DNA of 64,000 nt from Achromobacter sp. UMC71 (GTDB lineage: Bacteria > Pseudomonadota > Gammaproteobacteria > Burkholderiales > Burkholderiaceae_B): the NCBI RefSeq assembly GCF_014170305.1, contig NZ_LZZT01000034.1:1-64000 (forward strand). Direction: 5' to 3'. The position numbers and the translations under genes were made by a program. The notes beneath the pieces were generated by a model. It saw nothing but the letters and a program-made list of their open reading frames with translations. It did not search any database and was not told where the DNA came from. This document shows, in pieces, positions 1-64,000 of this stretch (its first letter is position 1; the number at the start of each line of letters is the position of its first letter).

Positions 1-741
1 CCGGCGGCCAGCCTGGAAGTGCTGCTGCTGAATGCCCGCAGCGAAACACCCCCCGATACCCCCCGCGCCCAGGCGCAGAACCAGATGAGCGGAGGCGGCA
101 ATGCCGAACGCGGCCTGTCCACCACCCCGCTGCCCCAGACCGGCGCGTCCGCCGAGACCATCGTGCTGGAGGCCATGCGCCGCCGCCAGGTCCAGCTCGA
201 AGCCGAACAGACCCGCCTGATGACCCAGCTGCGCGCTGCCGACAAGGCCGGCGTCGAGCGTCAGGCCGTCAACCCCTGGCCCGACGGCAACGACCGCGGG
301 CAGGACGCCCAGGACCAGGCCAGCGTCATCCAGAACGCCCAGATCGCCGCCCTGGCTGCCAAGGTCCAGCAATACAGCGCCGAACCGCGCAAGCAGTTCG
401 TGGCGCCCTCGGCCGAGGCCTCGCGCTATGCCGCCTACCTGGACGCCTGGCGCACCCGCATCGAAGCCGTGGGCACCCAGCACTACCCGGAAGAAGCCCG
501 CGGCCGCATCTACGGATCGCTGCGCATCACCGTGTCGGTGCGCGCCGACGGCAGCATCGCCGGCGTCGACATCGACCAGCCGTCGCCGCACGCCGTGCTG
601 AACCAGGCCGCCCGCCGCATCGTGCAGCTGGCCGCGCCGTTCCCGCCGTTCCCGCCCGACATCGCCCGCGACACCGACGTGCTGGTCATCACCCGCACCT
701 GGCATTTCGTCAACGACACCCTGGAAACCGAAGCCCCATGA
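1..741 (+). CDS. TonB-family energy transducer, C-terminal part (5' end outside window)
   Basis: The reading frame is open from the first base of the window, so the N-terminal membrane anchor lies upstream; about 246 residues are visible. The middle is Gln/Ala-rich and probably an extended periplasmic linker. The last ~95 residues fit the TonB C-terminal domain, with the EEARGRIYGSLRITVSV stretch, a GSIAGVDI turn and the APFPPFPPDI segment that precedes the final strand. TonB proteins pass inner-membrane proton-motive energy to outer-membrane receptors. The stop overlaps the aroE start by 4 bp, so the two are probably co-transcribed. No exbB/exbD is seen beside it. Family assignment is good; the receptor served is unknown. 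Confidence 0.82.
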   Translation, partial: PAASLEVLLLNARSETPPDTPRAQAQNQMSGGGNAERGLSTTPLPQTGASAETIVLEAMRRRQVQLEAEQTRLMTQLRAADKAGVERQAVNPWPDGNDRGQDAQDQASVIQNAQIAALAAKVQQYSAEPRKQFVAPSAEASRYAAYLDAWRTRIEAVGTQHYPEEARGRIYGSLRITVSVRADGSIAGVDIDQPSPHAVLNQAARRIVQLAAPFPPFPPDIARDTDVLVITRTWHFVNDTLETEAP

Positions 742-1601
742 CCGAGGCAACCCCTCTTGCCCGCTACGCCGTCATCGGCAACCCCATCGCGCACAGCCGT
801 TCGCCGCAGATCCACACCCTGTTTTCGCAGCAGACCGGCAAGCCGCTCACCTACGAGCGCCTGCTGGCGCCGGTGGACGGGTTCAACGAGGCCGTGGCGG
901 CCTTTGCCGCCGAGGGCGGCCTGGGGCTGAACGTGACCGTGCCCTTCAAGCTGGACGCCTACGCGCTGGCCTCGGGCCACCTGTCCAGCCGCGCCCGGCT
1001 GGCCGGGGCCGTCAACACCCTGTCCTGGCGCGACGGCGCCTGGCACGGCTGCAATACCGACGGCGTGGGCCTGGTGTCCGACCTGCTGCGCCTGGGCGTG
1101 CGCCTGACCGGCGCGTCGGTGCTGCTGGTGGGCGCCGGCGGCGCCGCCCGCGGGGTGCTGCAGCCCCTGGCCCAGGCCGGCTGCGCCCGCATCCACATCG
1201 TCAACCGCACCGCCGCCCGGGCGCTGGAGCTGGCGGAAAGCTGGCGCGGAACCGGCGTAGAGCCCCAGACCCGCGTCACCGCCGGCGGCCTGGCCGACGC
1301 GGCCCTGCCCGGCGGCTGGAACCTGGTGGTCAACGCCACCGCTAGCGGCCTGCAGGACGCCGCCCCCGACCTGCCTGCGGGCCTGTACGCCCCGGGCGCC
1401 GCCGCCTACGACATGATGTACGGCGCCCAGCCCACCGCCTTCATGCGCCAGGCCGGTCGGGACGGCGCCGCCCTGAGCGCCGACGGCCTGGGCATGCTGG
1501 TGGGCCAGGCGGCCGAGAGCTTCTTCATCTGGCACGGCGTGCGGCCCGACCCGGCCCCCGTGCTGGCAGCGCTGCGCGAGGCGCTGATGGCCGGAACCTG
1601 A
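738..1601 (+). CDS. aroE: Shikimate dehydrogenase (NADP+)
   Basis: Reduces 3-dehydroshikimate to shikimate in the chorismate pathway (cytoplasm). The 287-residue length matches the family. Visible motifs are the substrate-binding NPIAHSRSP (residues 15-23), the catalytic lysine in NVTVPFK (K71), NTD at 106-108, and the NADP-binding glycine loop GAGGAARG (132-139). A conserved C-terminal GLGMLVGQAAESF segment is also present. The ATG overlaps the stop of the TonB-family gene by 4 bp, suggesting translational coupling. mtgA begins 4 bases after its stop, so these three genes look like one transcription unit. Confidence 0.96.
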   Translation: MTEATPLARYAVIGNPIAHSRSPQIHTLFSQQTGKPLTYERLLAPVDGFNEAVAAFAAEGGLGLNVTVPFKLDAYALASGHLSSRARLAGAVNTLSWRDGAWHGCNTDGVGLVSDLLRLGVRLTGASVLLVGAGGAARGVLQPLAQAGCARIHIVNRTAARALELAESWRGTGVEPQTRVTAGGLADAALPGGWNLVVNATASGLQDAAPDLPAGLYAPGAAAYDMMYGAQPTAFMRQAGRDGAALSADGLGMLVGQAAESFFIWHGVRPDPAPVLAALREALMAGT

Positions 1602-1605
1602 CGCC

Positions 1606-2340
1606 ATGGCCGCCCGCGGCAAGAGCGGCAAGCGCCGCTCCTGGTTCCGGATCATCACCGGCGTGTTGATGGCGCTGGTGTGCGCGGTGCTGCTATACCA
1701 GTTCTGGCTGTTCGGACTGGTGGTCTGGTACAAGTACCAGAACCCCGGCAGCAGCGCCGTGATGCGCGAGGAACTGGCCCGGCTGCGCGACGGCAACGCC
1801 GATTTCCGCCTGAAATACGAATGGGTGCCCTACGACAAGATCAACCGCAGCCTGAAACTGGCGGTGGTGGCGTCCGAAGACTCCAATTTCACCGAGCACG
1901 ACGGCGTCGAATGGGACGCCATCCGCAAAGCCTGGGAATACAACCAGAAGCAGGAAGAGGCCGGCCGCAGCAAGATGCGCGGGGGCTCCACCATCACCCA
2001 GCAGCTGGCCAAGAACCTGTTCCTGTCCAGTTCCCGCAGTTACGTCCGCAAGGGCCAGGAACTGGTGCTGACCTACATGATCGAACACGTCATGACCAAG
2101 GAACGCATCCTGGAGCTGTACCTGAACGTGGCGGAATGGGGCGTGGGCGTGTTCGGCGCCCAGGCGGCGGCCAAGCATTATTTCAACGTGCCGGCGGCCA
2201 GCCTGGGGGCCAGCCAATCGGCCCGGCTGGCGGCGATGCTGCCCAACCCGCGCTTCTATGACAGTCATCGCAACTCCAACTACCTGAACTCCCGCGTCTA
2301 TACCCTGACCCGGCGGATGCAGATGGTGGACATCCCCTGA
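1606..2340 (+). CDS. mtgA: Monofunctional biosynthetic peptidoglycan transglycosylase
   Basis: A GT51 glycosyltransferase that polymerises lipid II into glycan strands at the periplasmic face of the inner membrane. The 244-residue protein has a basic N terminus, one membrane anchor (about residues 17-42) and the family motifs EDSNFTEHDG (91-100, catalytic Glu) and RGGSTITQQLAKNLF (125-139). There is no transpeptidase domain, which separates it from bifunctional class A PBPs. It follows aroE by 4 bases. An aroE-mtgA pairing is common in betaproteobacteria (established knowledge). Confidence 0.95.
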   Translation: MAARGKSGKRRSWFRIITGVLMALVCAVLLYQFWLFGLVVWYKYQNPGSSAVMREELARLRDGNADFRLKYEWVPYDKINRSLKLAVVASEDSNFTEHDGVEWDAIRKAWEYNQKQEEAGRSKMRGGSTITQQLAKNLFLSSSRSYVRKGQELVLTYMIEHVMTKERILELYLNVAEWGVGVFGAQAAAKHYFNVPAASLGASQSARLAAMLPNPRFYDSHRNSNYLNSRVYTLTRRMQMVDIP

Positions 2341-2432
2341 CACCAGAAACCGACCGATTCCCGAGGCTCCCGCCCACCTTGACCGGCGGGATTTGTTAAG
2401 CTTTCACGTTTAGCGCTCCTTCGCCCTTTTTC

Positions 2433-3611
2433 ATGCGTACCGCACGTCGCTACCTGGCCCGCGAGATCTATCGCTCTTGTGCAGTGGTCCTTATGGCCCT
2501 GCTGGGCCTTTTCACGTTTTTCGCGCTGGTGGACGACCTGGACAACGTGGGCGACAAGTTCTCCATGATGGCCCTGCTGTACATGCAGGCGCTGGCCATC
2601 CCCACCCGTCTTTACGACCTGCTGCCCATCGGCCTCTTGATCGGGGCCATTCTGGCGCTGGCCGGCCTGGCCCAGCGTAACGAGCTGGTGATCCTGCGGG
2701 TGTCGGGCGTCAGCGGCATGCGGCTGCTGCGCATGCTCTGGATCGTCACCATCCCGCTGATGATCGGCGCGGCGCTGCTGTCCGAATACGTCACCCCTTG
2801 GGCCGAGATCAAATCCGGCGAGGCCAACCTGCTGTTCCGCGGCAAGGCCGGCGGCGACCGCCTGAATAGCGGCTACTGGTTCAAGGAACCCACCGCCAAC
2901 GGCGGCACCCGCATCATCAACATCGCCGAACTCAAGGGCGACGGCCAGGTCACGGGCGTCACGCTGTACGAATTCAAGAAAGACCTGACGCTGTCGGTGC
3001 TGTCCACCGCCCCCACCGGCCTGTTCGCTCACGGCGACCTGGTCCTGAAGGACGTGGCCGAAACGCGCCTGGACGACGAGGCCGCCGACGCCCTGGCCAA
3101 TGCCCGCCCGCCGAAGAATCCGCCGGCAACGGTGGTGAAGGTGCCCGAGCGCACGGTCGACACCACGCTCAGCGCCGAACGCCTGCTGGCCCGGGTGCTG
3201 ACCCCAGAGCGCATGTCGATCGTGACGCTGCTCGATTATGTGGATTATTTGCGCAACAACCAGCTGCAATATGGTCGACAGGTCGTCGCGTTGTGGCGCA
3301 AACTGGCATATCCGTTCACGCTGCTGGTGATGATCACCATCGCCGCCCCGATCGGGCTGATGCAGACGCGCCGCGGCGGCGTGGGCGCCAAGGTCTTCAT
3401 CGGCATCTTGCTGGGCGTAGGCTTTTTCATGCTGAACCAGCTGGCGCTGAACGTAGGCATGCTGGGCAAGTGGCCGCCCTGGCTGACCGCCCTGGGCCCG
3501 AATATCGGGGCCATGGCCTTGGCACTGGGCGCCATGAGCTACATGGAATACCGCCACACCATTACCCGTCTCGTCCAACAGCGTTGGCCCTGGAGCAAGA
3601 GTCCCGCATGA
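2433..3611 (+). CDS. lptG: LPS export ABC transporter permease LptG
   Basis: One of the two inner-membrane permeases that extract lipopolysaccharide and feed it to the periplasmic bridge. The 392 residues show three N-terminal membrane segments, a periplasmic jellyroll-like middle (about 110-270) and three C-terminal segments. The N terminus ([16 protein letters not shown], then [13 protein letters not shown] and [10 protein letters not shown]) is the LptG rather than the LptF pattern. The partner lptF is not beside it in this window. No clear Shine-Dalgarno precedes the ATG, whose upstream bases are pyrimidine-rich. The stop overlaps the apaH start (ATGA). Identity is secure at family level. 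Confidence 0.92.
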
Positions 3612-4444
3612 ACAGCAGCAGTATCTGGATGATCGGCGACGTGCAAGGTTGCTGCTCGCCGTTGGATCGCTTGCTGTCCCATCCCGAACTGGTGGGCGAC
3701 CCCAAGTCGCGTTTCTGGTTCGCCGGGGATCTGGTGAACCGCGGCCCGCAATCGCTGGCAACGCTGCGCCGCATTATCGATCTGGGTGACCGCGCGACGG
3801 TGGTACTGGGCAACCACGACCTGCATCTGCTGGCCGCGGCCGCCGGGGTGCGCAAGCCGTCAAAGTCGGACACGCTCGACGAAATCCTGCGCGCGCCGGA
3901 CTCAGCCGACCTGATCGACTGGCTGCGCTCGCGCCCGCTGGCCCATTTCGAGCACGACCACCTGATGGTGCACGCGGGCACGCTGGCAAAATGGGACGTG
4001 GCCAAGACGCTGTCGCTGGCCGCCGAGGTCCAGGACGCGTTGCGCGGCCCGCAATGGCAGAAGGCGCTGCAAAAAATGTACGGCAACGAGCCGTCGACGT
4101 GGAAGGAAGACCACAAGGGCGGCAAGCGGATGCGCGTGATCATCAATGCGTTGACCCGCATCCGCCTGTGCACACCAAACGGCCACATGGAATTCGCAAC
4201 GAAGGTAACGCCCGGCGCATGGCCGGCCGGGCTGGTGCCATGGTTCGATGTGCCGAACCGGGCGACGAAAAACGTCACAACGGTTTTCGGACATTGGTCC
4301 ACGCTGGGGTTGATGCAGCGGCCGGACGTGATTTGCCTGGATACAGGCTGCGTGTGGGGTGGGGCGTTGACGGCCTTACGGTTGCAGGATCGCAAGCTGG
4401 TGCAGATCAAGTGTTCGCAGTTTCAGGATCCGATGTCGGAGTGA
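3608..4444 (+). CDS. apaH: Symmetrical bis(5'-nucleosyl)-tetraphosphatase (Ap4A hydrolase)
   Basis: Splits Ap4A into two ADP and thereby controls stress dinucleotides and Np4-capping of RNA. The metallophosphatase motifs are in order: GDVQGC (10-15), GDLVNRG (40-46) and GNHD (68-71). The 278-residue length matches ApaH. I chose the ATG that overlaps the lptG stop by 4 bases, because the longer frame runs back into lptG and carries no ApaH sequence. Coupling to lptG is unusual compared with the ksgA-apaG-apaH arrangement of enterics. No terminator hairpin with a T-run follows; a 14-bp tandem repeat begins 33 bases downstream. Confidence 0.95.
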
Positions 4445-4477
4445 TTTTTCTTCGGGTTGCTGGTTGACGGGGTCTTG

Positions 4478-4533
4478 CTTGTTGCTTGTGACTTGTTGCT
4501 TGTGACTTGTTGCTTGTGACTTGTTGCTTGTGG
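4478..4533 (+). repeat. Tandem repeat, 14 bp x 4
   Basis: Four back-to-back copies of CTTGTTGCTTGTGA; the last ends in G instead of A, and a partial unit follows. It lies between the apaH stop and repeat element A. One strand is G/T-only apart from C and the final A. The period is not a multiple of three and no gene covers it. It may be a slippage-prone spacer; I see no CRISPR-like spacers. Confidence 0.95.
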
Positions 4534-4563
4534 CTTGTGGCGTTTGGGCTTCGTAGGTCGCCC

Positions 4564-4720
4564 GTCGCGGGGGTGGCTTGCGGAGTGGGCGCCCACGATT
4601 GCGGTCCGGCGCGCGGGCGCCGGACTTCCCCTTCGTCATCTTCGTTGTCGCCTCCGGCGCCTGCCTTCAGATTCCCTCGGGCGCATCGAGGTTGCCCACT
4701 CCGCAAGCCACCCCCGCGAC
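4564..4720. repeat. Left hairpin module of element A (27-bp perfect arms)
   Basis: Arms 4564-4590 and 4694-4720 are perfect reverse complements (27/27) around a 103-base loop. Beyond them, CGTAG (4552-4556) pairs with CTACG (4724-4728) after a short bulge. The loop contains a second hairpin, GTCCGGCGC (4604-4612) with GCGCCGGAC (4617-4625). In copy B the loop is nearly the same but the arms have a different sequence and are again perfectly paired. No T-run follows, so it is not a typical intrinsic terminator. Confidence 0.95.
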
Positions 4721-5027
4721 AGGCTACGGTTTGCTGTGCTTGTCGCGCTGCTGGAGCTGTGGTCAGGGAATGAAATCTGCAAGGCCGCCAAGCCGCGGCC
4801 GCGCGGGCGGCCACGTTTGGCATTCATGTTGCTGACTATGTTGGGGGTGCGCTTCGCGCTGGTGGCGATTCGTTTTCTATTGGGTCGCACGTCGAGGGGA
4901 GGGGCGGTGATGGGCGGCGCGACAGGCACTGGCTTGCGCATGTACACCCCCGCGCGCGCCGCCCATCCGGCGCTGCGCGGTAGCGTGGAACATCACGGTA
5001 GCCGCGCCGCTAGAGGGCCTGGGTCGG

Positions 5028-5111
5028 TTGAGCGCCATTTCATCGTGGGGAACAGCGCCGACGATGAACTTGAGCGCCATTTCATCATTGAAAATAGCGC
5101 CCACGATGAAC
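5028..5111. repeat. Tandem repeat in core of element A, 42 bp x 2
   Basis: Two units, 5028-5069 and 5070-5111, both starting TTGAGCGCCATTTCATC and ending ACGATGAAC. Each can fold through TTCATC(G/A)T pairing with ACGATGAA. Copy B has an unrelated tandem repeat at the equivalent place. Confidence 0.93.
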
Positions 5112-5349
5112 CTCAGCCTCCCCCAACGTTGCCACCACAAACCAGCAGCGTCCGCTCCTGAAAACCCGCCCTGCCACCCACACGCGACAGCGGCATCCGA
5201 TTGCGCAAGACGACGCGTAAGCTTCGTAAGGCCGCCCGCGCGGCCGGCACGAAGCGGGCACCGCACCCTCCTCCATACCCCGCTGACCGTGGCCAACACG
5301 CCAAGCACACCGACCGCCCCAGCGTCCGCCGCTAAGCCTCATCAACAGC

Positions 5350-5505
5350 GCGTGGCGGTGTCGGGGTGGGGTGGGCGGGGCGTTAGATGCGCCCGAGGGA
5401 ATCCGAAGGGAGCCGAAGGCGGACGAGGATGACAACGGGGCAGTCCGGAGCGAAGGCTCCGGACCGCAATCGTAGCCCCGCCCTCACCCGCCTGCCCCGT
5501 CACGC
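5350..5505. repeat. Right hairpin module of element A (inverted relative of the left module)
   Basis: The segment 5385-5473 matches the reverse complement of the left-module loop (GATGCGCCCGAGGGAATCC ... CCGCAATCGT). Its inner hairpin is GTCCGGAGC (5443-5451) with GCTCCGGAC (5456-5464). Outer arms 5350-5382 and 5474-5505 pair imperfectly. The right arm equals that of copy B while the left arm has diverged, so this hairpin seems partly decayed. Confidence 0.88.
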
Positions 5506-5579
5506 GCGGCTCAAGAACCCCACCCCCAATAGCAAAGAGCCCTTCCAAAGAAGAGCCCTTCAAAAAGACCAAAAAAAAC

Positions 5580-7361
5580 TCACCCCACAGTCAACACACA
5601 ATCCAACGCTTCAGGCGCAGCCAATCTGACAGTAAACATCCTCAACTCGTCCCGCCTGAATACATGCACATCGACGCGGTCGCCAGCCCGGTACTGCCCC
5701 AACAACACCTCGACCCCCGCCGGCCCCTCGACCTTCAACCCGTCGATAGCCACCAGCACATCCCCCGCCGACAAGCCGCCTTTATGTCCAGCGCCACCCT
5801 CAAGCACGGTAGCCAGCACCAACGAGTCCCCTTGCTTGCGCGTGCGCACATCCAGGGAAGGAATATTCGCGGAAGCTTTCCATTGCACCTTGATCCCATG
5901 CGGCGCCAGCAGTTCGGCCAGCGGCACATCCGCCATCCCATACGCATGGCGGGCGATGAACCGCCGCGTATCCACCCCGGTCGCCTCCTTGATCAACCCG
6001 GGCAGCCCATCTTCCGGCAGCCCTTGCGGCTTGCCGCGATAGAAATCCCGCCCATAGCGCTGCCACAGCAAGCGCATCACATCATCCAGCGAATACGCCC
6101 CGGACGATTCCTGGCGGATCAGGAGATCCAGCCCCAGCGCCACCAGCGCGCCCTTGGTGTAGTAGCTGACCAGCGCATTCGGTGAATTCTCATCCTGCTT
6201 GTAATAGCGCGTCCAGGCATCGAACGAACTTTCCGCCACCGATTGCTTGTGGCGACCCGGCGTGCGCGCCACGCTCGTGATCGTCTTGGCCAGCAGCCGC
6301 AGATAATCGTTCTGCGTGATCGCGTTTGAACGCAGCAGCAGCAGATCGTCGTAGTAGGACGTGAAGCCCTCGAACACCCACAGCAGCCGCGACAGGTCCG
6401 GCTGCGACAGGTCGTAGGGCACGAACGCCTGCGGCTTGATCCGCTTCACGTTCCAGGTGTGGAAATACTCGTGGCTGACCAGCCCCAGGAAGCCCCGGTA
6501 GCCTTCGCCCTGGCCTTGCTGGCCCAGCACCGGCAGATCCTTGCGCGCCGTCATCAGCGCCGTGCTGGCGCGATGTTCCAGCCCGCCGTAGCCGTCGCCC
6601 GTCACCATCGTCATGAACACGTAGCGGTCGGCGCTGTCCAGGAACGGCGCGCGCTTGCTGCGCGGTTCGAAAAAGGCGATCTGCGTTTCGCAGATCTTGC
6701 GCACATCGTCCGTGATGCGCGCCAGGTCCAGGTTGGGCGCCACGCCCGTGAATACCAGCTCGTGCTCTGCACCGTGGGCGGTGAAGCTGGCCACTTGCGG
6801 CGTGCCCATCTCCACCGGATGGTCGATCAGCGCGTCGTAGTCGGGCGCCAGGTAGCGGCCGAAGCCGTGACGCCGCGCCGCGCCCTGATGGCCGCGGGCT
6901 TGCGGCAGGCTGGTGTAAACCTTCCAGCCATCGATGCCGCGCGGCGGCGCCAAGTCCATCAGACAGGGCAGGTGATCTTGCCCATGCACCCGCAGGAACA
7001 CGCTGGTGCCGTTGAAAAAGCCATGCGTTTCATCCAGGTGGGCGCCGCGCACCGACAGGTCCCAGGCGTACACCGAATACTCCACCCGCAGCGGTCCGTC
7101 GCAAGGCGCGGCCTGCCAGGTGTGATTGTCTATTTTGTCGACAAGCACGCGCCGGTTGCCCGAATACGCCGTCAGCGATTCGATCTGGCGCGAGAAATCG
7201 CGGATCAGGTAGCTGCCCGGAATCCAGGCGGGCAACGACAGCCGCTGGCCGTCCGGCGAGGGCGTCTGGACGGTTAGGGTTATCCGGTAGCGGTGTCCGG
7301 CCGGGTCATGGGGCGCGAGGCGGTAAAGTACGGGGAAAGCATCGGTTTTATCCATGCGCAT
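5580..7361 (-). CDS. M61-family metallopeptidase with C-terminal PDZ domain
   Basis: A glycyl-aminopeptidase-like M61 protease of 593 residues. The zinc motif HEYFH is at 297-301 and is preceded by GGLEHRAS (259-266). The third ligand is expected in the [12 protein letters not shown] segment (about 330-340). An N-terminal beta domain covers roughly 1-190, and a PDZ domain covers the last ~95 residues ([14 protein letters not shown]). No signal peptide is visible, so it is probably cytoplasmic. An in-frame ATG two codons in (7355) is an alternative start. It is divergent from the enoyl-CoA hydratase gene with only 33 bases between starts. Its stop borders repeat element A. The natural substrate is unknown. 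Confidence 0.9.
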
Positions 7362-7394
7362 ATCTTATTTCATCCTTCCCTCTGGAGACATTCA

Positions 7395-8171
7395 ATGAGC
7401 GAGTCGTTTGTGCTGGTCGAAACCCGCGGCCGTGTCGGTCTGCTGACGCTGAACCGCCCCAAGGCGCTCAACGCGCTCAACGATCAACTGATGGATGAGC
7501 TCGGGGCGGCGCTGCTGGCTTTCGAAGCCGACGCGGGTATCGGCGCGGTGGTCATTACCGGCAGCGAAAAGGCCTTCGCCGCCGGCGCCGACATCGGCGC
7601 GATGAAAGACTGGTCGTACATGGATGTCTACAACGGCGAATACATCACGCGCAACTGGGAAACCCTCAAGCGCATCAAAAAGCCCGTGATCGCCGCGGTG
7701 GCCGGTTATGCCCTGGGCGGCGGCTGCGAACTGGCCATGATGTGCGACATCATCATCGCCGCGGACACGGCCAAGTTCGGCCAGCCCGAAATCAAGCTGG
7801 GCGTCATCCCCGGCGCGGGCGGCACGCAGCGCCTGCCGCGCGCGGTCGGCAAGGCCAAGGCCATGGACCTGGCCCTGACCGCTCGCATGATGGGTGCCGA
7901 GGAAGCCGAGCGCGCCGGTCTGGTGTCGCGCGTGGTCGCGGCCGATAAGCTGATGGAAGAGGCCCTGGACGCGGCCACCGTCATCGCTTCGATGTCGCTG
8001 CCTTCGGTCATGATGGCCAAGGAATGCGTCAACCGCGCCTTTGAAGGCTCGCTCAACGAAGGCCTGCTGTTCGAGCGCCGCGTGTTCCATTCGCTGTTCG
8101 CCACCGACGACCAGAAGGAAGGCATGGCTGCCTTTACCGAAAAGCGTAAACCGGACTTTAAACACCGTTAA
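7395..8171 (+). CDS. Enoyl-CoA hydratase/isomerase family protein
   Basis: Crotonase-fold enzyme of 258 residues, probably hydrating short-chain enoyl-CoA in fatty-acid or amino-acid degradation. The oxyanion-hole segment AGADI (about 63-67) and GGGCELA with Glu112, and the second catalytic Glu132 in [19 protein letters not shown], are all present, which supports true hydratase activity rather than only the fold. The ATG at 7395 follows a CTGGAG ribosome site; the longer frame starting about 100 bases upstream would run into the M61 gene promoter. A strong terminator follows at 8221. The exact acyl substrate cannot be read from sequence. Confidence 0.93.
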
Positions 8172-8220
8172 TTCTTGTTACGTCCGCGCCGGCTTGCCGG
8201 ACGGGCTCCTGAAAGACCTC

Positions 8221-8246
8221 ACGCGCCCCGCCCGGGCGCGTTTTTA
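8221..8246 (+). terminator. Intrinsic terminator after enoyl-CoA hydratase gene
   Basis: Stem ACGCGCCC (8221-8228) pairs with GGGCGCGT (8234-8241) around a 5-base loop and runs into TTTTT. It lies 50 bases after the stop codon and 180 bases before the next gene. Confidence 0.85.
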
Positions 8247-8429
8247 CATGCGGCGGCGGCACAGGCGATCGTTGCGCCTTGAAACCTTTGGGCTGCACCT
8301 TGTTGCAGTGATCGGTCCTATCCTGATCGGGCGTCATCACAAAGAGGTGCCGCGCCAGAGAGGCTTGCCCGAACTGGTAAGCCCACGCGCGGCGGCTCGC
8401 CTGCAAACAATAGCAACAAGGAGCCTTGC

Positions 8430-9983
8430 ATGCGTACTTCCCCTTTTAATCGCCGGTGGTCCGCCGCCGCGCTCGCGGGCGCCCTGAGCGTCTGCTTCGT
8501 GACCGCTACGCAAGCCCAATCACCGCGGCCGTCGATGCGGCTGGTGTCCGAAACGCCTTACCCCGCGGCCGCCGCGCCCGCGCCGCAAGTGAACGCGCAG
8601 GAGCTGCGCGAAACCGCGATCGACGCCTACGTCTACGCCTATCCCATGGTGCTGATGGAGCTGGCGCGCCGCAAGGCCACCGCGGTGCAGTCGCCGCTGG
8701 ACGGCAAGGCGCCGGTGAACCAGTTCGGCCACAAGGCCGCGTTCCCCGACCCGCGCGCGTCCGACACGCCGTGGCCGAGCGCCGATGCGCTGTATTCCAG
8801 CCTGTGGTTCGACGTCTCGCGCGCGCCGTTGATCGTGCGCCTGCCTGATACCGGCAACCGCTACAGCGTGCTGTCGGCGCTGGACATGTGGAGCGACGTG
8901 TTCGCCTCGCGCGGCACGCGCACCAATGGCCCGGGCCCGCAATCGTTCGCCATCGTCGGTCCGAACTGGCAGGGCACGCTGCCGCCGGGCGTCGACATGA
9001 TCCGCAGCCCCACGTCCACCGGCTGGCTGATCGGCTGGACCCAGGCCAACGGTCCGCAAGACTACGCGGCCGTGAACCAGATCCAGGCCAACATGACGGC
9101 CGCCCCGCTGGTGGCGCCGGCTGCCGCGCCGCTGCCGGGCCGCACGCGCGGCTCCACCACGCCGTACCCGCAGACCGGCCCTGGCGTCGGCACCGCGCCC
9201 ATCGGCAGCGACGTGCCCATGCCGATGCCCGTGAACGTCATCGAAGGCTCGCCGGCCGAACAGGTCGCGGCCATGGACGCGGCCTCGTTCTTCACGCTGT
9301 TCTTCGACGTGCTGCGCAACAACCCGCCGCATGCCAACGACACGCCTATCCTGGACCGCATGCGCCGCATCGGCCTGGATGGCCGCCAGCCGTTCTCGTA
9401 TGGCCGCTTGAGCCCAACCGTGCAGCAGGCCCTGACTGACGCGCAGCCGCTGGCCGGCCGCCGCATCGCCGACAGCGTGTCGCACCTGGCCACGCCGATC
9501 AACGGCTGGAGCACCGTGCTGTCGGGCATCGGCACCTACGGCACGGACTACACGCGCCGCGCCGCCATCGCCTATGCGGGCTTGGGCGCGCCCACGCCGC
9601 AGGACGTGCTCTATCCGGTCACGGCTCGCGACTCGAAGGGCCGCGCGCTCACCTCGAACGAAGACTACGTGCTGCACTTCGACAAGGGCCAATTGCCGCC
9701 CGTCAACGCGTTCTGGTCCCTGCATGTCTATAACGACAAGCATGGCTTTGCCGAGAATCCGGCCAACCGCTACGTGCTGCGCAGCACCGACGGCCTGAAG
9801 TACAACGCCGACGGTTCGCTGGACATCTACATCCAGCGCCGCGATCCCGGCGAGCGCAAGCGCTCGAACTGGATCGCCAGCCCGGCCACCGAAGGTCCGT
9901 TCCTGTTGAGCATGCGTCTGTATTGGCCGCAGGGCACCGCGCTGGACGGCCAGTGGGCGCCGCCGCCGGTCAAGGAAGACTGA
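8430..9983 (+). CDS. DUF1254/DUF1214 exported protein
   Basis: A 517-residue protein with a Sec-type signal peptide (basic start RTSPFNRRW, hydrophobic core, cleavage likely after TQAQ near residue 30). The N-terminal part (about 55-210) fits DUF1254, with AYPMVLMELARRK and NQFGHKAAFPDPRASDTPWP. The C-terminal part (about 400-510) fits DUF1214, with FWSLHVYNDKHGF and a closing WPQGTALDGQW. Between them lies a Pro/Gly-rich stretch (about 225-270) that looks like an insertion. The molecular function of the family is not established. It is preceded by AAGGAG and stands alone between two terminators. Gene call is firm, function unknown. Confidence 0.9.
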   Translation: MRTSPFNRRWSAAALAGALSVCFVTATQAQSPRPSMRLVSETPYPAAAAPAPQVNAQELRETAIDAYVYAYPMVLMELARRKATAVQSPLDGKAPVNQFGHKAAFPDPRASDTPWPSADALYSSLWFDVSRAPLIVRLPDTGNRYSVLSALDMWSDVFASRGTRTNGPGPQSFAIVGPNWQGTLPPGVDMIRSPTSTGWLIGWTQANGPQDYAAVNQIQANMTAAPLVAPAAAPLPGRTRGSTTPYPQTGPGVGTAPIGSDVPMPMPVNVIEGSPAEQVAAMDAASFFTLFFDVLRNNPPHANDTPILDRMRRIGLDGRQPFSYGRLSPTVQQALTDAQPLAGRRIADSVSHLATPINGWSTVLSGIGTYGTDYTRRAAIAYAGLGAPTPQDVLYPVTARDSKGRALTSNEDYVLHFDKGQLPPVNAFWSLHVYNDKHGFAENPANRYVLRSTDGLKYNADGSLDIYIQRRDPGERKRSNWIASPATEGPFLLSMRLYWPQGTALDGQWAPPPVKED

Positions 9984-10030
9984 TCCCGCGCGCATCGGCG
10001 CCGTCGCAAGATGGCGCCGGCCAACGTGCC
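9984..10030. other. Short spacer between DUF1254 gene and its terminator
   Basis: Nothing recognisable besides the run-up to the terminator hairpin. The rest of the 450-base gap to atpI holds that terminator, the atp promoter and the atp leader, annotated separately. Confidence 0.6.
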
Positions 10031-10060
10031 AGCGGCCCCTCGTCGGGGCCGCTTTCTTTT
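10031..10060 (+). terminator. Intrinsic terminator after the DUF1254 gene
   Basis: Stem AGCGGCCCC (10031-10039) with GGGGCCGCT (10045-10053), followed by TTCTTTTT. This separates the upstream gene from the atp operon promoter. Confidence 0.92.
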
Positions 10061-10187
10061 TGCGCAGGTGCCGGGTCAGGGGCGCGCGCGGCACCGGATT
10101 CGGCCGGCCATTCGCGTCCCTAATTTCCTGGCGCGCGGCGCCGTTCTGGCCCGCTTGTTGTCACCTTACAAACCCCCGAAAGTTCAT

Positions 10188-10217
10188 TTGCTCGTGCAAA
10201 AAGAATCACGCTATACT
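10188..10217 (+). promoter_or_regulatory. Candidate sigma-70 promoter of the atp operon
   Basis: TTGCTC (10188-10193) and TATACT (10212-10217) are spaced by 18 bases, downstream of the preceding terminator. It would give a 5' leader of about 210 bases before atpI. No other box of this quality was seen in the gap. Confidence 0.6.
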
Positions 10218-10433
10218 CTGCGGGTTTGACGCTTGCGGGATAAGAGTCAGGGGCCGGGCGAATAGCTACAGGCCCCGGTTCTAGAAGAAGCGGGGACAAG
10301 AGACAAGGTTGGGCTTGTAAGGTTGGGCTTGTAACTACGTGGGTAACTACGTGGGGCTTGCCGGGCGTTTTTCAATAGCGCTTATGGGCAGGTCCACCAG
10401 AGGGCCCACCAGGGAATCACGCGGGGAAGTTTG
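10218..10433 (+). other. Long 5' leader of the atp operon with short direct repeats
   Basis: Contains a GGGGCC/GGCCCC hairpin (10250-10255 with 10271-10276), two adjacent copies of GGTTGGGCTTGTAA (10307-10320, 10321-10334) and two of CTACGTGGG (10335 and 10347). No ORF or known riboswitch is recognised. It may influence expression of the first gene; that is inference. Confidence 0.6.
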
Positions 10434-10955
10434 ATGCAGCAGAACACAGTGCGGCACGAACCTGCGCGGCAAGAGCGGAAACAACCGCAACCATTGCCGC
10501 AACAGGACGAAGCGCGCCAGGTTCTGGCGAGTCAGGATCCGGCGGACCGGGTGCTGGTGCTCAGTGACGCGGATCGCGCGGCGCTGAATGCTCAAGCAGG
10601 CCGTGGTCTCTTGTTGGCGCTGGTGGCGCAAGGCGCCATGGGGCTCGCAGCAGCAGTAATAGCGGGGGGTGTCGGAGGGGCGGCGGCAGGTTGGTCGGCG
10701 CTGGCGGGGGCAGGAGCGTATTTCATACCCAATGCGTTGTTCGCATTGCGCCTGGCTGTCAGTGTTCGGGCCGGTAAAGCCAGTCCCTTTACCTTTCTCT
10801 CTGGTGAGTTGATCAAGCTGTTCGCAACGGCATTGCTGTTGTGGCTGCTTTCGCATGTGGCGCAGGACACGCTCGTCTGGCCTGCCGCGCTGCTCGGTCT
10901 GATACTCACCTTGAAGGGATATCTCCTGCTTTTGATGTTCCGCAAGTTGTCATAG
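10434..10955 (+). CDS. atpI: ATP synthase subunit I
   Basis: The small membrane protein that opens many atp operons and helps assemble the c-ring. It has 173 residues with a charged, Gln/Arg-rich N-terminal tail (about 1-55) and four hydrophobic segments, including YFIPNALFALRLA and a conserved GELIKLF region before the last pair. I chose ATG at 10434 because it is preceded by GGGGA; a TTG one codon earlier is possible. It lies 85 bases before atpB in the same operon. Sequence conservation in this family is low, so the call relies on position plus topology. Confidence 0.88.
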   Translation: MQQNTVRHEPARQERKQPQPLPQQDEARQVLASQDPADRVLVLSDADRAALNAQAGRGLLLALVAQGAMGLAAAVIAGGVGGAAAGWSALAGAGAYFIPNALFALRLAVSVRAGKASPFTFLSGELIKLFATALLLWLLSHVAQDTLVWPAALLGLILTLKGYLLLLMFRKLS

Positions 10956-11028
10956 CGCGCCGGGAAATTTACGGCAAACAGAATCGTGGAATCGTCCAGC
11001 TCGCAAGGGCTGGGCATACAGCAAATAG

Positions 11029-11922
<894 letters not shown>

Positions 11923-12012
11923 TCCCCCGAATTTCCGGCGTCGGCCACCCGGCCGGCGCTGGATAGCAAGATCCTCTTGCATTGAGCAGTACCCTCATTT
12001 TTTATTTTTTGA

Positions 12013-12282
<270 letters not shown>

Positions 12283-12425
12283 GGCACGCCCGCCGGCGAA
12301 AAGGCGGGTCATGACGCTGGCGGCGATGTGGGCACGAGCCCCCGTCGCCGGTCAGCAAAGTATCGAGTGCTTCGCGTTGCCCCTCCCGGGTGCCGTCGGA
12401 GCCGCAAGGTGTTAAAGGAACGACC

Positions 12426-12896
12426 GTGAATCTGAACGCGACGATCATTTTCCAGATGCTCGTGTTCTTCGTTCTGGGCTGGTTCACGATGAAATTCGTG
12501 TGGCCTCCTCTGACGAAGGCGATGGACGAGCGCCGCCAAAAAATCGCCGACGGCCTTGCCGCCGCCGAGAAGGGTAAGGCCGATCTGGCCCAGGCCCAGG
12601 CGCGCGTCAGTCTGATCGAGGCTTCTGCCAAGTCCGAAAACCACGCCCGCATCATCGAGGCCGAGAAGCAAGCCGCCTCCCTGATCGAGCAGGCCCGCCG
12701 TGAAGCGGAAGCCGAGCGTGCCCGCATCGTGGCGCAAGCTGCACAGGATGCCGCGCAGGAAGTCCAGCGCGCCCGTGATTCGCTGCGCGACGACGTTGCC
12801 GCGCTGGCTGTCAAGGGTGCTGAACAGATCCTCAAGCGCGAGGTTGACGCCCGCGCGCACGCCGAGCTGCTGAACCAGCTTCGCGCGCAGCTTTAA
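12426..12896 (+). CDS. atpF: F1Fo ATP synthase subunit b
   Basis: Peripheral stalk subunit linking the membrane sector to F1. 156 residues: one N-terminal membrane helix (about 5-25, starting [19 protein letters not shown]) and a long charged Ala/Glu/Arg helix that dimerises. The start is GTG at 12426, chosen because AAAGGA lies immediately upstream and the translated N terminus then matches the family. A longer frame beginning at 12390 has no such support. Confidence 0.96.
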
Positions 12897-12908
12897 TCCG
12901 GGACCGTC

Positions 12909-13448
12909 ATGGCTGAACTTTCCACTGTTGCCAGGCCCTACGCCGAAGCCTTGTTCGCCGCCGCGCGCGACGACAAGGCCGGTTTGCCGGTTTGGGCCAA
13001 CCTGGTCAGCGAGCTGGCGCAGGTCGCCTCCAACCCCGATGTGCGCGAGGCCATGGCCGACCCGCGTCTGGGTGACAAGCAGCGCGTCGACCTGTTTACC
13101 GGCCTGATCAAGGCCGATTTGCCGCAAGCCGCCCGCAATTTCATCGAGCTGCTGGTTGAAAACGACCGGCTGCTGCTGCTGCCCGACATCGCCACGCAAT
13201 TCGTGGCGCTGCGGAATCGTCACGATGGCACGGCGCAGGCGGAAATCACCAGCGCGTTCGAATTGAGCGATGCCCAGGTCAAAGAACTGGTCACCGCTCT
13301 CGAACACAAATTCGGCCTCAAGCTCAAGCCCGTCGTTACCGTCGACCAGTCGTTGATTGGCGGCGTGCGCGTGGCCGTCGGGGACCAGGTGCTCGATACG
13401 TCCGTACAAGCCCAATTGGCCCGCATGCGCGATACGCTCGCCGCTTAA
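12909..13448 (+). CDS. atpH: F1Fo ATP synthase subunit delta
   Basis: Connects the b dimer to the top of the alpha-beta hexamer. 179 residues with the typical N-terminal ARPYAEALF and C-terminal [18 protein letters not shown] segments. It starts 12 bases after atpF, with a weak GGGA ribosome site. Confidence 0.97.
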
Positions 13449-13476
13449 GGCAACTAACAGGATTCCAGGAGTCAAT

Positions 13477-15018
13477 ATGCAACTCAATCCCTCCGAGATC
13501 AGCGAACTGCTCAAGAGCCGCATCGAGGGCCTGGGCGCTTCGGCTGATGTCCGTACTCAGGGCACCGTCGTGTCCGTGACCGACGGTATTACCCGCATCC
13601 ACGGCTTGTCCGATGTGATGCAGGGCGAAATGCTCGAATTCCCCAACAACGTTTTCGGTCTGGCGCTCAACCTTGAGCGCGATTCCGTCGGCGCCGTTAT
13701 TCTCGGCGACTACACCGGCATCTCCGAAGGCGACCAGGTCAAGACGACCGGCCGCATTCTGGAAGTTCCGGTTGGTCCCGAACTGAAAGGCCGCGTGGTC
13801 AACACGCTGGGCGAGCCGATCGACGGCAAGGGCCCGGTCAACGCCCGCGCCACCGACATCATCGAAAAAGTGGCGCCTGGCGTTATCGCCCGCCGCTCGG
13901 TGTCGCAACCGCTGCAAACCGGCATCAAGGCTATCGACTCGATGGTCCCGATCGGCCGCGGCCAGCGCGAACTGATCATTGGCGACCGCCAGACCGGCAA
14001 GACCGCCGTGGCTGTCGACACCATCATCAGCCAGAAGGGCAAGGGCGTCACCTGCGTGTACGTCGCTATCGGCCAGAAGGCTTCCACGATCAACAACGTG
14101 GTGCGCAAGCTGGAAGAGCACGGCGCGATGGAATACACCATCGTCGTGGCCGCTTCGGCTTCGGACTCGGCCGCCATGCAATACCTGGCTGCCTACGCCG
14201 GCTGCACGATGGGCGAATACTTCCGCGATCGCGGCGAAGACGCCCTGATCGTCTATGACGACCTGACCAAGCAAGCCTGGGCCTACCGCCAAGTGTCGCT
14301 GCTGCTGCGCCGTCCGCCGGGCCGCGAAGCCTACCCGGGCGACGTGTTCTACCTGCACTCGCGTCTGCTGGAACGTGCTGCCCGCGTGAACGAAGACTAC
14401 GTCGAAAAGTTCACCGATGGCGCCGTCAAGGGCAAGACCGGTTCGCTGACCGCGCTGCCGATCATCGAAACGCAGGCAGGCGACGTGTCCGCCTTCGTTC
14501 CGACCAACGTGATCTCGATCACCGACGGCCAGATCTTCCTGGAAACCGACCTGTTCAACGCCGGTGTCCGTCCCGCCATCAACGCCGGTATCTCGGTGTC
14601 GCGTGTCGGTGGCGCTGCGCAGACCAAGGTCGTCAAGAAGCTGTCCGGCGGTATCCGTACCGACTTGGCGCAGTACCGTGAACTGGCCGCCTTCGCGCAG
14701 TTCGCTTCCGACCTGGACGACGCGACCCGTCGCCAGCTGGAACGCGGCAAGCGCGTGGTCGAACTGCTCAAGCAGCCGCAATACCAGCCGCTGCAAGTGT
14801 GGGAACTGGCCGTCACGCTGTACACGGTCAACAACGGCTACCTGGATGACGTGGACGTGGCTCAAGTGCTGTCGTTCGAGAAGTCGCTCAAGGATCAACT
14901 GAAGGCCAAGCATGCGGCCATGATCCAGCGCATCGAAGACACCAAGGAACTGTCCAAGGACGACGAGGCCGAATTGGCCACCGCCGTTCAGGAATTCAAG
15001 AAGCACGGTGCTTTTTAA
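13477..15018 (+). CDS. atpA: F1Fo ATP synthase subunit alpha
   Basis: Non-catalytic nucleotide-binding subunit of F1; 513 residues. The P-loop GDRQTGKT is at 169-176, and the signature [10 protein letters not shown] is in the C-terminal third. The N-terminal [12 protein letters not shown] is the delta-contact helix. The ATG at 13477 follows CCAGGAG; the frame extends upstream into atpH without family support. The 98-base gap to atpG has an unusual set of three mutually complementary segments (see separate entry). Confidence 0.98.
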
Positions 15019-15024
15019 GAAAGT

Positions 15025-15078
15025 GATGGGTTAGGCGTCTGCAACGCCTCACCCATCCTTACCGGATGGTTGAGGCGT
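15025..15078 (+). promoter_or_regulatory. Alternative stem-loops between atpA and atpG
   Basis: Three segments: 15025-15038 (GATGGGTTAGGCGT), 15044-15058 (ACGCCTCACCCATCC) and 15064-15078 (GGATGGTTGAGGCGT). The middle one can pair with either neighbour, each time with a single mismatch, so two hairpins are mutually exclusive. There is no T-run. Such structures can control mRNA processing or local translation; function here is inference. Confidence 0.7.
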
Positions 15079-15116
15079 GAGCGGAACCCATCGGCCAGTC
15101 TTCACAGGAAAGCGCA

Positions 15117-16022
15117 ATGCCCGGAATTAAGGAAATCCGAACCAAGATCAAGAGCGTGCAAAACACGCGCAAGATCACCAAGGCGATGGAAATGGTCGCC
15201 GCATCCAAAATGCGCAAGGCGCAGGAACGGATGCGTGCTGGTCGTCCGTACGCCACCAAGGTGCGCGAGATTGCTGCGCACCTGATGCAGGCCAACCCCG
15301 AGTACAGCCACCCGTACCTGGTCGAACGCGAAATCAAAGCGGTCGGCGTGGTCATGGTGACGACTGACAAGGGTCTGTGCGGCGGCTTGAACACCAACAT
15401 CACTCGCGTGACGTTGGGCAAGCTGAAAGAGTTCGAGAAAAACGGCATCGCCGTCCAAGCGACCGCTTTCGGCAACAAGGGCGTGGGTGTGCTGACCCGT
15501 ATCGGCGCCAAACTGGTTTCCCAGGAAGTGCAACTGGGCGACAAGCCGCAACTGGACCGCCTGCTGGGCGCGATCAAGGTGCAGCTGGACGCCTACCTGG
15601 ATGGCCGCATCGACGCGCTGTACGTGGCTTCGACCCGCTTCGTCAACACGATGAAGCAGGAGCCGCTGTTCTTGCGCCTGCTGCCGTTGGCGAGCGGTTT
15701 GGAAGATCCGTACCAGACGGGTGCTGAAAGCCTGGCCAAGACGTCGGAAGTGAAAACGGATTACAGCTGGGATTACATCTACGAACCCGACGCCCGTAGC
15801 GTGATCGATGACCTGCTGCAGCGTTACGTTGAAGGCCTGCTGTACCAAGCCGTGGCCGAGAACATGGCTTCGGAGCAGTCGGCCCGGATGGTCGCCATGA
15901 AGGCGGCGTCGGACAACGCCAAGAAGGTCATCGGGGAGCTGCAACTGGTCTACAACAAGACCCGTCAGGCCGCGATCACCAAAGAAATTTCGGAAATCGT
16001 AGGGGGCGCTGCCGCCGTTTAA
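15117..16022 (+). CDS. atpG: F1Fo ATP synthase subunit gamma
   Basis: Central rotor shaft of F1; 301 residues. The N-terminal [20 protein letters not shown] helix and the C-terminal [20 protein letters not shown] helix form the coiled coil entering the hexamer. [12 protein letters not shown] is the conserved central motif. A CAGGAAAG ribosome site precedes the ATG. Confidence 0.98.
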
Positions 16023-17468
<1,446 letters not shown>

Positions 17469-17477
17469 GGAACCGAT

Positions 17478-17903
17478 ATGGCTACCCTGCATGTGGATGT
17501 CGTCAGCGCAGAGGAAGCGATCTTCTCCGGTGAGGCGAAGTTCGTGGTGCTGCCTGGCGAAGCGGGTGAACTGGGCATTCTGCCCGGCCACACCCCGCTG
17601 ATTTCGCGCATACGCCCCGGGACGGTCAAGATCGTTCGTGCCGACCAAGGCGAGGAAAACATCTTCGTCGCCGGGGGCATTCTGGAAGTGCAGCCGGGCA
17701 GCGTGACGGTCCTGGCCGACACGGCGATTCGTGCCGCCGACCTGGACGAAGCCCGTGCCGTGGAAGCGCGCAAGCGCGCCGAAGAGGCCCTGGCCAATGC
17801 CAAGGACAAGGCCGACATCGCGGTTGTCGAAGCTGAACTCGCCATGCTGGCTGCACAAGCCATCGCGGCGCGCAAGCTGCGCCAAGGCGGCCGGTCGCAC
17901 TAA
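17478..17903 (+). CDS. atpC: F1Fo ATP synthase subunit epsilon
   Basis: Regulatory rotor subunit that can inhibit ATP hydrolysis. 141 residues: an N-terminal beta sandwich (about 1-87; [14 protein letters not shown] is typical) and two C-terminal helices rich in Ala and charged residues. Last gene of the operon, followed by a strong terminator 38 bases downstream. Confidence 0.97.
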
Positions 17904-17940
17904 GCGGTTTGTTTGCCCGCCGGGGTTCGCCCCGGACTTG

Positions 17941-17969
17941 AAAAAAGCGGCCCACGGGCCGCTTTTTTC
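17941..17969 (+). terminator. Intrinsic terminator of the atp operon
   Basis: AAAAAAGCGGCCC (17941-17953) and GGGCCGCTTTTTT (17956-17968) give a GC stem with A and T tracts on either side. It could work in both directions. Confidence 0.95.
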
Positions 17970-18089
17970 ATGCACTTGCGGTGCCCACGGACTCGGTAAG
18001 CCGGTAGCGGATTTGCGTTCGCTACGAATGGCCGGCCGGTTTTTGCAACAGTAGCCTTCAACTTTAGGCAGCCGCCTGAGGATGAACGC

Positions 18090-18947
18090 GTGCGAGAAAC
18101 CACCGATTGCGGGGTGTTGCTCACCCCTGGCCATGAAACCGCCATGCGCGACTGGGTCGCGCGCGGCCAACCCCGCCTGGCGCGGGTCCGGCTGCATCTG
18201 GTGCCGCTGCGCAACGCCGTTGCCTTGGGTGGCGCTGCCTCCGGCAGCGGGTTGGCGGACGGCGCCGGGGCGCCACCCGGCGATGTCTCAAGCCGCACGC
18301 CCGACGGGCCGGACATCCATGCGCTGGCCCGGCTGGCGGTGAGGCTGCGTCGTTACGATCACTGCATCCTGCCCGTCGCACCCGCCTCGCTGGCCTGGAC
18401 CCGCATGGCGCTGCAGCAGGCAGGCGGCGCGCTCGCCACGCCGGTGCTGCTGTTCGTCCACGATATGACTGCGCCGGCCATCGAAGATCTGCTTGCGCTG
18501 GGCGCGGCCGATTTCATGACGGCGCCGTACTGCCTGGAAAGTCTCAGAGTGCGCCTGGGGCGGCTGGCCCGCCGAACCCCTTGGGGCCCGCCATCCGCGC
18601 AATTGGCGGAAACCGCCCCGGTGTATCCGGCGGGTGTGCGCGAGCCCGGCCTTGCGCATCCCGAGCGGCGGCCCCGTGTGCCGCGGCAGGTGCTGCATCA
18701 AGGCTTGGCCGGGCTGCGCCACCAGGCGGACCGCAGCGCGCACGAGCCTTTCCGCCAAGCCAAGGCGCGGGTGGTGGATGGCTTTGAATCCGATTACATC
18801 CGCTTGGCGTTGGCGCGCCACCAGGGCAACGTCGCGCGGGCGGCCCGCGCATCCAGCAAGCACCGGCGGGCGTTCTGGGCGCTGATGCGCAAGCACGGCA
18901 TCGACGCTGCGCCTTACCGCCGCCGGGCCGAGCGCGATGACACCTAG
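18090..18947 (+). CDS. Fis-type DNA-binding regulator with degenerate receiver domain
   Basis: 285 residues. The segment from about 85 to 170 resembles the second half of a response-regulator receiver (PVLLFVHDMTAPAIEDLL, then GAADFMTAPY). The usual phospho-acceptor Asp appears replaced in HCILPVAP, and the conserved Lys of the KP motif is Ala in TAPY. The C terminus (about 225-275) is a Fis-like helix-turn-helix: ALARHQGNVARAARASSKHR then RRAFWALMRKHGID. The start is GTG at 18090 with CTGAGGA upstream; an ATG at 18082 is out of frame. It sits between the atp terminator and hemE; its targets are unknown. Confidence 0.75.
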   Translation: MRETTDCGVLLTPGHETAMRDWVARGQPRLARVRLHLVPLRNAVALGGAASGSGLADGAGAPPGDVSSRTPDGPDIHALARLAVRLRRYDHCILPVAPASLAWTRMALQQAGGALATPVLLFVHDMTAPAIEDLLALGAADFMTAPYCLESLRVRLGRLARRTPWGPPSAQLAETAPVYPAGVREPGLAHPERRPRVPRQVLHQGLAGLRHQADRSAHEPFRQAKARVVDGFESDYIRLALARHQGNVARAARASSKHRRAFWALMRKHGIDAAPYRRRAERDDT

Positions 18948-19071
18948 CGGCCGGGCCTGACTGTAGCGAAAGCGTCCGCCTTTGCGCCGCGGCAAGACGC
19001 TCGTGTGCGGGCGGACACGCCCTGTCAGCTTGGGGCAGTAAAATCACGGCTTCCGATCATCGAGGATAGTC

Positions 19072-20145
19072 GTGTCCGCTGCCGTCTTGAAGAACGATGT
19101 GTTCTTGCGCTCGCTCTTGCGCGAGCCCGTGCCCTACACCCCCATCTGGCTCATGCGCCAGGCGGGTCGCTATCTGCCCGAATACCGCGAAACACGCGCC
19201 CGGGCCGGTTCCTTCATGGGCCTGGCTCAGAATCCGGACTACGCCTCGGAAGTCACCCTGCAGCCGCTCGCGCGTTACGACCTGGATGCGGCGATCCTGT
19301 TTTCCGACATCCTGACCGTGCCGCACGCCATGGGCCTGGGCCTGGACTTCGCCGAAGGCGAGGGCCCGCGCTTTGCCCGCCCGGTGCGCACCGAAGAAGA
19401 CGTGGCGCGCCTGGCCGTGCCCGACATGGACAAGCTGCGCTATGTGTTCGACGCAGTGTCCACCATCCGCCGCGACCTGGACGGCAAGGTGCCGCTGATC
19501 GGCTTTGCCGGCAGCCCCTGGACCATCGCCTGCTACATGGTCGAAGGCCAGGGCAGCGACGACTACCGCCTGATCAAGACGCTGATGTACTCGCGTCCGG
19601 ACCTGCTGCACCGCATCCTTGAAATCAACGCCGAGGCCACGCTGCAGTACCTGAACGCGCAGATCGCGGCGGGCGCGCAGGCCGTGATGCTGTTCGACAG
19701 TTGGGGCGGCGTGCTAGCCGATGGCCTGTTCCAGCAGTTTTCGCTGGCCTACACCCGCAAGGTCGTGGCCGGCTTGACGCGCGAGCATGAAGGACGCCGT
19801 GTCCCGTCCATTGTCTTCACCAAGGGCGGCGGCCAATGGCTCGAAGCCATCGCGGCCTGCGGCAGCGACGCGGTAGGGCTGGACTGGACGGTGGACCTGG
19901 CGGCCGCGCGCCGCCGCACCGGCGATTCGGTCGCGTTTCAGGGCAATCTGGATCCCATGGCGTTGTTCGGCGGCGCGTCCGCCATCCGCGCCGAAGCCCG
20001 CCGGGTGCTGGATGCGTTCGGCCCGGTCGGCAAGGGCGGCCACGTGTTCAACCTGGGCCATGGCATTTCGCGGTTCACGCCGCCGGAAGCGGTAGCCGAA
20101 TTGGTCGACGAAGTCCACCAACACAGCCGTTCGCTGAGAGGGTAA
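19072..20145 (+). CDS. hemE: Uroporphyrinogen III decarboxylase
   Basis: Converts uroporphyrinogen III to coproporphyrinogen III in heme synthesis; cytoplasmic. 357 residues with the signature [18 protein letters not shown] near the N terminus, the catalytic Asp in [11 protein letters not shown], and a [12 protein letters not shown] terminus. The start is GTG at 19072 after GAGGA; no in-frame ATG fits better. A terminator-like hairpin follows. Confidence 0.97.
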
Positions 20146-20154
20146 GTGAGTGAA

Positions 20155-20180
20155 CGCTTCGGTCCTTAGGGCCGAAGTTT
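20155..20180 (+). terminator. Probable terminator after hemE
   Basis: CTTCGGTCC (20157-20165) pairs with GGGCCGAAG (20169-20177), with one G-T pair and a 3-base loop, then TTT. The T tract is short. Confidence 0.55.
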
Positions 20181-20198
20181 GAGGCCCCCGGCGGGCAC

Positions 20199-20384
20199 TT
20201 GTGCACAGCAAGATTACGCTTGGGGAAAACCCTCTAGAAGCTTGTTTACAATCTTGGAAGTTTGTATAAGTTATTGTTTTTAATGGAATAAAATAGGTTT
20301 TCAACAGATTTGCAAGAGTTGATGCAATCTTGCCTTATTCCAATTTTTAACGTTGCTCCAGCCTTTTCCCCAAAGTTATCCACA
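20199..20384. promoter_or_regulatory. AT-rich region with DnaA-box-like sites between hemE and priA
   Basis: A perfect consensus DnaA box TTATCCACA lies at 20376-20384. Near-matches are TTATACAAA on the minus strand (20261-20269), TTTTCAACA (20298-20306), TTTTCCCCA (20364-20372) and, weaker, TTGTGCACA (20199-20207). The stretch 20241-20350 is far more AT-rich than its surroundings. The priA promoter must lie here too. Whether DnaA binds is inference. Confidence 0.55.
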
Positions 20385-20521
20385 GGCGGGGGCTGGAGCC
20401 GCCGACCGGCTTGGCGCGACAATGGCCCTGGGCCTGCGTACCGGCCCGGCCTTGTCTTCTCCCGCCACCGATGATCCCGGCCGCCCCGGGCCTGCCCAGT
20501 CAATGTTCCGTTTCGTACCCC

Positions 20522-22624
20522 ATGTCTGAAGTCCCCGCGCTGGTCGAATCCACGCCGGCCGAGCCGGCGGCGACCTGCTGGGTGCGTGTCGCGCTCGACG
20601 TGCCGCTGCCCGGCCCGTTCGACTATCGCCACCATGCCCCCATCACGGCGGGCTTGCGGGTGATCGTGCCGTTCGGCCGGCGCAAGCTGATCGGGGTGGT
20701 GGTGGATAACCCGGCCGAACCGTCCTTCGATCCCAAGCAGATCAAGCGGGTCGAAGAGGTGCTGGAAGACCTGCCGCCATTCGACGACGATTGGCTGCGC
20801 CTGGCGCGCTTTGCCGCCGACTACTATCAGCGGCCGTTGGGCGAGGTGATGCTGCCGACGTTGCCGCCGCCGCTGCGTAAACCCACGGCATACCAGGGCA
20901 AGCGCTCGGCGGGCGGTCCGGTGGCGCGGCTGGACGCGCGCAAGCGCAAGACCGCGCGTGCCGCCGCGACGGCAGACCAGCCCCCCGAACTGAACGAGGC
21001 GCAGCAGACCGCGGTCGACACCATTGCGGGGCTGACGCGCTTCAAGCCGGTGCTGCTGTACGGCGTGACCGGTAGCGGCAAGACCGAGGTCTATCTGCGC
21101 GCCGCCGAAAAAGTGCTGGCCGCGGGCCGCCAGGTGCTGCTGATGGTGCCGGAAATCAACCTGACGCCCCAGCTGGAAGGCGCGCTGCGCGCCCGGCTGG
21201 AAAGCCTGGTGGGCGCCGACGGCCTGGCGGTGATGCACAGCGGGCTGTCCGACGGTGAGCGCTTGCAGGCGTGGTCGCGGGCGCAGCGCGGGCAGGCGCG
21301 CATGTTGCTGGGCACGCGCATGTCGATTTTTGCGCCCATGAGCGAGCTGGGCCTGATCGTGGTGGACGAAGAGCACGACGCGTCCTACAAGCAGCAGGAC
21401 GGCCTGCGCTATTCGGCGCGCGATCTGGCGGTATGGCGTGCGCACGACCTGGATATTCCGGTGGTGCTGGGGTCGGCCACGCCCTCGCTGGAAACCTGGC
21501 AGCACGCCGAGCGCGGCCGCTACCTGCGCCTGGCCTTGCCGGCCCGGGCGCGGTCCACCACCTTGCCGTCGATGAAGCTGGTGGACACCCGCCGGCTGCA
21601 GATGAAGCACGGCATGTCGCCGCAGTTGCTGGAGGCGATCGGCGAGCGGCTGGCGAACAAGGAACAGTCGCTGATCTTCCTGAACCGGCGCGGGTTTGCG
21701 CCGGTGCTGCATTGCCAGTCCTGCGGCTGGGTCAGCAATTGCCCGCGTTGCACGGCCTTCACGGTGCTGCACCGGGCCGGCCGCGGCCACCGGTTGCAAT
21801 GCCATCATTGCGGCTATCAGGCGCCGGTGCCGCACGCCTGTCCCGAATGCGGCGACCAGGACCTGGCGCCGATGGGGCGCGGCACGCAGCGGGTGGAAGA
21901 ACACCTGGCCGAGCTGTTTCCCGAGGCCCGCATCCTGCGCATCGACGCCGACAGTACCCGCAAGAAGGGCAGCGCCGAGGCCCTGTTCGCCTCGGTACAT
22001 GCGGGCGAGGTCGACATCCTGGTGGGCACGCAGATGGTGGCCAAGGGCCACGACTTCGCCAGGCTTGGCCTGGTCGGGGTGCTGAACCCGGACTCGGCGC
22101 TGTTCGCGCACGATTTCCGTGCGCCCGAACGCCTGTTCGCCCAGTTGATGCAGGTGGCGGGACGGGCGGGACGCCACCAGGGCAACGGCCAGGTGATTAT
22201 CCAGACCGGCTACCCGGAGCAGCCCGTGTACCAGGCGCTGCTGCGCCACGACTACGCGGGTTTTGCCCGCCATGCCTTGCACGAGCGCGAAAGCACGGGC
22301 CTGCCGCCGTTCGCCTACCAGGCGCTGCTGACGGCCGAGGCGCGCGAGCTGGCGGTGGCGCAGGCTTTCCTGCAGCAGGCGCGCGCCTTGCCCGAGGGCG
22401 AGTGGGCGGCCGATTTTCCGGGGCTGGACGCAGTCATGCTGTACGACCCGGTGCCGCTGCGCGTGGTGCGGGTGGCCAATGTCGAACGTGCCCAGCTGCT
22501 GGTCGAAAGCACCAGCCGCCCGGCATTGCAGGCGTTCCTGGCGTCGTGGTCGCACCACCTGCCGTATCTGGCCAACGAAGCCCGCGTGCGCTGGCAACTG
22601 GAGGTCGATCCTCTGGAAATCTGA
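20522..22624 (+). CDS. priA: Primosomal protein N', replication restart helicase
   Basis: Recognises stalled forks and reloads the replisome. 700 residues. An N-terminal DNA-binding domain is followed by the P-loop GVTGSGKT (181-188), the DEEH box (about 281-284), and a zinc-binding insertion with paired cysteines (CQSCGW, CPRC, CHHCGY, CPECG; roughly 399-445). Helicase motifs VGTQMVAKGHDF and QVAGRAGR follow. I chose ATG at 20522 (MSEVPALVES); the frame is open further upstream, but that part is not conserved-looking. Confidence 0.96.
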   Translation: MSEVPALVESTPAEPAATCWVRVALDVPLPGPFDYRHHAPITAGLRVIVPFGRRKLIGVVVDNPAEPSFDPKQIKRVEEVLEDLPPFDDDWLRLARFAADYYQRPLGEVMLPTLPPPLRKPTAYQGKRSAGGPVARLDARKRKTARAAATADQPPELNEAQQTAVDTIAGLTRFKPVLLYGVTGSGKTEVYLRAAEKVLAAGRQVLLMVPEINLTPQLEGALRARLESLVGADGLAVMHSGLSDGERLQAWSRAQRGQARMLLGTRMSIFAPMSELGLIVVDEEHDASYKQQDGLRYSARDLAVWRAHDLDIPVVLGSATPSLETWQHAERGRYLRLALPARARSTTLPSMKLVDTRRLQMKHGMSPQLLEAIGERLANKEQSLIFLNRRGFAPVLHCQSCGWVSNCPRCTAFTVLHRAGRGHRLQCHHCGYQAPVPHACPECGDQDLAPMGRGTQRVEEHLAELFPEARILRIDADSTRKKGSAEALFASVHAGEVDILVGTQMVAKGHDFARLGLVGVLNPDSALFAHDFRAPERLFAQLMQVAGRAGRHQGNGQVIIQTGYPEQPVYQALLRHDYAGFARHALHERESTGLPPFAYQALLTAEARELAVAQAFLQQARALPEGEWAADFPGLDAVMLYDPVPLRVVRVANVERAQLLVESTSRPALQAFLASWSHHLPYLANEARVRWQLEVDPLEI

Positions 22625-22688
22625 CGGCGGCGGCCTCGGCGCTGCCCACCTGATTGCTCTATGATCGATTCCCTTTCCCCGAGTCCCC

Positions 22689-24752
22689 ATGTCCGCAAGC
22701 GAACCCATAGGCCACGGCCTGAATCCCGCGCAGAAAGAAGCCGTGCTGTACCTGGACGGCCCCTGCCTGGTGCTGGCCGGCGCCGGCAGCGGCAAGACGC
22801 GCGTGATCACCCAGAAGATCGCATACCTGCTGCGCGAGTGCGGCTACATGGGCCGCAACGTGGTGGCGCTGACCTTCACCAATAAGGCCGCGCGCGAGAT
22901 GGACGAGCGCGTCAAGACGCTGGTGGATCGCAAGCTGGGCAAGGGTCTGACCATCAGCACCTTTCACTCGCTGGGCGTGAAGCTGCTGCGTGAAGAGGCC
23001 CGCAACGCCGGACTCAAGCCCACGTTTTCCATCCTGGACGCCGACGACGCCATGGCGATCATCCAGGAGCTGCTGGCCACCACCGACAAGGGCCGGCTGC
23101 GCCATGTGCAGGGCATCATCTCGCTGTGGAAGAACGCGCTGATGGACCCGGACGACGCCGCGCGCGAGGCCATCACGCCAGGCGACGTCGAGGCCGCCAA
23201 CGTCTATCGCAGCTACGCCGCCACGCTGGCCGCCTACCAGGCGGTGGACTTCGACGACCTGATCCGCATTCCGGCCATCCTGCTGGCCAACAACGAAGAC
23301 GTGCGCACGCGCTGGCAGAACCGCGTGCGCTACCTGCTGGTGGATGAATACCAGGACACCAACGTGTGCCAGTACCGCCTGGTGCAACTGCTGACCGGGC
23401 CGCGCGCCATGTTCACCGCGGTGGGCGACGACGACCAGGCCATCTACGCCTGGCGCGGCGCCACCATCGAGAACCTGGCCAAGCTCACCACCGACTACCC
23501 GAACCTGAAGCTGATCAAGCTGGAGCAGAACTACCGCTCGGTCCAGCGCATCCTGGCGGCGGCCAACCAGGTGATCGAGAAGAACCCCAAGCTGTTCGAC
23601 AAGAAGCTGTGGTCGGACCTGGGCGTGGGCGAACCGATCCTGGTGTCGGCGATGGATGGCGAAGAGCAGGAAGCCGAATCCATCGCCATGAAGATCTCGG
23701 CCTCGCGCTTCGAGCGCCAGGCGCAATGGAAGGATTTCGCCATCCTGTATCGCGGCAACCACCAGTCGCGCATCCTGGAGCAGGCGCTGCGCAACCTGAA
23801 GATTCCGTACACGATCTCGGGCGGACAGAGCTTTTTCGACAAGGCCGAAGTGCGCGACGTGCTGGCCTACCTGCGCTTGCTGGCCAACGACGAGGACGAT
23901 CCGGCGTTCATCCGCGCCGCCACGACGCCCAAGCGCGGCATCGGCCAGGCGACCCTGCAGACGCTGGGCCAGTACGCGGCCAGCCGCGAGCTGTCGATGC
24001 TGGCCGCGGTGGAAGAGACCGGCCTGGAAAGCCAGCTGGCCCCGCGCCAGCTGGAACCCCTGCGCACGTTCACCGAATTCATCCGCCGCATGCAATGGCG
24101 CGCCGGCCGCGGCGCCACGTCGGGCAAGGACGGTGCGCCCGCCGAGCCGGCCGGCGTCATCCTCGACGACCTGGTGCAGGCGATCCAGTACGAACGTCAC
24201 CTGTTCGAGCTGTTCGACGAGCGCCCCGCGCAGACGCGCTGGCAGAACGTGCTGGAACTGACCGGCTGGCTCAAGCGCAAGGCCGAAGAGGACAACATGT
24301 CGCTGTTCGACCTGGTGCAGCACGTGGCGCTGGTCACCATGCTGGACCGCGGCGAGGACGAAGAGCCGGACGCGGTCAAGATGTCGACGCTGCATGCGTC
24401 CAAGGGGCTGGAGTATCCGCACGTGTACCTGGCCGGCGTCGAAGAAGGCCTGCTGCCCCACCTGGGCAAGGACGACGAAGACGGCGATCCGGCGCGGGCG
24501 GCCGAAAACCTGGCCACGCGCATCCAGGAAGAGCGCCGGCTGATGTACGTGGGCATCACGCGGGCGCAGCGCAGCCTGAATCTCAGCTGGTGCAAGCGCC
24601 GCCGCCGGGCGCGCGAAGACGTGGTGCGCGAACCGTCGCGCTTCATCGAGGAAATGGGGCTGGATGACCCGACGGTGCAGGAAGACGAGACCACGGCCGC
24701 CATGAACCCCAAAGAGCGCATGGCCATGCTCAAGGCGTTGCTCAAGAAGTAG
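22689..24752 (+). CDS. rep: ATP-dependent DNA helicase Rep
   Basis: Superfamily 1A 3'-5' helicase that clears proteins ahead of forks and works in restart together with PriA. 687 residues. The Q-motif LNPAQKEAV is near residue 12, the P-loop AGAGSGKT at 30-37, GKGLTISTFHSLGVKLLREE (Rep-like rather than UvrD-like) follows, then DEYQDTN, QNYRS and a C-terminal VGITRAQRSLNLSWC motif. It follows priA by 64 bases, probably in one transcription unit. Confidence 0.93.
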   Translation: MSASEPIGHGLNPAQKEAVLYLDGPCLVLAGAGSGKTRVITQKIAYLLRECGYMGRNVVALTFTNKAAREMDERVKTLVDRKLGKGLTISTFHSLGVKLLREEARNAGLKPTFSILDADDAMAIIQELLATTDKGRLRHVQGIISLWKNALMDPDDAAREAITPGDVEAANVYRSYAATLAAYQAVDFDDLIRIPAILLANNEDVRTRWQNRVRYLLVDEYQDTNVCQYRLVQLLTGPRAMFTAVGDDDQAIYAWRGATIENLAKLTTDYPNLKLIKLEQNYRSVQRILAAANQVIEKNPKLFDKKLWSDLGVGEPILVSAMDGEEQEAESIAMKISASRFERQAQWKDFAILYRGNHQSRILEQALRNLKIPYTISGGQSFFDKAEVRDVLAYLRLLANDEDDPAFIRAATTPKRGIGQATLQTLGQYAASRELSMLAAVEETGLESQLAPRQLEPLRTFTEFIRRMQWRAGRGATSGKDGAPAEPAGVILDDLVQAIQYERHLFELFDERPAQTRWQNVLELTGWLKRKAEEDNMSLFDLVQHVALVTMLDRGEDEEPDAVKMSTLHASKGLEYPHVYLAGVEEGLLPHLGKDDEDGDPARAAENLATRIQEERRLMYVGITRAQRSLNLSWCKRRRRAREDVVREPSRFIEEMGLDDPTVQEDETTAAMNPKERMAMLKALLKK

Positions 24753-24812
24753 CGCCGCAATAAATTACATGACGGAGGCCGGCTTCAGGGGCTATACCTG
24801 CCGCTTTGCACC

Positions 24813-25652
24813 ATGGCGCTATCCATGAAGGACGACGTTCGATATCAACCGGTGCCTGGCACGCCGGGCTTGGTGCTGGGCGTGGCGCGCCTGTCCGAAT
24901 TCGAGTTCGACCGCCATTACCACGTCGATTACCACATCGGCCTGGTGACCCAGGGCGTGCAGCGCCAGACCTTTCGCGGCCAGAGCATCCTGCTGGGGCC
25001 GGGCGCCGTCGCCTTGATGCCGCCGGGCGAGATCCACGACGGCACGGGCGTGGACGACTACGGCCATTCCTACACGCTGAAGACCTTCCGCATGGCGCCC
25101 GACTTGATGCGCGGTTTCCTGGCCGAGGTGTCGGGCGCCGCGCCGGACGAACGCTTCCTGGGTACCTTGATCGAGGACGCGGGGCTGGCCACGCGGTTCG
25201 TGGCGCTGCACGCGTCATGGATGGCGGGCGCGGCCGCCGGCCCGCTGGCGCACGAGTCCGCCTCGCTGGCGCTGATGGGCGCGCTGTTCGCGCGCACCGG
25301 CGCGGTGGCGCGGCAGGATATCCGTGGCGGCCTGTCGGCGGCGCACACGCGCACGGTGCTGGATTACTGCCAGGCCCACCTGGGCGACAAGATCGGCCTG
25401 GAAGACCTGGCGCGGTTATGCGGCCTGAGCCGCTACCAGTTCCTGCGGCGTTTCGCGCTGACGGTGGGCCTGACGCCGCACGCCTGGCTGACGCGTCTGC
25501 GGCTGGAGCGGGCCTGCGCCGTGCTGGCCCGCGCGCCCGCGTCGATCGCCCAGGTCGCCGCCGACGTGGGTTTTTACGACCAGAGCCATTTCAACCGCGC
25601 TTTCCGCACGGCCTATGGCGTGCCGCCATCGGCCTACCGGCGCGCGGCCTGA
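24813..25652 (+). CDS. AraC-family transcriptional regulator (cupin sensor)
   Basis: 279 residues: an N-terminal cupin-like sensing domain (about 15-160; FDRHYHVDYHIGLV and LMPPGEIHDG) and a C-terminal double helix-turn-helix (about 180-279; LEDLARLCGLSRYQFLRRF and QVAADVGFYDQSHFNRAFR). ATG 24813 was taken; ATG 24825 is an alternative. Many relatives control an adjacent exporter or aldolase gene, but here the nearest gene is convergent (threonine aldolase), so the target is not evident. Confidence 0.88.
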   Translation: MALSMKDDVRYQPVPGTPGLVLGVARLSEFEFDRHYHVDYHIGLVTQGVQRQTFRGQSILLGPGAVALMPPGEIHDGTGVDDYGHSYTLKTFRMAPDLMRGFLAEVSGAAPDERFLGTLIEDAGLATRFVALHASWMAGAAAGPLAHESASLALMGALFARTGAVARQDIRGGLSAAHTRTVLDYCQAHLGDKIGLEDLARLCGLSRYQFLRRFALTVGLTPHAWLTRLRLERACAVLARAPASIAQVAADVGFYDQSHFNRAFRTAYGVPPSAYRRAA

Positions 25653-25655
25653 CCC

Positions 25656-26714
25656 CTATTGCAACTGGGCGCGCAGCGCCGCCAGGAAATGGTCCACATC
25701 CTGTTCGCGGGTGGCGAACGAGGTGACCAGGCGCACCACGCCGGGGCCCCAGCGGTCGTGATAGAAGAGAAAGCCTTGCGCCAGCAGACCCTGGATAGCC
25801 GCGGCAGGCAGGTGGCAGAACAGGATGTTTGCCTGCGCCGGGCCTTGTGTAAGCACGCCGGGCAGGCCGGCCATGCCCGCGGCCAGGCGGGCCGCCATGG
25901 CGTTGGCCTGGCGCGCATTGCGCAGCCACAGGCCGTCATCCAGGTAGGCTTCCATCTGGGCCGACAGCAACCGCATCTTCGAAAACAGATGACCACCGCG
26001 CTTGCGCCGGTAGGCCAGCTCGGTCGCCAGGCCGGGCTCGAACAGCACGATAGCTTCGGCGCCCAGCACGCCGTTCTTGGTGGCGCCGAACGACAGCGCC
26101 GTGACGCCGGCCTTCCAGGTCATCTCGGCGGGCGTGCAGCCCAGGCTGACCAGCGCATTCGCAAAGCGCGCGCCGTCCATGTGCAGCGGCAGGCCGGCCT
26201 CGCGGCAGATGCCGCTGATCGCGGCGATCTCATCCAGCGTGTAGACGCTGCCGGTTTCGGTGGCCTGGGTGATGCTGACGCAGGCAGGCTGCATCGAATG
26301 CACGTCGCCAGCCTTGCGGCGCACCTCGACCGCAAGCTGCGCCGGGTCGATCTTGGCGGCCTCGCCGTCCAGCAGCGTCAGGCGCGCGCCGGCGGTGTAG
26401 AACTGCGGCGCGCCGCATTCGTCGTTGGCGATGTGGCTTTGCGCATGGCATAGCACGCTGCCCCAGGGCGGGGTCAGCGCCGACAGCGCCAGCGAATTGG
26501 CCGCCGTGCCGGTAGGCACCAGCAGCACGTCGACCTCGCGCTCGAAAATTTCACTCAGTTGCCGCGCGACGCGCTGGCTGCCGTCATCGGCGCCATAGGG
26601 CTGGGCCTGTCCCTCATTGGCGCGCAGCAGCGCATCCAGGACTTGCGGGCTGGCGCCGGCGATGTTGTCGCTGGAAAAACCCAGCTGCGGTAGGGATGGG
26701 GTCGGGGTGTCCAA
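25656..26714 (-). CDS. ltaE: Low-specificity L-threonine aldolase
   Basis: PLP enzyme cleaving threonine or allo-threonine to glycine and acetaldehyde. 352 residues. The N-terminal [17 protein letters not shown] pattern, the [11 protein letters not shown] segment (178-188; the Asp contacts the PLP ring) and the PLP lysine K213 in SFGATKNG are visible. It is convergent with the AraC gene, with 3 bases between stop codons, and divergent from the amidotransferase gene. Confidence 0.92.
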
Positions 26715-26852
26715 GGCAAGGCTCTCTGGCGGATACGGCGGAATTGCACTATGCCGTGGCCGCCGCAGGCGGGCTTGTAGAAAATTGCACGCGGCTTACA
26801 CTGGGACGGTCCCGTACCGCCCCGCGCCGGGCTTGCCTTGAAGGAGCGCATC

Positions 26853-27740
26853 ATGTGCCGCTGGCTGGCTTATACCGGTAGTCCCCTGCAAATGGAGAGC
26901 GTGCTGTTCAAGGCCAAGCACTCTCTGATCGACCAGAGCCTGCATGCGCGCATGAGCGTCACCACCACCAATGGCGACGGCTTCGGCCTGGGCTGGTACA
27001 GCCAGGCACGGGGCGGCCCGAGCCAGGACGGTCAACCCCGGGATGCCCTGGCCCGCCAAGAGCCGCCGTTCCGTTATCGCAGCGTGCATCCGGCCTGGAA
27101 CGACCGCAACCTGCGCGAAGCCGCGCGCGCCATCCACGCGCCGCTGTTCGTGGCTCACATCCGCGCCGCCACCGACACGCCGGCCCAGGAAACCAATTGC
27201 CATCCGTTCCGCCACGGCAACTGGCTGTTCGTGCACAACGGCGTCATCCGCGACTATCCGCTGCTGCGGCGCGATCTGATGCTGATGATCGCGCCCAGCT
27301 ATTTCGGTTCGCTGGAAGGGTCGACCGATTCCGAGGTGATGTTCCTGCTGGCGCTGACCTTCGGCCTGGAAGAAGACGCGCTGCCGGCGCTGGCGCGCAT
27401 GGTCGGCGCGGTGGAGGAGACCGGCCGGCGCCATGGGGTGGCCCAACCCATCAACATGACGATCTGCGCGCTGGACGGCGAGCGCCTGATCGCGGTGCGC
27501 TATTCCAGTGAAGGCGAATCACGCACGCTGTTCCACAACACTTGCCTGCACCATCTGCGCCAGCTGTATCCCGACGATCCGCAGATCGCGGCGCTGGACG
27601 ATGATGCCTTCCTGCTGCTGTCCGAACCGTTGACCGAGATGCCGGGGGCCTGGGAAGAGGTGCCCGAGGCCACCGCCATCATCGCCGCGCGCGGCCGGGT
27701 CGAGCACTACCCGTTCGTGCCGGTGGCGCCGGGCGCCTGA
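26853..27740 (+). CDS. Class II glutamine amidotransferase domain protein (YafJ-like)
   Basis: 295 residues starting Met-Cys: Cys2 is the N-terminal nucleophile of Ntn-type amidotransferases. FVAHIRAATD, NCHPFRHGNWLFVHNGVI and SEVMFLLAL match the family. It has no fused synthetase domain, so it resembles stand-alone YafJ/EgtC-like proteins whose acceptor is unclear. GAAGGAG precedes the ATG. The 3' end overlaps the convergent SDR gene by 34 bases. Confidence 0.9.
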   Translation: MCRWLAYTGSPLQMESVLFKAKHSLIDQSLHARMSVTTTNGDGFGLGWYSQARGGPSQDGQPRDALARQEPPFRYRSVHPAWNDRNLREAARAIHAPLFVAHIRAATDTPAQETNCHPFRHGNWLFVHNGVIRDYPLLRRDLMLMIAPSYFGSLEGSTDSEVMFLLALTFGLEEDALPALARMVGAVEETGRRHGVAQPINMTICALDGERLIAVRYSSEGESRTLFHNTCLHHLRQLYPDDPQIAALDDDAFLLLSEPLTEMPGAWEEVPEATAIIAARGRVEHYPFVPVAPGA

Positions 27741-28543
27741 ATGCCGTAACGCGGCGCAGGCGCGTTGTGCGACAGCAGCGGCCCCAAGGCCTGGCGCGCA
27801 TCCTCCAGGCGCTGCCACAGGCCGGGATCGGCCAGGGCCGGAATCGTGACGAACTCGCCCTGGTCCAGGCCGGCCAGCGCCGCTTGCACCATGTCGTCGG
27901 CGCTCATCACGATGCCTGCCGGCAGTTCGCTGGCCGGTTTGCCCGCCAGGTCCCAGAACTCGGTGCCGGTGGCCCCGGGCAGCACGGCCTGGATGCGCAA
28001 GCCCTTGTCCGCCAGCTCGTGACGCAGCGATTGCGAATAGCCCAGCACATAGGCCTTGCTGGCACCGTAGACGCCATTGAGCATTTCGGGATGCAGCGCC
28101 ACGATCGATGCGATGTTGATCAGCGTGCCGTGGCCGCGCGCAACGAAGCCGGGCACGACGGCCATGGTCAGGCGGGTCAGGGCGGTGACGTTCAGGTCGA
28201 TCATGGCCTGCATCTGGGCGGGGTCGGATTGCAGCAACGGCGCGACGGACCCGATGCCCGCGTTGTTCACCAGCATGGTCAGCGTCGTGTCGTCACGCAG
28301 TTCCTGTTCGACGCGCGCTAGATCCGGGGCGTTGGACAGGTCGGCGACCCGCACGCGCACGTCACGGCCGGTGTCGGCGCGCAGGCGGCCGGCCAGGGCT
28401 TCCAGCCGGTCGGCATTGCGCGCCACCAGTGTCAGGTCATGGCCGCGCCGTGCCAGGTGATGCGCGTAGCGCGCACCGATGCCGGCCGAGGCGCCGGTGA
28501 TCAGCGCGCGGCCAGGGGTAGTGTTGTCGAGGGTATTGCTCAT
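27707..28543 (-). CDS. Short-chain dehydrogenase/reductase
   Basis: 278 residues of Rossmann fold. The cofactor loop is GASAGIGARYA (near residue 16), with NNAGIGS in the middle and the catalytic YGASK following the serine in NIASIV. Arg in LVARN after the second strand suggests NADP preference (inference). I chose the ATG at 28543 (MSNTLDN) over one 27 codons upstream, whose extra residues look non-conserved. It overlaps the amidotransferase 3' end and is divergent from the GlxA-type regulator. Confidence 0.9.
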   Translation of the reverse strand: MSNTLDNTTPGRALITGASAGIGARYAHHLARRGHDLTLVARNADRLEALAGRLRADTGRDVRVRVADLSNAPDLARVEQELRDDTTLTMLVNNAGIGSVAPLLQSDPAQMQAMIDLNVTALTRLTMAVVPGFVARGHGTLINIASIVALHPEMLNGVYGASKAYVLGYSQSLRHELADKGLRIQAVLPGATGTEFWDLAGKPASELPAGIVMSADDMVQAALAGLDQGEFVTIPALADPGLWQRLEDARQALGPLLSHNAPAPRYGIQAPGATGTNG

Positions 28544-28707
28544 TGCGGACTCCAAGGGGGAAGGCGGCCAGCGCCGCCGGTACGCTTGCAGAGTAGAATC
28601 GGAGTGGAATATCCTCAATGACATAGAAGCGTCTTTTTAGGACATTCGGCCGAGCCGGACGGTCCAGAGCTTGCGCAAGGCGCTATTTCGTATTGACGGG
28701 CTTAGCC

Positions 28708-29640
28708 ATGAAAACAATCGCGATCGTGTTGCACCCCGGTTTCCAGGTCCTGAGCCTGGCGGCCGGCACCGTTTTCGAAACGGCCAACATGCACACCGGC
28801 ACGGAGGAATACCGGGTGCTGCTGGTGTCCGAGCACGGCGGGCCGGTGCCCAGCTCGCAAGGCTTCGCGGTGGATTCCGTCAAGCTGGGACGGCTTGCGG
28901 TTGACACGCTGATCGTGGCGGGCGACAACACCGGCGAAGGCGGCTCTGATGGCCTGCTGCGCGCCTTGCGCGCCGCCAGCCGCCGCGTCCGGCGCTGCGC
29001 CGCGATGTGCACCGGCGCCTTCATCCTGGCACGGGCGGGCCTGCTGGAAGGCCGCCGCGTCACCACCCATTGGCACTTCGCGCGGCGCCTGCAGCGCGAG
29101 TATCCCGGGCTGCAGGTGGACGAAGACCGCATCTACGTGGCCGACGGCCCCATGTGGACTTCAGCGGGCATGAGCGCGGGCGTCGATCTGGCGCTGGCCA
29201 TGGTGGAGGCGGACCTGGGGGCGGACGTGGCCCGCATGGTGGCGCGCAAACTGGTGCTGACGCAGCGCCGCGCGGGCGGCCAGTCGCAGTATTCGGCGCT
29301 GCTGGAACTGGATGCCAAGTCCGATCGGGTGCAGACGGCGCTGGCCTACGCCCGCGCCAACCTGAAGGCCGAACTGTCGGTCGAGGAACTGGCCCGCGCC
29401 GCCCACCTGAGCCCGCGCCAGTTCAGCCGCGTGTTCCGGCAGGAAACCGGCCAGTCGCCGGCCAAGGCTGTCGAACACCTGCGGCTGGAGGCCGCGCAGG
29501 GCATGATGCAATCGGGCCGCCATCCCGCCGAGGTCGTCGCGCGCGAAACCGGCTTCGGCGACCGCGATCGCATGCGCAAGGCCTTTCTGCGCGCATTCGG
29601 CCAATCGCCGCAGGCGATGCTGCGGGTGATGCGCGCCTGA
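28708..29640 (+). CDS. GlxA-family AraC-type regulator with DJ-1/PfpI-like domain
   Basis: 310 residues. The N-terminal ThiJ/DJ-1 fold (about 1-180) keeps the nucleophile-elbow cysteine (C101 in AAMCTGAFILARAGLL). The C-terminal AraC helix-turn-helix covers about 215-305 (LSVEELARAAHLSPRQFSRV, then VARETGFGDRDRMRKAF). ATG 28708 was chosen; a TTG at 28693 is possible. It is divergent from the SDR gene across 164 bases, which makes that gene its most plausible target, by analogy with other such pairs. Confidence 0.9.
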   Translation: MKTIAIVLHPGFQVLSLAAGTVFETANMHTGTEEYRVLLVSEHGGPVPSSQGFAVDSVKLGRLAVDTLIVAGDNTGEGGSDGLLRALRAASRRVRRCAAMCTGAFILARAGLLEGRRVTTHWHFARRLQREYPGLQVDEDRIYVADGPMWTSAGMSAGVDLALAMVEADLGADVARMVARKLVLTQRRAGGQSQYSALLELDAKSDRVQTALAYARANLKAELSVEELARAAHLSPRQFSRVFRQETGQSPAKAVEHLRLEAAQGMMQSGRHPAEVVARETGFGDRDRMRKAFLRAFGQSPQAMLRVMRA

Positions 29641-29774
29641 CCCGGTTATTGCCCAACCGCCCGCTAAAACGGGGTCATCAAGCACGCTTTGCCGATATGG
29701 GGGAGAATGCGTATCGCATGACTTTGCGACGTTCCTGGGCCGCGAAAGCACCCCGATTCCAATAAGGAAGTTGC

Positions 29775-30401
29775 ATGACTGATGAAAGAACCCCGCAGGC
29801 CCCCGACGCATTGGCGGTGTTTGCCGACACGGGGAGCACCCCGGATTGCTTTGAGCTGCACGAGCGCGGCATCGTCCGCCAGCAAGACGGCGAGCGCCGC
29901 TACACCGCTTTTGCCGACATCTCCGACCTGTATCTGTCTGCCCCCGGCCCGCAAACCGGCCCCGACGGCATCGACCGCTTCGCCTACCGCAGCCGCGCCG
30001 AACCCGGCTGGACCCTGGTGCCGGGCAACATCGCCGAATTTCCCCGCTTCATGGACGCGTTCCGCTCGCGCCTGGTCGACCAGCGCCTGCCGGTGCTGGA
30101 AGCCAAGCTGGCCGACGGCGCGAAGGTGGCGTTCCGCACGCTGGATGGCGGCGATTTCCCCGACCTGACCACACGCGAACTGGCCCTGTCGGCCGAAGGC
30201 CTGCACATCGGTGCCAACACCTGGCCGTACGAATCGCTGCAACGCATCGACCTGAACGACTGGACCGAAACGGTCAGCCTGAGTACCGACGACGGCGCTA
30301 CGGTGTTCTCGTGCCCCGCAGCGCGCATCCTCAGTTCGGACCTGTTCGTCAACCTGGTGTACGACCGCCTGGGTGAAACGGCGCAAGCAGCATCGGCCTG
30401 A
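29775..30401 (+). CDS. Conserved-looking hypothetical protein
   Basis: 208 residues, no signal peptide or membrane segment. The N-terminal part alternates short strands (CFELHERGIVRQQDGERRYT, FADISDLYL) and could be a PH-like or other small beta domain, but I do not recognise a family. AAGGAAG precedes the ATG, and codon use matches neighbours. It stands alone between the GlxA-type gene and dapD, with a hairpin after it. Confidence 0.7.
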   Translation: MTDERTPQAPDALAVFADTGSTPDCFELHERGIVRQQDGERRYTAFADISDLYLSAPGPQTGPDGIDRFAYRSRAEPGWTLVPGNIAEFPRFMDAFRSRLVDQRLPVLEAKLADGAKVAFRTLDGGDFPDLTTRELALSAEGLHIGANTWPYESLQRIDLNDWTETVSLSTDDGATVFSCPAARILSSDLFVNLVYDRLGETAQAASA

Positions 30402-30458
30402 CGGCCTGGATGCCTCTGGCGTCACACACCAGGCGCATAGCGCAATCTCCGAAGCATC

Positions 30459-30480
30459 AAGGGCCGCGAAAGCGGCCCTT
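30459..30480. terminator. Hairpin between the hypothetical gene and dapD (possible terminator)
   Basis: AAGGGCCGC (30459-30467) and GCGGCCCTT (30472-30480) with GAAA loop, between convergent genes. No good T-run follows on either strand, so termination strength is uncertain. Confidence 0.55.
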
Positions 30481-30512
30481 GTGTCATGGGGGCGCGGCGT
30501 TCGCCGCGCGGA

Positions 30513-31493
30513 TCAATGGCCCGTATGCAGGGCCGGGTTGAGCGTGCCCCAGGCCGCCGTGCGCACCAGTGTTTCGACCGCGCCGGTCTGCGAGTTACGG
30601 CGGAATAGCAGCCCATGCTGGCCGGCCAATTCGACGGCCTTGACCACGGCCCCTTCGGGCGTGAGCACGCGCGTGCCGGCAGTGACATAGCAACCCGCCT
30701 CGACGACGCAGTCATCGCCCAACGAGATGCCGATGCCCGAGTTGGCGCCGAGCAGGCAGCGCTTGCCGATGGCGACGACCTGTTTGCCGCCACCAGACAT
30801 GGTGCCCATGATGGACGCGCCGCCGCCCACGTCGGTGCCGTCATCGACGATGACCCCCGCGCTGATGCGGCCTTCGACCATGGAGGCCCCCAGGGTGCCG
30901 GCATTGAAGTTGCAGAAGCCTTCGTGCAGCACGGTGGTGCCCGCCGCCAGATGCGCACCCAACCGCACCCGCGCGGTATCGGCAATACGCACGCCGGCCG
31001 GCACGACGTAGTCGGTCATGCGCGGAATCTTGTCGACGCCCCGGATTTCCAGGACCTGGCCAGTCGCCCGCAATTGCCAACGCAAGGCCTCGACCTGATC
31101 GACAGCGCAAGGCCCGACCGAGGTCCAGGCCACATTGGCCAACACATTGAACAAGCCATCCAGGTTGGCGCCGTGCGGCCGGATGAGCCGATGGCTGAGC
31201 AGATGCAGGCGCAGATAGGCATCATGGGCATCAACCGGCGGGGCATCGAGCGAAGCGATGGCGGTGCGCACGGCAACGATATCGACTTTCCGACGCGTAT
31301 CGCGGCCAAGAGACGTCGGCACATGTTCGCCAAGGGCGGCGCGCGCTTCTTCAGGCGTCAGGTGGCGAGTGCCGCCGGCGGGGGAGTTGTCGGCCAGGGA
31401 AGGGCGCGGATACCACGTATCAAGAACGGTGCCGTCGGCGGCAATGGTGGCTAGGCCGTAGGCGATGGCGCTGGTTTGAGTGGCTTGGGACAT
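30513..31493 (-). CDS. dapD: Tetrahydrodipicolinate N-succinyltransferase, actinobacterial-type DapD
   Basis: Catalyses the succinylation step of lysine/diaminopimelate synthesis. 326 residues. The N-terminal [18 protein letters not shown], then [30 protein letters not shown] and [20 protein letters not shown] closely follow the mycobacterial/corynebacterial DapD pattern, not the ~273-residue proteobacterial form. The left-handed beta-helix repeats are in the second half. I chose ATG 31493 (MSQATQ); the frame stays open into repeat element B upstream, but those residues derive from the repeat. The ribosome site is weak. Confidence 0.88.
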
Positions 31494-31617
31494 GGTGCTT
31501 GCTGAGTGTTGTTGTGGTTTTTTTTGGGGTTTCTCTTGGGGGAATATTCTAGGCCAGGTTTGTTGGGGGGCGTGCTGGTGTTTGCGTTTTGCGGCTCGAG
31601 TTGTTCTTCGTAGGTCG

Positions 31618-31775
31618 CCCGTCGTGCAGGGCTTCGTGGCAGCGGGCGCCCACGATTGCGGTCCGGCGCGCGGGCGCCGGACTACCCCGTTGTCATCCTC
31701 GTCCGCCTTCGGCTCCCTACGGATTCCCTCGGGCGCATCGAGGTTGCCCGCTGCCACGAAGCCCTGCACGACGGG
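31618..31775. repeat. Left hairpin module of element B (30-bp perfect arms)
   Basis: Arms 31618-31647 and 31746-31775 are perfect reverse complements (30/30) around a 98-base loop that closely matches the loop in copy A. The arm sequence (CGTGCAGGGCTTCGTGGCAG) differs from copy A (CGGGGGTGGCTTGCGGAGTG). CGTAG (31609-31613) and CTACG (31776-31780) pair outside the arms. Confidence 0.95.
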
Positions 31776-32110
31776 CTACGCGTGTCTGGGTCCGTTGCGC
31801 TGCTAGACCTGTGGTCAGGGCATGAAATCTGCAGGGTCGCCAAGCCGTGGCCGCGCGGGCGGCCACGTTTGGCATTTGGGTTGCTGACTGTGGTGGGGGT
31901 GCGCTTCGCGCTGGTGGGGAGCGGTTTTCTAATGGTTGCTCTGTCAGGGGGGAGGGGCGGTGATGGGCGGCGCGGCAGGCACTGGCTTGCGCATGCAGAC
32001 CGTCTCGCGCGCCGCCCATCGGGCGCTGGAGACTTTGTTGGAATCTACGGCATCCGCGCCGCTAGAAGGCCGGTGCCAATCGGATGCTGCTTTATTGGTG
32101 ATCAAAACAT

Positions 32111-32198
32111 GGCAGGCACTCAAAGCGACAGGCACTAAGAGCACGACAGATACTCATAGCACGACCCGCACTCAAAGCACGACAGGCATTCAAAGCAC
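32111..32198. repeat. Tandem repeat in core of element B, 18 bp x about 5
   Basis: Units begin at 32111 (16 bp, partial), 32127, 32145, 32163 and 32181, of the type GACAGGCACTCAAAGCAC with several substitutions. It occupies the place of the unrelated 42-bp repeat in copy A. Confidence 0.92.
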
Positions 32199-32379
32199 AC
32201 ACGCTCACCGCAGGCGCGAGAGCGGCATCCGTTTACGCAAGACACCGCGTAAGCCTCGTAAGGCCGCCCGCGCGGCCGGCACGAGGCGGGCACCGCACCC
32301 TCCTCCAACCCCCTTTGATGGTGACTAGCATGCCAAGCACACTGACCGCCCCAGAGGCCGTAAGTAATGCACATCAAGA

Positions 32380-32543
32380 GCGCGTGGCGGGGCAGGCGGG
32401 TGAGGGCGGGGCGTGTAGATGCGCCCGGCGGAATCCGAAGGAACCGCCGAAGGCGGTGACGAGGATGAGCACGGGGCAGTCCGGAGCGAAGGCTCCGGAC
32501 CGCAATCGTAGCCCCGCCCTCACCCGCCTGCCCCGTCACGCGC
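32380..32543. repeat. Right hairpin module of element B
   Basis: Arms 32380-32412 and 32511-32543 pair at 32 of 33 positions (the exception is G opposite T). The 98-base loop is the inverted relative of the left-module loop and carries the inner hairpin GTCCGGAGC-GAAG-GCTCCGGAC. Confidence 0.94.
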
Positions 32544-32601
32544 GGCTTAAGAACGGCAACGCCCAAAAGAACCCAAAAAAGCCCAATAAGTTCGCCAGAA
32601 C

Positions 32602-33072
32602 TTAAACCCCACCCTCATATCCCTGCTGCCTCCAAGCCTCAAACACCGTCACCGCCACCGCATTAGAAAGATTCAAGCTCCGTTGCCCCGCCCGCATAGG
32701 CAACCGCAACCGCTGCTGCGGCGCAAACATCGCCTGATGTTCCTCGGACAACCCGGCGGTCTCCCGCCCGAACACAAACACATCCCCCGGCTCGAACCGG
32801 ATGTCCCCCACGCTGCGCTGCGCCTGCGTCGTCAATGCGTAGATATGCGAAGGCGCCGCCCCGGTATCGGCCAGCGCCTCTTGCAAGGTGTCGTGCACCC
32901 GCACCGGCTGCCACTCGTGATAATCCAACCCCGCCCGCCGCATGCGGGCATCGTCCAGCTCGAACCCCAGCGGGCGCACCAGATGCAGCTGGGCGCCCGT
33001 ATTGGCGCACAAACGGATGGCATTGCCCGTGTTGGGCGGAATCTCGGGGCAAACGAGGATGACGTGGAACAT
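32602..33072 (-). CDS. trmL: tRNA (cytidine(34)-2'-O)-methyltransferase
   Basis: SPOUT methyltransferase of 156 residues that methylates the wobble ribose of tRNA-Leu. The start [20 protein letters not shown], the FGRETAGLS segment and the C-terminal [20 protein letters not shown] knot motif are characteristic. The stop lies 48 bases beyond element B. It is transcribed from the comF side, 75 bases downstream of comF, and may share its transcript. Confidence 0.95.
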
Positions 33073-33147
33073 GCGGAATGGCCGGAAAACGTTGAAAGAC
33101 TTGCGGCCGATGCGGGCCGCGCATAGCGGGATTGTCGCCGATTTGCG

Positions 33148-33900
33148 CTAGGCAACCTGCGGCGTGCGCGCCGCCACCAGTACCGTCACGCTGGCCGCGC
33201 CCGCCGCCCGCAACGCCTTGGCCGCCGCCTGCGCCGTGCTCCCGGTAGTCATCACGTCGTCCACCAGCCCGACATGGCGCCCCGACAGATCCCGCGCGCA
33301 ATGGAACACCCCCGCCGCCCCGCTTAGCCGGGCACGGCGCCCCAGCGCCGTTTGCCGAGGCGTGTCGCGTCGTCGCCGAAGCGCCGTGCAGGTCAAGGGC
33401 AGCGCCAACTGCGCCGCCAGGCCGCGCGCGATCTCGGCCGCCGGGTTCATGCCGCGGCGGCGCAGCGACGCCCGGCTGGACGGCACCGGGATCAGCAGCA
33501 TGCCCGGTGGCGTCGCCTCCTGCCGCCGCACCGCCTGCGCCAACAGCCGCGCCAGCACCGGCGCCGCGCTCAGCCGCAACTGCGTCTTGAGCTGGCTGAT
33601 CAGCGTATCGGCCGGGGGTTCGTAGTCGAAAGCCGCGATGGTCCGCGTGTACGCCCGCGGCGGCCCCAGGCAAGCCACGCAATGCGGCGCGGCCAGGCCC
33701 AACCGCAATGCGCAGCAGGGGCAGCGCGGCACGGACGGATCGCCCGCCACGTCCGCCTCGCAACCCTCGCACAGCCTGGCGCCCCGCACCCGCGCCCCGC
33801 ACAGCGGGCAATCACAAGGGACGCGGGCGAACAGCCCCCGCCCCATGGCCAGTAGGGACAATCGGCGGTGACCGCCCGGATGCGCAATAATGTCTGTCAT
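33148..33900 (-). CDS. comF: ComF-family phosphoribosyltransferase-like protein
   Basis: 250 residues. N-terminal zinc-finger cysteines (CPLCGARV, CEGC, CPCC, CVAC; about 30-80) precede a type I phosphoribosyltransferase fold with the PRPP loop VGLVDDVMTTGST (near 210). ComF proteins take part in DNA uptake and recombination in competent bacteria; exact chemistry is unresolved. The start could also be the internal ATG at MGRGLF. It is divergent from the BioC-like gene, with 51 bases between starts. Confidence 0.88.
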   Translation of the reverse strand: MTDIIAHPGGHRRLSLLAMGRGLFARVPCDCPLCGARVRGARLCEGCEADVAGDPSVPRCPCCALRLGLAAPHCVACLGPPRAYTRTIAAFDYEPPADTLISQLKTQLRLSAAPVLARLLAQAVRRQEATPPGMLLIPVPSSRASLRRRGMNPAAEIARGLAAQLALPLTCTALRRRRDTPRQTALGRRARLSGAAGVFHCARDLSGRHVGLVDDVMTTGSTAQAAAKALRAAGAASVTVLVAARTPQVA

Positions 33901-33951
33901 TGCCCAATGAAATCATGATCCGCCCGCGGCCTCGGCCCGAGCGCGACCGAA

Positions 33952-34884
33952 ATGTCTCTGCCAGCACCCGCCACCCCGCCCTCGCTTCCTCTCGTTGCCG
34001 CCGACGTGCCGCGGCAGTTCGCCCGCCGCGGCGATCTGTCCGACGCCCAGTTCCTGTATGGCGAGGTCGCCCGCCGCATGCTCGGCAGGCTGCAGTACAT
34101 TCGCGTGCAGCCGCAAGCCCTGCTGGACGCCGGCTGCGGCGCCGGCGACAACCTGGCCCTGCTGCGCGAACGCTATGCCGACGCCGCCTACACCGGCCTG
34201 GACAACTGCGAGGCATTGCTGGACATCGCCCGCAAGCGCCACACCCCGGGCGGCCTGTCCGCCTGGATCGGCAAACTGGCGCGGCGTGGCCCCGCCACCG
34301 AATTCGTCAACGCCGACCTGGCCGCGACCGGCCTGGCGCCCGAGTCGCTCGAGCTGGTGTGGTCGAACCTGGCCATGCACTGGCATCGCGAACCCCATGC
34401 CGTGCTGGCCGAGTGGCGCCGCATCCTGAAGGTGGGCGGCCTGGCGATGTTCTCCTGTCTGGGGCCGGCCACGCTGCGCGAACTGCGCCGGGCGCTGGAC
34501 GACGCCGGCCTGCGCACCGCCACGCCGGCGTTCGTGGACATGCACGATTTTGGCGACCTGCTGGTGGAAAACGGCTTTGCGGACCCGGTGATGGACCAGG
34601 AAATCCTGACCCTGACCTACCGCAGCCCGGAAAAGCTGCTGCAGGACGTGCGCGCCCTGGGCGGCAACCCCGCCGAGGGGCGACGCGGCGGCCTGGTCGG
34701 ACGCGGTTGGCGCGATCGCCTGTGCGCAGCGCTGGAAGCCCAGCGCCGTCCGGATGGCGTCATCGCCCTGAGCATCGAAGTGGCCTATGGCCATGCTTGG
34801 CGCGCCGCGACGCATCGCGGCATCGCTGGCGAAACCCGCTTGTCGGTCAGCGCCATCGGCGGCCGCCAGCGCGGCACGCCCTGA
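33952..34884 (+). CDS. BioC-like SAM-dependent methyltransferase
   Basis: 310 residues, class I methyltransferase with the SAM motif LLDAGCGAGDN (near residue 60) and SLELVWSNLAMHW as motif post-II. VPRQFARRGDLSDAQFLYGEV at the start and the MHDFGDLLVENGFADPVMD segment match BioC (malonyl-ACP O-methyltransferase of biotin synthesis). No other bio gene is nearby, so I give no symbol. A bidirectional terminator follows. Confidence 0.8.
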   Translation: MSLPAPATPPSLPLVAADVPRQFARRGDLSDAQFLYGEVARRMLGRLQYIRVQPQALLDAGCGAGDNLALLRERYADAAYTGLDNCEALLDIARKRHTPGGLSAWIGKLARRGPATEFVNADLAATGLAPESLELVWSNLAMHWHREPHAVLAEWRRILKVGGLAMFSCLGPATLRELRRALDDAGLRTATPAFVDMHDFGDLLVENGFADPVMDQEILTLTYRSPEKLLQDVRALGGNPAEGRRGGLVGRGWRDRLCAALEAQRRPDGVIALSIEVAYGHAWRAATHRGIAGETRLSVSAIGGRQRGTP

Positions 34885-34895
34885 CGCGGCGCATG

Positions 34896-34926
34896 AAAAA
34901 AGGCTGCCTACCAGCAGCCTTTTTTC
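34896..34926. terminator. Bidirectional terminator between bioC-like and ybdK-like genes
   Basis: AAAAAAGGCTGC and GCAGCCTTTTTT flank a 6-base loop; T tracts occur on both strands, fitting the two convergent genes. The ybdK-like stop codon borders it. Confidence 0.92.
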
Positions 34927-36168
34927 TTAATGCAGCCGTTCCGGCGGCGCCGTCACCCCCGGTTCCGCCGCCGATAGCGGCTGCATGGGTTCGGAGTTGG
35001 CCCGGATGCGCCGCCGCAACACCGCGGTGGGTTCGGCCGGCGCGGCGGCCTGAGGCGCCTCGCCACGCCAGGCGTGCGACATCGACTCCACCACCAGCGG
35101 CAGGTCACGCAGGCGATGGAACTGGCTGCGCAGCCAGCGCGCGTCGTTGCCGCTGCGCATGGCTTCGTCGCGCAGCGCGGCAATCATGTCGCCCGTGCCC
35201 AGCTCTTCGGCCACCGGCATCAGCCGCTGGAACAGCGCGCGCAGGTGGTCGATCAGGCGGGTACGCTGGCCGTCCGGCGTGACGTAGCTGCCCTGCAGGC
35301 CAAAGCGGCAAGCCTGGAAGTGATTGCTGCGATAGGACAGCCAGGCCTTATCGCTGGGCTCGTCCTCACGCATCAGCAGCACCGACAAGGCCTGGGCGAA
35401 CGCGGCGAGCTGGCAGGCGCGCTCCACGGTCAGCGGCGTATCGCAGACGCGGATTTCCACCGTGCCGAATTCGGGCTTAGGGCGAATGTCCCAATACAGG
35501 TCCTTGATGCTCTCGGCCAGACCGTAGGCGCGCAGTTGCGACAGGTGGGCCTCGAACTGGTACCAGTCCTTGACCTCGGGCGGCATGTGGCCGGCCAGCG
35601 GGAAGCTGTTGACCGCGTTCAGGCGCGAGCACGAGAACAGCGTATCCACGCCCTCGCAGTACGGTGACGAAGCAGACAGCGCAATAAAGTGCGGCACATA
35701 GGGTGACAGACGGCGTAACAGCTTGATGGCGTCGTCGCCGCTTTTCACGCCCAGGTGGATGTGCTGGCCGAACACCGTAAATTGACGCGCCAAGTAACCA
35801 TACATTTCAGCCAGGTACTGAAAGCGCGGGGTATCCGAGATGGAGCGCTCTTGCCAGCGCATGAAGGGGTGGGCGCCACCGCCCGCCACCGAAACGCCGA
35901 CGGCATCCGCCGCTTCGACCAGGGCGTCGCGCATCTCGCGCATTTCGGCCAACAAGCCCATCGGGTGCTCGTGCACCGAGGAATTCAGTTCGATCATGGA
36001 CCGCGTGATTTCCGGTTTGACGCGGTCGGCAATGGGGTGGTTGGCCATTTGGGCCAGCAGCTCGTCTGATGCAGCGGTAAGGTCAAAACTGCGGGGGTCG
36101 ATCAGTTGCAGCTCGAGTTCGATGCCCAGGGTGTTGGGGGCCGACGAAATGAACGGGATCTGTTCCAT
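34927..36168 (-). CDS. YbdK-type carboxylate-amine ligase (glutamate-cysteine ligase 2 family)
   Basis: 413 residues. [15 protein letters not shown] at the start, [28 protein letters not shown] and [14 protein letters not shown] match the GCS2/YbdK family, which ligates a carboxylate to an amine using ATP and has weak glutamate-cysteine ligase activity in E. coli. Start MEQIPFISS at 36168 is preceded by AAGGAG; the longer frame is unsupported. A short proline-rich tail follows the conserved part. It ends at the shared terminator. Confidence 0.85.
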
Positions 36169-36354
36169 CTCGGACTCCTTCGAATGTGGGATGAGGGGGT
36201 GCACCGTTCGACCTTGAAGCCCGGCAACTTCCCGGGGGGCGCTAGACGGCGGCTTGTGAATGCATAATAGCCGCAGGTTTGTGGCAAAACGATTGAAAAT
36301 CGTGACATTTGTGTGCAACATCGCGAAGCAATCGGTTTTGCCCTCTAAGGCAAA

Positions 36355-36370
36355 GTGAGCGAGCGCTCAC
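36355..36370. promoter_or_regulatory. Perfect palindrome, operator-like
   Basis: GTGAGCGAGCGCTCAC is a perfect 16-base inverted repeat (7-base arms around AG). It resembles operators of TetR-type regulators. It lies about 190 bases upstream of the ybdK-like start. No regulator gene is next to it. Confidence 0.5.
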
Positions 36371-36444
36371 AACCTAGAAACGGTGGGGCTTCCCGGCCGA
36401 TAGCCCCCGAAATCGCAGTCTGGATGGGGCTTTTGGCGGCAGGC

Positions 36445-36470
36445 GGGATAACCCTTATTAGGGTTATCCC
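36445..36470. repeat. Perfect inverted repeat, 10-bp arms
   Basis: GGGATAACCC (36445-36454), TTATTA, GGGTTATCCC (36461-36470). It is downstream of trkH (minus strand). With no T-run it may be an mRNA-end structure or a protein site. Confidence 0.7.
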
Positions 36471-36568
36471 CTACATAATCCATGCTGAAATAGCCGTCCG
36501 GCCGCCGGGCCGCCCAAGGCCGGGCCCCGCCGGGGGCAGCAGCGCGCGCAGCGTGTGTGGCACAGGGC

Positions 36569-38038
36569 CTACTTTCGCCAGAAGATGGGCGTGAAGAGCA
36601 CCAGGACGGTCAGCAACTCCAACCGCCCGATCAGCATCGCGAAGGTGCAGACCCAGATCTGGAAGTCCGACAGCACCGCGAAATTGCCCATGGGGCCGAC
36701 CGGGCCCAGGCCTGGGCCGGTATTGTTGACGCTGGCGAAAACCGCCGAGAAGGCCGTGATCGGGTCCAGGCCGGACAGGAGCAGCAGGCTGGTGAAGACG
36801 GCGATGGACAGGCCGTAGAACAGCATGAAGGCCAGCACCGACGACATGGTCCGGGACTCCACCGCGCGGCCGTTGATCCGGACCGGGCTGATCGCGTGGG
36901 GATGCAACATTGTTACCAGCTCGTTGCGCGCCTGCTTGACCAGCAGGATCGCCCGGATCATCTTGATGCCGCCCCCGGTCGAGCCCGCCGACGTGGCAAA
37001 ACCCGACAGCAGCAGCATGGTCAACGGCGCAAACAGCGGCCACTGGGCGAAGTCGGTATTGGCATAACCCGTGGTGGTGGCCATGGAAATGGTGTTGAAC
37101 ATGCCATAGCGCAGCGCTTCCAAGGGTTCCGGGTAGACGCCCTTGATGTACAGGAACACCGAAATCACCAGGCCCACGCCCAGCACCACCACTAGATACG
37201 GGATGGCCTCGGGGCAGCGCAAGTAGGCCCGCGGGCTGCGCTGGCGGAAGGCATTGAAGTGCGTGGCGAAGTTGATGCCGGCGATCAGCATGAACACCAT
37301 GGCGACGATTTCAACCGCCACCGAATCGAAGTGCGCAAAGCCGTCGTCCCAGGTGGAAAACCCGCCCAGGCCCATGGTGGTGGCCATATGGCACCAGGCC
37401 TCGAACCACGACAGGCCGACCGCCCGGTACGACAGCAGGCACAGGATCGAAAACGCGAAGTACACCGCGTACAGGGCCTTGGCCGTGCTGGCGATGCGCG
37501 GCGTCAGGCGCTCGTCCTTCATCGGGCCAGGCGTCTCGGCCCGCACGACCTGGTGGCCGCCCACCCCCAGCAGCGGCAAAATCGCCACCGCCAACACCAG
37601 GATGCCCATGCCGCCCACCCAGACCAGGGTCGCGCGCCACAGGTTGATGGATGCCGGCAGCGCGTCCAGGTTGGTCAGCACGGTGGCGCCGGTGGTGGTC
37701 AACCCCGACATGGCCTCGAAATAGGCCTCCGTGAACGACAGCGGCAACCCGGCGCGGTGGAAATAGATCAGCAGCGGAATGGCGGCCAACAGCGGCAGTC
37801 CGGCCCACACCGCCGACACCAGCACGAACCCGTCACGGGGGCGCAGCTCGCTGCGCGCGCGCCGCGTGGTCGCGGCCAGGATGGCGCCGATGCCGATCGA
37901 GAGCAGGAAGCCGTGCAGGAAGGCGTCGCGCGCCGCGTCGCCGCCCACATAGGCGACCACCAGCGGGATCAGCATGGTGAGGGCGAACATCACCATGGTC
38001 AGGCCCAGGATATGGAGGGTGGCCAGGACGCGCTTCAT
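36569..38038 (-). CDS. trkH: Trk potassium uptake channel subunit TrkH
   Basis: 489-residue inner-membrane protein with about ten hydrophobic segments and four degenerate pore loops: TTGATVLTN, MGLGGFST, ATTTGYANT and the last before NNTGPGLGPVGPM. The filter-type Gly residues (TGxT-like) are visible in each. It works with TrkA to import potassium. It is the last gene of a minus-strand run, downstream of trkA by 52 bases. Confidence 0.95.
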   Translation of the reverse strand: MKRVLATLHILGLTMVMFALTMLIPLVVAYVGGDAARDAFLHGFLLSIGIGAILAATTRRARSELRPRDGFVLVSAVWAGLPLLAAIPLLIYFHRAGLPLSFTEAYFEAMSGLTTTGATVLTNLDALPASINLWRATLVWVGGMGILVLAVAILPLLGVGGHQVVRAETPGPMKDERLTPRIASTAKALYAVYFAFSILCLLSYRAVGLSWFEAWCHMATTMGLGGFSTWDDGFAHFDSVAVEIVAMVFMLIAGINFATHFNAFRQRSPRAYLRCPEAIPYLVVVLGVGLVISVFLYIKGVYPEPLEALRYGMFNTISMATTTGYANTDFAQWPLFAPLTMLLLSGFATSAGSTGGGIKMIRAILLVKQARNELVTMLHPHAISPVRINGRAVESRTMSSVLAFMLFYGLSIAVFTSLLLLSGLDPITAFSAVFASVNNTGPGLGPVGPMGNFAVLSDFQIWVCTFAMLIGRLELLTVLVLFTPIFWRK

Positions 38039-38090
38039 GGGAGTTATCCGGCCGCCCTCGACCCGCCGGGGAAAGGCGTGCGCGCGTTCA

Positions 38091-39470
38091 TCAGAAGAAC
38101 GACGCCGACACTTGGAACAGCTTTTCCACGCGCGGCATCTGCTTGCGCGAGGGGACGAAAACGATGACGTGGTCGTCGGTTTCGATCACCGTATCGGCAT
38201 CGGGCAGGATGATTTCGTCTCCGCGCACCAGGGCGCCGATGCTGGCCCCCTTGGGCAGGCTGATGTCTCCCACGGGGCGCCCCACGACCTTGGAGGTGGA
38301 GCGATCGCCATGGGCGATGGCCTCCAGCGCCTCGGCCACGCCCTGGCGCAGGCGGTGCACCGCCGCCACGTCGCCGCGCCGCACGTGGCGCAGCAGCTCG
38401 CTCATGGTGGCCTGCGACGGCGACACGGCGATGTCGATATGGCTGCCCTGCATCAATTCACCATAAGCCTGGCGGTTGATCAACGCGATCACTTTGCGCG
38501 CGCCCAGCCGCTTGGCCAGCAGCGACGACATGATGTTGTCTTCGTCGTCGCTGGTCAGGGCCAGCCAGGTGTCCATGTCTTCGATGTTTTCGCGTTCCAG
38601 CAGGGCCTCGTCGGTGCCGCTGCCATGCAGCACCAGCACGCTGTCGGGCAACTGGGTCGCCAGGTATTCGCAGCGTTTGAGGTCTCGCTCGATGATGCGT
38701 ACGCTGTAGTTTTCTTCGGCCAGCACGCGCGCCAGCCGCAGGCCGATGTTGCCGCCGCCCGCGATCATCACGCGGCGCACGGCCTTTTCGGCTTCGCGCA
38801 GCTGCCGCACGGCGCGCCGGGCATGGCGCGTGTCCACCACCAGCACCACCTCGTCGCCCGGCGCGATGACCGTGCCGGCCCCGGCCCGCAGCGGCCGGCC
38901 GCCACGCAGCACGTCGATCACGCGCGCCGTCACGTCAGGCCAGACCTCACGCAGCTTGTCCACGGAGTGGTGCGCCATCGGACTGCCGTGCCCCACCCTG
39001 ACGGTCACGACGCTGAGACGGCCTTCGGCGAATTCCACCACCTGCAGCGCCTCGGGGAATTCGATCAGGCTGTGCAGGTAGGTGGTGACGCTGCGCTCGG
39101 GGCTGATGATGGCGTCGATGCAGAAGCCCTCTTCGCTCATCAGTTCGGGATGCTCGGGGAATTCGGCCGAGCGGATGCGGGCGATGCGGCGGGGAATATT
39201 GAACAGCTGGCGCGCGATCTTGCAGGCCACCATGTTGGCCGCGTCGGACGCGGCACAGGCGATCAGCAGGTCGGTATCGGCGGCGCCGGCGGCTTCCAGC
39301 ACCGACACCTGCGAGCCGTCGCCATGGACGACCCGCAGGTCGAAGTGTTCTTGCAGGTACTGGAGCTGGGCCGGGTCCGAGTCGATAACCGTGATGTCGT
39401 TCTGCTCGGACACCAGGTTCTCGGCCACGCTGGTGCCTACGCGACCAGCGCCCATGATCAGGATCTTCAT
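38091..39470 (-). CDS. trkA: Trk system peripheral potassium transport protein TrkA
   Basis: 459 residues with two RCK units. Each has a Rossmann NAD site (KILIMGAGRVGTSVAENL at the start; VMIAGGGNIGLRLARVL near 235) and a TrkA_C half. It gates TrkH. The start overlaps the NtrX-like gene stop by 4 bases, so potassium uptake and this two-component pair are probably translated from one mRNA. Confidence 0.95.
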   Translation of the reverse strand: MKILIMGAGRVGTSVAENLVSEQNDITVIDSDPAQLQYLQEHFDLRVVHGDGSQVSVLEAAGAADTDLLIACAASDAANMVACKIARQLFNIPRRIARIRSAEFPEHPELMSEEGFCIDAIISPERSVTTYLHSLIEFPEALQVVEFAEGRLSVVTVRVGHGSPMAHHSVDKLREVWPDVTARVIDVLRGGRPLRAGAGTVIAPGDEVVLVVDTRHARRAVRQLREAEKAVRRVMIAGGGNIGLRLARVLAEENYSVRIIERDLKRCEYLATQLPDSVLVLHGSGTDEALLERENIEDMDTWLALTSDDEDNIMSSLLAKRLGARKVIALINRQAYGELMQGSHIDIAVSPSQATMSELLRHVRRGDVAAVHRLRQGVAEALEAIAHGDRSTSKVVGRPVGDISLPKGASIGALVRGDEIILPDADTVIETDDHVIVFVPSRKQMPRVEKLFQVSASFF

Positions 39471-40156
39471 GCGCCCCGCTTACGGGCGGATTCGATGCCC
39501 AATTGCTTGAGCTTGCGGTAAAGGTGCGTACGTTCCAGGCCGGTACGTTCGGACACGCGCGTCATGCTGTGGCTTTCGCGGACCAGGTGGTATTCGAAAT
39601 AGATGCGCTCGAATTCGTCGCGCGCCTCGCGCAGCGGCTGGTCCAGCGAAATACTGCCCAGCTGGCCGTTGGCGGTGACCGGAACTTCGTTGGCCGGCGC
39701 GGTGGAAAGCACCGGCGGGTCGAGTTCGTCTTCGAGAGCCACGGTGGCGCTGCTGGCGGCCGGCACCGCGGCGGGCGCCGGATGCGGCGCCCGGCCCCGG
39801 GCCAGGCCCGCGGCCACGGTCTTGAGCAGACGCTGCAGCGTAATCGGCTTTTCCAGGAAGTCCATGGCGCCGATACGCGTGGCTTCGACCGCCGTATCGA
39901 TGGTGGCGTGGCCGCTCATCATGATGACGGGCATGTCCAGAAGGCCCTGCGAGCCCCATTCCTTGAGCAGGCTCACGCCATCGGTGTCGGGCATCCAGAT
40001 GTCCAGCAACACCAGATCGGGACGCATGCGAAGGCGCGCGGCGCGCGCTTGCGCCGCGTTTTCGGCCAATTCGACCGTGTGTCCTTCGTCGTAAAGGATT
40101 TCCGACAAAAGCTCGCGAATACCGACTTCGTCGTCAACCACCAGAATTCTGGCCAT
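39467..40156 (-). CDS. NtrX-like response regulator lacking the AAA+ domain
   Basis: 229 residues. The receiver domain (1-118) has the acidic DDE (8-10), phospho-acceptor D52 in LVLLDIWMPD and K103 in FLEKPI. An Ala/Pro-rich linker (about 120-170) leads to a Fis-type helix-turn-helix (about 190-225; SMTRVSERTGLERTHLYRKL). The sigma-54-activating AAA+ domain of classical NtrX is absent, so it cannot act as a sigma-54 activator. It is encoded 11 bases after ntrY and overlaps trkA by 4 bases. Confidence 0.9.
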   Translation of the reverse strand: MARILVVDDEVGIRELLSEILYDEGHTVELAENAAQARAARLRMRPDLVLLDIWMPDTDGVSLLKEWGSQGLLDMPVIMMSGHATIDTAVEATRIGAMDFLEKPITLQRLLKTVAAGLARGRAPHPAPAAVPAASSATVALEDELDPPVLSTAPANEVPVTANGQLGSISLDQPLREARDEFERIYFEYHLVRESHSMTRVSERTGLERTHLYRKLKQLGIESARKRGA

Positions 40157-40167
40157 AAAGCATCCAC

Positions 40168-42486
40168 CTATTGCGTAGCCGCATTATCCTTTTCTTGCGC
40201 GGTCGCGTCCATAGTATCGGCCCCGGGTGCGAGCCGGGTCAACAAGATGGAAATCCGCGCGCCCCCTTCCTTGCGGTTCGCAAGGTCGATCCGACCACCG
40301 TGCTCTTCCACAATCTTGCGCACGATTGCCAATCCTAACCCAGTCCCGTGGGACTTGGTGGTTACGTAGGGCTCGAAGGCGCGCTGCATGACCTGGGGCG
40401 GGAAGCCCGGGCCGGTGTCGGCCACCGTGAAGCGCAGGGCCTGGTGGTCCGCGCGGTCGGGCTGCTCGCTGCGCATCAACTGCGTCGTGACGCTGACCCG
40501 GCCCTCGCCGCCCTTCTCGGCGATGGCGTCGCGGGCATTGGACAGCAGGTTATGGATGACCTGGCGCAGCTGGGTCGGGTCGCCCTCGATGGCCGGCAGA
40601 TCCGCGCCCAGGTTGACGTCCAGGTTGAGCGCCTTGCCGGCCAGGCGGGCGGGCGCGCCGCCGTCGGGGTCCCAGCCGTACAGCGACAGCACGTCGGCCA
40701 CCAGGGCATTGAAGTCGATGCGCTGCATCACCGCCGGCGGCGTGCGGGCGTACTCGCGGAAGTCGTCCACCATCTGCTTGAGCGAGGCCACCTGATTGAC
40801 GATGGTGTTGGTGGACCGCTCGACGATCTGGGCCTCGGCGGGCTGCAGCTTGCCTTCCAGCTTCATCGCCAGGCGCTCGGCGGACAGCTGGATGGGCGTC
40901 AGGGGGTTCTTGATCTCGTGGGCCAGGCGGCGCGCCACCTCGCCCCAGGCGACCGTCCGGTTGGCCGAAATGACCTCGGTGATATCGTCGAACACGACCA
41001 GGTAGCCGTTGCCGCGGCCGTCCACCCGCAAATGAGTGCCGCGCGCCAGCAGCGTCAGGGGCTGCGGTCCGTTGGGCGTATCGCCCTGCTTGGGTGCGAT
41101 CTCGAACTGTTGCTGCCAGTGCTGGCGCTCGGACCCGACCGCCGCATGGGTCGAAAACGCCTGTCGAACGATGTTCGCAAATTCGAGCATGCCGTCCACC
41201 GTTTCCAGCGGCCGCCCGATCACGGACCGCAGATCGGCCTGCAAGATGGTCTGGGCGCCCTGGTTGACGGTGGTGACGCGGAACGCCTCGTCGAACACCA
41301 GCACCCCGGAAGACAGGTTGGACAGCACGCTTTCCAGGTAGACGTTGGAACGTTCGAGCTGCTGGCGGTTGCTTTCGACCATGCGGCGGGCTTCGTCGAG
41401 CTGGCGCGTCATGGCATTGAAGGACCGGGTGAGCTGGCCGACTTCGTCGCGCTCGGGCGGTTCGGGCAGCGGCCGGTAGTCGCCCACGCCCACGGCCTGG
41501 GTGCCGCCCGCCAGGCTGAGCAGCGGGCGCACCAGCCGCTTGGATAGCGACAGCGCCACGGCGATGGCGCCAAACGCCGCCAGCAGCAGCGCCAAGGTCA
41601 GCGTGATGCCATAGAGCTTGCGCAGGCCCAGCCGCGACAGAGCCAGTTCCTGGTAGTCGCGAAAGCCCTGCTGCACCAGGTTGGCGTTGTGCGCAATCTG
41701 CTCCGGCACGGGCTGCAGCAGCTGCAACCAACGGGGTTCGGACGCGGCGCCCAGCAGATTGTCGTAGCGGTCCGGGCCGGTCAGGGGAATCACGACCCGC
41801 AGATGCAGCCCGCCGTCCGTGCCCGGCTTGACCGGATCATCGGCCTCGGCCGCCGAATAGCCGCGCGACAACCGCAGCTGGTTCATCACGGTCGAGGGCG
41901 GCATGGCCGGCAGCAACTGGCCGTATTGATTGGTGGAGAACGCCACCATGCGGCCGCTGCCGGTGAACACCATGGCTTCCTGCACGCCGTTGGCTTCGCG
42001 CAGGCGGGTCAGCGCCAGCGCCACGCCGGTGTCGGAATTGCGGTTCAGTTCCGCTGCCATGGAGCGCGCCCGCGCGTCCAGGTCGGCCAGCAGGGAATCG
42101 AGCGCCGCCCGGCCCAGGTTCAGGCCGGCCTCCAGCGCGGTATCGACCCGCACGTTGAACCAGGACTCGATCGAGCGCGACATGAACTGCACCGAGACCG
42201 TGTAGATCAAGGCGCCGGGCACCACGCCGATCAGGGCGAACGCCAGGGAAAAGCGGGCCGTTAGCCGGGCGCCGAACTGCCGCCGCCGGATCTGCCGCGC
42301 CAGCCGCACGGTCAGCGCCACCACCCAGACGAACAGCGCCAGGGCGAAGATGCCGTTCAGCACCAGCAGAATGTCGTAATAGCGGGCAAAGCGCGAGGCA
42401 TTGCCGGTGGACCACGCCAGCAGCCCCAGCAATGCCAGGCCGCTTACGGCGCCGACCATCAGGGCCAGCCGAAGCAACAGCCTCAT
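40168..42486 (-). CDS. ntrY: NtrY-like sensor histidine kinase
   Basis: 772 residues. Membrane segments at about 5-25, 30-60 and 75-100 precede a periplasmic region, another segment near 310-330, a HAMP domain (about 335-390), a PAS domain (about 400-500) and the kinase core. The phospho-acceptor is H523 in RRLAHEIKNPLTPIQLSAER, with N and G boxes NLLSNARDAI and GTGLGLAIV. I chose the ATG at 42486 (MRLLLRLALM), which overlaps the DUF4390 stop by 4 bases. Confidence 0.92.
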   Translation of the reverse strand: MRLLLRLALMVGAVSGLALLGLLAWSTGNASRFARYYDILLVLNGIFALALFVWVVALTVRLARQIRRRQFGARLTARFSLAFALIGVVPGALIYTVSVQFMSRSIESWFNVRVDTALEAGLNLGRAALDSLLADLDARARSMAAELNRNSDTGVALALTRLREANGVQEAMVFTGSGRMVAFSTNQYGQLLPAMPPSTVMNQLRLSRGYSAAEADDPVKPGTDGGLHLRVVIPLTGPDRYDNLLGAASEPRWLQLLQPVPEQIAHNANLVQQGFRDYQELALSRLGLRKLYGITLTLALLLAAFGAIAVALSLSKRLVRPLLSLAGGTQAVGVGDYRPLPEPPERDEVGQLTRSFNAMTRQLDEARRMVESNRQQLERSNVYLESVLSNLSSGVLVFDEAFRVTTVNQGAQTILQADLRSVIGRPLETVDGMLEFANIVRQAFSTHAAVGSERQHWQQQFEIAPKQGDTPNGPQPLTLLARGTHLRVDGRGNGYLVVFDDITEVISANRTVAWGEVARRLAHEIKNPLTPIQLSAERLAMKLEGKLQPAEAQIVERSTNTIVNQVASLKQMVDDFREYARTPPAVMQRIDFNALVADVLSLYGWDPDGGAPARLAGKALNLDVNLGADLPAIEGDPTQLRQVIHNLLSNARDAIAEKGGEGRVSVTTQLMRSEQPDRADHQALRFTVADTGPGFPPQVMQRAFEPYVTTKSHGTGLGLAIVRKIVEEHGGRIDLANRKEGGARISILLTRLAPGADTMDATAQEKDNAATQ

Positions 42487-43073
42487 GAGGGGTCTTTCTC
42501 CTTGTCGCCCAGCGAGAACGAGAAGTCCGTCCAGGGCGTGCCTTGGGCCCACGAACTGCTGTTCAGGGCATTGACCTGGAACGGCCTCGGCAGCAGCGAG
42601 GTATCCAGCCGCAGCCGCAGTTGGCCGCCATAGACCACGCCTTCGTCGAAATCATCGGCGTCGGCGACCTGCCAGTTGCGGACATGGCGGATGACGCTCA
42701 TGGCGTCGTCCAGCGAGGCTACCGGGAAGGACAGCTCGCCCACCCCGGCCCGCCATTGGCGGGTCAACGCGTTATAGATCACGCGCCAGGTACGCGAGGT
42801 GTCGACCAGGGACTTGTCGAACCACCACCAGCGCTCGCGGGTAATGGTGACGTCGGCGGTGAAATACAGCGGCACGCCGCGCTGGGCGGCGTCGCGCAGT
42901 TGCTGGTTCAGTTCGAATTGGATATCGGCGTCGATTTCAAGCTTGTCGCCACGCACCACGGGTTCGACGTGCACGACTTTCGGCTCGGCCGCGTGCGCCT
43001 GGCCGACCGGCGCAAACGAAAGCAAGGCAGATACGAACAACAACCCCAGAAATACGCGTGAAATGATGGACAT
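42483..43073 (-). CDS. DUF4390 exported protein
   Basis: 196 residues with a signal peptide (IISRVFLGLLFVSALLSF, likely cleaved after AHA near residue 28). The mature part has beta-rich segments such as GDKLEIDADIQFELNQQL and SRTWRVIYNALTRQWRAGVG, typical of DUF4390. In betaproteobacteria it commonly lies between rsmB and ntrY, as here. Function unknown; a periplasmic partner of the NtrY sensor is a possibility suggested only by the 4-base overlap. Confidence 0.88.
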   Translation of the reverse strand: MSIISRVFLGLLFVSALLSFAPVGQAHAAEPKVVHVEPVVRGDKLEIDADIQFELNQQLRDAAQRGVPLYFTADVTITRERWWWFDKSLVDTSRTWRVIYNALTRQWRAGVGELSFPVASLDDAMSVIRHVRNWQVADADDFDEGVVYGGQLRLRLDTSLLPRPFQVNALNSSSWAQGTPWTDFSFSLGDKEKDPS

Positions 43074-43113
43074 ACGACACCGAAACCCCTGTCATGCCCC
43101 TATTCTTGGCGAT

Positions 43114-44451
43114 TCAGGACGCCTTGGCAAACAAGGCGTAGAAAAACCCGTCGTGCTGGTCCGCAGGTGTTGCATTGACAGCAACTGGCAGCAATTGGCC
43201 CGGGGCTTCCAGACGCTGGGCTTCGGGGTGGCGCTGCAGGAATTCCAGCGCCTGGCGCGCGCCTTCAATCGGAAAGACCGAGCAGGTCACATAGAGCAGG
43301 CGGCCGCCGGGCGCCACGGTGGACCAGAGCGCGTCCAGGATCCGGGCTTGCAGGGTGGCAGTGCGGCGCACATCGTTTTCGCGGCGCAGCCAGCGGATGT
43401 CCGGATGGCGCCGCACAATGCCCGAAGCCGTGCAGGGCACGTCCGCCAGCACCGCATCAAAGGGCTTGCCGTCCCACCAGGCGTCCAGGTCGGCGGCGTC
43501 CGCCGCCTGCAGCCGCACGCGGTCGCCCGACAGGCCCAGGCGGTCCAGGTTCTGGCCAACCCGCACCAGGCGATCGGCGTCGGCGTCCAGGGCCAGCAGG
43601 TCGATGTCGGCCAGTTCCAGCAGATGAGCGGTCTTGCCGCCCGGCGCCGAGCAGGCGTCCAGCACGCGCATGCCGTCGGCAGGCGCCAGCAGCTCGGCGG
43701 CCAATTGCGCGCCGGCATCCTGCACCGACCACCAGCCTTCGGCAAAGCCGGGCAACTGGGTCACAGGCTTGGGCGAGGCCAGCACCAGGCCGGCCGCCCC
43801 CACGGGTTCGGCCGCCAGGCCGGCGGCCTGGAAGGCAGCCAGGACCTGCTCGCGGCTGGCGCGGCGGCGGTTCACGCGCAGGGTCAACGGCGCCGGCACA
43901 TTGGCCGACTGCAGGATCTCCTGCCATTGCTGCGGATAGGCCACGCGCAATTGCTTGACCCACCAGCCAGGATGGTTCCACTGGGCTTCCAGGCTGCCGG
44001 CCACCGCGGCGTCCAGCGCCGCCCGCTCACGCAGGAAACGGCGCAGGCAGGCGTTGAGCAGGCCCTTGAATGACGCCAGGCTGCGGGTGTTGGAAGCCGC
44101 CGTCACGGCCTGGTCCACCACCGTGTGCGGCGCGTACACCGGCATGCCCGGCATGGCGGCCGCGGCCTCGCCCTCGGCCTTGAGCAGCGTCAGCGACACC
44201 AGCAACAGGGACTCGAACAGCACATTGGGATAGCGCTGCACCAGTTCGCGGCCGACGGCGTCGGCCCAGCCCAGATAACGCATCGCATGGAACGACACCG
44301 CCTGGGTGGCGGGCCGCAAGCCCGAATCGACGTCGGCAAGCGCTTCGGTCAGCGACCGGCCGTCCAGGACCTCCTCGACCACCCCCGCGCTGGAAAGCAG
44401 GACGGAAGAAAGCGGCGGGGCAAGATGGGGAGTGTCGGAACGGGTGGACAT
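43114..44451 (-). CDS. rsmB: 16S rRNA (cytosine(967)-C(5))-methyltransferase
   Basis: 445 residues. An N-terminal NusB-like RNA-binding domain (about 1-150) precedes a SAM methyltransferase domain with DACSAPGGKTAHLLEL, and the catalytic cysteines in DVPCTASG and near YVTCSVFP. It modifies C967 of 16S rRNA. First gene of the run rsmB-DUF4390-ntrY-ntrX-trkA-trkH, with 40 bases to the next gene. Confidence 0.95.
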   Translation of the reverse strand: MSTRSDTPHLAPPLSSVLLSSAGVVEEVLDGRSLTEALADVDSGLRPATQAVSFHAMRYLGWADAVGRELVQRYPNVLFESLLLVSLTLLKAEGEAAAAMPGMPVYAPHTVVDQAVTAASNTRSLASFKGLLNACLRRFLRERAALDAAVAGSLEAQWNHPGWWVKQLRVAYPQQWQEILQSANVPAPLTLRVNRRRASREQVLAAFQAAGLAAEPVGAAGLVLASPKPVTQLPGFAEGWWSVQDAGAQLAAELLAPADGMRVLDACSAPGGKTAHLLELADIDLLALDADADRLVRVGQNLDRLGLSGDRVRLQAADAADLDAWWDGKPFDAVLADVPCTASGIVRRHPDIRWLRRENDVRRTATLQARILDALWSTVAPGGRLLYVTCSVFPIEGARQALEFLQRHPEAQRLEAPGQLLPVAVNATPADQHDGFFYALFAKAS

Positions 44452-44614
44452 GGCAGGAAATCAGTCGATAAGACCGCTATGGTAGCCCGGCGCGGCCCGC
44501 CGCCCCGGCGCGCGCCGCGATTGGCCCGCCCGTCGACGGGCAAACGGGCGGTTCCGGGCGCTGGACAGACCCCCGCCGCCCGCGTCACACTGGCCGCTCG
44601 CCACGGAGCCCGCC

Positions 44615-45247
44615 ATGTCCACCACCACGCTGCTGCTGTTCATCCTGGCCTCGGCCGTCGCCATCGTGACACCGGGCCCGACGGTCCTGCTCGCCATGAG
44701 CAACGGCTCGCGCCATGGCGTGCGCGCCGCCTGCTGGGGCATGGGCGGCGCCATCATGGCGGATCTGATCCTGGTGGGTGCGGTGGCGTCCGGCCTGGGC
44801 GTGGTGCTGGCCGCCTCCGAAGTTGCCTTCCATACCCTCAAATGGGTGGGCGCGGCCTACCTGGCCTACCTGGGGTGGAAGATGCTGCGGTCCGACTCGG
44901 CGCTGGTCATGCCCGCCGCCTCGCCGGATGCTGTCCGGCCCGCGGGGCTGAAACTGGGTCTGCGCAGCTTTGTGGTGGCGGTCACCAACCCGAAGCTGCT
45001 GCTGTTCATGTCTGCCTTCCTGCCCCAGTTCATCGACACCCAGGCCCCCTTGCTGCCGCAGTACCTGACGGTGGCCTGCGTGCTGGCGCTGATGAACCTG
45101 CTGACCATGCTGGCCTACGCCACCCTGGGCGCGCAACTGGTGCGGGCCTTCCAGGGTTCGGGCCTGCGCTGGCTGAACCGCATCTGCGGCACGCTGATGA
45201 TCGGCCTGGCCGGCACCTTGGCGCTGTACCGCCGCAGCGGGTCCTGA
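44615..45247 (+). CDS. LysE-family amino-acid exporter
   Basis: 210-residue membrane protein with about six hydrophobic segments. The family signature ATPGPTVLLAMSNGSRHG-type N terminus (IVTPGPTVLLAMSNGSRHG) and the WVGAAYLAYLGWKML segment are visible. Substrates of RhtB/LysE proteins include homoserine, threonine and lysine; not resolvable here. Divergent from rsmB. It may not belong to the carnitine cluster, which begins 298 bases later. Confidence 0.9.
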   Translation: MSTTTLLLFILASAVAIVTPGPTVLLAMSNGSRHGVRAACWGMGGAIMADLILVGAVASGLGVVLAASEVAFHTLKWVGAAYLAYLGWKMLRSDSALVMPAASPDAVRPAGLKLGLRSFVVAVTNPKLLLFMSAFLPQFIDTQAPLLPQYLTVACVLALMNLLTMLAYATLGAQLVRAFQGSGLRWLNRICGTLMIGLAGTLALYRRSGS

Positions 45248-45544
45248 ACGCCGGTGGCATGCCGCCGCCGGCTGGACCAGGCCGCTCGCAACGGGCGTTG
45301 GTCCGAGATTTACCTCCCCTGAAAACCGCCAGGCAACGGCTGCCGCGGCAACGGCCGCCGCCCTAGCTGCCCGCTGTCTCGCGTCTGTCTGCACCGGAGC
45401 CGAAACCTGCTGCCTGGGATTTTCCCTAGCTCGGCTAAGGCCGGCTTCCGAGTTAATCTATGGTTATACGTCAACTATAAGTTAACAACAGCACCGCGAC
45501 GGCCCTGAAACCCGTCGACGGCGCCCTGGAGCAGGAGACAACCC
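45248..45544. promoter_or_regulatory. Upstream region of the carnitine cluster
   Basis: 297 bases without a gene. The end is AT-rich and contains TTATA (45464-45468) and TATAA (45476-45480) as an inverted pair, plus two copies of AGTTAA (45451 and 45480 regions). These could be -10/operator elements for the BCCT gene. GGAG lies 10 bases before that ATG. Confidence 0.5.
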
Positions 45545-47170
45545 ATGCACCGCCCCAAGCCAGACCTATTCCTGATCGCAGCCAGCCTGGTTGCCGTTGC
45601 GCTTCCCGTCATCGGCCTCGCCGTCTTCCCCGCAGCCGCCGAAGCGTTCGCCAGCGTGTTGTTCGAGTTTTCAACGCGTGCCTTCGGCACCCTCGTGCTG
45701 GTGTTCGTCTTTGCAACCGCCCTGGCCGCCGCCTACCTGGCTTTCAGCAAGTACGGCAACATCCGGCTGGGCAGCGGCAAGCCCGAATACGCCACCCCGA
45801 CCTGGGTGTTCATGTTCATCTGTGCCGGCATGGGCTCGTCCACCCTGTACTGGGGCGTCATGGAATGGGCCTACTACTACGAGGCGCCCGGGCTGCATTT
45901 GGCGGCGGGGTCTCGCGACGCGCTGGAGTACAGCATCAGCTACTCCTTTTTCCATTGGGGCATCAGTGCCTGGGCCCTCTATGCCGTCGCATCGCTTGCC
46001 CTGGCCTACCACTTCCATGTCCGTAAAAAGAGCGGGTTGGGCATGGCATCCATCGTCGAGGCCGTTACCGGCCTGCGCGCCCACGGCTGGGTCGGCCGCC
46101 TCGTGGATCTGGTATTTGTCTTCACCATGTTCGGCGCCCTGACGGTATCGCTGGCGCTGACCGCCTCGACACTGACCCGGGGCCTGTCCGCGCTGACGGG
46201 CATGCCCGATACCTTCACCACTCAGTTCATCATCATTGCCGTCATCTCGGTGGTGTTCTCGCTCAGCTCGTACGTAGGCATCGACGGCGGCATGCAGCGC
46301 CTGAGCAAGATCGTCTGCATCGGCGCACTCGCCTATTCGGCTATCGTGCTCGTCGTCGGCCCCACCCAGTTCACGATCAACAACATCACCAACGGACTGG
46401 GTCTCATGATCCAGAACTGGGTGCGCATGAGCCTGTTCACCGATCCCTCAGGCGACGGCGAATTCACGCGCAGTTGGACCGTGTTCTATTGGCTGTGGTG
46501 GATTTCCTACGCCCCTGGCGTCGCCATGTTCGTTACCCGGGTGTCGCGCGGCCGCAAGATGAAGGAAGTCATCGCCGCCCTGGTACTGGGCGGCAGCGCG
46601 GGCTGCTGGTTCTTCTTCGGCGCGCTGGAAAGCTTCAGCATGCACCAGTACCTGACCCAGGCGGTCGACGTGCCCCGCCTGCTGGCCGAACACAGCGGCG
46701 AAACCGCCGTGGTCACCCTGTTGACCAGCCTGCCCTGGGGCGGCGTGTTCCTGGCCGCGTTCCTCTTCATCATGGCCGTGTTCTGCGCATCCCACATGGA
46801 CGCGGTGGGCTACGCCATCGCCGCCACCAGCACCCGCAACCTGAAAGAAGGGCAAGACCCCAGCCCCACGCTGCGGCTGTTCTGGTGCGTGATGCTGGCG
46901 CTGCTGCCCCTGGCCATGCTGTTCGCCCATGTCTCCCTGAACACCATGAAAACGGCCGTCGTCCTGACGACCATCCCGTTCCTGCTCGTACTGGGAATCA
47001 TGCTGTTCGGCCTGTTCCGCTGGCTGTCGCAGGACTATGGCGCCATGCCCGCCCAGCACATCGAAGAACAAGCGCGGCGTCTGGCCAATACCGAGTCCGC
47101 GGACACCAAGGCCGCCGCGACTGCCACCCCGCAAACCCCGCCAACCACCGTTCCCGCCACCAGGACCTGA
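45545..47170 (+). CDS. BCCT-family transporter (probable carnitine/betaine uptake)
   Basis: 541 residues, twelve hydrophobic segments. Family motifs include [21 protein letters not shown]-like residues (about 97-117; aromatic box segment) and the [20 protein letters not shown] region with WVRMSLFTD before it. The cytoplasmic C-terminal tail is Ala/Thr/Pro-rich. BCCT carriers move trimethylammonium compounds such as carnitine and betaine. Its position just before the carnitine monooxygenase genes, as yeaV precedes yeaWX in E. coli, makes carnitine or a relative the likely substrate (inference). Confidence 0.9.
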
Positions 47171-47209
47171 CTCCCGATCCACCGCAACCCCGAACCTTTG
47201 GAGCCATAC

Positions 47210-48346
47210 ATGAATCCCAGCACCAACACCATCGAACGCCTGCCCGCCGACTTCTGCGCCAATGCCGACGTCGCCCATACCATTCCCGCCAGCTACTACA
47301 CCAGCGACGCCATCTACGAATACGAAAAAGAGAAGATCTTCGCCAATAGCTGGATCTGTGTCGGCCACTGCAGCGAAGTCGCGGAAAACAACGCCTACAT
47401 CACCCGCGATGTCATCGGCGAAAGCATCATCGTCGTGCGCGGCCGCGACAGTGTGCTGCGCGCCTTCTACAACGTCTGCCCCCACCGCGGCCACCAACTG
47501 CTGCAAGGTGATGGCAAGGCCAAGAACGTCATCACCTGCCCGTACCACGCCTGGACCTTCAAGCTCGACGGCGACCTGGCCCACGCCCGCAACTGCGACA
47601 ACGTCATCGACTTCGACAAGGCCAACTCCAGCCTGGTCGGGCTGCGTGTCGAGGAATACGCCGGCTTCATCTTCATCAACATGAACGCCGAGGCCGGCAG
47701 CGTCGAAACGCAACTGCCCGGTCTGCAAGACCGCCTGCACCAAGCCTGCCCCGTCATCAAGGACCTGCATCTGGCCGCCCGCTTCGTCACCGAAACGCCC
47801 GCCAACTGGAAGAGCATCGTCGACAACTACATGGAGTGCTACCACTGCGCGCCGGCACATCCCGGTTTCGCCGATTCGGTCGACGTCGGCCAGTACACGC
47901 ACACCATGCACGGCAATTGGAGCCTGCAGTTCGGCATCGCCAAGTCTTCGCCGAAGTCGTTCCAGTTCGACGACAGCGTCAAGGATCCTTCCTTCTCGGG
48001 CTTCTGGGCGTGGCCGTGCACCATGTTCAACGTGCCGCCGGGAGGCAACTTCATGACCGTCATCTACGAATTCCCGGCCAGCGCCGGCATCACCCTGCAG
48101 CACTACGACATCTACTTCTTGAACAAGGAACTGACGGACGAGCAGAAGTCCCTGATCGAGTGGTACCGCAATGTGTTCCGCCCCGAAGACCTGCGCCTGG
48201 TGGAAAGCGTGCAGAAGGGCCTGAAATCGCGGGGCTATCGCGGGCGCGGCCGGATCATGGTCGACCGCGAGCGCAGCGGCCAGAGCGAACACGGCATTGC
48301 GCACTTCCACCACCTCGTGGCCCAAGCGCACCAGGACCGCGACTGA
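47210..48346 (+). CDS. cntA: Carnitine monooxygenase, Rieske oxygenase subunit (CntA/YeaW)
   Basis: Oxygenates L-carnitine to trimethylamine and malic semialdehyde, with electrons from CntB. 378 residues. The Rieske cluster ligands are C90, H92 (CPHRGHQL) and C110, H113 (CPYHAWTF). The mononuclear iron site is in DNYMECYHCAPAHPGF with H212 and H217. E209 sits at the bridging position where most Rieske oxygenases have Asp, a known trait of CntA/YeaW. The C terminus (SLIEWYRNVFRPEDLRLVES) is almost that of E. coli YeaW. GGAG precedes the ATG. Confidence 0.94.
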   Translation: MNPSTNTIERLPADFCANADVAHTIPASYYTSDAIYEYEKEKIFANSWICVGHCSEVAENNAYITRDVIGESIIVVRGRDSVLRAFYNVCPHRGHQLLQGDGKAKNVITCPYHAWTFKLDGDLAHARNCDNVIDFDKANSSLVGLRVEEYAGFIFINMNAEAGSVETQLPGLQDRLHQACPVIKDLHLAARFVTETPANWKSIVDNYMECYHCAPAHPGFADSVDVGQYTHTMHGNWSLQFGIAKSSPKSFQFDDSVKDPSFSGFWAWPCTMFNVPPGGNFMTVIYEFPASAGITLQHYDIYFLNKELTDEQKSLIEWYRNVFRPEDLRLVESVQKGLKSRGYRGRGRIMVDRERSGQSEHGIAHFHHLVAQAHQDRD

Positions 48347-48412
48347 CCTGCTCGCATGCCCGCGGTGGCGTGCCGCCCGGGCACGCCACCTCCCTTACCG
48401 CCCAGGACTCCC

Positions 48413-49861
48413 ATGCTCTCGACCGAACCTTCCCTGTTTCACCAGCAGGCCTTTCTTGCCGGCCGCTGGTGCGACGCCGACGACCACGGCACCGTCACGG
48501 TTTCCGACCCCGCCACCGGCCAGACAATCGGCCATGTGCCCGACATGGGCGAAGCCGAAACCCGGCGCGCCATCGCCGCCGCCCACACCGCGCTGCCGGC
48601 CTGGCGCGCCCGTCCGGCGCAAGAGCGCTCGCAGATCCTGCGCCGCTGGTTCGAGCTGATGATCCGGCACGAAAACGAACTGGCACGCCTGATGACCCGG
48701 GAACAGGGCAAGCCGCTGGCCGAGGCGCTGGGCGAAATCCGCTACGCCGCATCCTTCCTGGAATGGTTCGCCGAAGAAGGCAAGCGCGTCTACGGTGAAC
48801 TGATCCCGGCCCCGCGGGCTGATCGCCGCCTGATGGTGATGCGCCAAGGCATCGGCGTCTGCGCAGCGATCACGCCTTGGAATTTCCCCGCCGCGATGAT
48901 CACCCGCAAAGTCGCACCCGCCCTCGCCGCCGGCTGCACCCTGGTGCTCAAGCCCGCCAACGAAACCCCTTTTTCCGCGCTGGCGCTGGTCGAATTGGCC
49001 ATCCAGGCGGGCGTGCCCGACGGCGTTTTCAACGTCGTCACCGGCAACGCCATCGCCATCGGCGGCGAACTGACCCGCCATCCCGACGTGCGCAAGCTCA
49101 GCTTCACCGGGTCCACCGCGGTCGGCAGGCTGCTGATGGCGCAATGCGCGCCCACCATCAAGAAAATGTCGCTGGAACTGGGCGGCAACGCGCCATTCAT
49201 CGTCTTCGACGACGCCGACCTGGACGAAGCGGTGGAAGGCGCCATCGCCGCCAAGTACCGCAATGCCGGCCAGACCTGCGTCTGCGTCAATCGCATCTAC
49301 GTGCAAGACGCCGTGTACGAAGCGTTCGCCACCCGTTTTGCCGCCCAGGCCGCCACGCTGCGCGTCGGCCCTGGCGACCAAGCCGATAGCCAGATCGGCC
49401 CCTTGATCACGCCCAAGGCCCTGACCCAGGTGCGGGCGCTGATCGACGACGCTCGCGCCCAAGGCGCGCGCGTGCTGGCGGGCGGCGAACCGCATGCGCT
49501 GGGCGGCACCTTCATGGCGCCCACCGTGCTGGCGGATGTACGGCCGGGCATGCGGGTGCTGCGTGAAGAAATCTTCGGCCCCGTGGCGCCGCTGGTCCGC
49601 TTCCAGGACGAGCAGGATGTCATCCGGCAAGCCAACGATACCGAGTTCGGCCTGGCCGCGTACTTCTATACCCGCGATGCCCGCCGCGTATGGCGGGTGG
49701 CCGAGCAGCTCGAGTACGGCATGGTCGGCATCAACACCGGAATGATCTCGAACGAAGTCGCGCCGTTCGGCGGCGTCAAGCAATCGGGGCTGGGCCGCGA
49801 AGGGTCGCGTCATGGCATCGAAGACTACCTGGAAATGAAATATGTATGCCAGGCCGTCTAA
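48413..49861 (+). CDS. NAD(P)+-dependent aldehyde dehydrogenase, probable malic semialdehyde dehydrogenase
   Basis: 482 residues of the succinate-semialdehyde dehydrogenase (GabD) group. Catalytic C289 in NAGQTCVCVN and general base E255 in LELGGNAPF are present, along with the FTGSTAVGRLL cofactor loop and PFGGVKQSGLGREG near the C terminus. Between the two carnitine monooxygenase subunit genes, the natural substrate is the malic semialdehyde released by CntAB, giving malate (inference). Start ATG 48413 chosen; an upstream extension to 48356 is less likely. Confidence 0.9.
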   Translation: MLSTEPSLFHQQAFLAGRWCDADDHGTVTVSDPATGQTIGHVPDMGEAETRRAIAAAHTALPAWRARPAQERSQILRRWFELMIRHENELARLMTREQGKPLAEALGEIRYAASFLEWFAEEGKRVYGELIPAPRADRRLMVMRQGIGVCAAITPWNFPAAMITRKVAPALAAGCTLVLKPANETPFSALALVELAIQAGVPDGVFNVVTGNAIAIGGELTRHPDVRKLSFTGSTAVGRLLMAQCAPTIKKMSLELGGNAPFIVFDDADLDEAVEGAIAAKYRNAGQTCVCVNRIYVQDAVYEAFATRFAAQAATLRVGPGDQADSQIGPLITPKALTQVRALIDDARAQGARVLAGGEPHALGGTFMAPTVLADVRPGMRVLREEIFGPVAPLVRFQDEQDVIRQANDTEFGLAAYFYTRDARRVWRVAEQLEYGMVGINTGMISNEVAPFGGVKQSGLGREGSRHGIEDYLEMKYVCQAV

Positions 49862-49881
49862 GGCTTGCGCAGAGATGACGT

Positions 49882-50853
49882 ATGACTAAATCCCACGAGA
49901 AAATCGACGTTCGTGTCACGGGTGTCGAACAAGCCAGCGCGCGGGTCAAGCGCTTTACCCTCGAACGCATGGATGGCACACCGCTGCCGCCTTTCAGCGG
50001 CGGCAGCCACGTCATTGTGCAGATGTGCGATGCCCGGGGAAACCGGTACAGCAACGCCTATTCGCTGATGAGCGACCCGGCCGACACCCGTCGCTACCAG
50101 ATCGGAGTGCGATTGGAAGAACAGTCGCGCGGCGGCTCGGCATTCATGCACGAGCAGGTGCGCCCAGGCAGCGAACTGGTCATCACCGCGCCCAACAACC
50201 TCTTCGCGCTGCATGACAGCCCGGGGCGCCACATCATGGTGGCCGGCGGCATCGGCATTACGCCGTTCCTGGCCCAGCTTCCCGAGTTGCACCGCCGCGC
50301 GGCAAGCTATGAGCTGCACTACGCCTATCGCGCGCCGGAGCATGCCGCGTTCCGCGACGACCTGCTCGCCAGTCCGTACGCCGCCCACGTGCGTTTCCAC
50401 GTCGACAGCCAAGGCGAAAAGCTGGATCTCGTCCGCCTGGCACAAGACCTGCGCGAACCCGACCATCTCTATGTATGCGGTCCCAAACCGCTGATCGATG
50501 CCGTCATCTGCGAGGCCAACGCGGCCGGCGTTGCGCCCGGCCGCGTTCACTGGGAGCAGTTCGCCGCCACGCCGGCAGCCGGCGGTGCGTTTACCGTCGT
50601 GTTGGCTCGCTCGGGCACCGAGCTGCGGGTCGAAGCCGGCGCCAGCATCCTGCAGGCGATCGAAAAATCCAACGCCGCCGACGTTGAATGCCTCTGCCGC
50701 GAAGGCGTGTGCGGCACCTGCGAGACACGCATCCTGGCGGGGCAGGCCGAGCACTTCGACCAGTATCTCAGTGACGAAGAAAAAGCCGCGCAACAAACCA
50801 TGATGATCTGCGTATCGAGAGCACGCGGCGACCGCCTCGTGCTCGACCTGTAA
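49882..50853 (+). CDS. cntB: Carnitine monooxygenase, reductase subunit (CntB/YeaX)
   Basis: 323 residues. An FMN-binding ferredoxin-reductase domain (about 1-100, with YSLMSDPAD) and an NAD-binding domain (GRHIMVAGGIGITPFLAQLP) precede a C-terminal plant-type 2Fe-2S domain with the cysteine pattern CLCREGVCGTCETRIL. This arrangement (phthalate-dioxygenase-reductase type) matches CntB. It supplies electrons to CntA. It starts 20 bases after the aldehyde dehydrogenase stop. Confidence 0.92.
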   Translation: MTKSHEKIDVRVTGVEQASARVKRFTLERMDGTPLPPFSGGSHVIVQMCDARGNRYSNAYSLMSDPADTRRYQIGVRLEEQSRGGSAFMHEQVRPGSELVITAPNNLFALHDSPGRHIMVAGGIGITPFLAQLPELHRRAASYELHYAYRAPEHAAFRDDLLASPYAAHVRFHVDSQGEKLDLVRLAQDLREPDHLYVCGPKPLIDAVICEANAAGVAPGRVHWEQFAATPAAGGAFTVVLARSGTELRVEAGASILQAIEKSNAADVECLCREGVCGTCETRILAGQAEHFDQYLSDEEKAAQQTMMICVSRARGDRLVLDL

Positions 50854-50884
50854 ACCAGGCTCCTCCCCCCGCTTGTCAACACGC

Positions 50885-50906
50885 CCGCTTGCCGACCGGC
50901 AAGCGG
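50885..50906 (+). other. Hairpin between cntB and porin gene
   Basis: CCGCTTGCC (50885-50893), GACC loop, GGCAAGCGG (50898-50906). No T-run, so it is more likely an mRNA-stability or partial read-through element than a terminator. Confidence 0.6.
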
Positions 50907-50939
50907 CGGGGGCCCCGTCTTGCCCAGCCAAAGTGAACA

Positions 50940-52265
50940 ATGATGAAACAGCCGATCTGCATGTTGCTCGTGGGTGCCGCCTTCCTGGCCGCGCCTGCCT
51001 GGCCGCACACGTCGCCGGCGGCGCCGGACGTCGCTGCCGGCCTTGTCCAGGATTCGCACCTGGACCTGCTGCTGCGCAATCTCTACTGGAACCACGATCG
51101 TAAACAGGGCCAGCCCGACAACCGCGAGTGGGGACAGGGGCTGCGGCTGGCATTTCGCTCAGGCTATACGCCCGGGCCCCTGGGGCTGGGCCTGGACCTG
51201 AACGCCTATGGCATCGTCAACCTGGGCGGCCGCCGCGAATACCAGGGCCGGGCCGGCGTGCTGGTGCCTGATGGCAGGGGCGGCGTGCATGACGAGTCCA
51301 GCACCGCCGAGGGGGCGGTCAAGCTCAAGGGCTATGCCAGCGAACTGCGCTACGGCAACAACCTGCGGCCTTACAACCCGGTTTTCGCGCCCGCCGATAC
51401 CAGGCTTTTGCCCGCGTCGGCCACGGGCCTGTGGTTGACCAGCCAACCGCGCCCGGACCTGTTCCTGGAAGCGGGCCGCATGACCCGAGCGCGCGACTTC
51501 AACCAGGTCAGCCACGATGGCCGCTTCTATGCGTCATATGCCGGTGTCAGCACGGACCAGGTGGTGTTCCTGGGCGGTCGCCACGACCTGGACGAAGCCA
51601 CCCGGCTGACCGCCTATGGCAGCGAATTCCGGGATATCTGGAAACAGCTCTACCTCGCGGCCGGCCATACCTTGGTCATGCCGGGCGGGAATGCGTTGAA
51701 CCTGGACCTGTCGGCCTACCGCTCCCTGGATAGCGGCGCCAAGCGCGCCGGCGACATTGACGTCACCGCCTGGGGCCTGGCGCTGTCCTACACCGCTGGC
51801 GCCCATACCTTCAAGGTGGCGCGGCAACAGGTGCATGGCGACCAACCGATGGATTACCTGGGCATGGGGCCCGGCACGTATCACGACTCGATATTCCTGC
51901 CGAACTCGTCGCAGCTCGCCGACTTCAATGGCCCGCGGGAAAAGTCGTGGGGGTTTTTCTACGCGCTGGACCTGGGCAAACTCGGTGGCGCCCGCCTGCC
52001 CGGCGCCAGTGTGCAGATGCGCTACGTGCGCGGTTCCGGCGCCAACGGCAACCATCTCGCCCCTGGCAGCCCCTATGCCTTTTATGCCGCCAACGAAAAG
52101 CACTGGGAAAGCGATATCGACCTGCGCTATGTGGTGCAGTCTGGCAGCGCGCGCAATCTGTCGATGCGTCTGCGCTATGCCATGCACCGCATGACGCAAG
52201 GCACCTCGGGCGCGTCGTCCAACCAATTTCGCCTGATTGTCGAATACCCGCTGCCGATATTCTGA
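50940..52265 (+). CDS. OprD-family outer-membrane porin
   Basis: 441 residues. A signal peptide (QPICMLLVGAAFLAAPAWPH, cleavage near 22-28) is followed by a beta-rich chain with OprD hallmarks: HLDLLLRNLYWNHDR at the start of the barrel, EWGQGLRLAFRSGYTPGPLG, GGRHDLDEATRLTAYG, and a C-terminal strand ending in Phe (RLIVEYPLPIF). OprD porins admit amino acids and small carboxylates. Placed here it could admit carnitine or its breakdown products (inference). Confidence 0.88.
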   Translation: MMKQPICMLLVGAAFLAAPAWPHTSPAAPDVAAGLVQDSHLDLLLRNLYWNHDRKQGQPDNREWGQGLRLAFRSGYTPGPLGLGLDLNAYGIVNLGGRREYQGRAGVLVPDGRGGVHDESSTAEGAVKLKGYASELRYGNNLRPYNPVFAPADTRLLPASATGLWLTSQPRPDLFLEAGRMTRARDFNQVSHDGRFYASYAGVSTDQVVFLGGRHDLDEATRLTAYGSEFRDIWKQLYLAAGHTLVMPGGNALNLDLSAYRSLDSGAKRAGDIDVTAWGLALSYTAGAHTFKVARQQVHGDQPMDYLGMGPGTYHDSIFLPNSSQLADFNGPREKSWGFFYALDLGKLGGARLPGASVQMRYVRGSGANGNHLAPGSPYAFYAANEKHWESDIDLRYVVQSGSARNLSMRLRYAMHRMTQGTSGASSNQFRLIVEYPLPIF

Positions 52266-52401
52266 ATGCGTAAAGACGCCAACACCATGTACTTGAAATG
52301 CCTTTATCAGCTGCTAGCGCATAGCATTTTCCCTGTCAATAGAAGACGCTGCATTATGGGACCCTCAGCTATACTGACCGCTGGCCGGGGACAGCAGAGT
52401 C

Positions 52402-53499
52402 ATGACGGAAAACAGCTTCGCACTTCACCTCAAAGAACTACTAGAACACCGCAAACTCTCCTTGCAGTCCGTCGCCAACGCTTTGAACGTCTCGCGCACG
52501 GCCGTGCATAAATGGACCCGTGGCGGCGAAATCGACTACGGCAACCTGCGCAAGCTGGCACAGATGCTGGACGTCAATTGGATCTGGCTGCGCTACGGTG
52601 AAGAAGCCCTGCGCGACGTCCAGCAGACCGAAGTCGTCGAACTCCCCATGACGGAAGTACGCCGCCGCTACACGGCCGAGATCATGGAAAACGAAGCCCG
52701 CATGAAACTGGCGCAGGAAAACGCCCGTATCGTGACCTGGGAATGGAATTGGCTGACCGACGCGGTGTCCTATTCCGCGAACGTCGAGGACGTCTACGGC
52801 TGGCCGGTGCGCCGCAACGAGGACTTCTGGATCCACGTCGTGCCAGAAGACGTCGAAGCGCTGCAACGCATCTACCGCAAATGCATGGAAGACGGCAGCA
52901 GCTACGAATACGACTTCCGGATCATCCAACGCGATGGCGCGCTGCGGTGGATCACGTCGCGGGGCGCATCACTGCGCGACAGCGCCGGGCGGCTGGTGAA
53001 GATGATCGGCATCAGCATGGAAAGCACCGATCGCAAGCTGGCCGAAGAAAAGCTGCGCCGCAGCGAAGAGCGTTTTCGCACCTTCTTCGAGCAGGCCGGC
53101 GTGGCCATGGCCTGGCTGGACCTGGATGGCCGCTGGCTGCGAGTCAACCCGCCCTTGTGCGCCCTGCTCGGGTACGACGCGGCGGAACTGTCGGGGCAGA
53201 CCTTCCAGGCGCTCACGCATCCTGACGACCTGCCCGCCAACCTGCAGACGCTGTCCCGTCTGCTCAAGGGTGAGATCACCGAAAGCGTGATGGAAAAGCG
53301 GCTGCGCCGCCAGGATGGCAGCTATACCTGGGTCCGCGTGCATGCCGCGTTGCAGCGCGACCAGGCCGATGATGCGCAAGGGCGCATTCTGTGCGTCTAC
53401 AACGATGTCAGCCTGTACCGCCAGGAAGCCGATGCGTTGCGCCAGCGCATCCAGGCGCTGGAGCAGCAGGTCGACAAAGCGGGCAAGAAGAACTGCTAG
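52402..53499 (+). CDS. XRE helix-turn-helix regulator with two PAS domains
   Basis: 365 residues. The N-terminal XRE-type DNA-binding domain (about 1-65; LSLQSVANALNVSRTAVHKW) is followed by two PAS domains with PAC-like ends: about 110-215 (YDFRIIQRDGALRWITSRGA) and about 225-350 (RFRTFFEQAGVAMAWLDLDG, RRQDGSYTWVRVHA). A short C-terminal coiled coil (YRQEADALRQRIQALEQQVD) may dimerise. No kinase or output enzyme domain. A TATACT box at 52370-52375 could be its own -10. It ends the carnitine cluster, so it may regulate that cluster. Confidence 0.88.
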   Translation: MTENSFALHLKELLEHRKLSLQSVANALNVSRTAVHKWTRGGEIDYGNLRKLAQMLDVNWIWLRYGEEALRDVQQTEVVELPMTEVRRRYTAEIMENEARMKLAQENARIVTWEWNWLTDAVSYSANVEDVYGWPVRRNEDFWIHVVPEDVEALQRIYRKCMEDGSSYEYDFRIIQRDGALRWITSRGASLRDSAGRLVKMIGISMESTDRKLAEEKLRRSEERFRTFFEQAGVAMAWLDLDGRWLRVNPPLCALLGYDAAELSGQTFQALTHPDDLPANLQTLSRLLKGEITESVMEKRLRRQDGSYTWVRVHAALQRDQADDAQGRILCVYNDVSLYRQEADALRQRIQALEQQVDKAGKKNC

Positions 53500-53590
53500 G
53501 CGCTACGCGCCGCAACGCTGCCGCGGCCAGAACGACCGCGAACCACGGCAAAGCGCCCCCAGGGCCTGGCAGTGAAGCTGCCTCGGACGC

Positions 53591-53770
53591 CTACTGTGCC
53601 GACGTCATAGACATACCTGCCAGCCCATCGATGAACTCGATGGCTTCGCGCAACGCGTTGCCAACGGGCAGGGACGACAGGAATGCGATGTCTCCGTCGT
53701 CCGCGGCGCTCGTCGCCGGCGGCGTCAGCTTGGCGGAATGCAGCGCGCATCCGCGGATCAGGCTGAACAC
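53591..53770 (-). CDS. Possible small protein or gene remnant
   Basis: A GTG-started frame of 59 residues. It has a hydrophobic start with a cysteine (FSLIRGCALHS) and a plausible globular end (FLSSLPVGNALREAIEFIDG). An in-frame stop lies 13 codons upstream of the GTG, with more hydrophobic residues in between. It could be a tiny lipoprotein-like gene, a remnant, or chance. No ribosome site is convincing. Confidence 0.25.
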   Translation of the reverse strand: MFSLIRGCALHSAKLTPPATSAADDGDIAFLSSLPVGNALREAIEFIDGLAGMSMTSAQ

Positions 53771-53820
53771 CGTCAGGGCGATCGCGGCCCGGCAAAGGGA
53801 ATAGGCTCATGGCAGGGTGG

Positions 53821-53853
53821 TTACGTTAGGAATAATTAAGAAACATAACGTAA
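53821..53853. promoter_or_regulatory. Operator-like inverted repeat upstream of rimO
   Basis: TTACGTTA (53821-53828) and TAACGTAA (53846-53853), perfect reverse complements, 17 bases apart in an AT-rich segment. Either the small minus-strand frame or a promoter toward rimO could be under its control. Confidence 0.5.
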
Positions 53854-54001
53854 AGTTATGCCCATTGTTCACCGCTCACCAACCGCTCCCCGCCCACATT
53901 CCGGCAAAGCGCTAAAATTGCGCGTTGGCTCCCAGCCCAGGCGCCCTTTTTGCGCCCGACCTGTGCCTGTCACGGCACCTCAGAAAAGCCCTTCCAAATC
54001 A

Positions 54002-55330
54002 ATGAACGCCAAGAACCATACTCCGCGTGTGGGATTCGTTTCACTCGGCTGTCCTAAAGCCCTGGTCGACTCCGAACGCATCCTGACCCAACTGCGCACC
54101 GAAGGGTACGAAGTCACGCCCGAGTACAACGACGCCGACGTCGTCGTGGTCAACACCTGTGGCTTCATCGACAGCGCCAAGGCCGAATCGCTGGAAGCGA
54201 TCGGCGAAGCGCTGGCCGAAAACGGCAAGGTGATCGTCACCGGCTGCATGGGCGTCGAAGAATCGGTGATCCGCAAGGTTCACCCCAGCGTGCTGTCCGT
54301 GACCGGTCCGCAGCAGTATGAAGAAGTCGTGCGCGCCGTGCACGATGCCGCCCCGCCCAAGAAAGACCACAACCCCTACCTGGACCTGGTGCCGCCGCAG
54401 GGCGTCAAGCTCACGCCGCGCCACTACGCCTACCTGAAGATCTCGGAAGGCTGTAACCACCGCTGCAGCTTCTGCATCATCCCGTCGATGCGCGGCGACC
54501 TGGTCAGCCGCCCCGTGGGCGACGTGCTCAGCGAAGCCGAACGCCTGGTCAAGGCTGGCGTGAAGGAACTGCTGGTGATCTCGCAGGACACCAGCGCCTA
54601 CGGCGTCGACGTGAAGTTCCGCAGCGGCTTCTGGAACGGCCGGCCCGTGCGCACCCGCATGACCGAGCTCTGTATGGCCTTGTCCGACATGGGCGTCTGG
54701 ACGCGCCTGCACTACGTCTATCCGTACCCGCATGTGGACGAAGTGATTCCGCTGATGGCCGAGGGCAAGATCCTGCCCTACCTGGACATCCCCTTCCAGC
54801 ACGCCAGCCCGCGCATCCTGAAGGCCATGAAGCGTCCGGCGTTCGAAGACAAGACGCTGGCCCGCATCAAGAAGTGGCGCGAGATCTGCCCGGACCTGAC
54901 CATCCGCTCGACGTTCATCGTGGGCTTCCCCGGCGAAACCGAGGAAGACTTCCAGTACCTGCTGGACTGGATGCAGGAAGCGCAACTCGACCGCGTCGGC
55001 TGTTTCCAGTATTCGCCGGTGGAAGGCGCGCCCGCCAACCTGCTGGACAACCCCGTGCCCGACGAGGTCAAGCAGGAGCGCTGGGAGCGCTTCATGGAAC
55101 TGCAGCAGTCCATCTCGACCGCGCGCCTGGCCCGCAAGGTCGGCCGCGAGATCGACGTGCTGATCGACGAAGTGGACGAAGACGGCGCCGTGGGCCGCAG
55201 CAGCGCGGATGCGCCTGAAATCGACGGCTGTGTATACGTCAGCTCGGACCGTGTCCTGAAAGCCGGCGACTTGGTGCGCGTCCGCGTCACCGACTCGGAC
55301 GAATACGACCTTTGGGCCGATACGATCTGA
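54002..55330 (+). CDS. rimO: Ribosomal protein S12 methylthiotransferase
   Basis: Radical-SAM enzyme that adds a methylthio group to an Asp of ribosomal protein S12. 442 residues: an N-terminal UPF0004 domain with cluster cysteines ([26 protein letters not shown]), the radical-SAM triad C151, C155, C158 in CNHRCSFC, and a C-terminal TRAM domain (about 375-442). I chose ATG 54002 ([12 protein letters not shown]), which fits the family start, over a frame opening at 53858. Confidence 0.96.
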
Positions 55331-55340
55331 TCGCGCCCCA

Positions 55341-55364
55341 AGCCGGCGGCCACGGCCGCCGGCT
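55341..55364. terminator. GC hairpin between rimO and sugE (convergent)
   Basis: AGCCGGCGGC (55341-55350), CACG loop, GCCGCCGGCT (55355-55364). No T-run, but placed exactly between convergent genes; it overlaps the sugE stop. Confidence 0.55.
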
Positions 55365-55681
55365 CATGCTTGCAGCAGCTTCAACCCCGCCACGCCGCCC
55401 ACGATCAGCGCGATGCACGCCAGGCGCGCGGCGGACGGCGAGTCGCCGAACAGCACAATCCCCAGCACTGTGATGCCGACCGAGCCGATGCCGGTCCAGA
55501 CCGCGTAGGCCGTGCCCGCAGGCAGATGCCGCATCGCCAGCGTCAGCAGGAAGATACTGCCCAGCGCCGCGGCAATGCCAATGGCGCTGGGCCAGAACCG
55601 CGTCCAGCCGTCCGCGTACTTCAACGCCAGCGCCATCACGATTTCCACCGCGCTCGCGGCCAGCAGGATCCACCAGGCCAT
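55364..55681 (-). CDS. sugE: SMR-family exporter, SugE/Gdx type
   Basis: 105 residues with four membrane helices. The essential glutamate E13 (ASAVEIVMALALK) is present, and the GTAYAVWTGIGSVG stretch is the SugE/Gdx pattern. Members of this subgroup export guanidinium or quaternary ammonium ions. I chose ATG 55681 (MAWWILL), dropping six residues of a longer frame. No guanidine-riboswitch-like leader is recognised in the 95 bases before it. Divergent from the HxlR gene. Confidence 0.9.
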   Translation of the reverse strand: MAWWILLAASAVEIVMALALKYADGWTRFWPSAIGIAAALGSIFLLTLAMRHLPAGTAYAVWTGIGSVGITVLGIVLFGDSPSAARLACIALIVGGVAGLKLLQA

Positions 55682-55724
55682 CGCGGCCTCCCGTTGCATG
55701 TCAGAGCGGCCAGATTAGGGCCTA

Positions 55725-55762
55725 TAGTTACCTATGCACAAGTACGCACCTTTTGGTAACTA
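55725..55762. promoter_or_regulatory. Operator-like inverted repeat between sugE and hxlR
   Basis: TAGTTACC (55725-55732) and GGTAACTA (55755-55762) are perfect reverse complements separated by 22 bases, directly upstream of the HxlR-family gene. This arrangement is common for autoregulated HxlR operators. Confidence 0.6.
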
Positions 55763-55776
55763 TCAAAGGCTCTTCC

Positions 55777-56151
55777 ATGACAACCGCATCCGCTGACGTC
55801 TTCGACGCCGCCTGCCCATCGCGCCGCGCGCTTGAACTGATTTCGGGCAAGTGGGTGCCGCTGATCCTGCCTGCGCTCGCGGCAGGTCCGCTGCGCAACG
55901 GCGAGCTGCTGCGCAAGCTGGACGGGATTTCGCAGAAGATCATGACGCAGACGCTGCGCGAGCTGGAACGACATGGGCTGGTGCGGCGCGAAGACATGCG
56001 CACCGTGCCGCCGCATGTGCAATATCGCCTGACCGAGCTGGGCCGCTCGCTGAATGTCGCGCTGCTGGCCCTGGACCGCTGGGCCGAGCAGCACCATGCC
56101 CAATTGAACGCGGCCGCGCGCCGCCATGATGCGGCGGCGGCCCGCGCCTGA
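55777..56151 (+). CDS. HxlR-family transcriptional regulator
   Basis: 124 residues, winged helix. CPSRRALELISGKWVPLILP with a leading Cys, RNGELLRKLDGISQKIMTQT, and the LRELERHGLVRRED wing are all typical. HxlR proteins often sense aldehydes or oxidants through that cysteine. ATG 55777 chosen; the frame starts 8 codons earlier, inside the inverted repeat. It likely controls itself and perhaps divergent sugE. Confidence 0.93.
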   Translation: MTTASADVFDAACPSRRALELISGKWVPLILPALAAGPLRNGELLRKLDGISQKIMTQTLRELERHGLVRREDMRTVPPHVQYRLTELGRSLNVALLALDRWAEQHHAQLNAAARRHDAAAARA

Positions 56152-56167
56152 TGCCAAATACCGATGC

Positions 56168-56728
56168 TCAGTGCTTGGCCAGGAAATCCGACATGTCGTC
56201 GGCGTGCTCTTCCTCGACCGCCAGGATCTCTTCGAGCAAGCGGCGCGTGGTCGAATCCTGTTCGCCGATGTAGTCGATCATCTGCCGGTAGCTGTCGATG
56301 GCGATGCGCTCGGCGATCAGGTTTTCCTTGATCATTTCTTCGAGCGTATTGCCCTCCACGTACTCGGAGTGGCTGCGTTCGAGCAGCCCCTTGGGCGACA
56401 GGTTGGGCTCGCCGCCCAACTGCACGATGCGTTCGGCCAGCCGGTCGGCGTGGTCCTGTTCCTGGGTGGCGTGCTCGGCGAATTCGGCGGCCACCGGTTC
56501 GGCGTTCAGGCCCCGGGCCATGAAGAAGTGGCGCTTGTAGCGCAGCACACAGACGATTTCGGTGGCCAGCGCTTCGTTGAGCAACTTGAGCACTTCCTTG
56601 CGGTCCGCGCGGTAGGTGTCAGTAACGGCACCTGATTCGATGTCCTGGCGCGCCTTGGCGCGGATCGCCTTCACATCCATCTCGAACGGGCGGTGGGCGG
56701 TTTCGCGGTTGCGGGTCGTGTTTTCCAT
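56168..56728 (-). CDS. Ferritin-like (bacterioferritin-type) protein
   Basis: 186 residues, all-helical. Di-iron ligand patterns appear as LNEALATEIVCVLRYKRHF, AEHATQEQDHADRL, and LEEILAVEEEHADDM. It resembles bacterioferritin-related proteins that store or oxidise iron, but lacks obvious heme-binding context. An AAGGAGC ribosome site precedes the ATG. It is convergent with the HxlR gene, 16 bases apart. Confidence 0.85.
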   Translation of the reverse strand: MENTTRNRETAHRPFEMDVKAIRAKARQDIESGAVTDTYRADRKEVLKLLNEALATEIVCVLRYKRHFFMARGLNAEPVAAEFAEHATQEQDHADRLAERIVQLGGEPNLSPKGLLERSHSEYVEGNTLEEMIKENLIAERIAIDSYRQMIDYIGEQDSTTRRLLEEILAVEEEHADDMSDFLAKH

Positions 56729-56956
56729 ATCGTGAGCTCCTTTTTAGTGGGTCATACGACGCTGGACTTCCAGTCGTTCCGAACAAACCAGTCTACCTAC
56801 CGCTCGAAAAGATGCTGTGTCCAAACATTGCCCATGCCCCCGGATCCGGCCTTCGCGCCCCCGTCGAAAAGCGCTGTCGGCGCTTCTCGTAAACTATCGG
56901 CTTCCCATCAGACCCGTGACGCAATCTGTAACGGGCTAGGCTATAAGTAGCTTCAT

Positions 56957-57547
56957 ATGACTTTGAAGAACATCTGCGTGTATTGCGGCTCCAACCCCGG
57001 CGCCCGCCCCGAGTACCTGGAACAGGCCCGCGTGCTGGCCCGCGAGCTGGTCAAACGCGACCTGGGGCTGGTCTACGGCGGTTCGGTGGTCGGCATCATG
57101 GGCGTGATCGCCAACGAAGTGCTGGCCGGCGGCGGCCGCGTAATCGGCGTGATTCCCGAGCTGCTGCAAAAGAAAGAACAGGCCCACCGCGGCCTGACCG
57201 AATTGCACCTGGTGCAAAGCATGCACGAGCGCAAGGCCATGATGATGGACAAGGCCGACGGCTTTGTCGCATTGCCTGGCGGCGCCGGCACGCTGGAAGA
57301 ATTCTTCGAGGTCTGGACCTGGGCCCAGCTGAACATGCACCAGAAGCCCTGCGGCCTGTTGAACATCGCCGGCTACTACGATGCCCTGATTCAGTTCGTG
57401 GACCACGCGGTCGACGAAGCCTTCATGCGCCCCCAGCACCGCGACATGCTGGTGGTGGAAAGCGATCCCGCGATGCTGCTGGACCGCTACGCCCAGTACG
57501 AACCGCCCAACGTCTCGAAGTGGTTCGAGCCGGTGAAGGCGGCCTGA
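56957..57547 (+). CDS. LOG-family protein (cytokinin riboside 5'-monophosphate phosphoribohydrolase-like)
   Basis: 196 residues, Rossmann-like fold. CVYCGSNPGARPEYLEQA at the start, LVYGGSVVGIMG, and the signature PGGAGTLEE (107-115) preceded by MHERKAMMMDKADGF identify a LOG protein. In bacteria these usually hydrolyse nucleoside monophosphates to base and ribose phosphate. No Shine-Dalgarno stands out; TAGGCTATAAG precedes the ATG. Confidence 0.92.
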   Translation: MTLKNICVYCGSNPGARPEYLEQARVLARELVKRDLGLVYGGSVVGIMGVIANEVLAGGGRVIGVIPELLQKKEQAHRGLTELHLVQSMHERKAMMMDKADGFVALPGGAGTLEEFFEVWTWAQLNMHQKPCGLLNIAGYYDALIQFVDHAVDEAFMRPQHRDMLVVESDPAMLLDRYAQYEPPNVSKWFEPVKAA

Positions 57548-57580
57548 CGCCCCTCAACCTCGCCAAGGAAAGCCCCCGCA

Positions 57581-58141
57581 ATGTCCACCGGCCCGTTGTC
57601 TCCCGCCTGCACCGAGTCCGTATTGCGCGACTACTTTCACGCCAAGGACGAAAACCGCCCGCACTACATGGCGCGCGCGTTCGCGCCGCAGGCGGTGCTG
57701 AAGATGGCCCTGCGCACGCAGGCCATCGCGTTCCCGCCCGAATCCCACGGCCTGGCCGCCATCACCGATACGCTGGTGCGCAAGTTCGGCCAGACCTACG
57801 ACAACGTCTACACGTTCTACCTGGCCCGTCCCGAGCCGGGCGCATGCCTGTCCGAATACCGCTGCGACTGGATCGTCGGCATGACGGAAAAGGCCACCGG
57901 CAACGTGCGCGTGGGCTGTGGCCGGTATGACTGGACGTTCCAGTCTGACCCGTACCGCGCCAGTCGCCTGACCATCACCATCGAGACCATGGTGACGCTG
58001 CCGCCCGGCGACACGGAAGCGGTGTTCGGCTGGCTGCTGGCGCTGGATTACCCCTGGACCAACGCGCAGCGCGTGGTCGCCAGCGCGCCGCCGCTTGAAG
58101 ACCTGGCCCCGGTGGTGCAGTATCTGCTTCACCCCTTGTAG
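57581..58141 (+). CDS. NTF2/SnoaL-like domain protein
   Basis: 186 residues. LRDYFHAKDENRPHYMARAF and the later RYDWTF, TITIETMVTLP segments suggest an alpha+beta cone-shaped NTF2-like fold. No catalytic residues can be assigned. GGAAAG precedes the ATG. It lies 33 bases after the LOG gene and 20 before the HAD gene, so the three are probably co-transcribed. Confidence 0.7.
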   Translation: MSTGPLSPACTESVLRDYFHAKDENRPHYMARAFAPQAVLKMALRTQAIAFPPESHGLAAITDTLVRKFGQTYDNVYTFYLARPEPGACLSEYRCDWIVGMTEKATGNVRVGCGRYDWTFQSDPYRASRLTITIETMVTLPPGDTEAVFGWLLALDYPWTNAQRVVASAPPLEDLAPVVQYLLHPL

Positions 58142-58161
58142 ACCGGCAACGGATTGCTTAC

Positions 58162-58788
58162 TTGAAATACGACATTGCAGCTTTCGATTTTGACGGAACC
58201 TTGGCGGACACCATGCCCTGGTTCAATTCCATTCTGAACACGGTGGCCGACAAGTACGGCTTTCGCAAGATCGATGCCGCCGAACGCGACCAGCTGCGCC
58301 ACCGCGAAGCCTCCGAGATCCTGAAGTTCCTCGGCATCCCGCTGTGGAAGCTGCCCGCGATCATGGCCCACGTGCGCACGCTGATGCAGGAAATAGACCC
58401 CAGCGTCCACCTGTTCGACGGCATCCCCAATGCCCTGAACCGCCTGAAAGCAAGCGGCCTGCGGCTCGCGGTGGTCAGTTCGAATTCGCTCGAGAACGTG
58501 CAACGCGTGCTGGGACCCGATACCGTCGCCCTGTTCGACGACTATGAATGCGGCACCGATCTGTTCGGCAAGCCGGCTAAAATCGACCGGCTGCTCAAGC
58601 GCCACGACACCGCGCCCGAACGCTTCCTGCTGGTGGGCGACGAAATGCGCGACATCGACGCCGCGCGCAAGGCCGGGGTGCGGGTGGGGTCGGTAGCCTG
58701 GGGCTACAACCATGTCGACGCGCTGCGCGAACGCGGCCCCGATGAATTGTTCATGCGCGTCGCCGACCTGCCCGCCCTTGCGGACTGA
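58162..58788 (+). CDS. HAD-superfamily phosphatase
   Basis: 208 residues. Motif I DFDGTLADT has nucleophile D9 and acid D11; motif II is VVSSNS; motif III/IV is KPAKIDRL and LVGDEMRDIDAARKAG. A helical cap lies between. It resembles phosphoglycolate-phosphatase-like hydrolases. The start is TTG at 58162, because no in-frame ATG precedes the nucleophile; no strong ribosome site is seen. Confidence 0.9.
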   Translation: MKYDIAAFDFDGTLADTMPWFNSILNTVADKYGFRKIDAAERDQLRHREASEILKFLGIPLWKLPAIMAHVRTLMQEIDPSVHLFDGIPNALNRLKASGLRLAVVSSNSLENVQRVLGPDTVALFDDYECGTDLFGKPAKIDRLLKRHDTAPERFLLVGDEMRDIDAARKAGVRVGSVAWGYNHVDALRERGPDELFMRVADLPALAD

Positions 58789-58814
58789 CGCTGCGCCTTC
58801 CAAGGAAAATGCGC

Positions 58815-59330
58815 ATGGCACGCAATGTGGAAATCAAGGCGCGGATCACCAGCGTGGAGGCCGTCGAACCCCTGGCCGCGGCCTTGTCCGGCAAGGCGCC
58901 GATCACCATCGTGCAGGACGACACCTTCTTTGCCTGCCCCAATGGCCGGCTCAAGCTGCGCGTCTTCGCCGACCACACCGGCGAACTGATCTTCTACCGC
59001 CGCGCGGAAGACACCGGGCCGAAGGAGAGCTTCTACGTCATTTCACCGGCCAGTTCGCCGGATACCCTGCGCGAGACGCTAGCGCTGGCCTACGGCATGA
59101 TCGGCCGCGTACGCAAGACGCGTCTGTTGCACCTGGCCGGCCGCACCCGCATCCATCTGGACCGGGTCGAAGGACTGGGGGATTTCCTGGAATTGGAAGT
59201 GGTGCTGCTTGACGGTGAAAGCGTCGAAACCGGCAGGGCGGAAGCCCACGAACTGTTGGCCAGCCTGCACATCAAACCCGAGCAGTTGCTGTCAGGCGCG
59301 TATCTGGATCTGCTGGCAGCTCGGGGCTGA
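58815..59330 (+). CDS. CYTH-domain protein (class IV adenylate cyclase/thiamine triphosphatase-like)
   Basis: 171 residues. NVEIKARI at the start is the ExExK-type metal-binding strand, followed by RLKLRVFADHTGELIFYRR and the paired-strand end FLELEVVLLDGES. CYTH tunnels act on triphosphates. Relatives range from class IV adenylate cyclase to thiamine triphosphatase; which applies here is unclear. ATG 58815 is 8 bases from AAGGA and preferred over ATG 58809. Confidence 0.88.
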   Translation: MARNVEIKARITSVEAVEPLAAALSGKAPITIVQDDTFFACPNGRLKLRVFADHTGELIFYRRAEDTGPKESFYVISPASSPDTLRETLALAYGMIGRVRKTRLLHLAGRTRIHLDRVEGLGDFLELEVVLLDGESVETGRAEAHELLASLHIKPEQLLSGAYLDLLAARG

Positions 59331-59404
59331 AAGGCGGGGACATACCGCGAGCCTCGCCTTGACGATGCCACCGGCCGCACAGGACGCGGCCGGCGCAGGC
59401 GGCG

Positions 59405-60346
59405 TCAGGCCGGCTGCCAACCCCGCACGAACACGTCCACCGGCTGGCGCTTGCCGCCCGCCTTCTGCAGCTCGAGCAGACGCAGCACCCCCTCACCGGT
59501 TGCGACATCGATGCCCTGCGCATCCGCGCGCAACACGCTGCCGGGCGCGGCCGTTACGGCCTGGTCCAGCGCTTGGGCCCGCCATACCTTCACGGGATCG
59601 TCCAGGCCGGCCAGCCGGATGCTGGCGCCGGGCACGGGGTTGAAGGCCCGCACGCGGCGCGCCAGCAAGGCCGCCGGCTGGGTGCAATCCAGCGCGGCCT
59701 CGGCCTTGTCCAGCTTGGCGGCGTAGGTCACGCCGTCTTGCGGTTGCGGCACGGGCGTCAGCCCGCCTTGCTCCAGCGCCGCCAAGGTGGCGACGATCGC
59801 TTCGCCGCCCGCCAGCGCCAGCGCATCGTGCAATTGCGCGGCCGTCGTGTCTTCGCCGATAGGCACCCCCCGTTCCAGCAGCATGTCGCCGGTATCCAGG
59901 CCCGCGTCCATCTGCATGATGGTCACGCCGGTGCGGACGTCGCCCGCCTCGATGGCGCGTTGGATCGGCGCCGCGCCACGCCAGCGCGGCAAGAGACTGG
60001 CGTGGATGTTCAGGCAGCCCAGGCGCGGCAGGTCCAGCACCCATTGCGGCAGGATCAGGCCATAGGCCGCCACCACCATGACATCGGGCGCCACGCGTTC
60101 AAGCAGCTCGCGGGCCTGCGCGGCCTCGTCCGGATAACGGCCGTTCAGGCGCAGGCTGCGCGGCTGGGCGACTTCAATACCGGCGTCCAGCGCGGCCTGC
60201 TTGACCGGGCTGGGCGTGAGCTTGAGCCCGCGCCCCGCAGGGCGGTCGGGCTGGGTCATGACCAGGGGGATATCGTGGCCCGCGGCCCGCAAGGCGTCAA
60301 AGGCAATACGGGCGAATTCCGGCGTGCCGGCGAAAACTAGACGCAT
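59405..60346 (-). CDS. fmt: Methionyl-tRNA formyltransferase
   Basis: Formylates initiator Met-tRNA using 10-formyl-THF. 313 residues. [18 protein letters not shown] at the start, the catalytic [18 protein letters not shown] (with His) and [18 protein letters not shown] follow; the C-terminal OB-like tRNA-binding domain begins near 210. It is 31 bases downstream of def in the same operon. Confidence 0.97.
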
Positions 60347-60377
60347 GGGGATCGGACCAGAAGAAAGGAAACGGACA

Positions 60378-60890
60378 TCAGGCGCGCAGCGCTTCGCGCT
60401 CGGCCTTTTTCAGCTTGGTCTTGATGCGGTTCTGCTTCAGGGCGGACAGGTATTCGACGAACACCTTGCCTTCCAGGTGGTCCAGCTCGTGCTGCACGCA
60501 CACCGCCAGCAGGCCGTCGGCGTCGAACTCGAACGGCTTGCCGTCGATGTCCAGGGCCTTGCAGCGGATGCGCGAGGCGCGCTCGACTTCGTCGTACACG
60601 CCGGGCACCGACAGGCAGCCTTCTTCGTAGACCTTGTGGTCGTCGCTATACCAGGTGATCTGCGGATTGATCAGCACCAGCAGCTGGTTGCCTTCTTCGG
60701 AGACGTCGATGACGACCACGCGCTCGTGCACGTCGACCTGCGTGGCGGCCAGGCCCACGCCCGGCGCGTCGTACATGGTGTCGGCCATGTCGCGCACCAG
60801 TTGGCGGATGCGGTCATCGACCTCGGCGACCGGCTTGGCCACTTTGTGCAAGCGCGGATCCGGGTAGCGAAGAATAGGAAGTAAAGCCAT
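60378..60890 (-). CDS. def: Peptide deformylase
   Basis: Removes N-formyl from nascent proteins; metalloenzyme. 170 residues. The three motifs are GVGLAATQV (about 45-53), EGCLSVPG (about 90-97) and [12 protein letters not shown] (about 132-143), whose Cys and two His bind the metal. First gene of the def-fmt operon. Divergent from dprA across 250 bases, which include an AT-rich stretch near 60900-60970 that probably holds the def promoter. Confidence 0.97.
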
Positions 60891-61141
60891 TGAAAGGGGT
60901 CGTCAGTGATAAGTGCCTGGATAAGAGTTTAATTCATTAGAGTCTTGATTTCTAATAGTTTTCGGCTAAATGGGAGATTGCGCCGATCAACCTGCCCCCG
61001 TTTTAAACACCAGGGAAGGGATGATTCGGTCCCCCCTGACCGGGCCGGCCCCGCCGCCGTGCGACACTCTCGAACGACCGGCGCTCCCCCGCGCCCCGCC
61101 ATCCGCCTACCGTACGCGCCGGCTTGCCGGTGCCCGTTGCC

Positions 61142-62257
61142 ATGCCGCTTACCCATACTGTTTCCGAATTGTCCGCCTGGCTGCGCCTGTCCCTGGAGCC
61201 CGGGGTCGGGTCCGCCACCGCCTGTACGCTGATGAGCGCGCTGGGGCTACCGGAACAGATCTACGCGCAACGCGCCACCGCGCTGATGCGCCAGGTGCCC
61301 GACGCGCTGGCGCGGCAGCTGGCCGCCCCCATGCCGGCCGACATGGCCGCCCTGGTCGACAGCGCCTTGCAGTGGGTGGACGCGCCTGGCCGCCACATCC
61401 TGACGCTGGCCGACCCCGCCTATCCCCAAAACCTGCTCACCATCGCGGATCCGCCCATCCTGTTGTACGTCAACGGCGACCCGGCCTATCTGCAAGGACC
61501 GGCGCTGGCCGTGGTCGGCGCGCGCAACGCCACGCCGGGCGGCCAGGAAAACGCCCGCGCCTTCGCCCGCCACCTGGCCGGCAACGGCTGGCGCGTCGTC
61601 AGCGGGCTAGCCCTGGGCATCGATGCCGCCGCTCACGAAGGCGCGCTGGACGCCGGCCCCGGCGGCGCCGGCACGGTGGCGGTGATGGGCACCGGCATCG
61701 ACCGCATCTATCCGGCCAAGCACCGCGACCTGGCGCACCGCATTGCGGCGCACGGCGCGCTGGTGTCCGAATTGCCCCTGGGCACGGGCGCTTTGCCGCA
61801 GCACTTTCCCAAGCGCAACCGCATCGTGGCGGGGCTGGCCCGCGGCGTGCTGGTGGTGGAAGCGGCCAAGCAAAGCGGATCCCTCATCACCGCGCGGCTG
61901 GCCGGTGAAAGCGGGCGCGAGGTCTTCGCCATTCCGGGGTCCATCCATTCGCCGCTATCGCGCGGCTGCCACGCGCTGATCCGCCAGGGCGCCAAGCTGG
62001 TGGAAACCGCCGCCGACATCACCGACGAACTCGGCGGCGGCCCCCTGCCGGGCGCGGCCCGCGGCAAGGCGCAAGCGCCTGCCACCCTGCCCGGCCATCC
62101 CGTGCTCGATGCACTGGGGTTCGACCCCCTGCACCTGGATGCCCTCCAGGCGCGTTGCGGCATCCCCACAGCGGACCTGCAGGCGCAATTGCTGGAGCTG
62201 GAATTGGCGGCGCGCGTGGCGCGCCTGGACGACGGCCGCTTCCAACGCCTGAGCTAG
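61142..62257 (+). CDS. dprA: DNA-processing protein DprA (Smf)
   Basis: Loads RecA onto incoming single-stranded DNA during transformation. 371 residues. A SAM-like N-terminal domain is followed by the Rossmann core with GARNATPGGQENARAFA, VVSGLALGIDAAAHEGAL and MGTGIDRIYPAKHRDLA, and a C-terminal winged-helix (about 310-370). ATG 61142 was chosen; a GTG six codons upstream is possible. With comF at 33148 the strain carries at least two competence-type genes. Confidence 0.93.
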   Translation: MPLTHTVSELSAWLRLSLEPGVGSATACTLMSALGLPEQIYAQRATALMRQVPDALARQLAAPMPADMAALVDSALQWVDAPGRHILTLADPAYPQNLLTIADPPILLYVNGDPAYLQGPALAVVGARNATPGGQENARAFARHLAGNGWRVVSGLALGIDAAAHEGALDAGPGGAGTVAVMGTGIDRIYPAKHRDLAHRIAAHGALVSELPLGTGALPQHFPKRNRIVAGLARGVLVVEAAKQSGSLITARLAGESGREVFAIPGSIHSPLSRGCHALIRQGAKLVETAADITDELGGGPLPGAARGKAQAPATLPGHPVLDALGFDPLHLDALQARCGIPTADLQAQLLELELAARVARLDDGRFQRLS

Positions 62258-62331
62258 GCGATAGCGCTACTATTGACGATGGCGCCGTCGAGTTGCCGCG
62301 GCCGCCGCCCGATACCGATACAGGAAGAGAC

Positions 62332-63240
62332 ATGGCTTTGCCCTCCCGCGTCAAGATCGTCGAGGTTTCCCCCCGCGACGGCCTGCAGAATGAAAAAGAA
62401 TTCGTATCCACCGACATCAAGGTGGAACTGGTCAACCGCCTGGCAGCCGCCGGCTTTCCCAATGTCGAGGCGGCCTCGTTCGTCTCGCCCAAGTGGGTGC
62501 CGCAAATGGCCGACGGCGCCGACGTCATGGCGCGCATCGAGCGCCGCCCGGGCACGATCTACTCGGTCCTGACGCCCAACATGAAGGGCTTCGAGGGCGC
62601 GCTGGCGGCCGGCGCGGACGAGATCGTCATTTTTGGCGCGGCCAGCGAAGCGTTTTCGCAAAAGAACATCAATTGCTCCATCGCCGAATCGATCGCGCGC
62701 TTCGAGCCCGTGGTACAGGCCGCGCGCGAAGCCGGCATCCGCGTGCGCGGCAGCATCAGCTGCGCGCTAGGCTGTCCCTACCAAGGCGACGTCCCGGTCG
62801 AGGCGGTGGTCGACGTGGCCCAGCGCTACCTGGCCATGCAGGTCGACGAAATCGACGTGGCCGACACTATCGGCGTGGGCACCCCGCAGCGCGTGCGCGA
62901 CGTGATGGCCGCGGTCACCCGCGTGGTGGATCCAGCGCGCGTCTCGGGCCACTTCCACGACACCTACGGCCAGGCGCTGGCCAACATCCTGGCGTCGCTG
63001 GAAACCGGCATCTCCATCTTCCACGCGTCGGTCGCCGGCCTGGGCGGCTGCCCCTACGCCAAGGGCGCCACGGGTAACGTCGCCACGGAAGATGTGCTGT
63101 ACATGCTGCGCGGCCTGGATATCGACACCGGCGTGGACTTCGACGCGGTGGTCGACATCGGCCAATGGATGTCGGCCAACCTGAACCGCAAAGGCTCCAG
63201 CCGCGCCGGCAATGCCATTGCCGCCAAGCGGGCCGCCTGA
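62332..63240 (+). CDS. Hydroxymethylglutaryl-CoA lyase-type enzyme
   Basis: 302 residues, TIM barrel of the HMGL-like family. VKIVEVSPRDGLQNEKEFVS is the signature start, SGHFHDTYGQAL carries the metal His pair, and GLGGCPYAKGATGNVATED holds the catalytic Cys loop. It cleaves HMG-CoA into acetyl-CoA and acetoacetate at the end of leucine breakdown. No other leucine-degradation genes are adjacent. AGGAAGAG precedes the ATG. Confidence 0.92.
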   Translation: MALPSRVKIVEVSPRDGLQNEKEFVSTDIKVELVNRLAAAGFPNVEAASFVSPKWVPQMADGADVMARIERRPGTIYSVLTPNMKGFEGALAAGADEIVIFGAASEAFSQKNINCSIAESIARFEPVVQAAREAGIRVRGSISCALGCPYQGDVPVEAVVDVAQRYLAMQVDEIDVADTIGVGTPQRVRDVMAAVTRVVDPARVSGHFHDTYGQALANILASLETGISIFHASVAGLGGCPYAKGATGNVATEDVLYMLRGLDIDTGVDFDAVVDIGQWMSANLNRKGSSRAGNAIAAKRAA

Positions 63241-63256
63241 CGCGAACGCTCGCAGA

Positions 63257-63718
63257 ATGTCCGCCCCTCCCCCCGAGGACCACGCCGCCCTGCTGCGCGC
63301 CATCGGCCCGCTGCCGCTGTCGGGGCAGGCGTGGCCGGACTGGGTCCGCATCCTGACCTGGGTCATCCTGGCCGTGCTGGGCGTGCAGGTTGTCACCACT
63401 GCAATCCGCGCGCCCGCCCAGCCCTTCGATACCGCGCTGGCCGTGGTGGTGTGCCTGTGCTTCATCGGCCTGTTGTTCGTGTCCTGGCACATGCAGACGT
63501 CCATCACCACCATCGACGAACGTGGCCTGCGCCAGACCTGGTTCGCGCGTCGCGAGGTGGCATGGGAAGACGTGCGCGGGGCGCGCTTCGTGCCGATGCT
63601 GTTTTCCAAACGGCTGGTGGTGTTCACGCACCGGGGACGGCCCGTGATCTTCCAGGGCGGCACGCGCGAACTGCAGGCGGCATTCGTCAAGATCGCGGAG
63701 CTGTACCGGCGCGGTTGA
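63257..63718 (+). CDS. Small membrane protein with PH-like C terminus
   Basis: 153 residues. Two hydrophobic segments (about 32-52 and 62-82) are followed by a cytoplasmic beta-rich part (SITTIDERGLRQTWFARREV, AWEDVRGARFVP) that looks like a bacterial PH domain. No family function is known to me. It starts 16 bases after the HMGL-type gene and ends before a bidirectional terminator. ATG 63257 chosen; the longer frame overlaps the upstream gene. Confidence 0.75.
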   Translation: MSAPPPEDHAALLRAIGPLPLSGQAWPDWVRILTWVILAVLGVQVVTTAIRAPAQPFDTALAVVVCLCFIGLLFVSWHMQTSITTIDERGLRQTWFARREVAWEDVRGARFVPMLFSKRLVVFTHRGRPVIFQGGTRELQAAFVKIAELYRRG

Positions 63719-63735
63719 AGCCCGCGCCAGCCCAA

Positions 63736-63768
63736 TAAAAAACCGATGCCGCGGCATCGGTTTTTTAT
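63736..63768. terminator. Bidirectional terminator
   Basis: AAAAAACCGATGCCG pairs with CGGCATCGGTTTTTT; T tracts on both strands serve the convergent genes on each side. Confidence 0.94.
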
Positions 63769-63808
63769 TGTGGCCGGGCCTGCGCGGCCCGGGCCATTCA
63801 CGGATCAA

Positions 63809-64000
63809 TCAGCGAATCGGCAGCGCGTACATCAGGCCACCTTGCGTCCATTGCGCATTCAGGCCGCGCTTGATCTTGAGCGGGCTGCCCTGGCCGACGT
63901 TGCGCTCGAAGCTTTCGCCGTAGTTGCCCACCTGCTTGACGATGTTGTAGGCCCACTTTTCGTCCAGCCCCAGATTGGCGCCGCCGCCAGGCGTGACGCC
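63809..64000 (-). CDS. Amino-acid ABC transporter substrate-binding protein, C-terminal end
   Basis: Only the last 63 codons are in the window; the rest lies beyond 64000. The visible translation includes EKWAYNIVKQVGNYGESFER, then NVGQGSPLKIKRGLN and the end GGLMYALPIR. This is the C terminus typical of AapJ/BztA-like general L-amino-acid binding proteins of the periplasm. Confidence 0.85.
   Translation of the reverse strand, partial: GVTPGGGANLGLDEKWAYNIVKQVGNYGESFERNVGQGSPLKIKRGLNAQWTQGGLMYALPIR

Follow-up and report, generated by a model that had tools for sequence, protein, structure and literature searches.

At the two ends of a roughly 1-kb non-coding element, which occurs twice in the window, stand hairpins whose long arms vary from copy to copy and pair within each copy around a constant loop. 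The window is a stretch of 64,000 nucleotides of Achromobacter sp. UMC71, from contig C34 of its genome (G000; 6.34 Mb in 60 contigs). Judged from sequence, the fold of these hairpins is conserved and its pairs covary. By the mismatches left in the arms, it is the strand reading outward from the element, called here the bottom strand, that obeys the pairing rules, G.U included. The family is common in Achromobacter and patchy in related genera. We propose, tentatively and with a little less than even confidence, that this is a mobile non-coding element and that its ends would give rise to a structured 3'-end RNA, which may insulate transcription; for this RNA we infer both transcription and function.

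Features of the two element copies and of a neighbouring gene, in window coordinates
Feature	Position	Strand	Comment
Left end of copy B, GTTCTT	31603..31608	+	similar outer edge in other copies
Outer stem P1, left hairpin B, first arm	31617..31647	+	31 bp with 31746-31776
Conserved loop, left hairpin B	31648..31745	-	predicted bottom-strand junction with P2 and P3; covariation
Match of covariance model R1 on left hairpin B	31629-31762	-	
Outer stem P1, left hairpin B, second arm	31746..31776	+	
Small hairpin h2, C-rich leader of left unit B	31839..31873	-	marked pair U-A (bottom sense)
Matching small hairpin, leader of right unit B	32253..32287	+	read from sequence
Right hairpin B, first arm	32380..32412	+	33 bp with 32511-32543, one mismatch
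Conserved loop, right hairpin B	32413..32510	+ (bottom sense)	model match 32393-32532 (+); near likely misjoin
Right hairpin B, second arm	32511..32543	+	
Right end of copy B, AAGAAC	32549..32554	+	
Left hairpin, copy A	4560..4724	-	arms 4560-4590/4694-4724; single mismatch, beyond the 27 bp first described
Right hairpin, copy A	5362..5496	+	arms unmatched here, matched in C60: likely assembly seam
dapD-like gene (tetrahydrodipicolinate N-succinyltransferase type)	30513..31493	-	start faces copy B

Copy B, with the left hairpin at its left end, extends from GTTCTT (31603) to AAGAAC (32554); copy A is similar, with an unreliable right hairpin. Left and right hairpins have their loop in common and are mutually inverted. 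Paired elements in the loci examined (n = 55) measure 520-1440 bp, with a median of 855, and mostly 0.7-1.2 kb. In paired elements the top strands point inward (55 of 55 in Achromobacter, 5 of 5 in Bordetella) and the bottom strands read outward. From the centre outward, each unit consists of a C-rich leader with a small hairpin, followed by a large structured domain. In this domain the long outer stem, made of the variable arms, closes a junction from which a purine-rich arm, P2, and a hairpin, P3, branch off. The bottom strand is predicted to fold into a three-way junction, the inner stems of which covary too. Predicted folding energies of three window hairpins, taken on both strands, lie between -119 and -141 kcal/mol. 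In some copies (L010, L011, L016, L030, L031, L081, L088 and L118) a GGGGCCGCCTAGGC-like segment, roughly 14 nt long and optional, lies between P2 and P3. Directly left of copy A, at 4478-4547, lies a 14-bp tandem repeat, CTTGTTGCTTGTGA.

The first-pass annotation had described the arms of two left hairpins as perfectly paired, and so they are. In copy A, 4564-4590 and 4694-4720 are exact reverse complements (27 of 27), and in copy B, 31618-31647 pairs with 31746-31775 at 30 of 30 positions, one further outward pair extending the stem to 31. Gapless pairing over 30 bp is far beyond chance. The claim that the arms of A and B are unlike each other stands for these two copies, which agree in register at 18 of 31 positions, but arms are not unrelated in every copy: for 40 of 70 left arms, in six genomes, the same genome holds an arm within at most two differences. 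Over the 31-nt left arms, copies differ on average at 11.5 positions. The left arms of G007 are homogenised, with a mean distance of 2.4 among themselves and of 12.6-16.6 to the other five genomes examined; within those five the means are 8.3-12.9, distances being taken at a fixed offset and inflated by a few out-of-register arms of G040. The loop between the variable arms had been called constant, and the loops of A (103 nt) and B (98 nt) do align, with a score of 84.

The pattern extends to the family at large. Among 152 distinct core matches, copies less than 60 nt from a contig end being left out, 145 have arms that pair over 20 bp or more, with mismatches tolerated; the copies have no single fixed arm sequence, and their arms are not generally unpaired. 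The causes of the 7 short-arm exceptions could be read from the sequence: L012 and L087 are false core matches, L079 and L083 have apparent adapter sequence inside, L028 is a hybrid close to a contig end, L047 is one degenerate copy, and L007, the sole exception examined further, is the right hairpin of copy A in the window. The adapter-like sequence in L079 and L083, both from G031, resembles what we take to be a Nextera transposon adapter and is probably an artefact of the G031 assembly. Near another contig end, L013 looks hybrid, with unmatched arms. With duplicates and arms below 20 bp excluded, 123 arm pairs are left, 52 of them perfect, and mismatches occupy 111 of 3778 cells.

Covariation is visible in an alignment (A1) of 66 hairpins, taken from 72 representatives after dropping the right hairpin of L007, L028, L033, the first copy of L047, L079 and L083. 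There, 94.7% of cells pair. Doubly changed cells number 380, against 121 in shuffles, with none of 500 shuffles as high, and sliding the partner column leaves at most 143. The loop behaves likewise: columns 43-45 with 80-78 contain no broken pair, and both sides changed in 6, 1 and 25 sequences, respectively; column 38 with 84 has 13 doubly changed sequences and one broken. What the stem needs is apparently length and pairing, its letters being largely free, so that the fold rather than the letters appears to be preserved.

Hairpins at the same place in different genomes tell how the arms change. Grouping by 340 nt of outside flank gave 41 groups, comparisons inside one group not being independent of each other. 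In 89 comparisons, all between different genomes and with the more divergent hairpins included, 670 arm pairs are compensated and 127 otherwise changed, so that the arms do change together at a locus, as had been put forward for checking; 13 further comparisons have identical arms. A stricter count, which sets 40 comparisons aside for having over 10 left-arm differences, covers 55 with 10 or fewer; in these, both sides changed in 219 pairs (fully Watson-Crick in 210) and one side in 63. Both counts skip pairs whose arms sit in different register. In G012, the counterpart of copy B's left hairpin has 8 of the 31 pairs changed, every one with compensation. At 85-90% flank identity, 35 comparisons contain 293 compensated changes, or about 8 of some 31 pairs, which is faster than the flanks. 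Double transversions make up 493 of the 670 compensated changes, 279 of these being G-C to C-G flips. Neighbouring changes are clustered 3 times against 3.6 expected in the 85-90% bin, and 3 times against 0.7 in the 90-95% bin. Given the same-place changes and the arm distances within genomes, arms seem to change by compensation and by the spread of whole hairpins between copies. In G031, the loop of the copy B counterpart (L063/L069, contig C714, 26481-27669) holds an insert of about 1.2 kb, probably an IS.

Of the two origins that the first-pass annotation had offered for the paired arms, covariation gains support from the compensated changes at the same place, from the doubly changed cells and from the leftover mismatches, which follow G.U pairing on one strand. 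The other was the copying of one arm from its partner when the element moves. Rewriting of arms on movement finds no support in Bordetella: all 8 aligned loci of Bordetella genomosp. 4 agree in the stretch compared of the outer left arm, and among 33 Bordetella hairpins a single arm pair is found 8 times. Arm-to-arm copying may still be one source of new arms, since double transversions account for 493 of the 670 compensated changes.

Leftover mismatches also tell which strand folds. In the top frame, 62 are A.C or C.A, 34 T.C or C.T, 5 G.T or T.G, 5 G.A and 5 others. A top-frame A.C is a G.U wobble on the opposite, bottom strand. In the absence of strand-specific selection or mutation A.C and G.T are expected to be equal. 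The ratio is 62:5 (p ~1e-13), or 52:5 by distinct context (p ~6e-11), and it is found in each hairpin class: 29:2 for left-type, 18:3 for right-type and 15:0 for other hairpins. Because left and right hairpins are inverted in the element and yet share the bias, a regional strand bias is no explanation. Bordetella arms, several copies of which are close relatives, give 16:1 once the mismatches of a constant internal loop (G.A, C.A, T.T or T.C; 25 rows each) are removed by hand; before removal the counts were 25 C.A and 1 A.C. The marked pair of the small leader hairpin, read on the bottom strand, is U.G in 25 of 30 contexts, U-A in 3 (copy B has U-A) and C-G in 2. The mismatch asymmetry and this U.G therefore point to the outward-reading bottom strand as the one that folds, either as RNA or as single-stranded DNA. 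We infer that it acts as RNA, although tolerance of G.T in single-stranded DNA would yield an identical asymmetry. A mutation bias linked to transcription is a disfavoured source of the A.C excess: it predicts loss of C from the bottom strand, yet the leader is C-rich and T-poor, and the inverted hairpin types show the same bias, each in its own frame.

The gene context is also supported, if less firmly than fold, covariation, strand and spread. A home-made gene caller, with 800 kb of G012 and G040 as training data, assigned a context to 74 sites, besides 52 unclear and 5 at edges: 43 are convergent, 17 are paired elements between tandem genes, 13 are single bottom-sense hairpins between tandem genes, 1 is such a hairpin in top sense, and 0 are divergent. 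The background of 511 gene pairs has 77 convergent, 365 tandem and 69 divergent. Merging the 74 sites by flank homology leaves 21 places, of which 11 are purely convergent, 7 purely tandem, 3 mixed and 0 divergent. The convergent excess survives this merging (p ~1e-4), the divergent absence is not significant (p 0.09), and the 13:1 count in favour of the bottom sense comes from perhaps five places. As 3 of the 21 places mix convergent and tandem calls, calling errors are likely. An earlier and weaker gene model, now superseded, placed 2 single hairpins between divergent genes and took copy B to be convergent despite its facing the start of the dapD-like gene. The element lies upstream of that minus-strand gene, for which the left hairpin of copy B is therefore bottom-sense.

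Single hairpins that are convergent or in bottom-sense tandem stand, in 33 of 37 cases, 138-350 nt past the stop codon of the bottom-sense gene, an interval that contains the C-rich leader. Paired elements of Bordetella lie between convergent genes in 5 of 5 cases, 25-55 nt from both ends by script offsets, 23 of the 30 Bordetella sites being unclear. Leader composition is C 0.42 and G 0.25 over 168 related copies, and at other gene ends C 0.35-0.38 and G 0.32-0.36. It thus agrees with the C-rich, G-poor upstream RNA of Rho-dependent terminators; the agreement is weaker in Bordetella, where the C content of the leader is lower (C 0.34, G 0.26; 32 copies).

Position and composition suggest what such an element might do. 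Its bottom, outward strand would be transcribed and would work as RNA at transcript ends, and this 3'-end or insulator element would stop or trim transcripts leaving a gene before they reach the next one. Because a C-rich, G-poor leader precedes a very stable fold, Rho-dependent release is suggested: the leader would perhaps load Rho, the hairpin would make a stable transcript end, and a paired element would serve both directions. Its arms would be altered by compensated changes and also when whole hairpins are copied from one element copy to another. Some results speak against this reading. The prevalence of double transversions is unlike a stepwise path through G.U, and the asymmetry is weaker among one-sided changes at the same place, 24 A.C or C.A against 9 G.T or T.G, with the same copy counted several times. 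A bolder version of the proposal strikes us as doubtful: this might be a new class of mobile structured RNA, an outward 3'-end or insulator numbering dozens of copies per genome, whose stem is rewritten in pairs at a faster pace than its surroundings; self-cleavage or a protein partner of its own is conceivable for the RNA, as is renewal of the stem arm-to-arm. If the insulator reading is true, many Achromobacter and some Bordetella gene ends share one structured RNA spread by a mobile element, and the idea that mobile DNA spreads transcription insulators becomes testable. The copies would then be natural replicates of one fold with free stems, which would make the arm-matching rule directly measurable.

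The distribution of the family is uneven. An element match is present in 42 of 43 genomes of the genus Achromobacter, and in the window's own genome 40 scored candidates yield 58 BLAST matches, part of which are arm matches on the opposite strand. Under strict filters, the covariance model matched 34 of 200 family genomes, in 12 of 43 genera (16 candidates per genome scored), and 3 of 300 order genomes (10 candidates per genome scored), all three in the same family and none outside it. Named records matching by pattern are Achromobacter agilis, A. animicus and A. mucicolens and, in Bordetella, Bordetella genomosp. 2, 4 and 7, B. petrii and Bordetella sp. 02P26C-1. Over 3260 bp, locus L040 of G003, a genome placed in the genus of the window, has an identical match in a named A. 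animicus contig. Seven of the 9 genomes sharing the genus of G177 matched, and G141 (Bordetella genomosp. 4) has 70 model matches. A 301-base element query had no match in plasmid and phage records, nor had one exact element pattern in viral contigs.

Elements of about 890 bp in Bordetella genomosp. 4 are 90-94% identical at 8 aligned loci, with sharp ends, and by eye no target-site duplication is seen at these loci. Their terminal inverted repeats read GT(T/G)CTATTGG(T/A)CGTCG at both ends; those of copy B are GTTCTT...AAGAAC. No gene was placed, by a weak gene model, inside any listed Achromobacter element, and no transposase was found for the element. The IS256-type transposase between the G087 hairpins was rejected as its enzyme, having independent IS ends and being self-nested in one locus. 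That IS256-family element lies inside the related elements L150, L151 and L152 (G087), the L150 copy being nested in itself. In Bordetella petrii (L234, 1380-1730) a long inverted repeat, perhaps another inserted element, is nested in the element core.

An element that has spread, with hairpins at both ends, might use these as single-stranded DNA substrates for its movement, in the manner of attC, IS200/IS605 or REP, the fold being kept for a recombinase. This we consider rather unlikely. DNA tolerates G.T, and GTAG at the base of the left hairpin is a tag known from REPs (PMC3733652). This tag is seen in left hairpins, not in the right or Bordetella hairpins looked at. Y1 transposase genes (PF01797) are found in only 10 of 43 genus genomes, the window's own having one, against the 42 of 43 that carry the repeat; the same counts led us to reject its identity with a REP/BIME mobilised by RAYT. 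The ends of IS200/IS605 lie on one strand, whereas the two hairpins of the element are inverted. Finally, placement follows the flanking transcription, which a DNA substrate does not need.

A hairpin could also template its own repair, one arm being copied from the other by quasi-palindrome correction or template switching, and no selection on the fold would then be needed. The abundance of double transversions and the pace of the arms, which outruns that of their flanks, both agree with such copying, which we nevertheless hold to be unlikely. Leftover mismatches should then be strand-neutral, and they are strongly biased towards A.C. Loop stems covary as well, with no unpaired cell in columns 43-45. 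Copying of whole hairpins, to which the many near-identical left arms within genomes testify, also explains changes in blocks, and the clustering of changes is at chance in the 85-90% bin, though above it in the 90-95% bin.

A plain bidirectional intrinsic terminator repeat is quite improbable. It would have the right site, after gene ends and often between convergent genes, and a very stable hairpin, but no T run follows the stem on either strand of left hairpin B, and a terminator has no need for a conserved 100-nt loop. A terminator scan of 31400-32800 gave 0 sites; it admits loops of 3-8 nt only and is blind to the long hairpin.

As to the assembly, C34 agrees with contig C60 at four places, from ~5.4 to 32.5 kb, with one constant offset. 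The neighbours of C60 on both sides recur in relatives. The TrmL-like gene beside copy B in C34 adjoins a different neighbour in G006, G031, G012 and G011, and the arms of the right hairpin of copy A, unmatched in the C34 seam, are perfect in C60. C34 is probably misjoined at 5.4 and 32.5 kb, in the right hairpins (5362-5496 and 32393-32543); a true rearrangement instead is possible. The left hairpin described above lies inside the shared stretch and is found in both contigs. That the whole pattern is an assembly artefact, as the mutual repetition of C34 and C60 between the right hairpins and the hybrid look of some contig-end copies might suggest, is refuted by the same pattern in the single-contig genomes G007, G012 and G040, and misjoins give unpaired hybrids, not paired arms. 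Unpaired copies may even serve to flag assembly errors.

We file the element as a variant of mobile paired-hairpin repeats; its proposed structured RNA is apparently undescribed. Rfam gave no match at gathering score for the window and 8 loci, and a loose search only scores far below the cut-offs. Bacterial MITEs are short, non-coding, high-copy sequences with end repeats and no transposase of their own. The element resembles them in its terminal inverted repeats and lack of coding capacity; unlike them, it carries structured, covarying domains at its ends, and neither a target-site duplication nor an autonomous partner was found for it. Integron attC sites fold as a single strand, with paired variable sequence and a strand preference. 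In the element, by contrast, the loop is conserved and the stem variable.

REP/BIME sequences, as described in PMC3733652, share with the element palindromes, often in dimers, and complementary stem changes, and G-T pairs in REPs are taken there as a sign of RNA function; their GTAG tag has a counterpart at the left hairpins of the element. They measure 20-40 bp according to the same source, whereas the hairpin of the element has about 165 nt and a conserved structured loop. The Beta-proteobacterial repeat element (BRE), compared by description, is likewise repeated, GC-rich, mostly intergenic, present in Bordetella and thought to be mobile, and it has been linked to the sRNA bprJ; it differs in being of ~90 bp, sometimes in tandem, and also in Comamonadaceae (PMC3110155). 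In the limited scan of 300 order genomes given above, the model of the element had no match beyond its own family. Also comparable are the Bor-1 intergenic repeats, of which 196 copies of 117 nt are given for Bordetella bronchiseptica and 128 copies of 93 nt for B. pertussis in the extract of PMC2267715. Like the element, these are intergenic, high in copy number and predicted to be structured; the extract says nothing of paired elements, arm variability, strandedness or neighbouring genes. Set beside the element by description alone, Bor-1 may be an earlier partial sighting of it. The open-licence papers searched yielded no account of the element in Achromobacter.

The hairpin adjoins the TrmL-like methyltransferase gene in 5 of 30 loci (G000, G006, G031, G012 and G011). 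A search for the core gave nothing at the remaining 25, where short spacers, other hairpins or other palindromic repeats are seen by eye. In other species (L172, L181, L186) a different large palindromic repeat, starting with GTAGGATGGGT, fills the gap; L181 holds a long inverted repeat.
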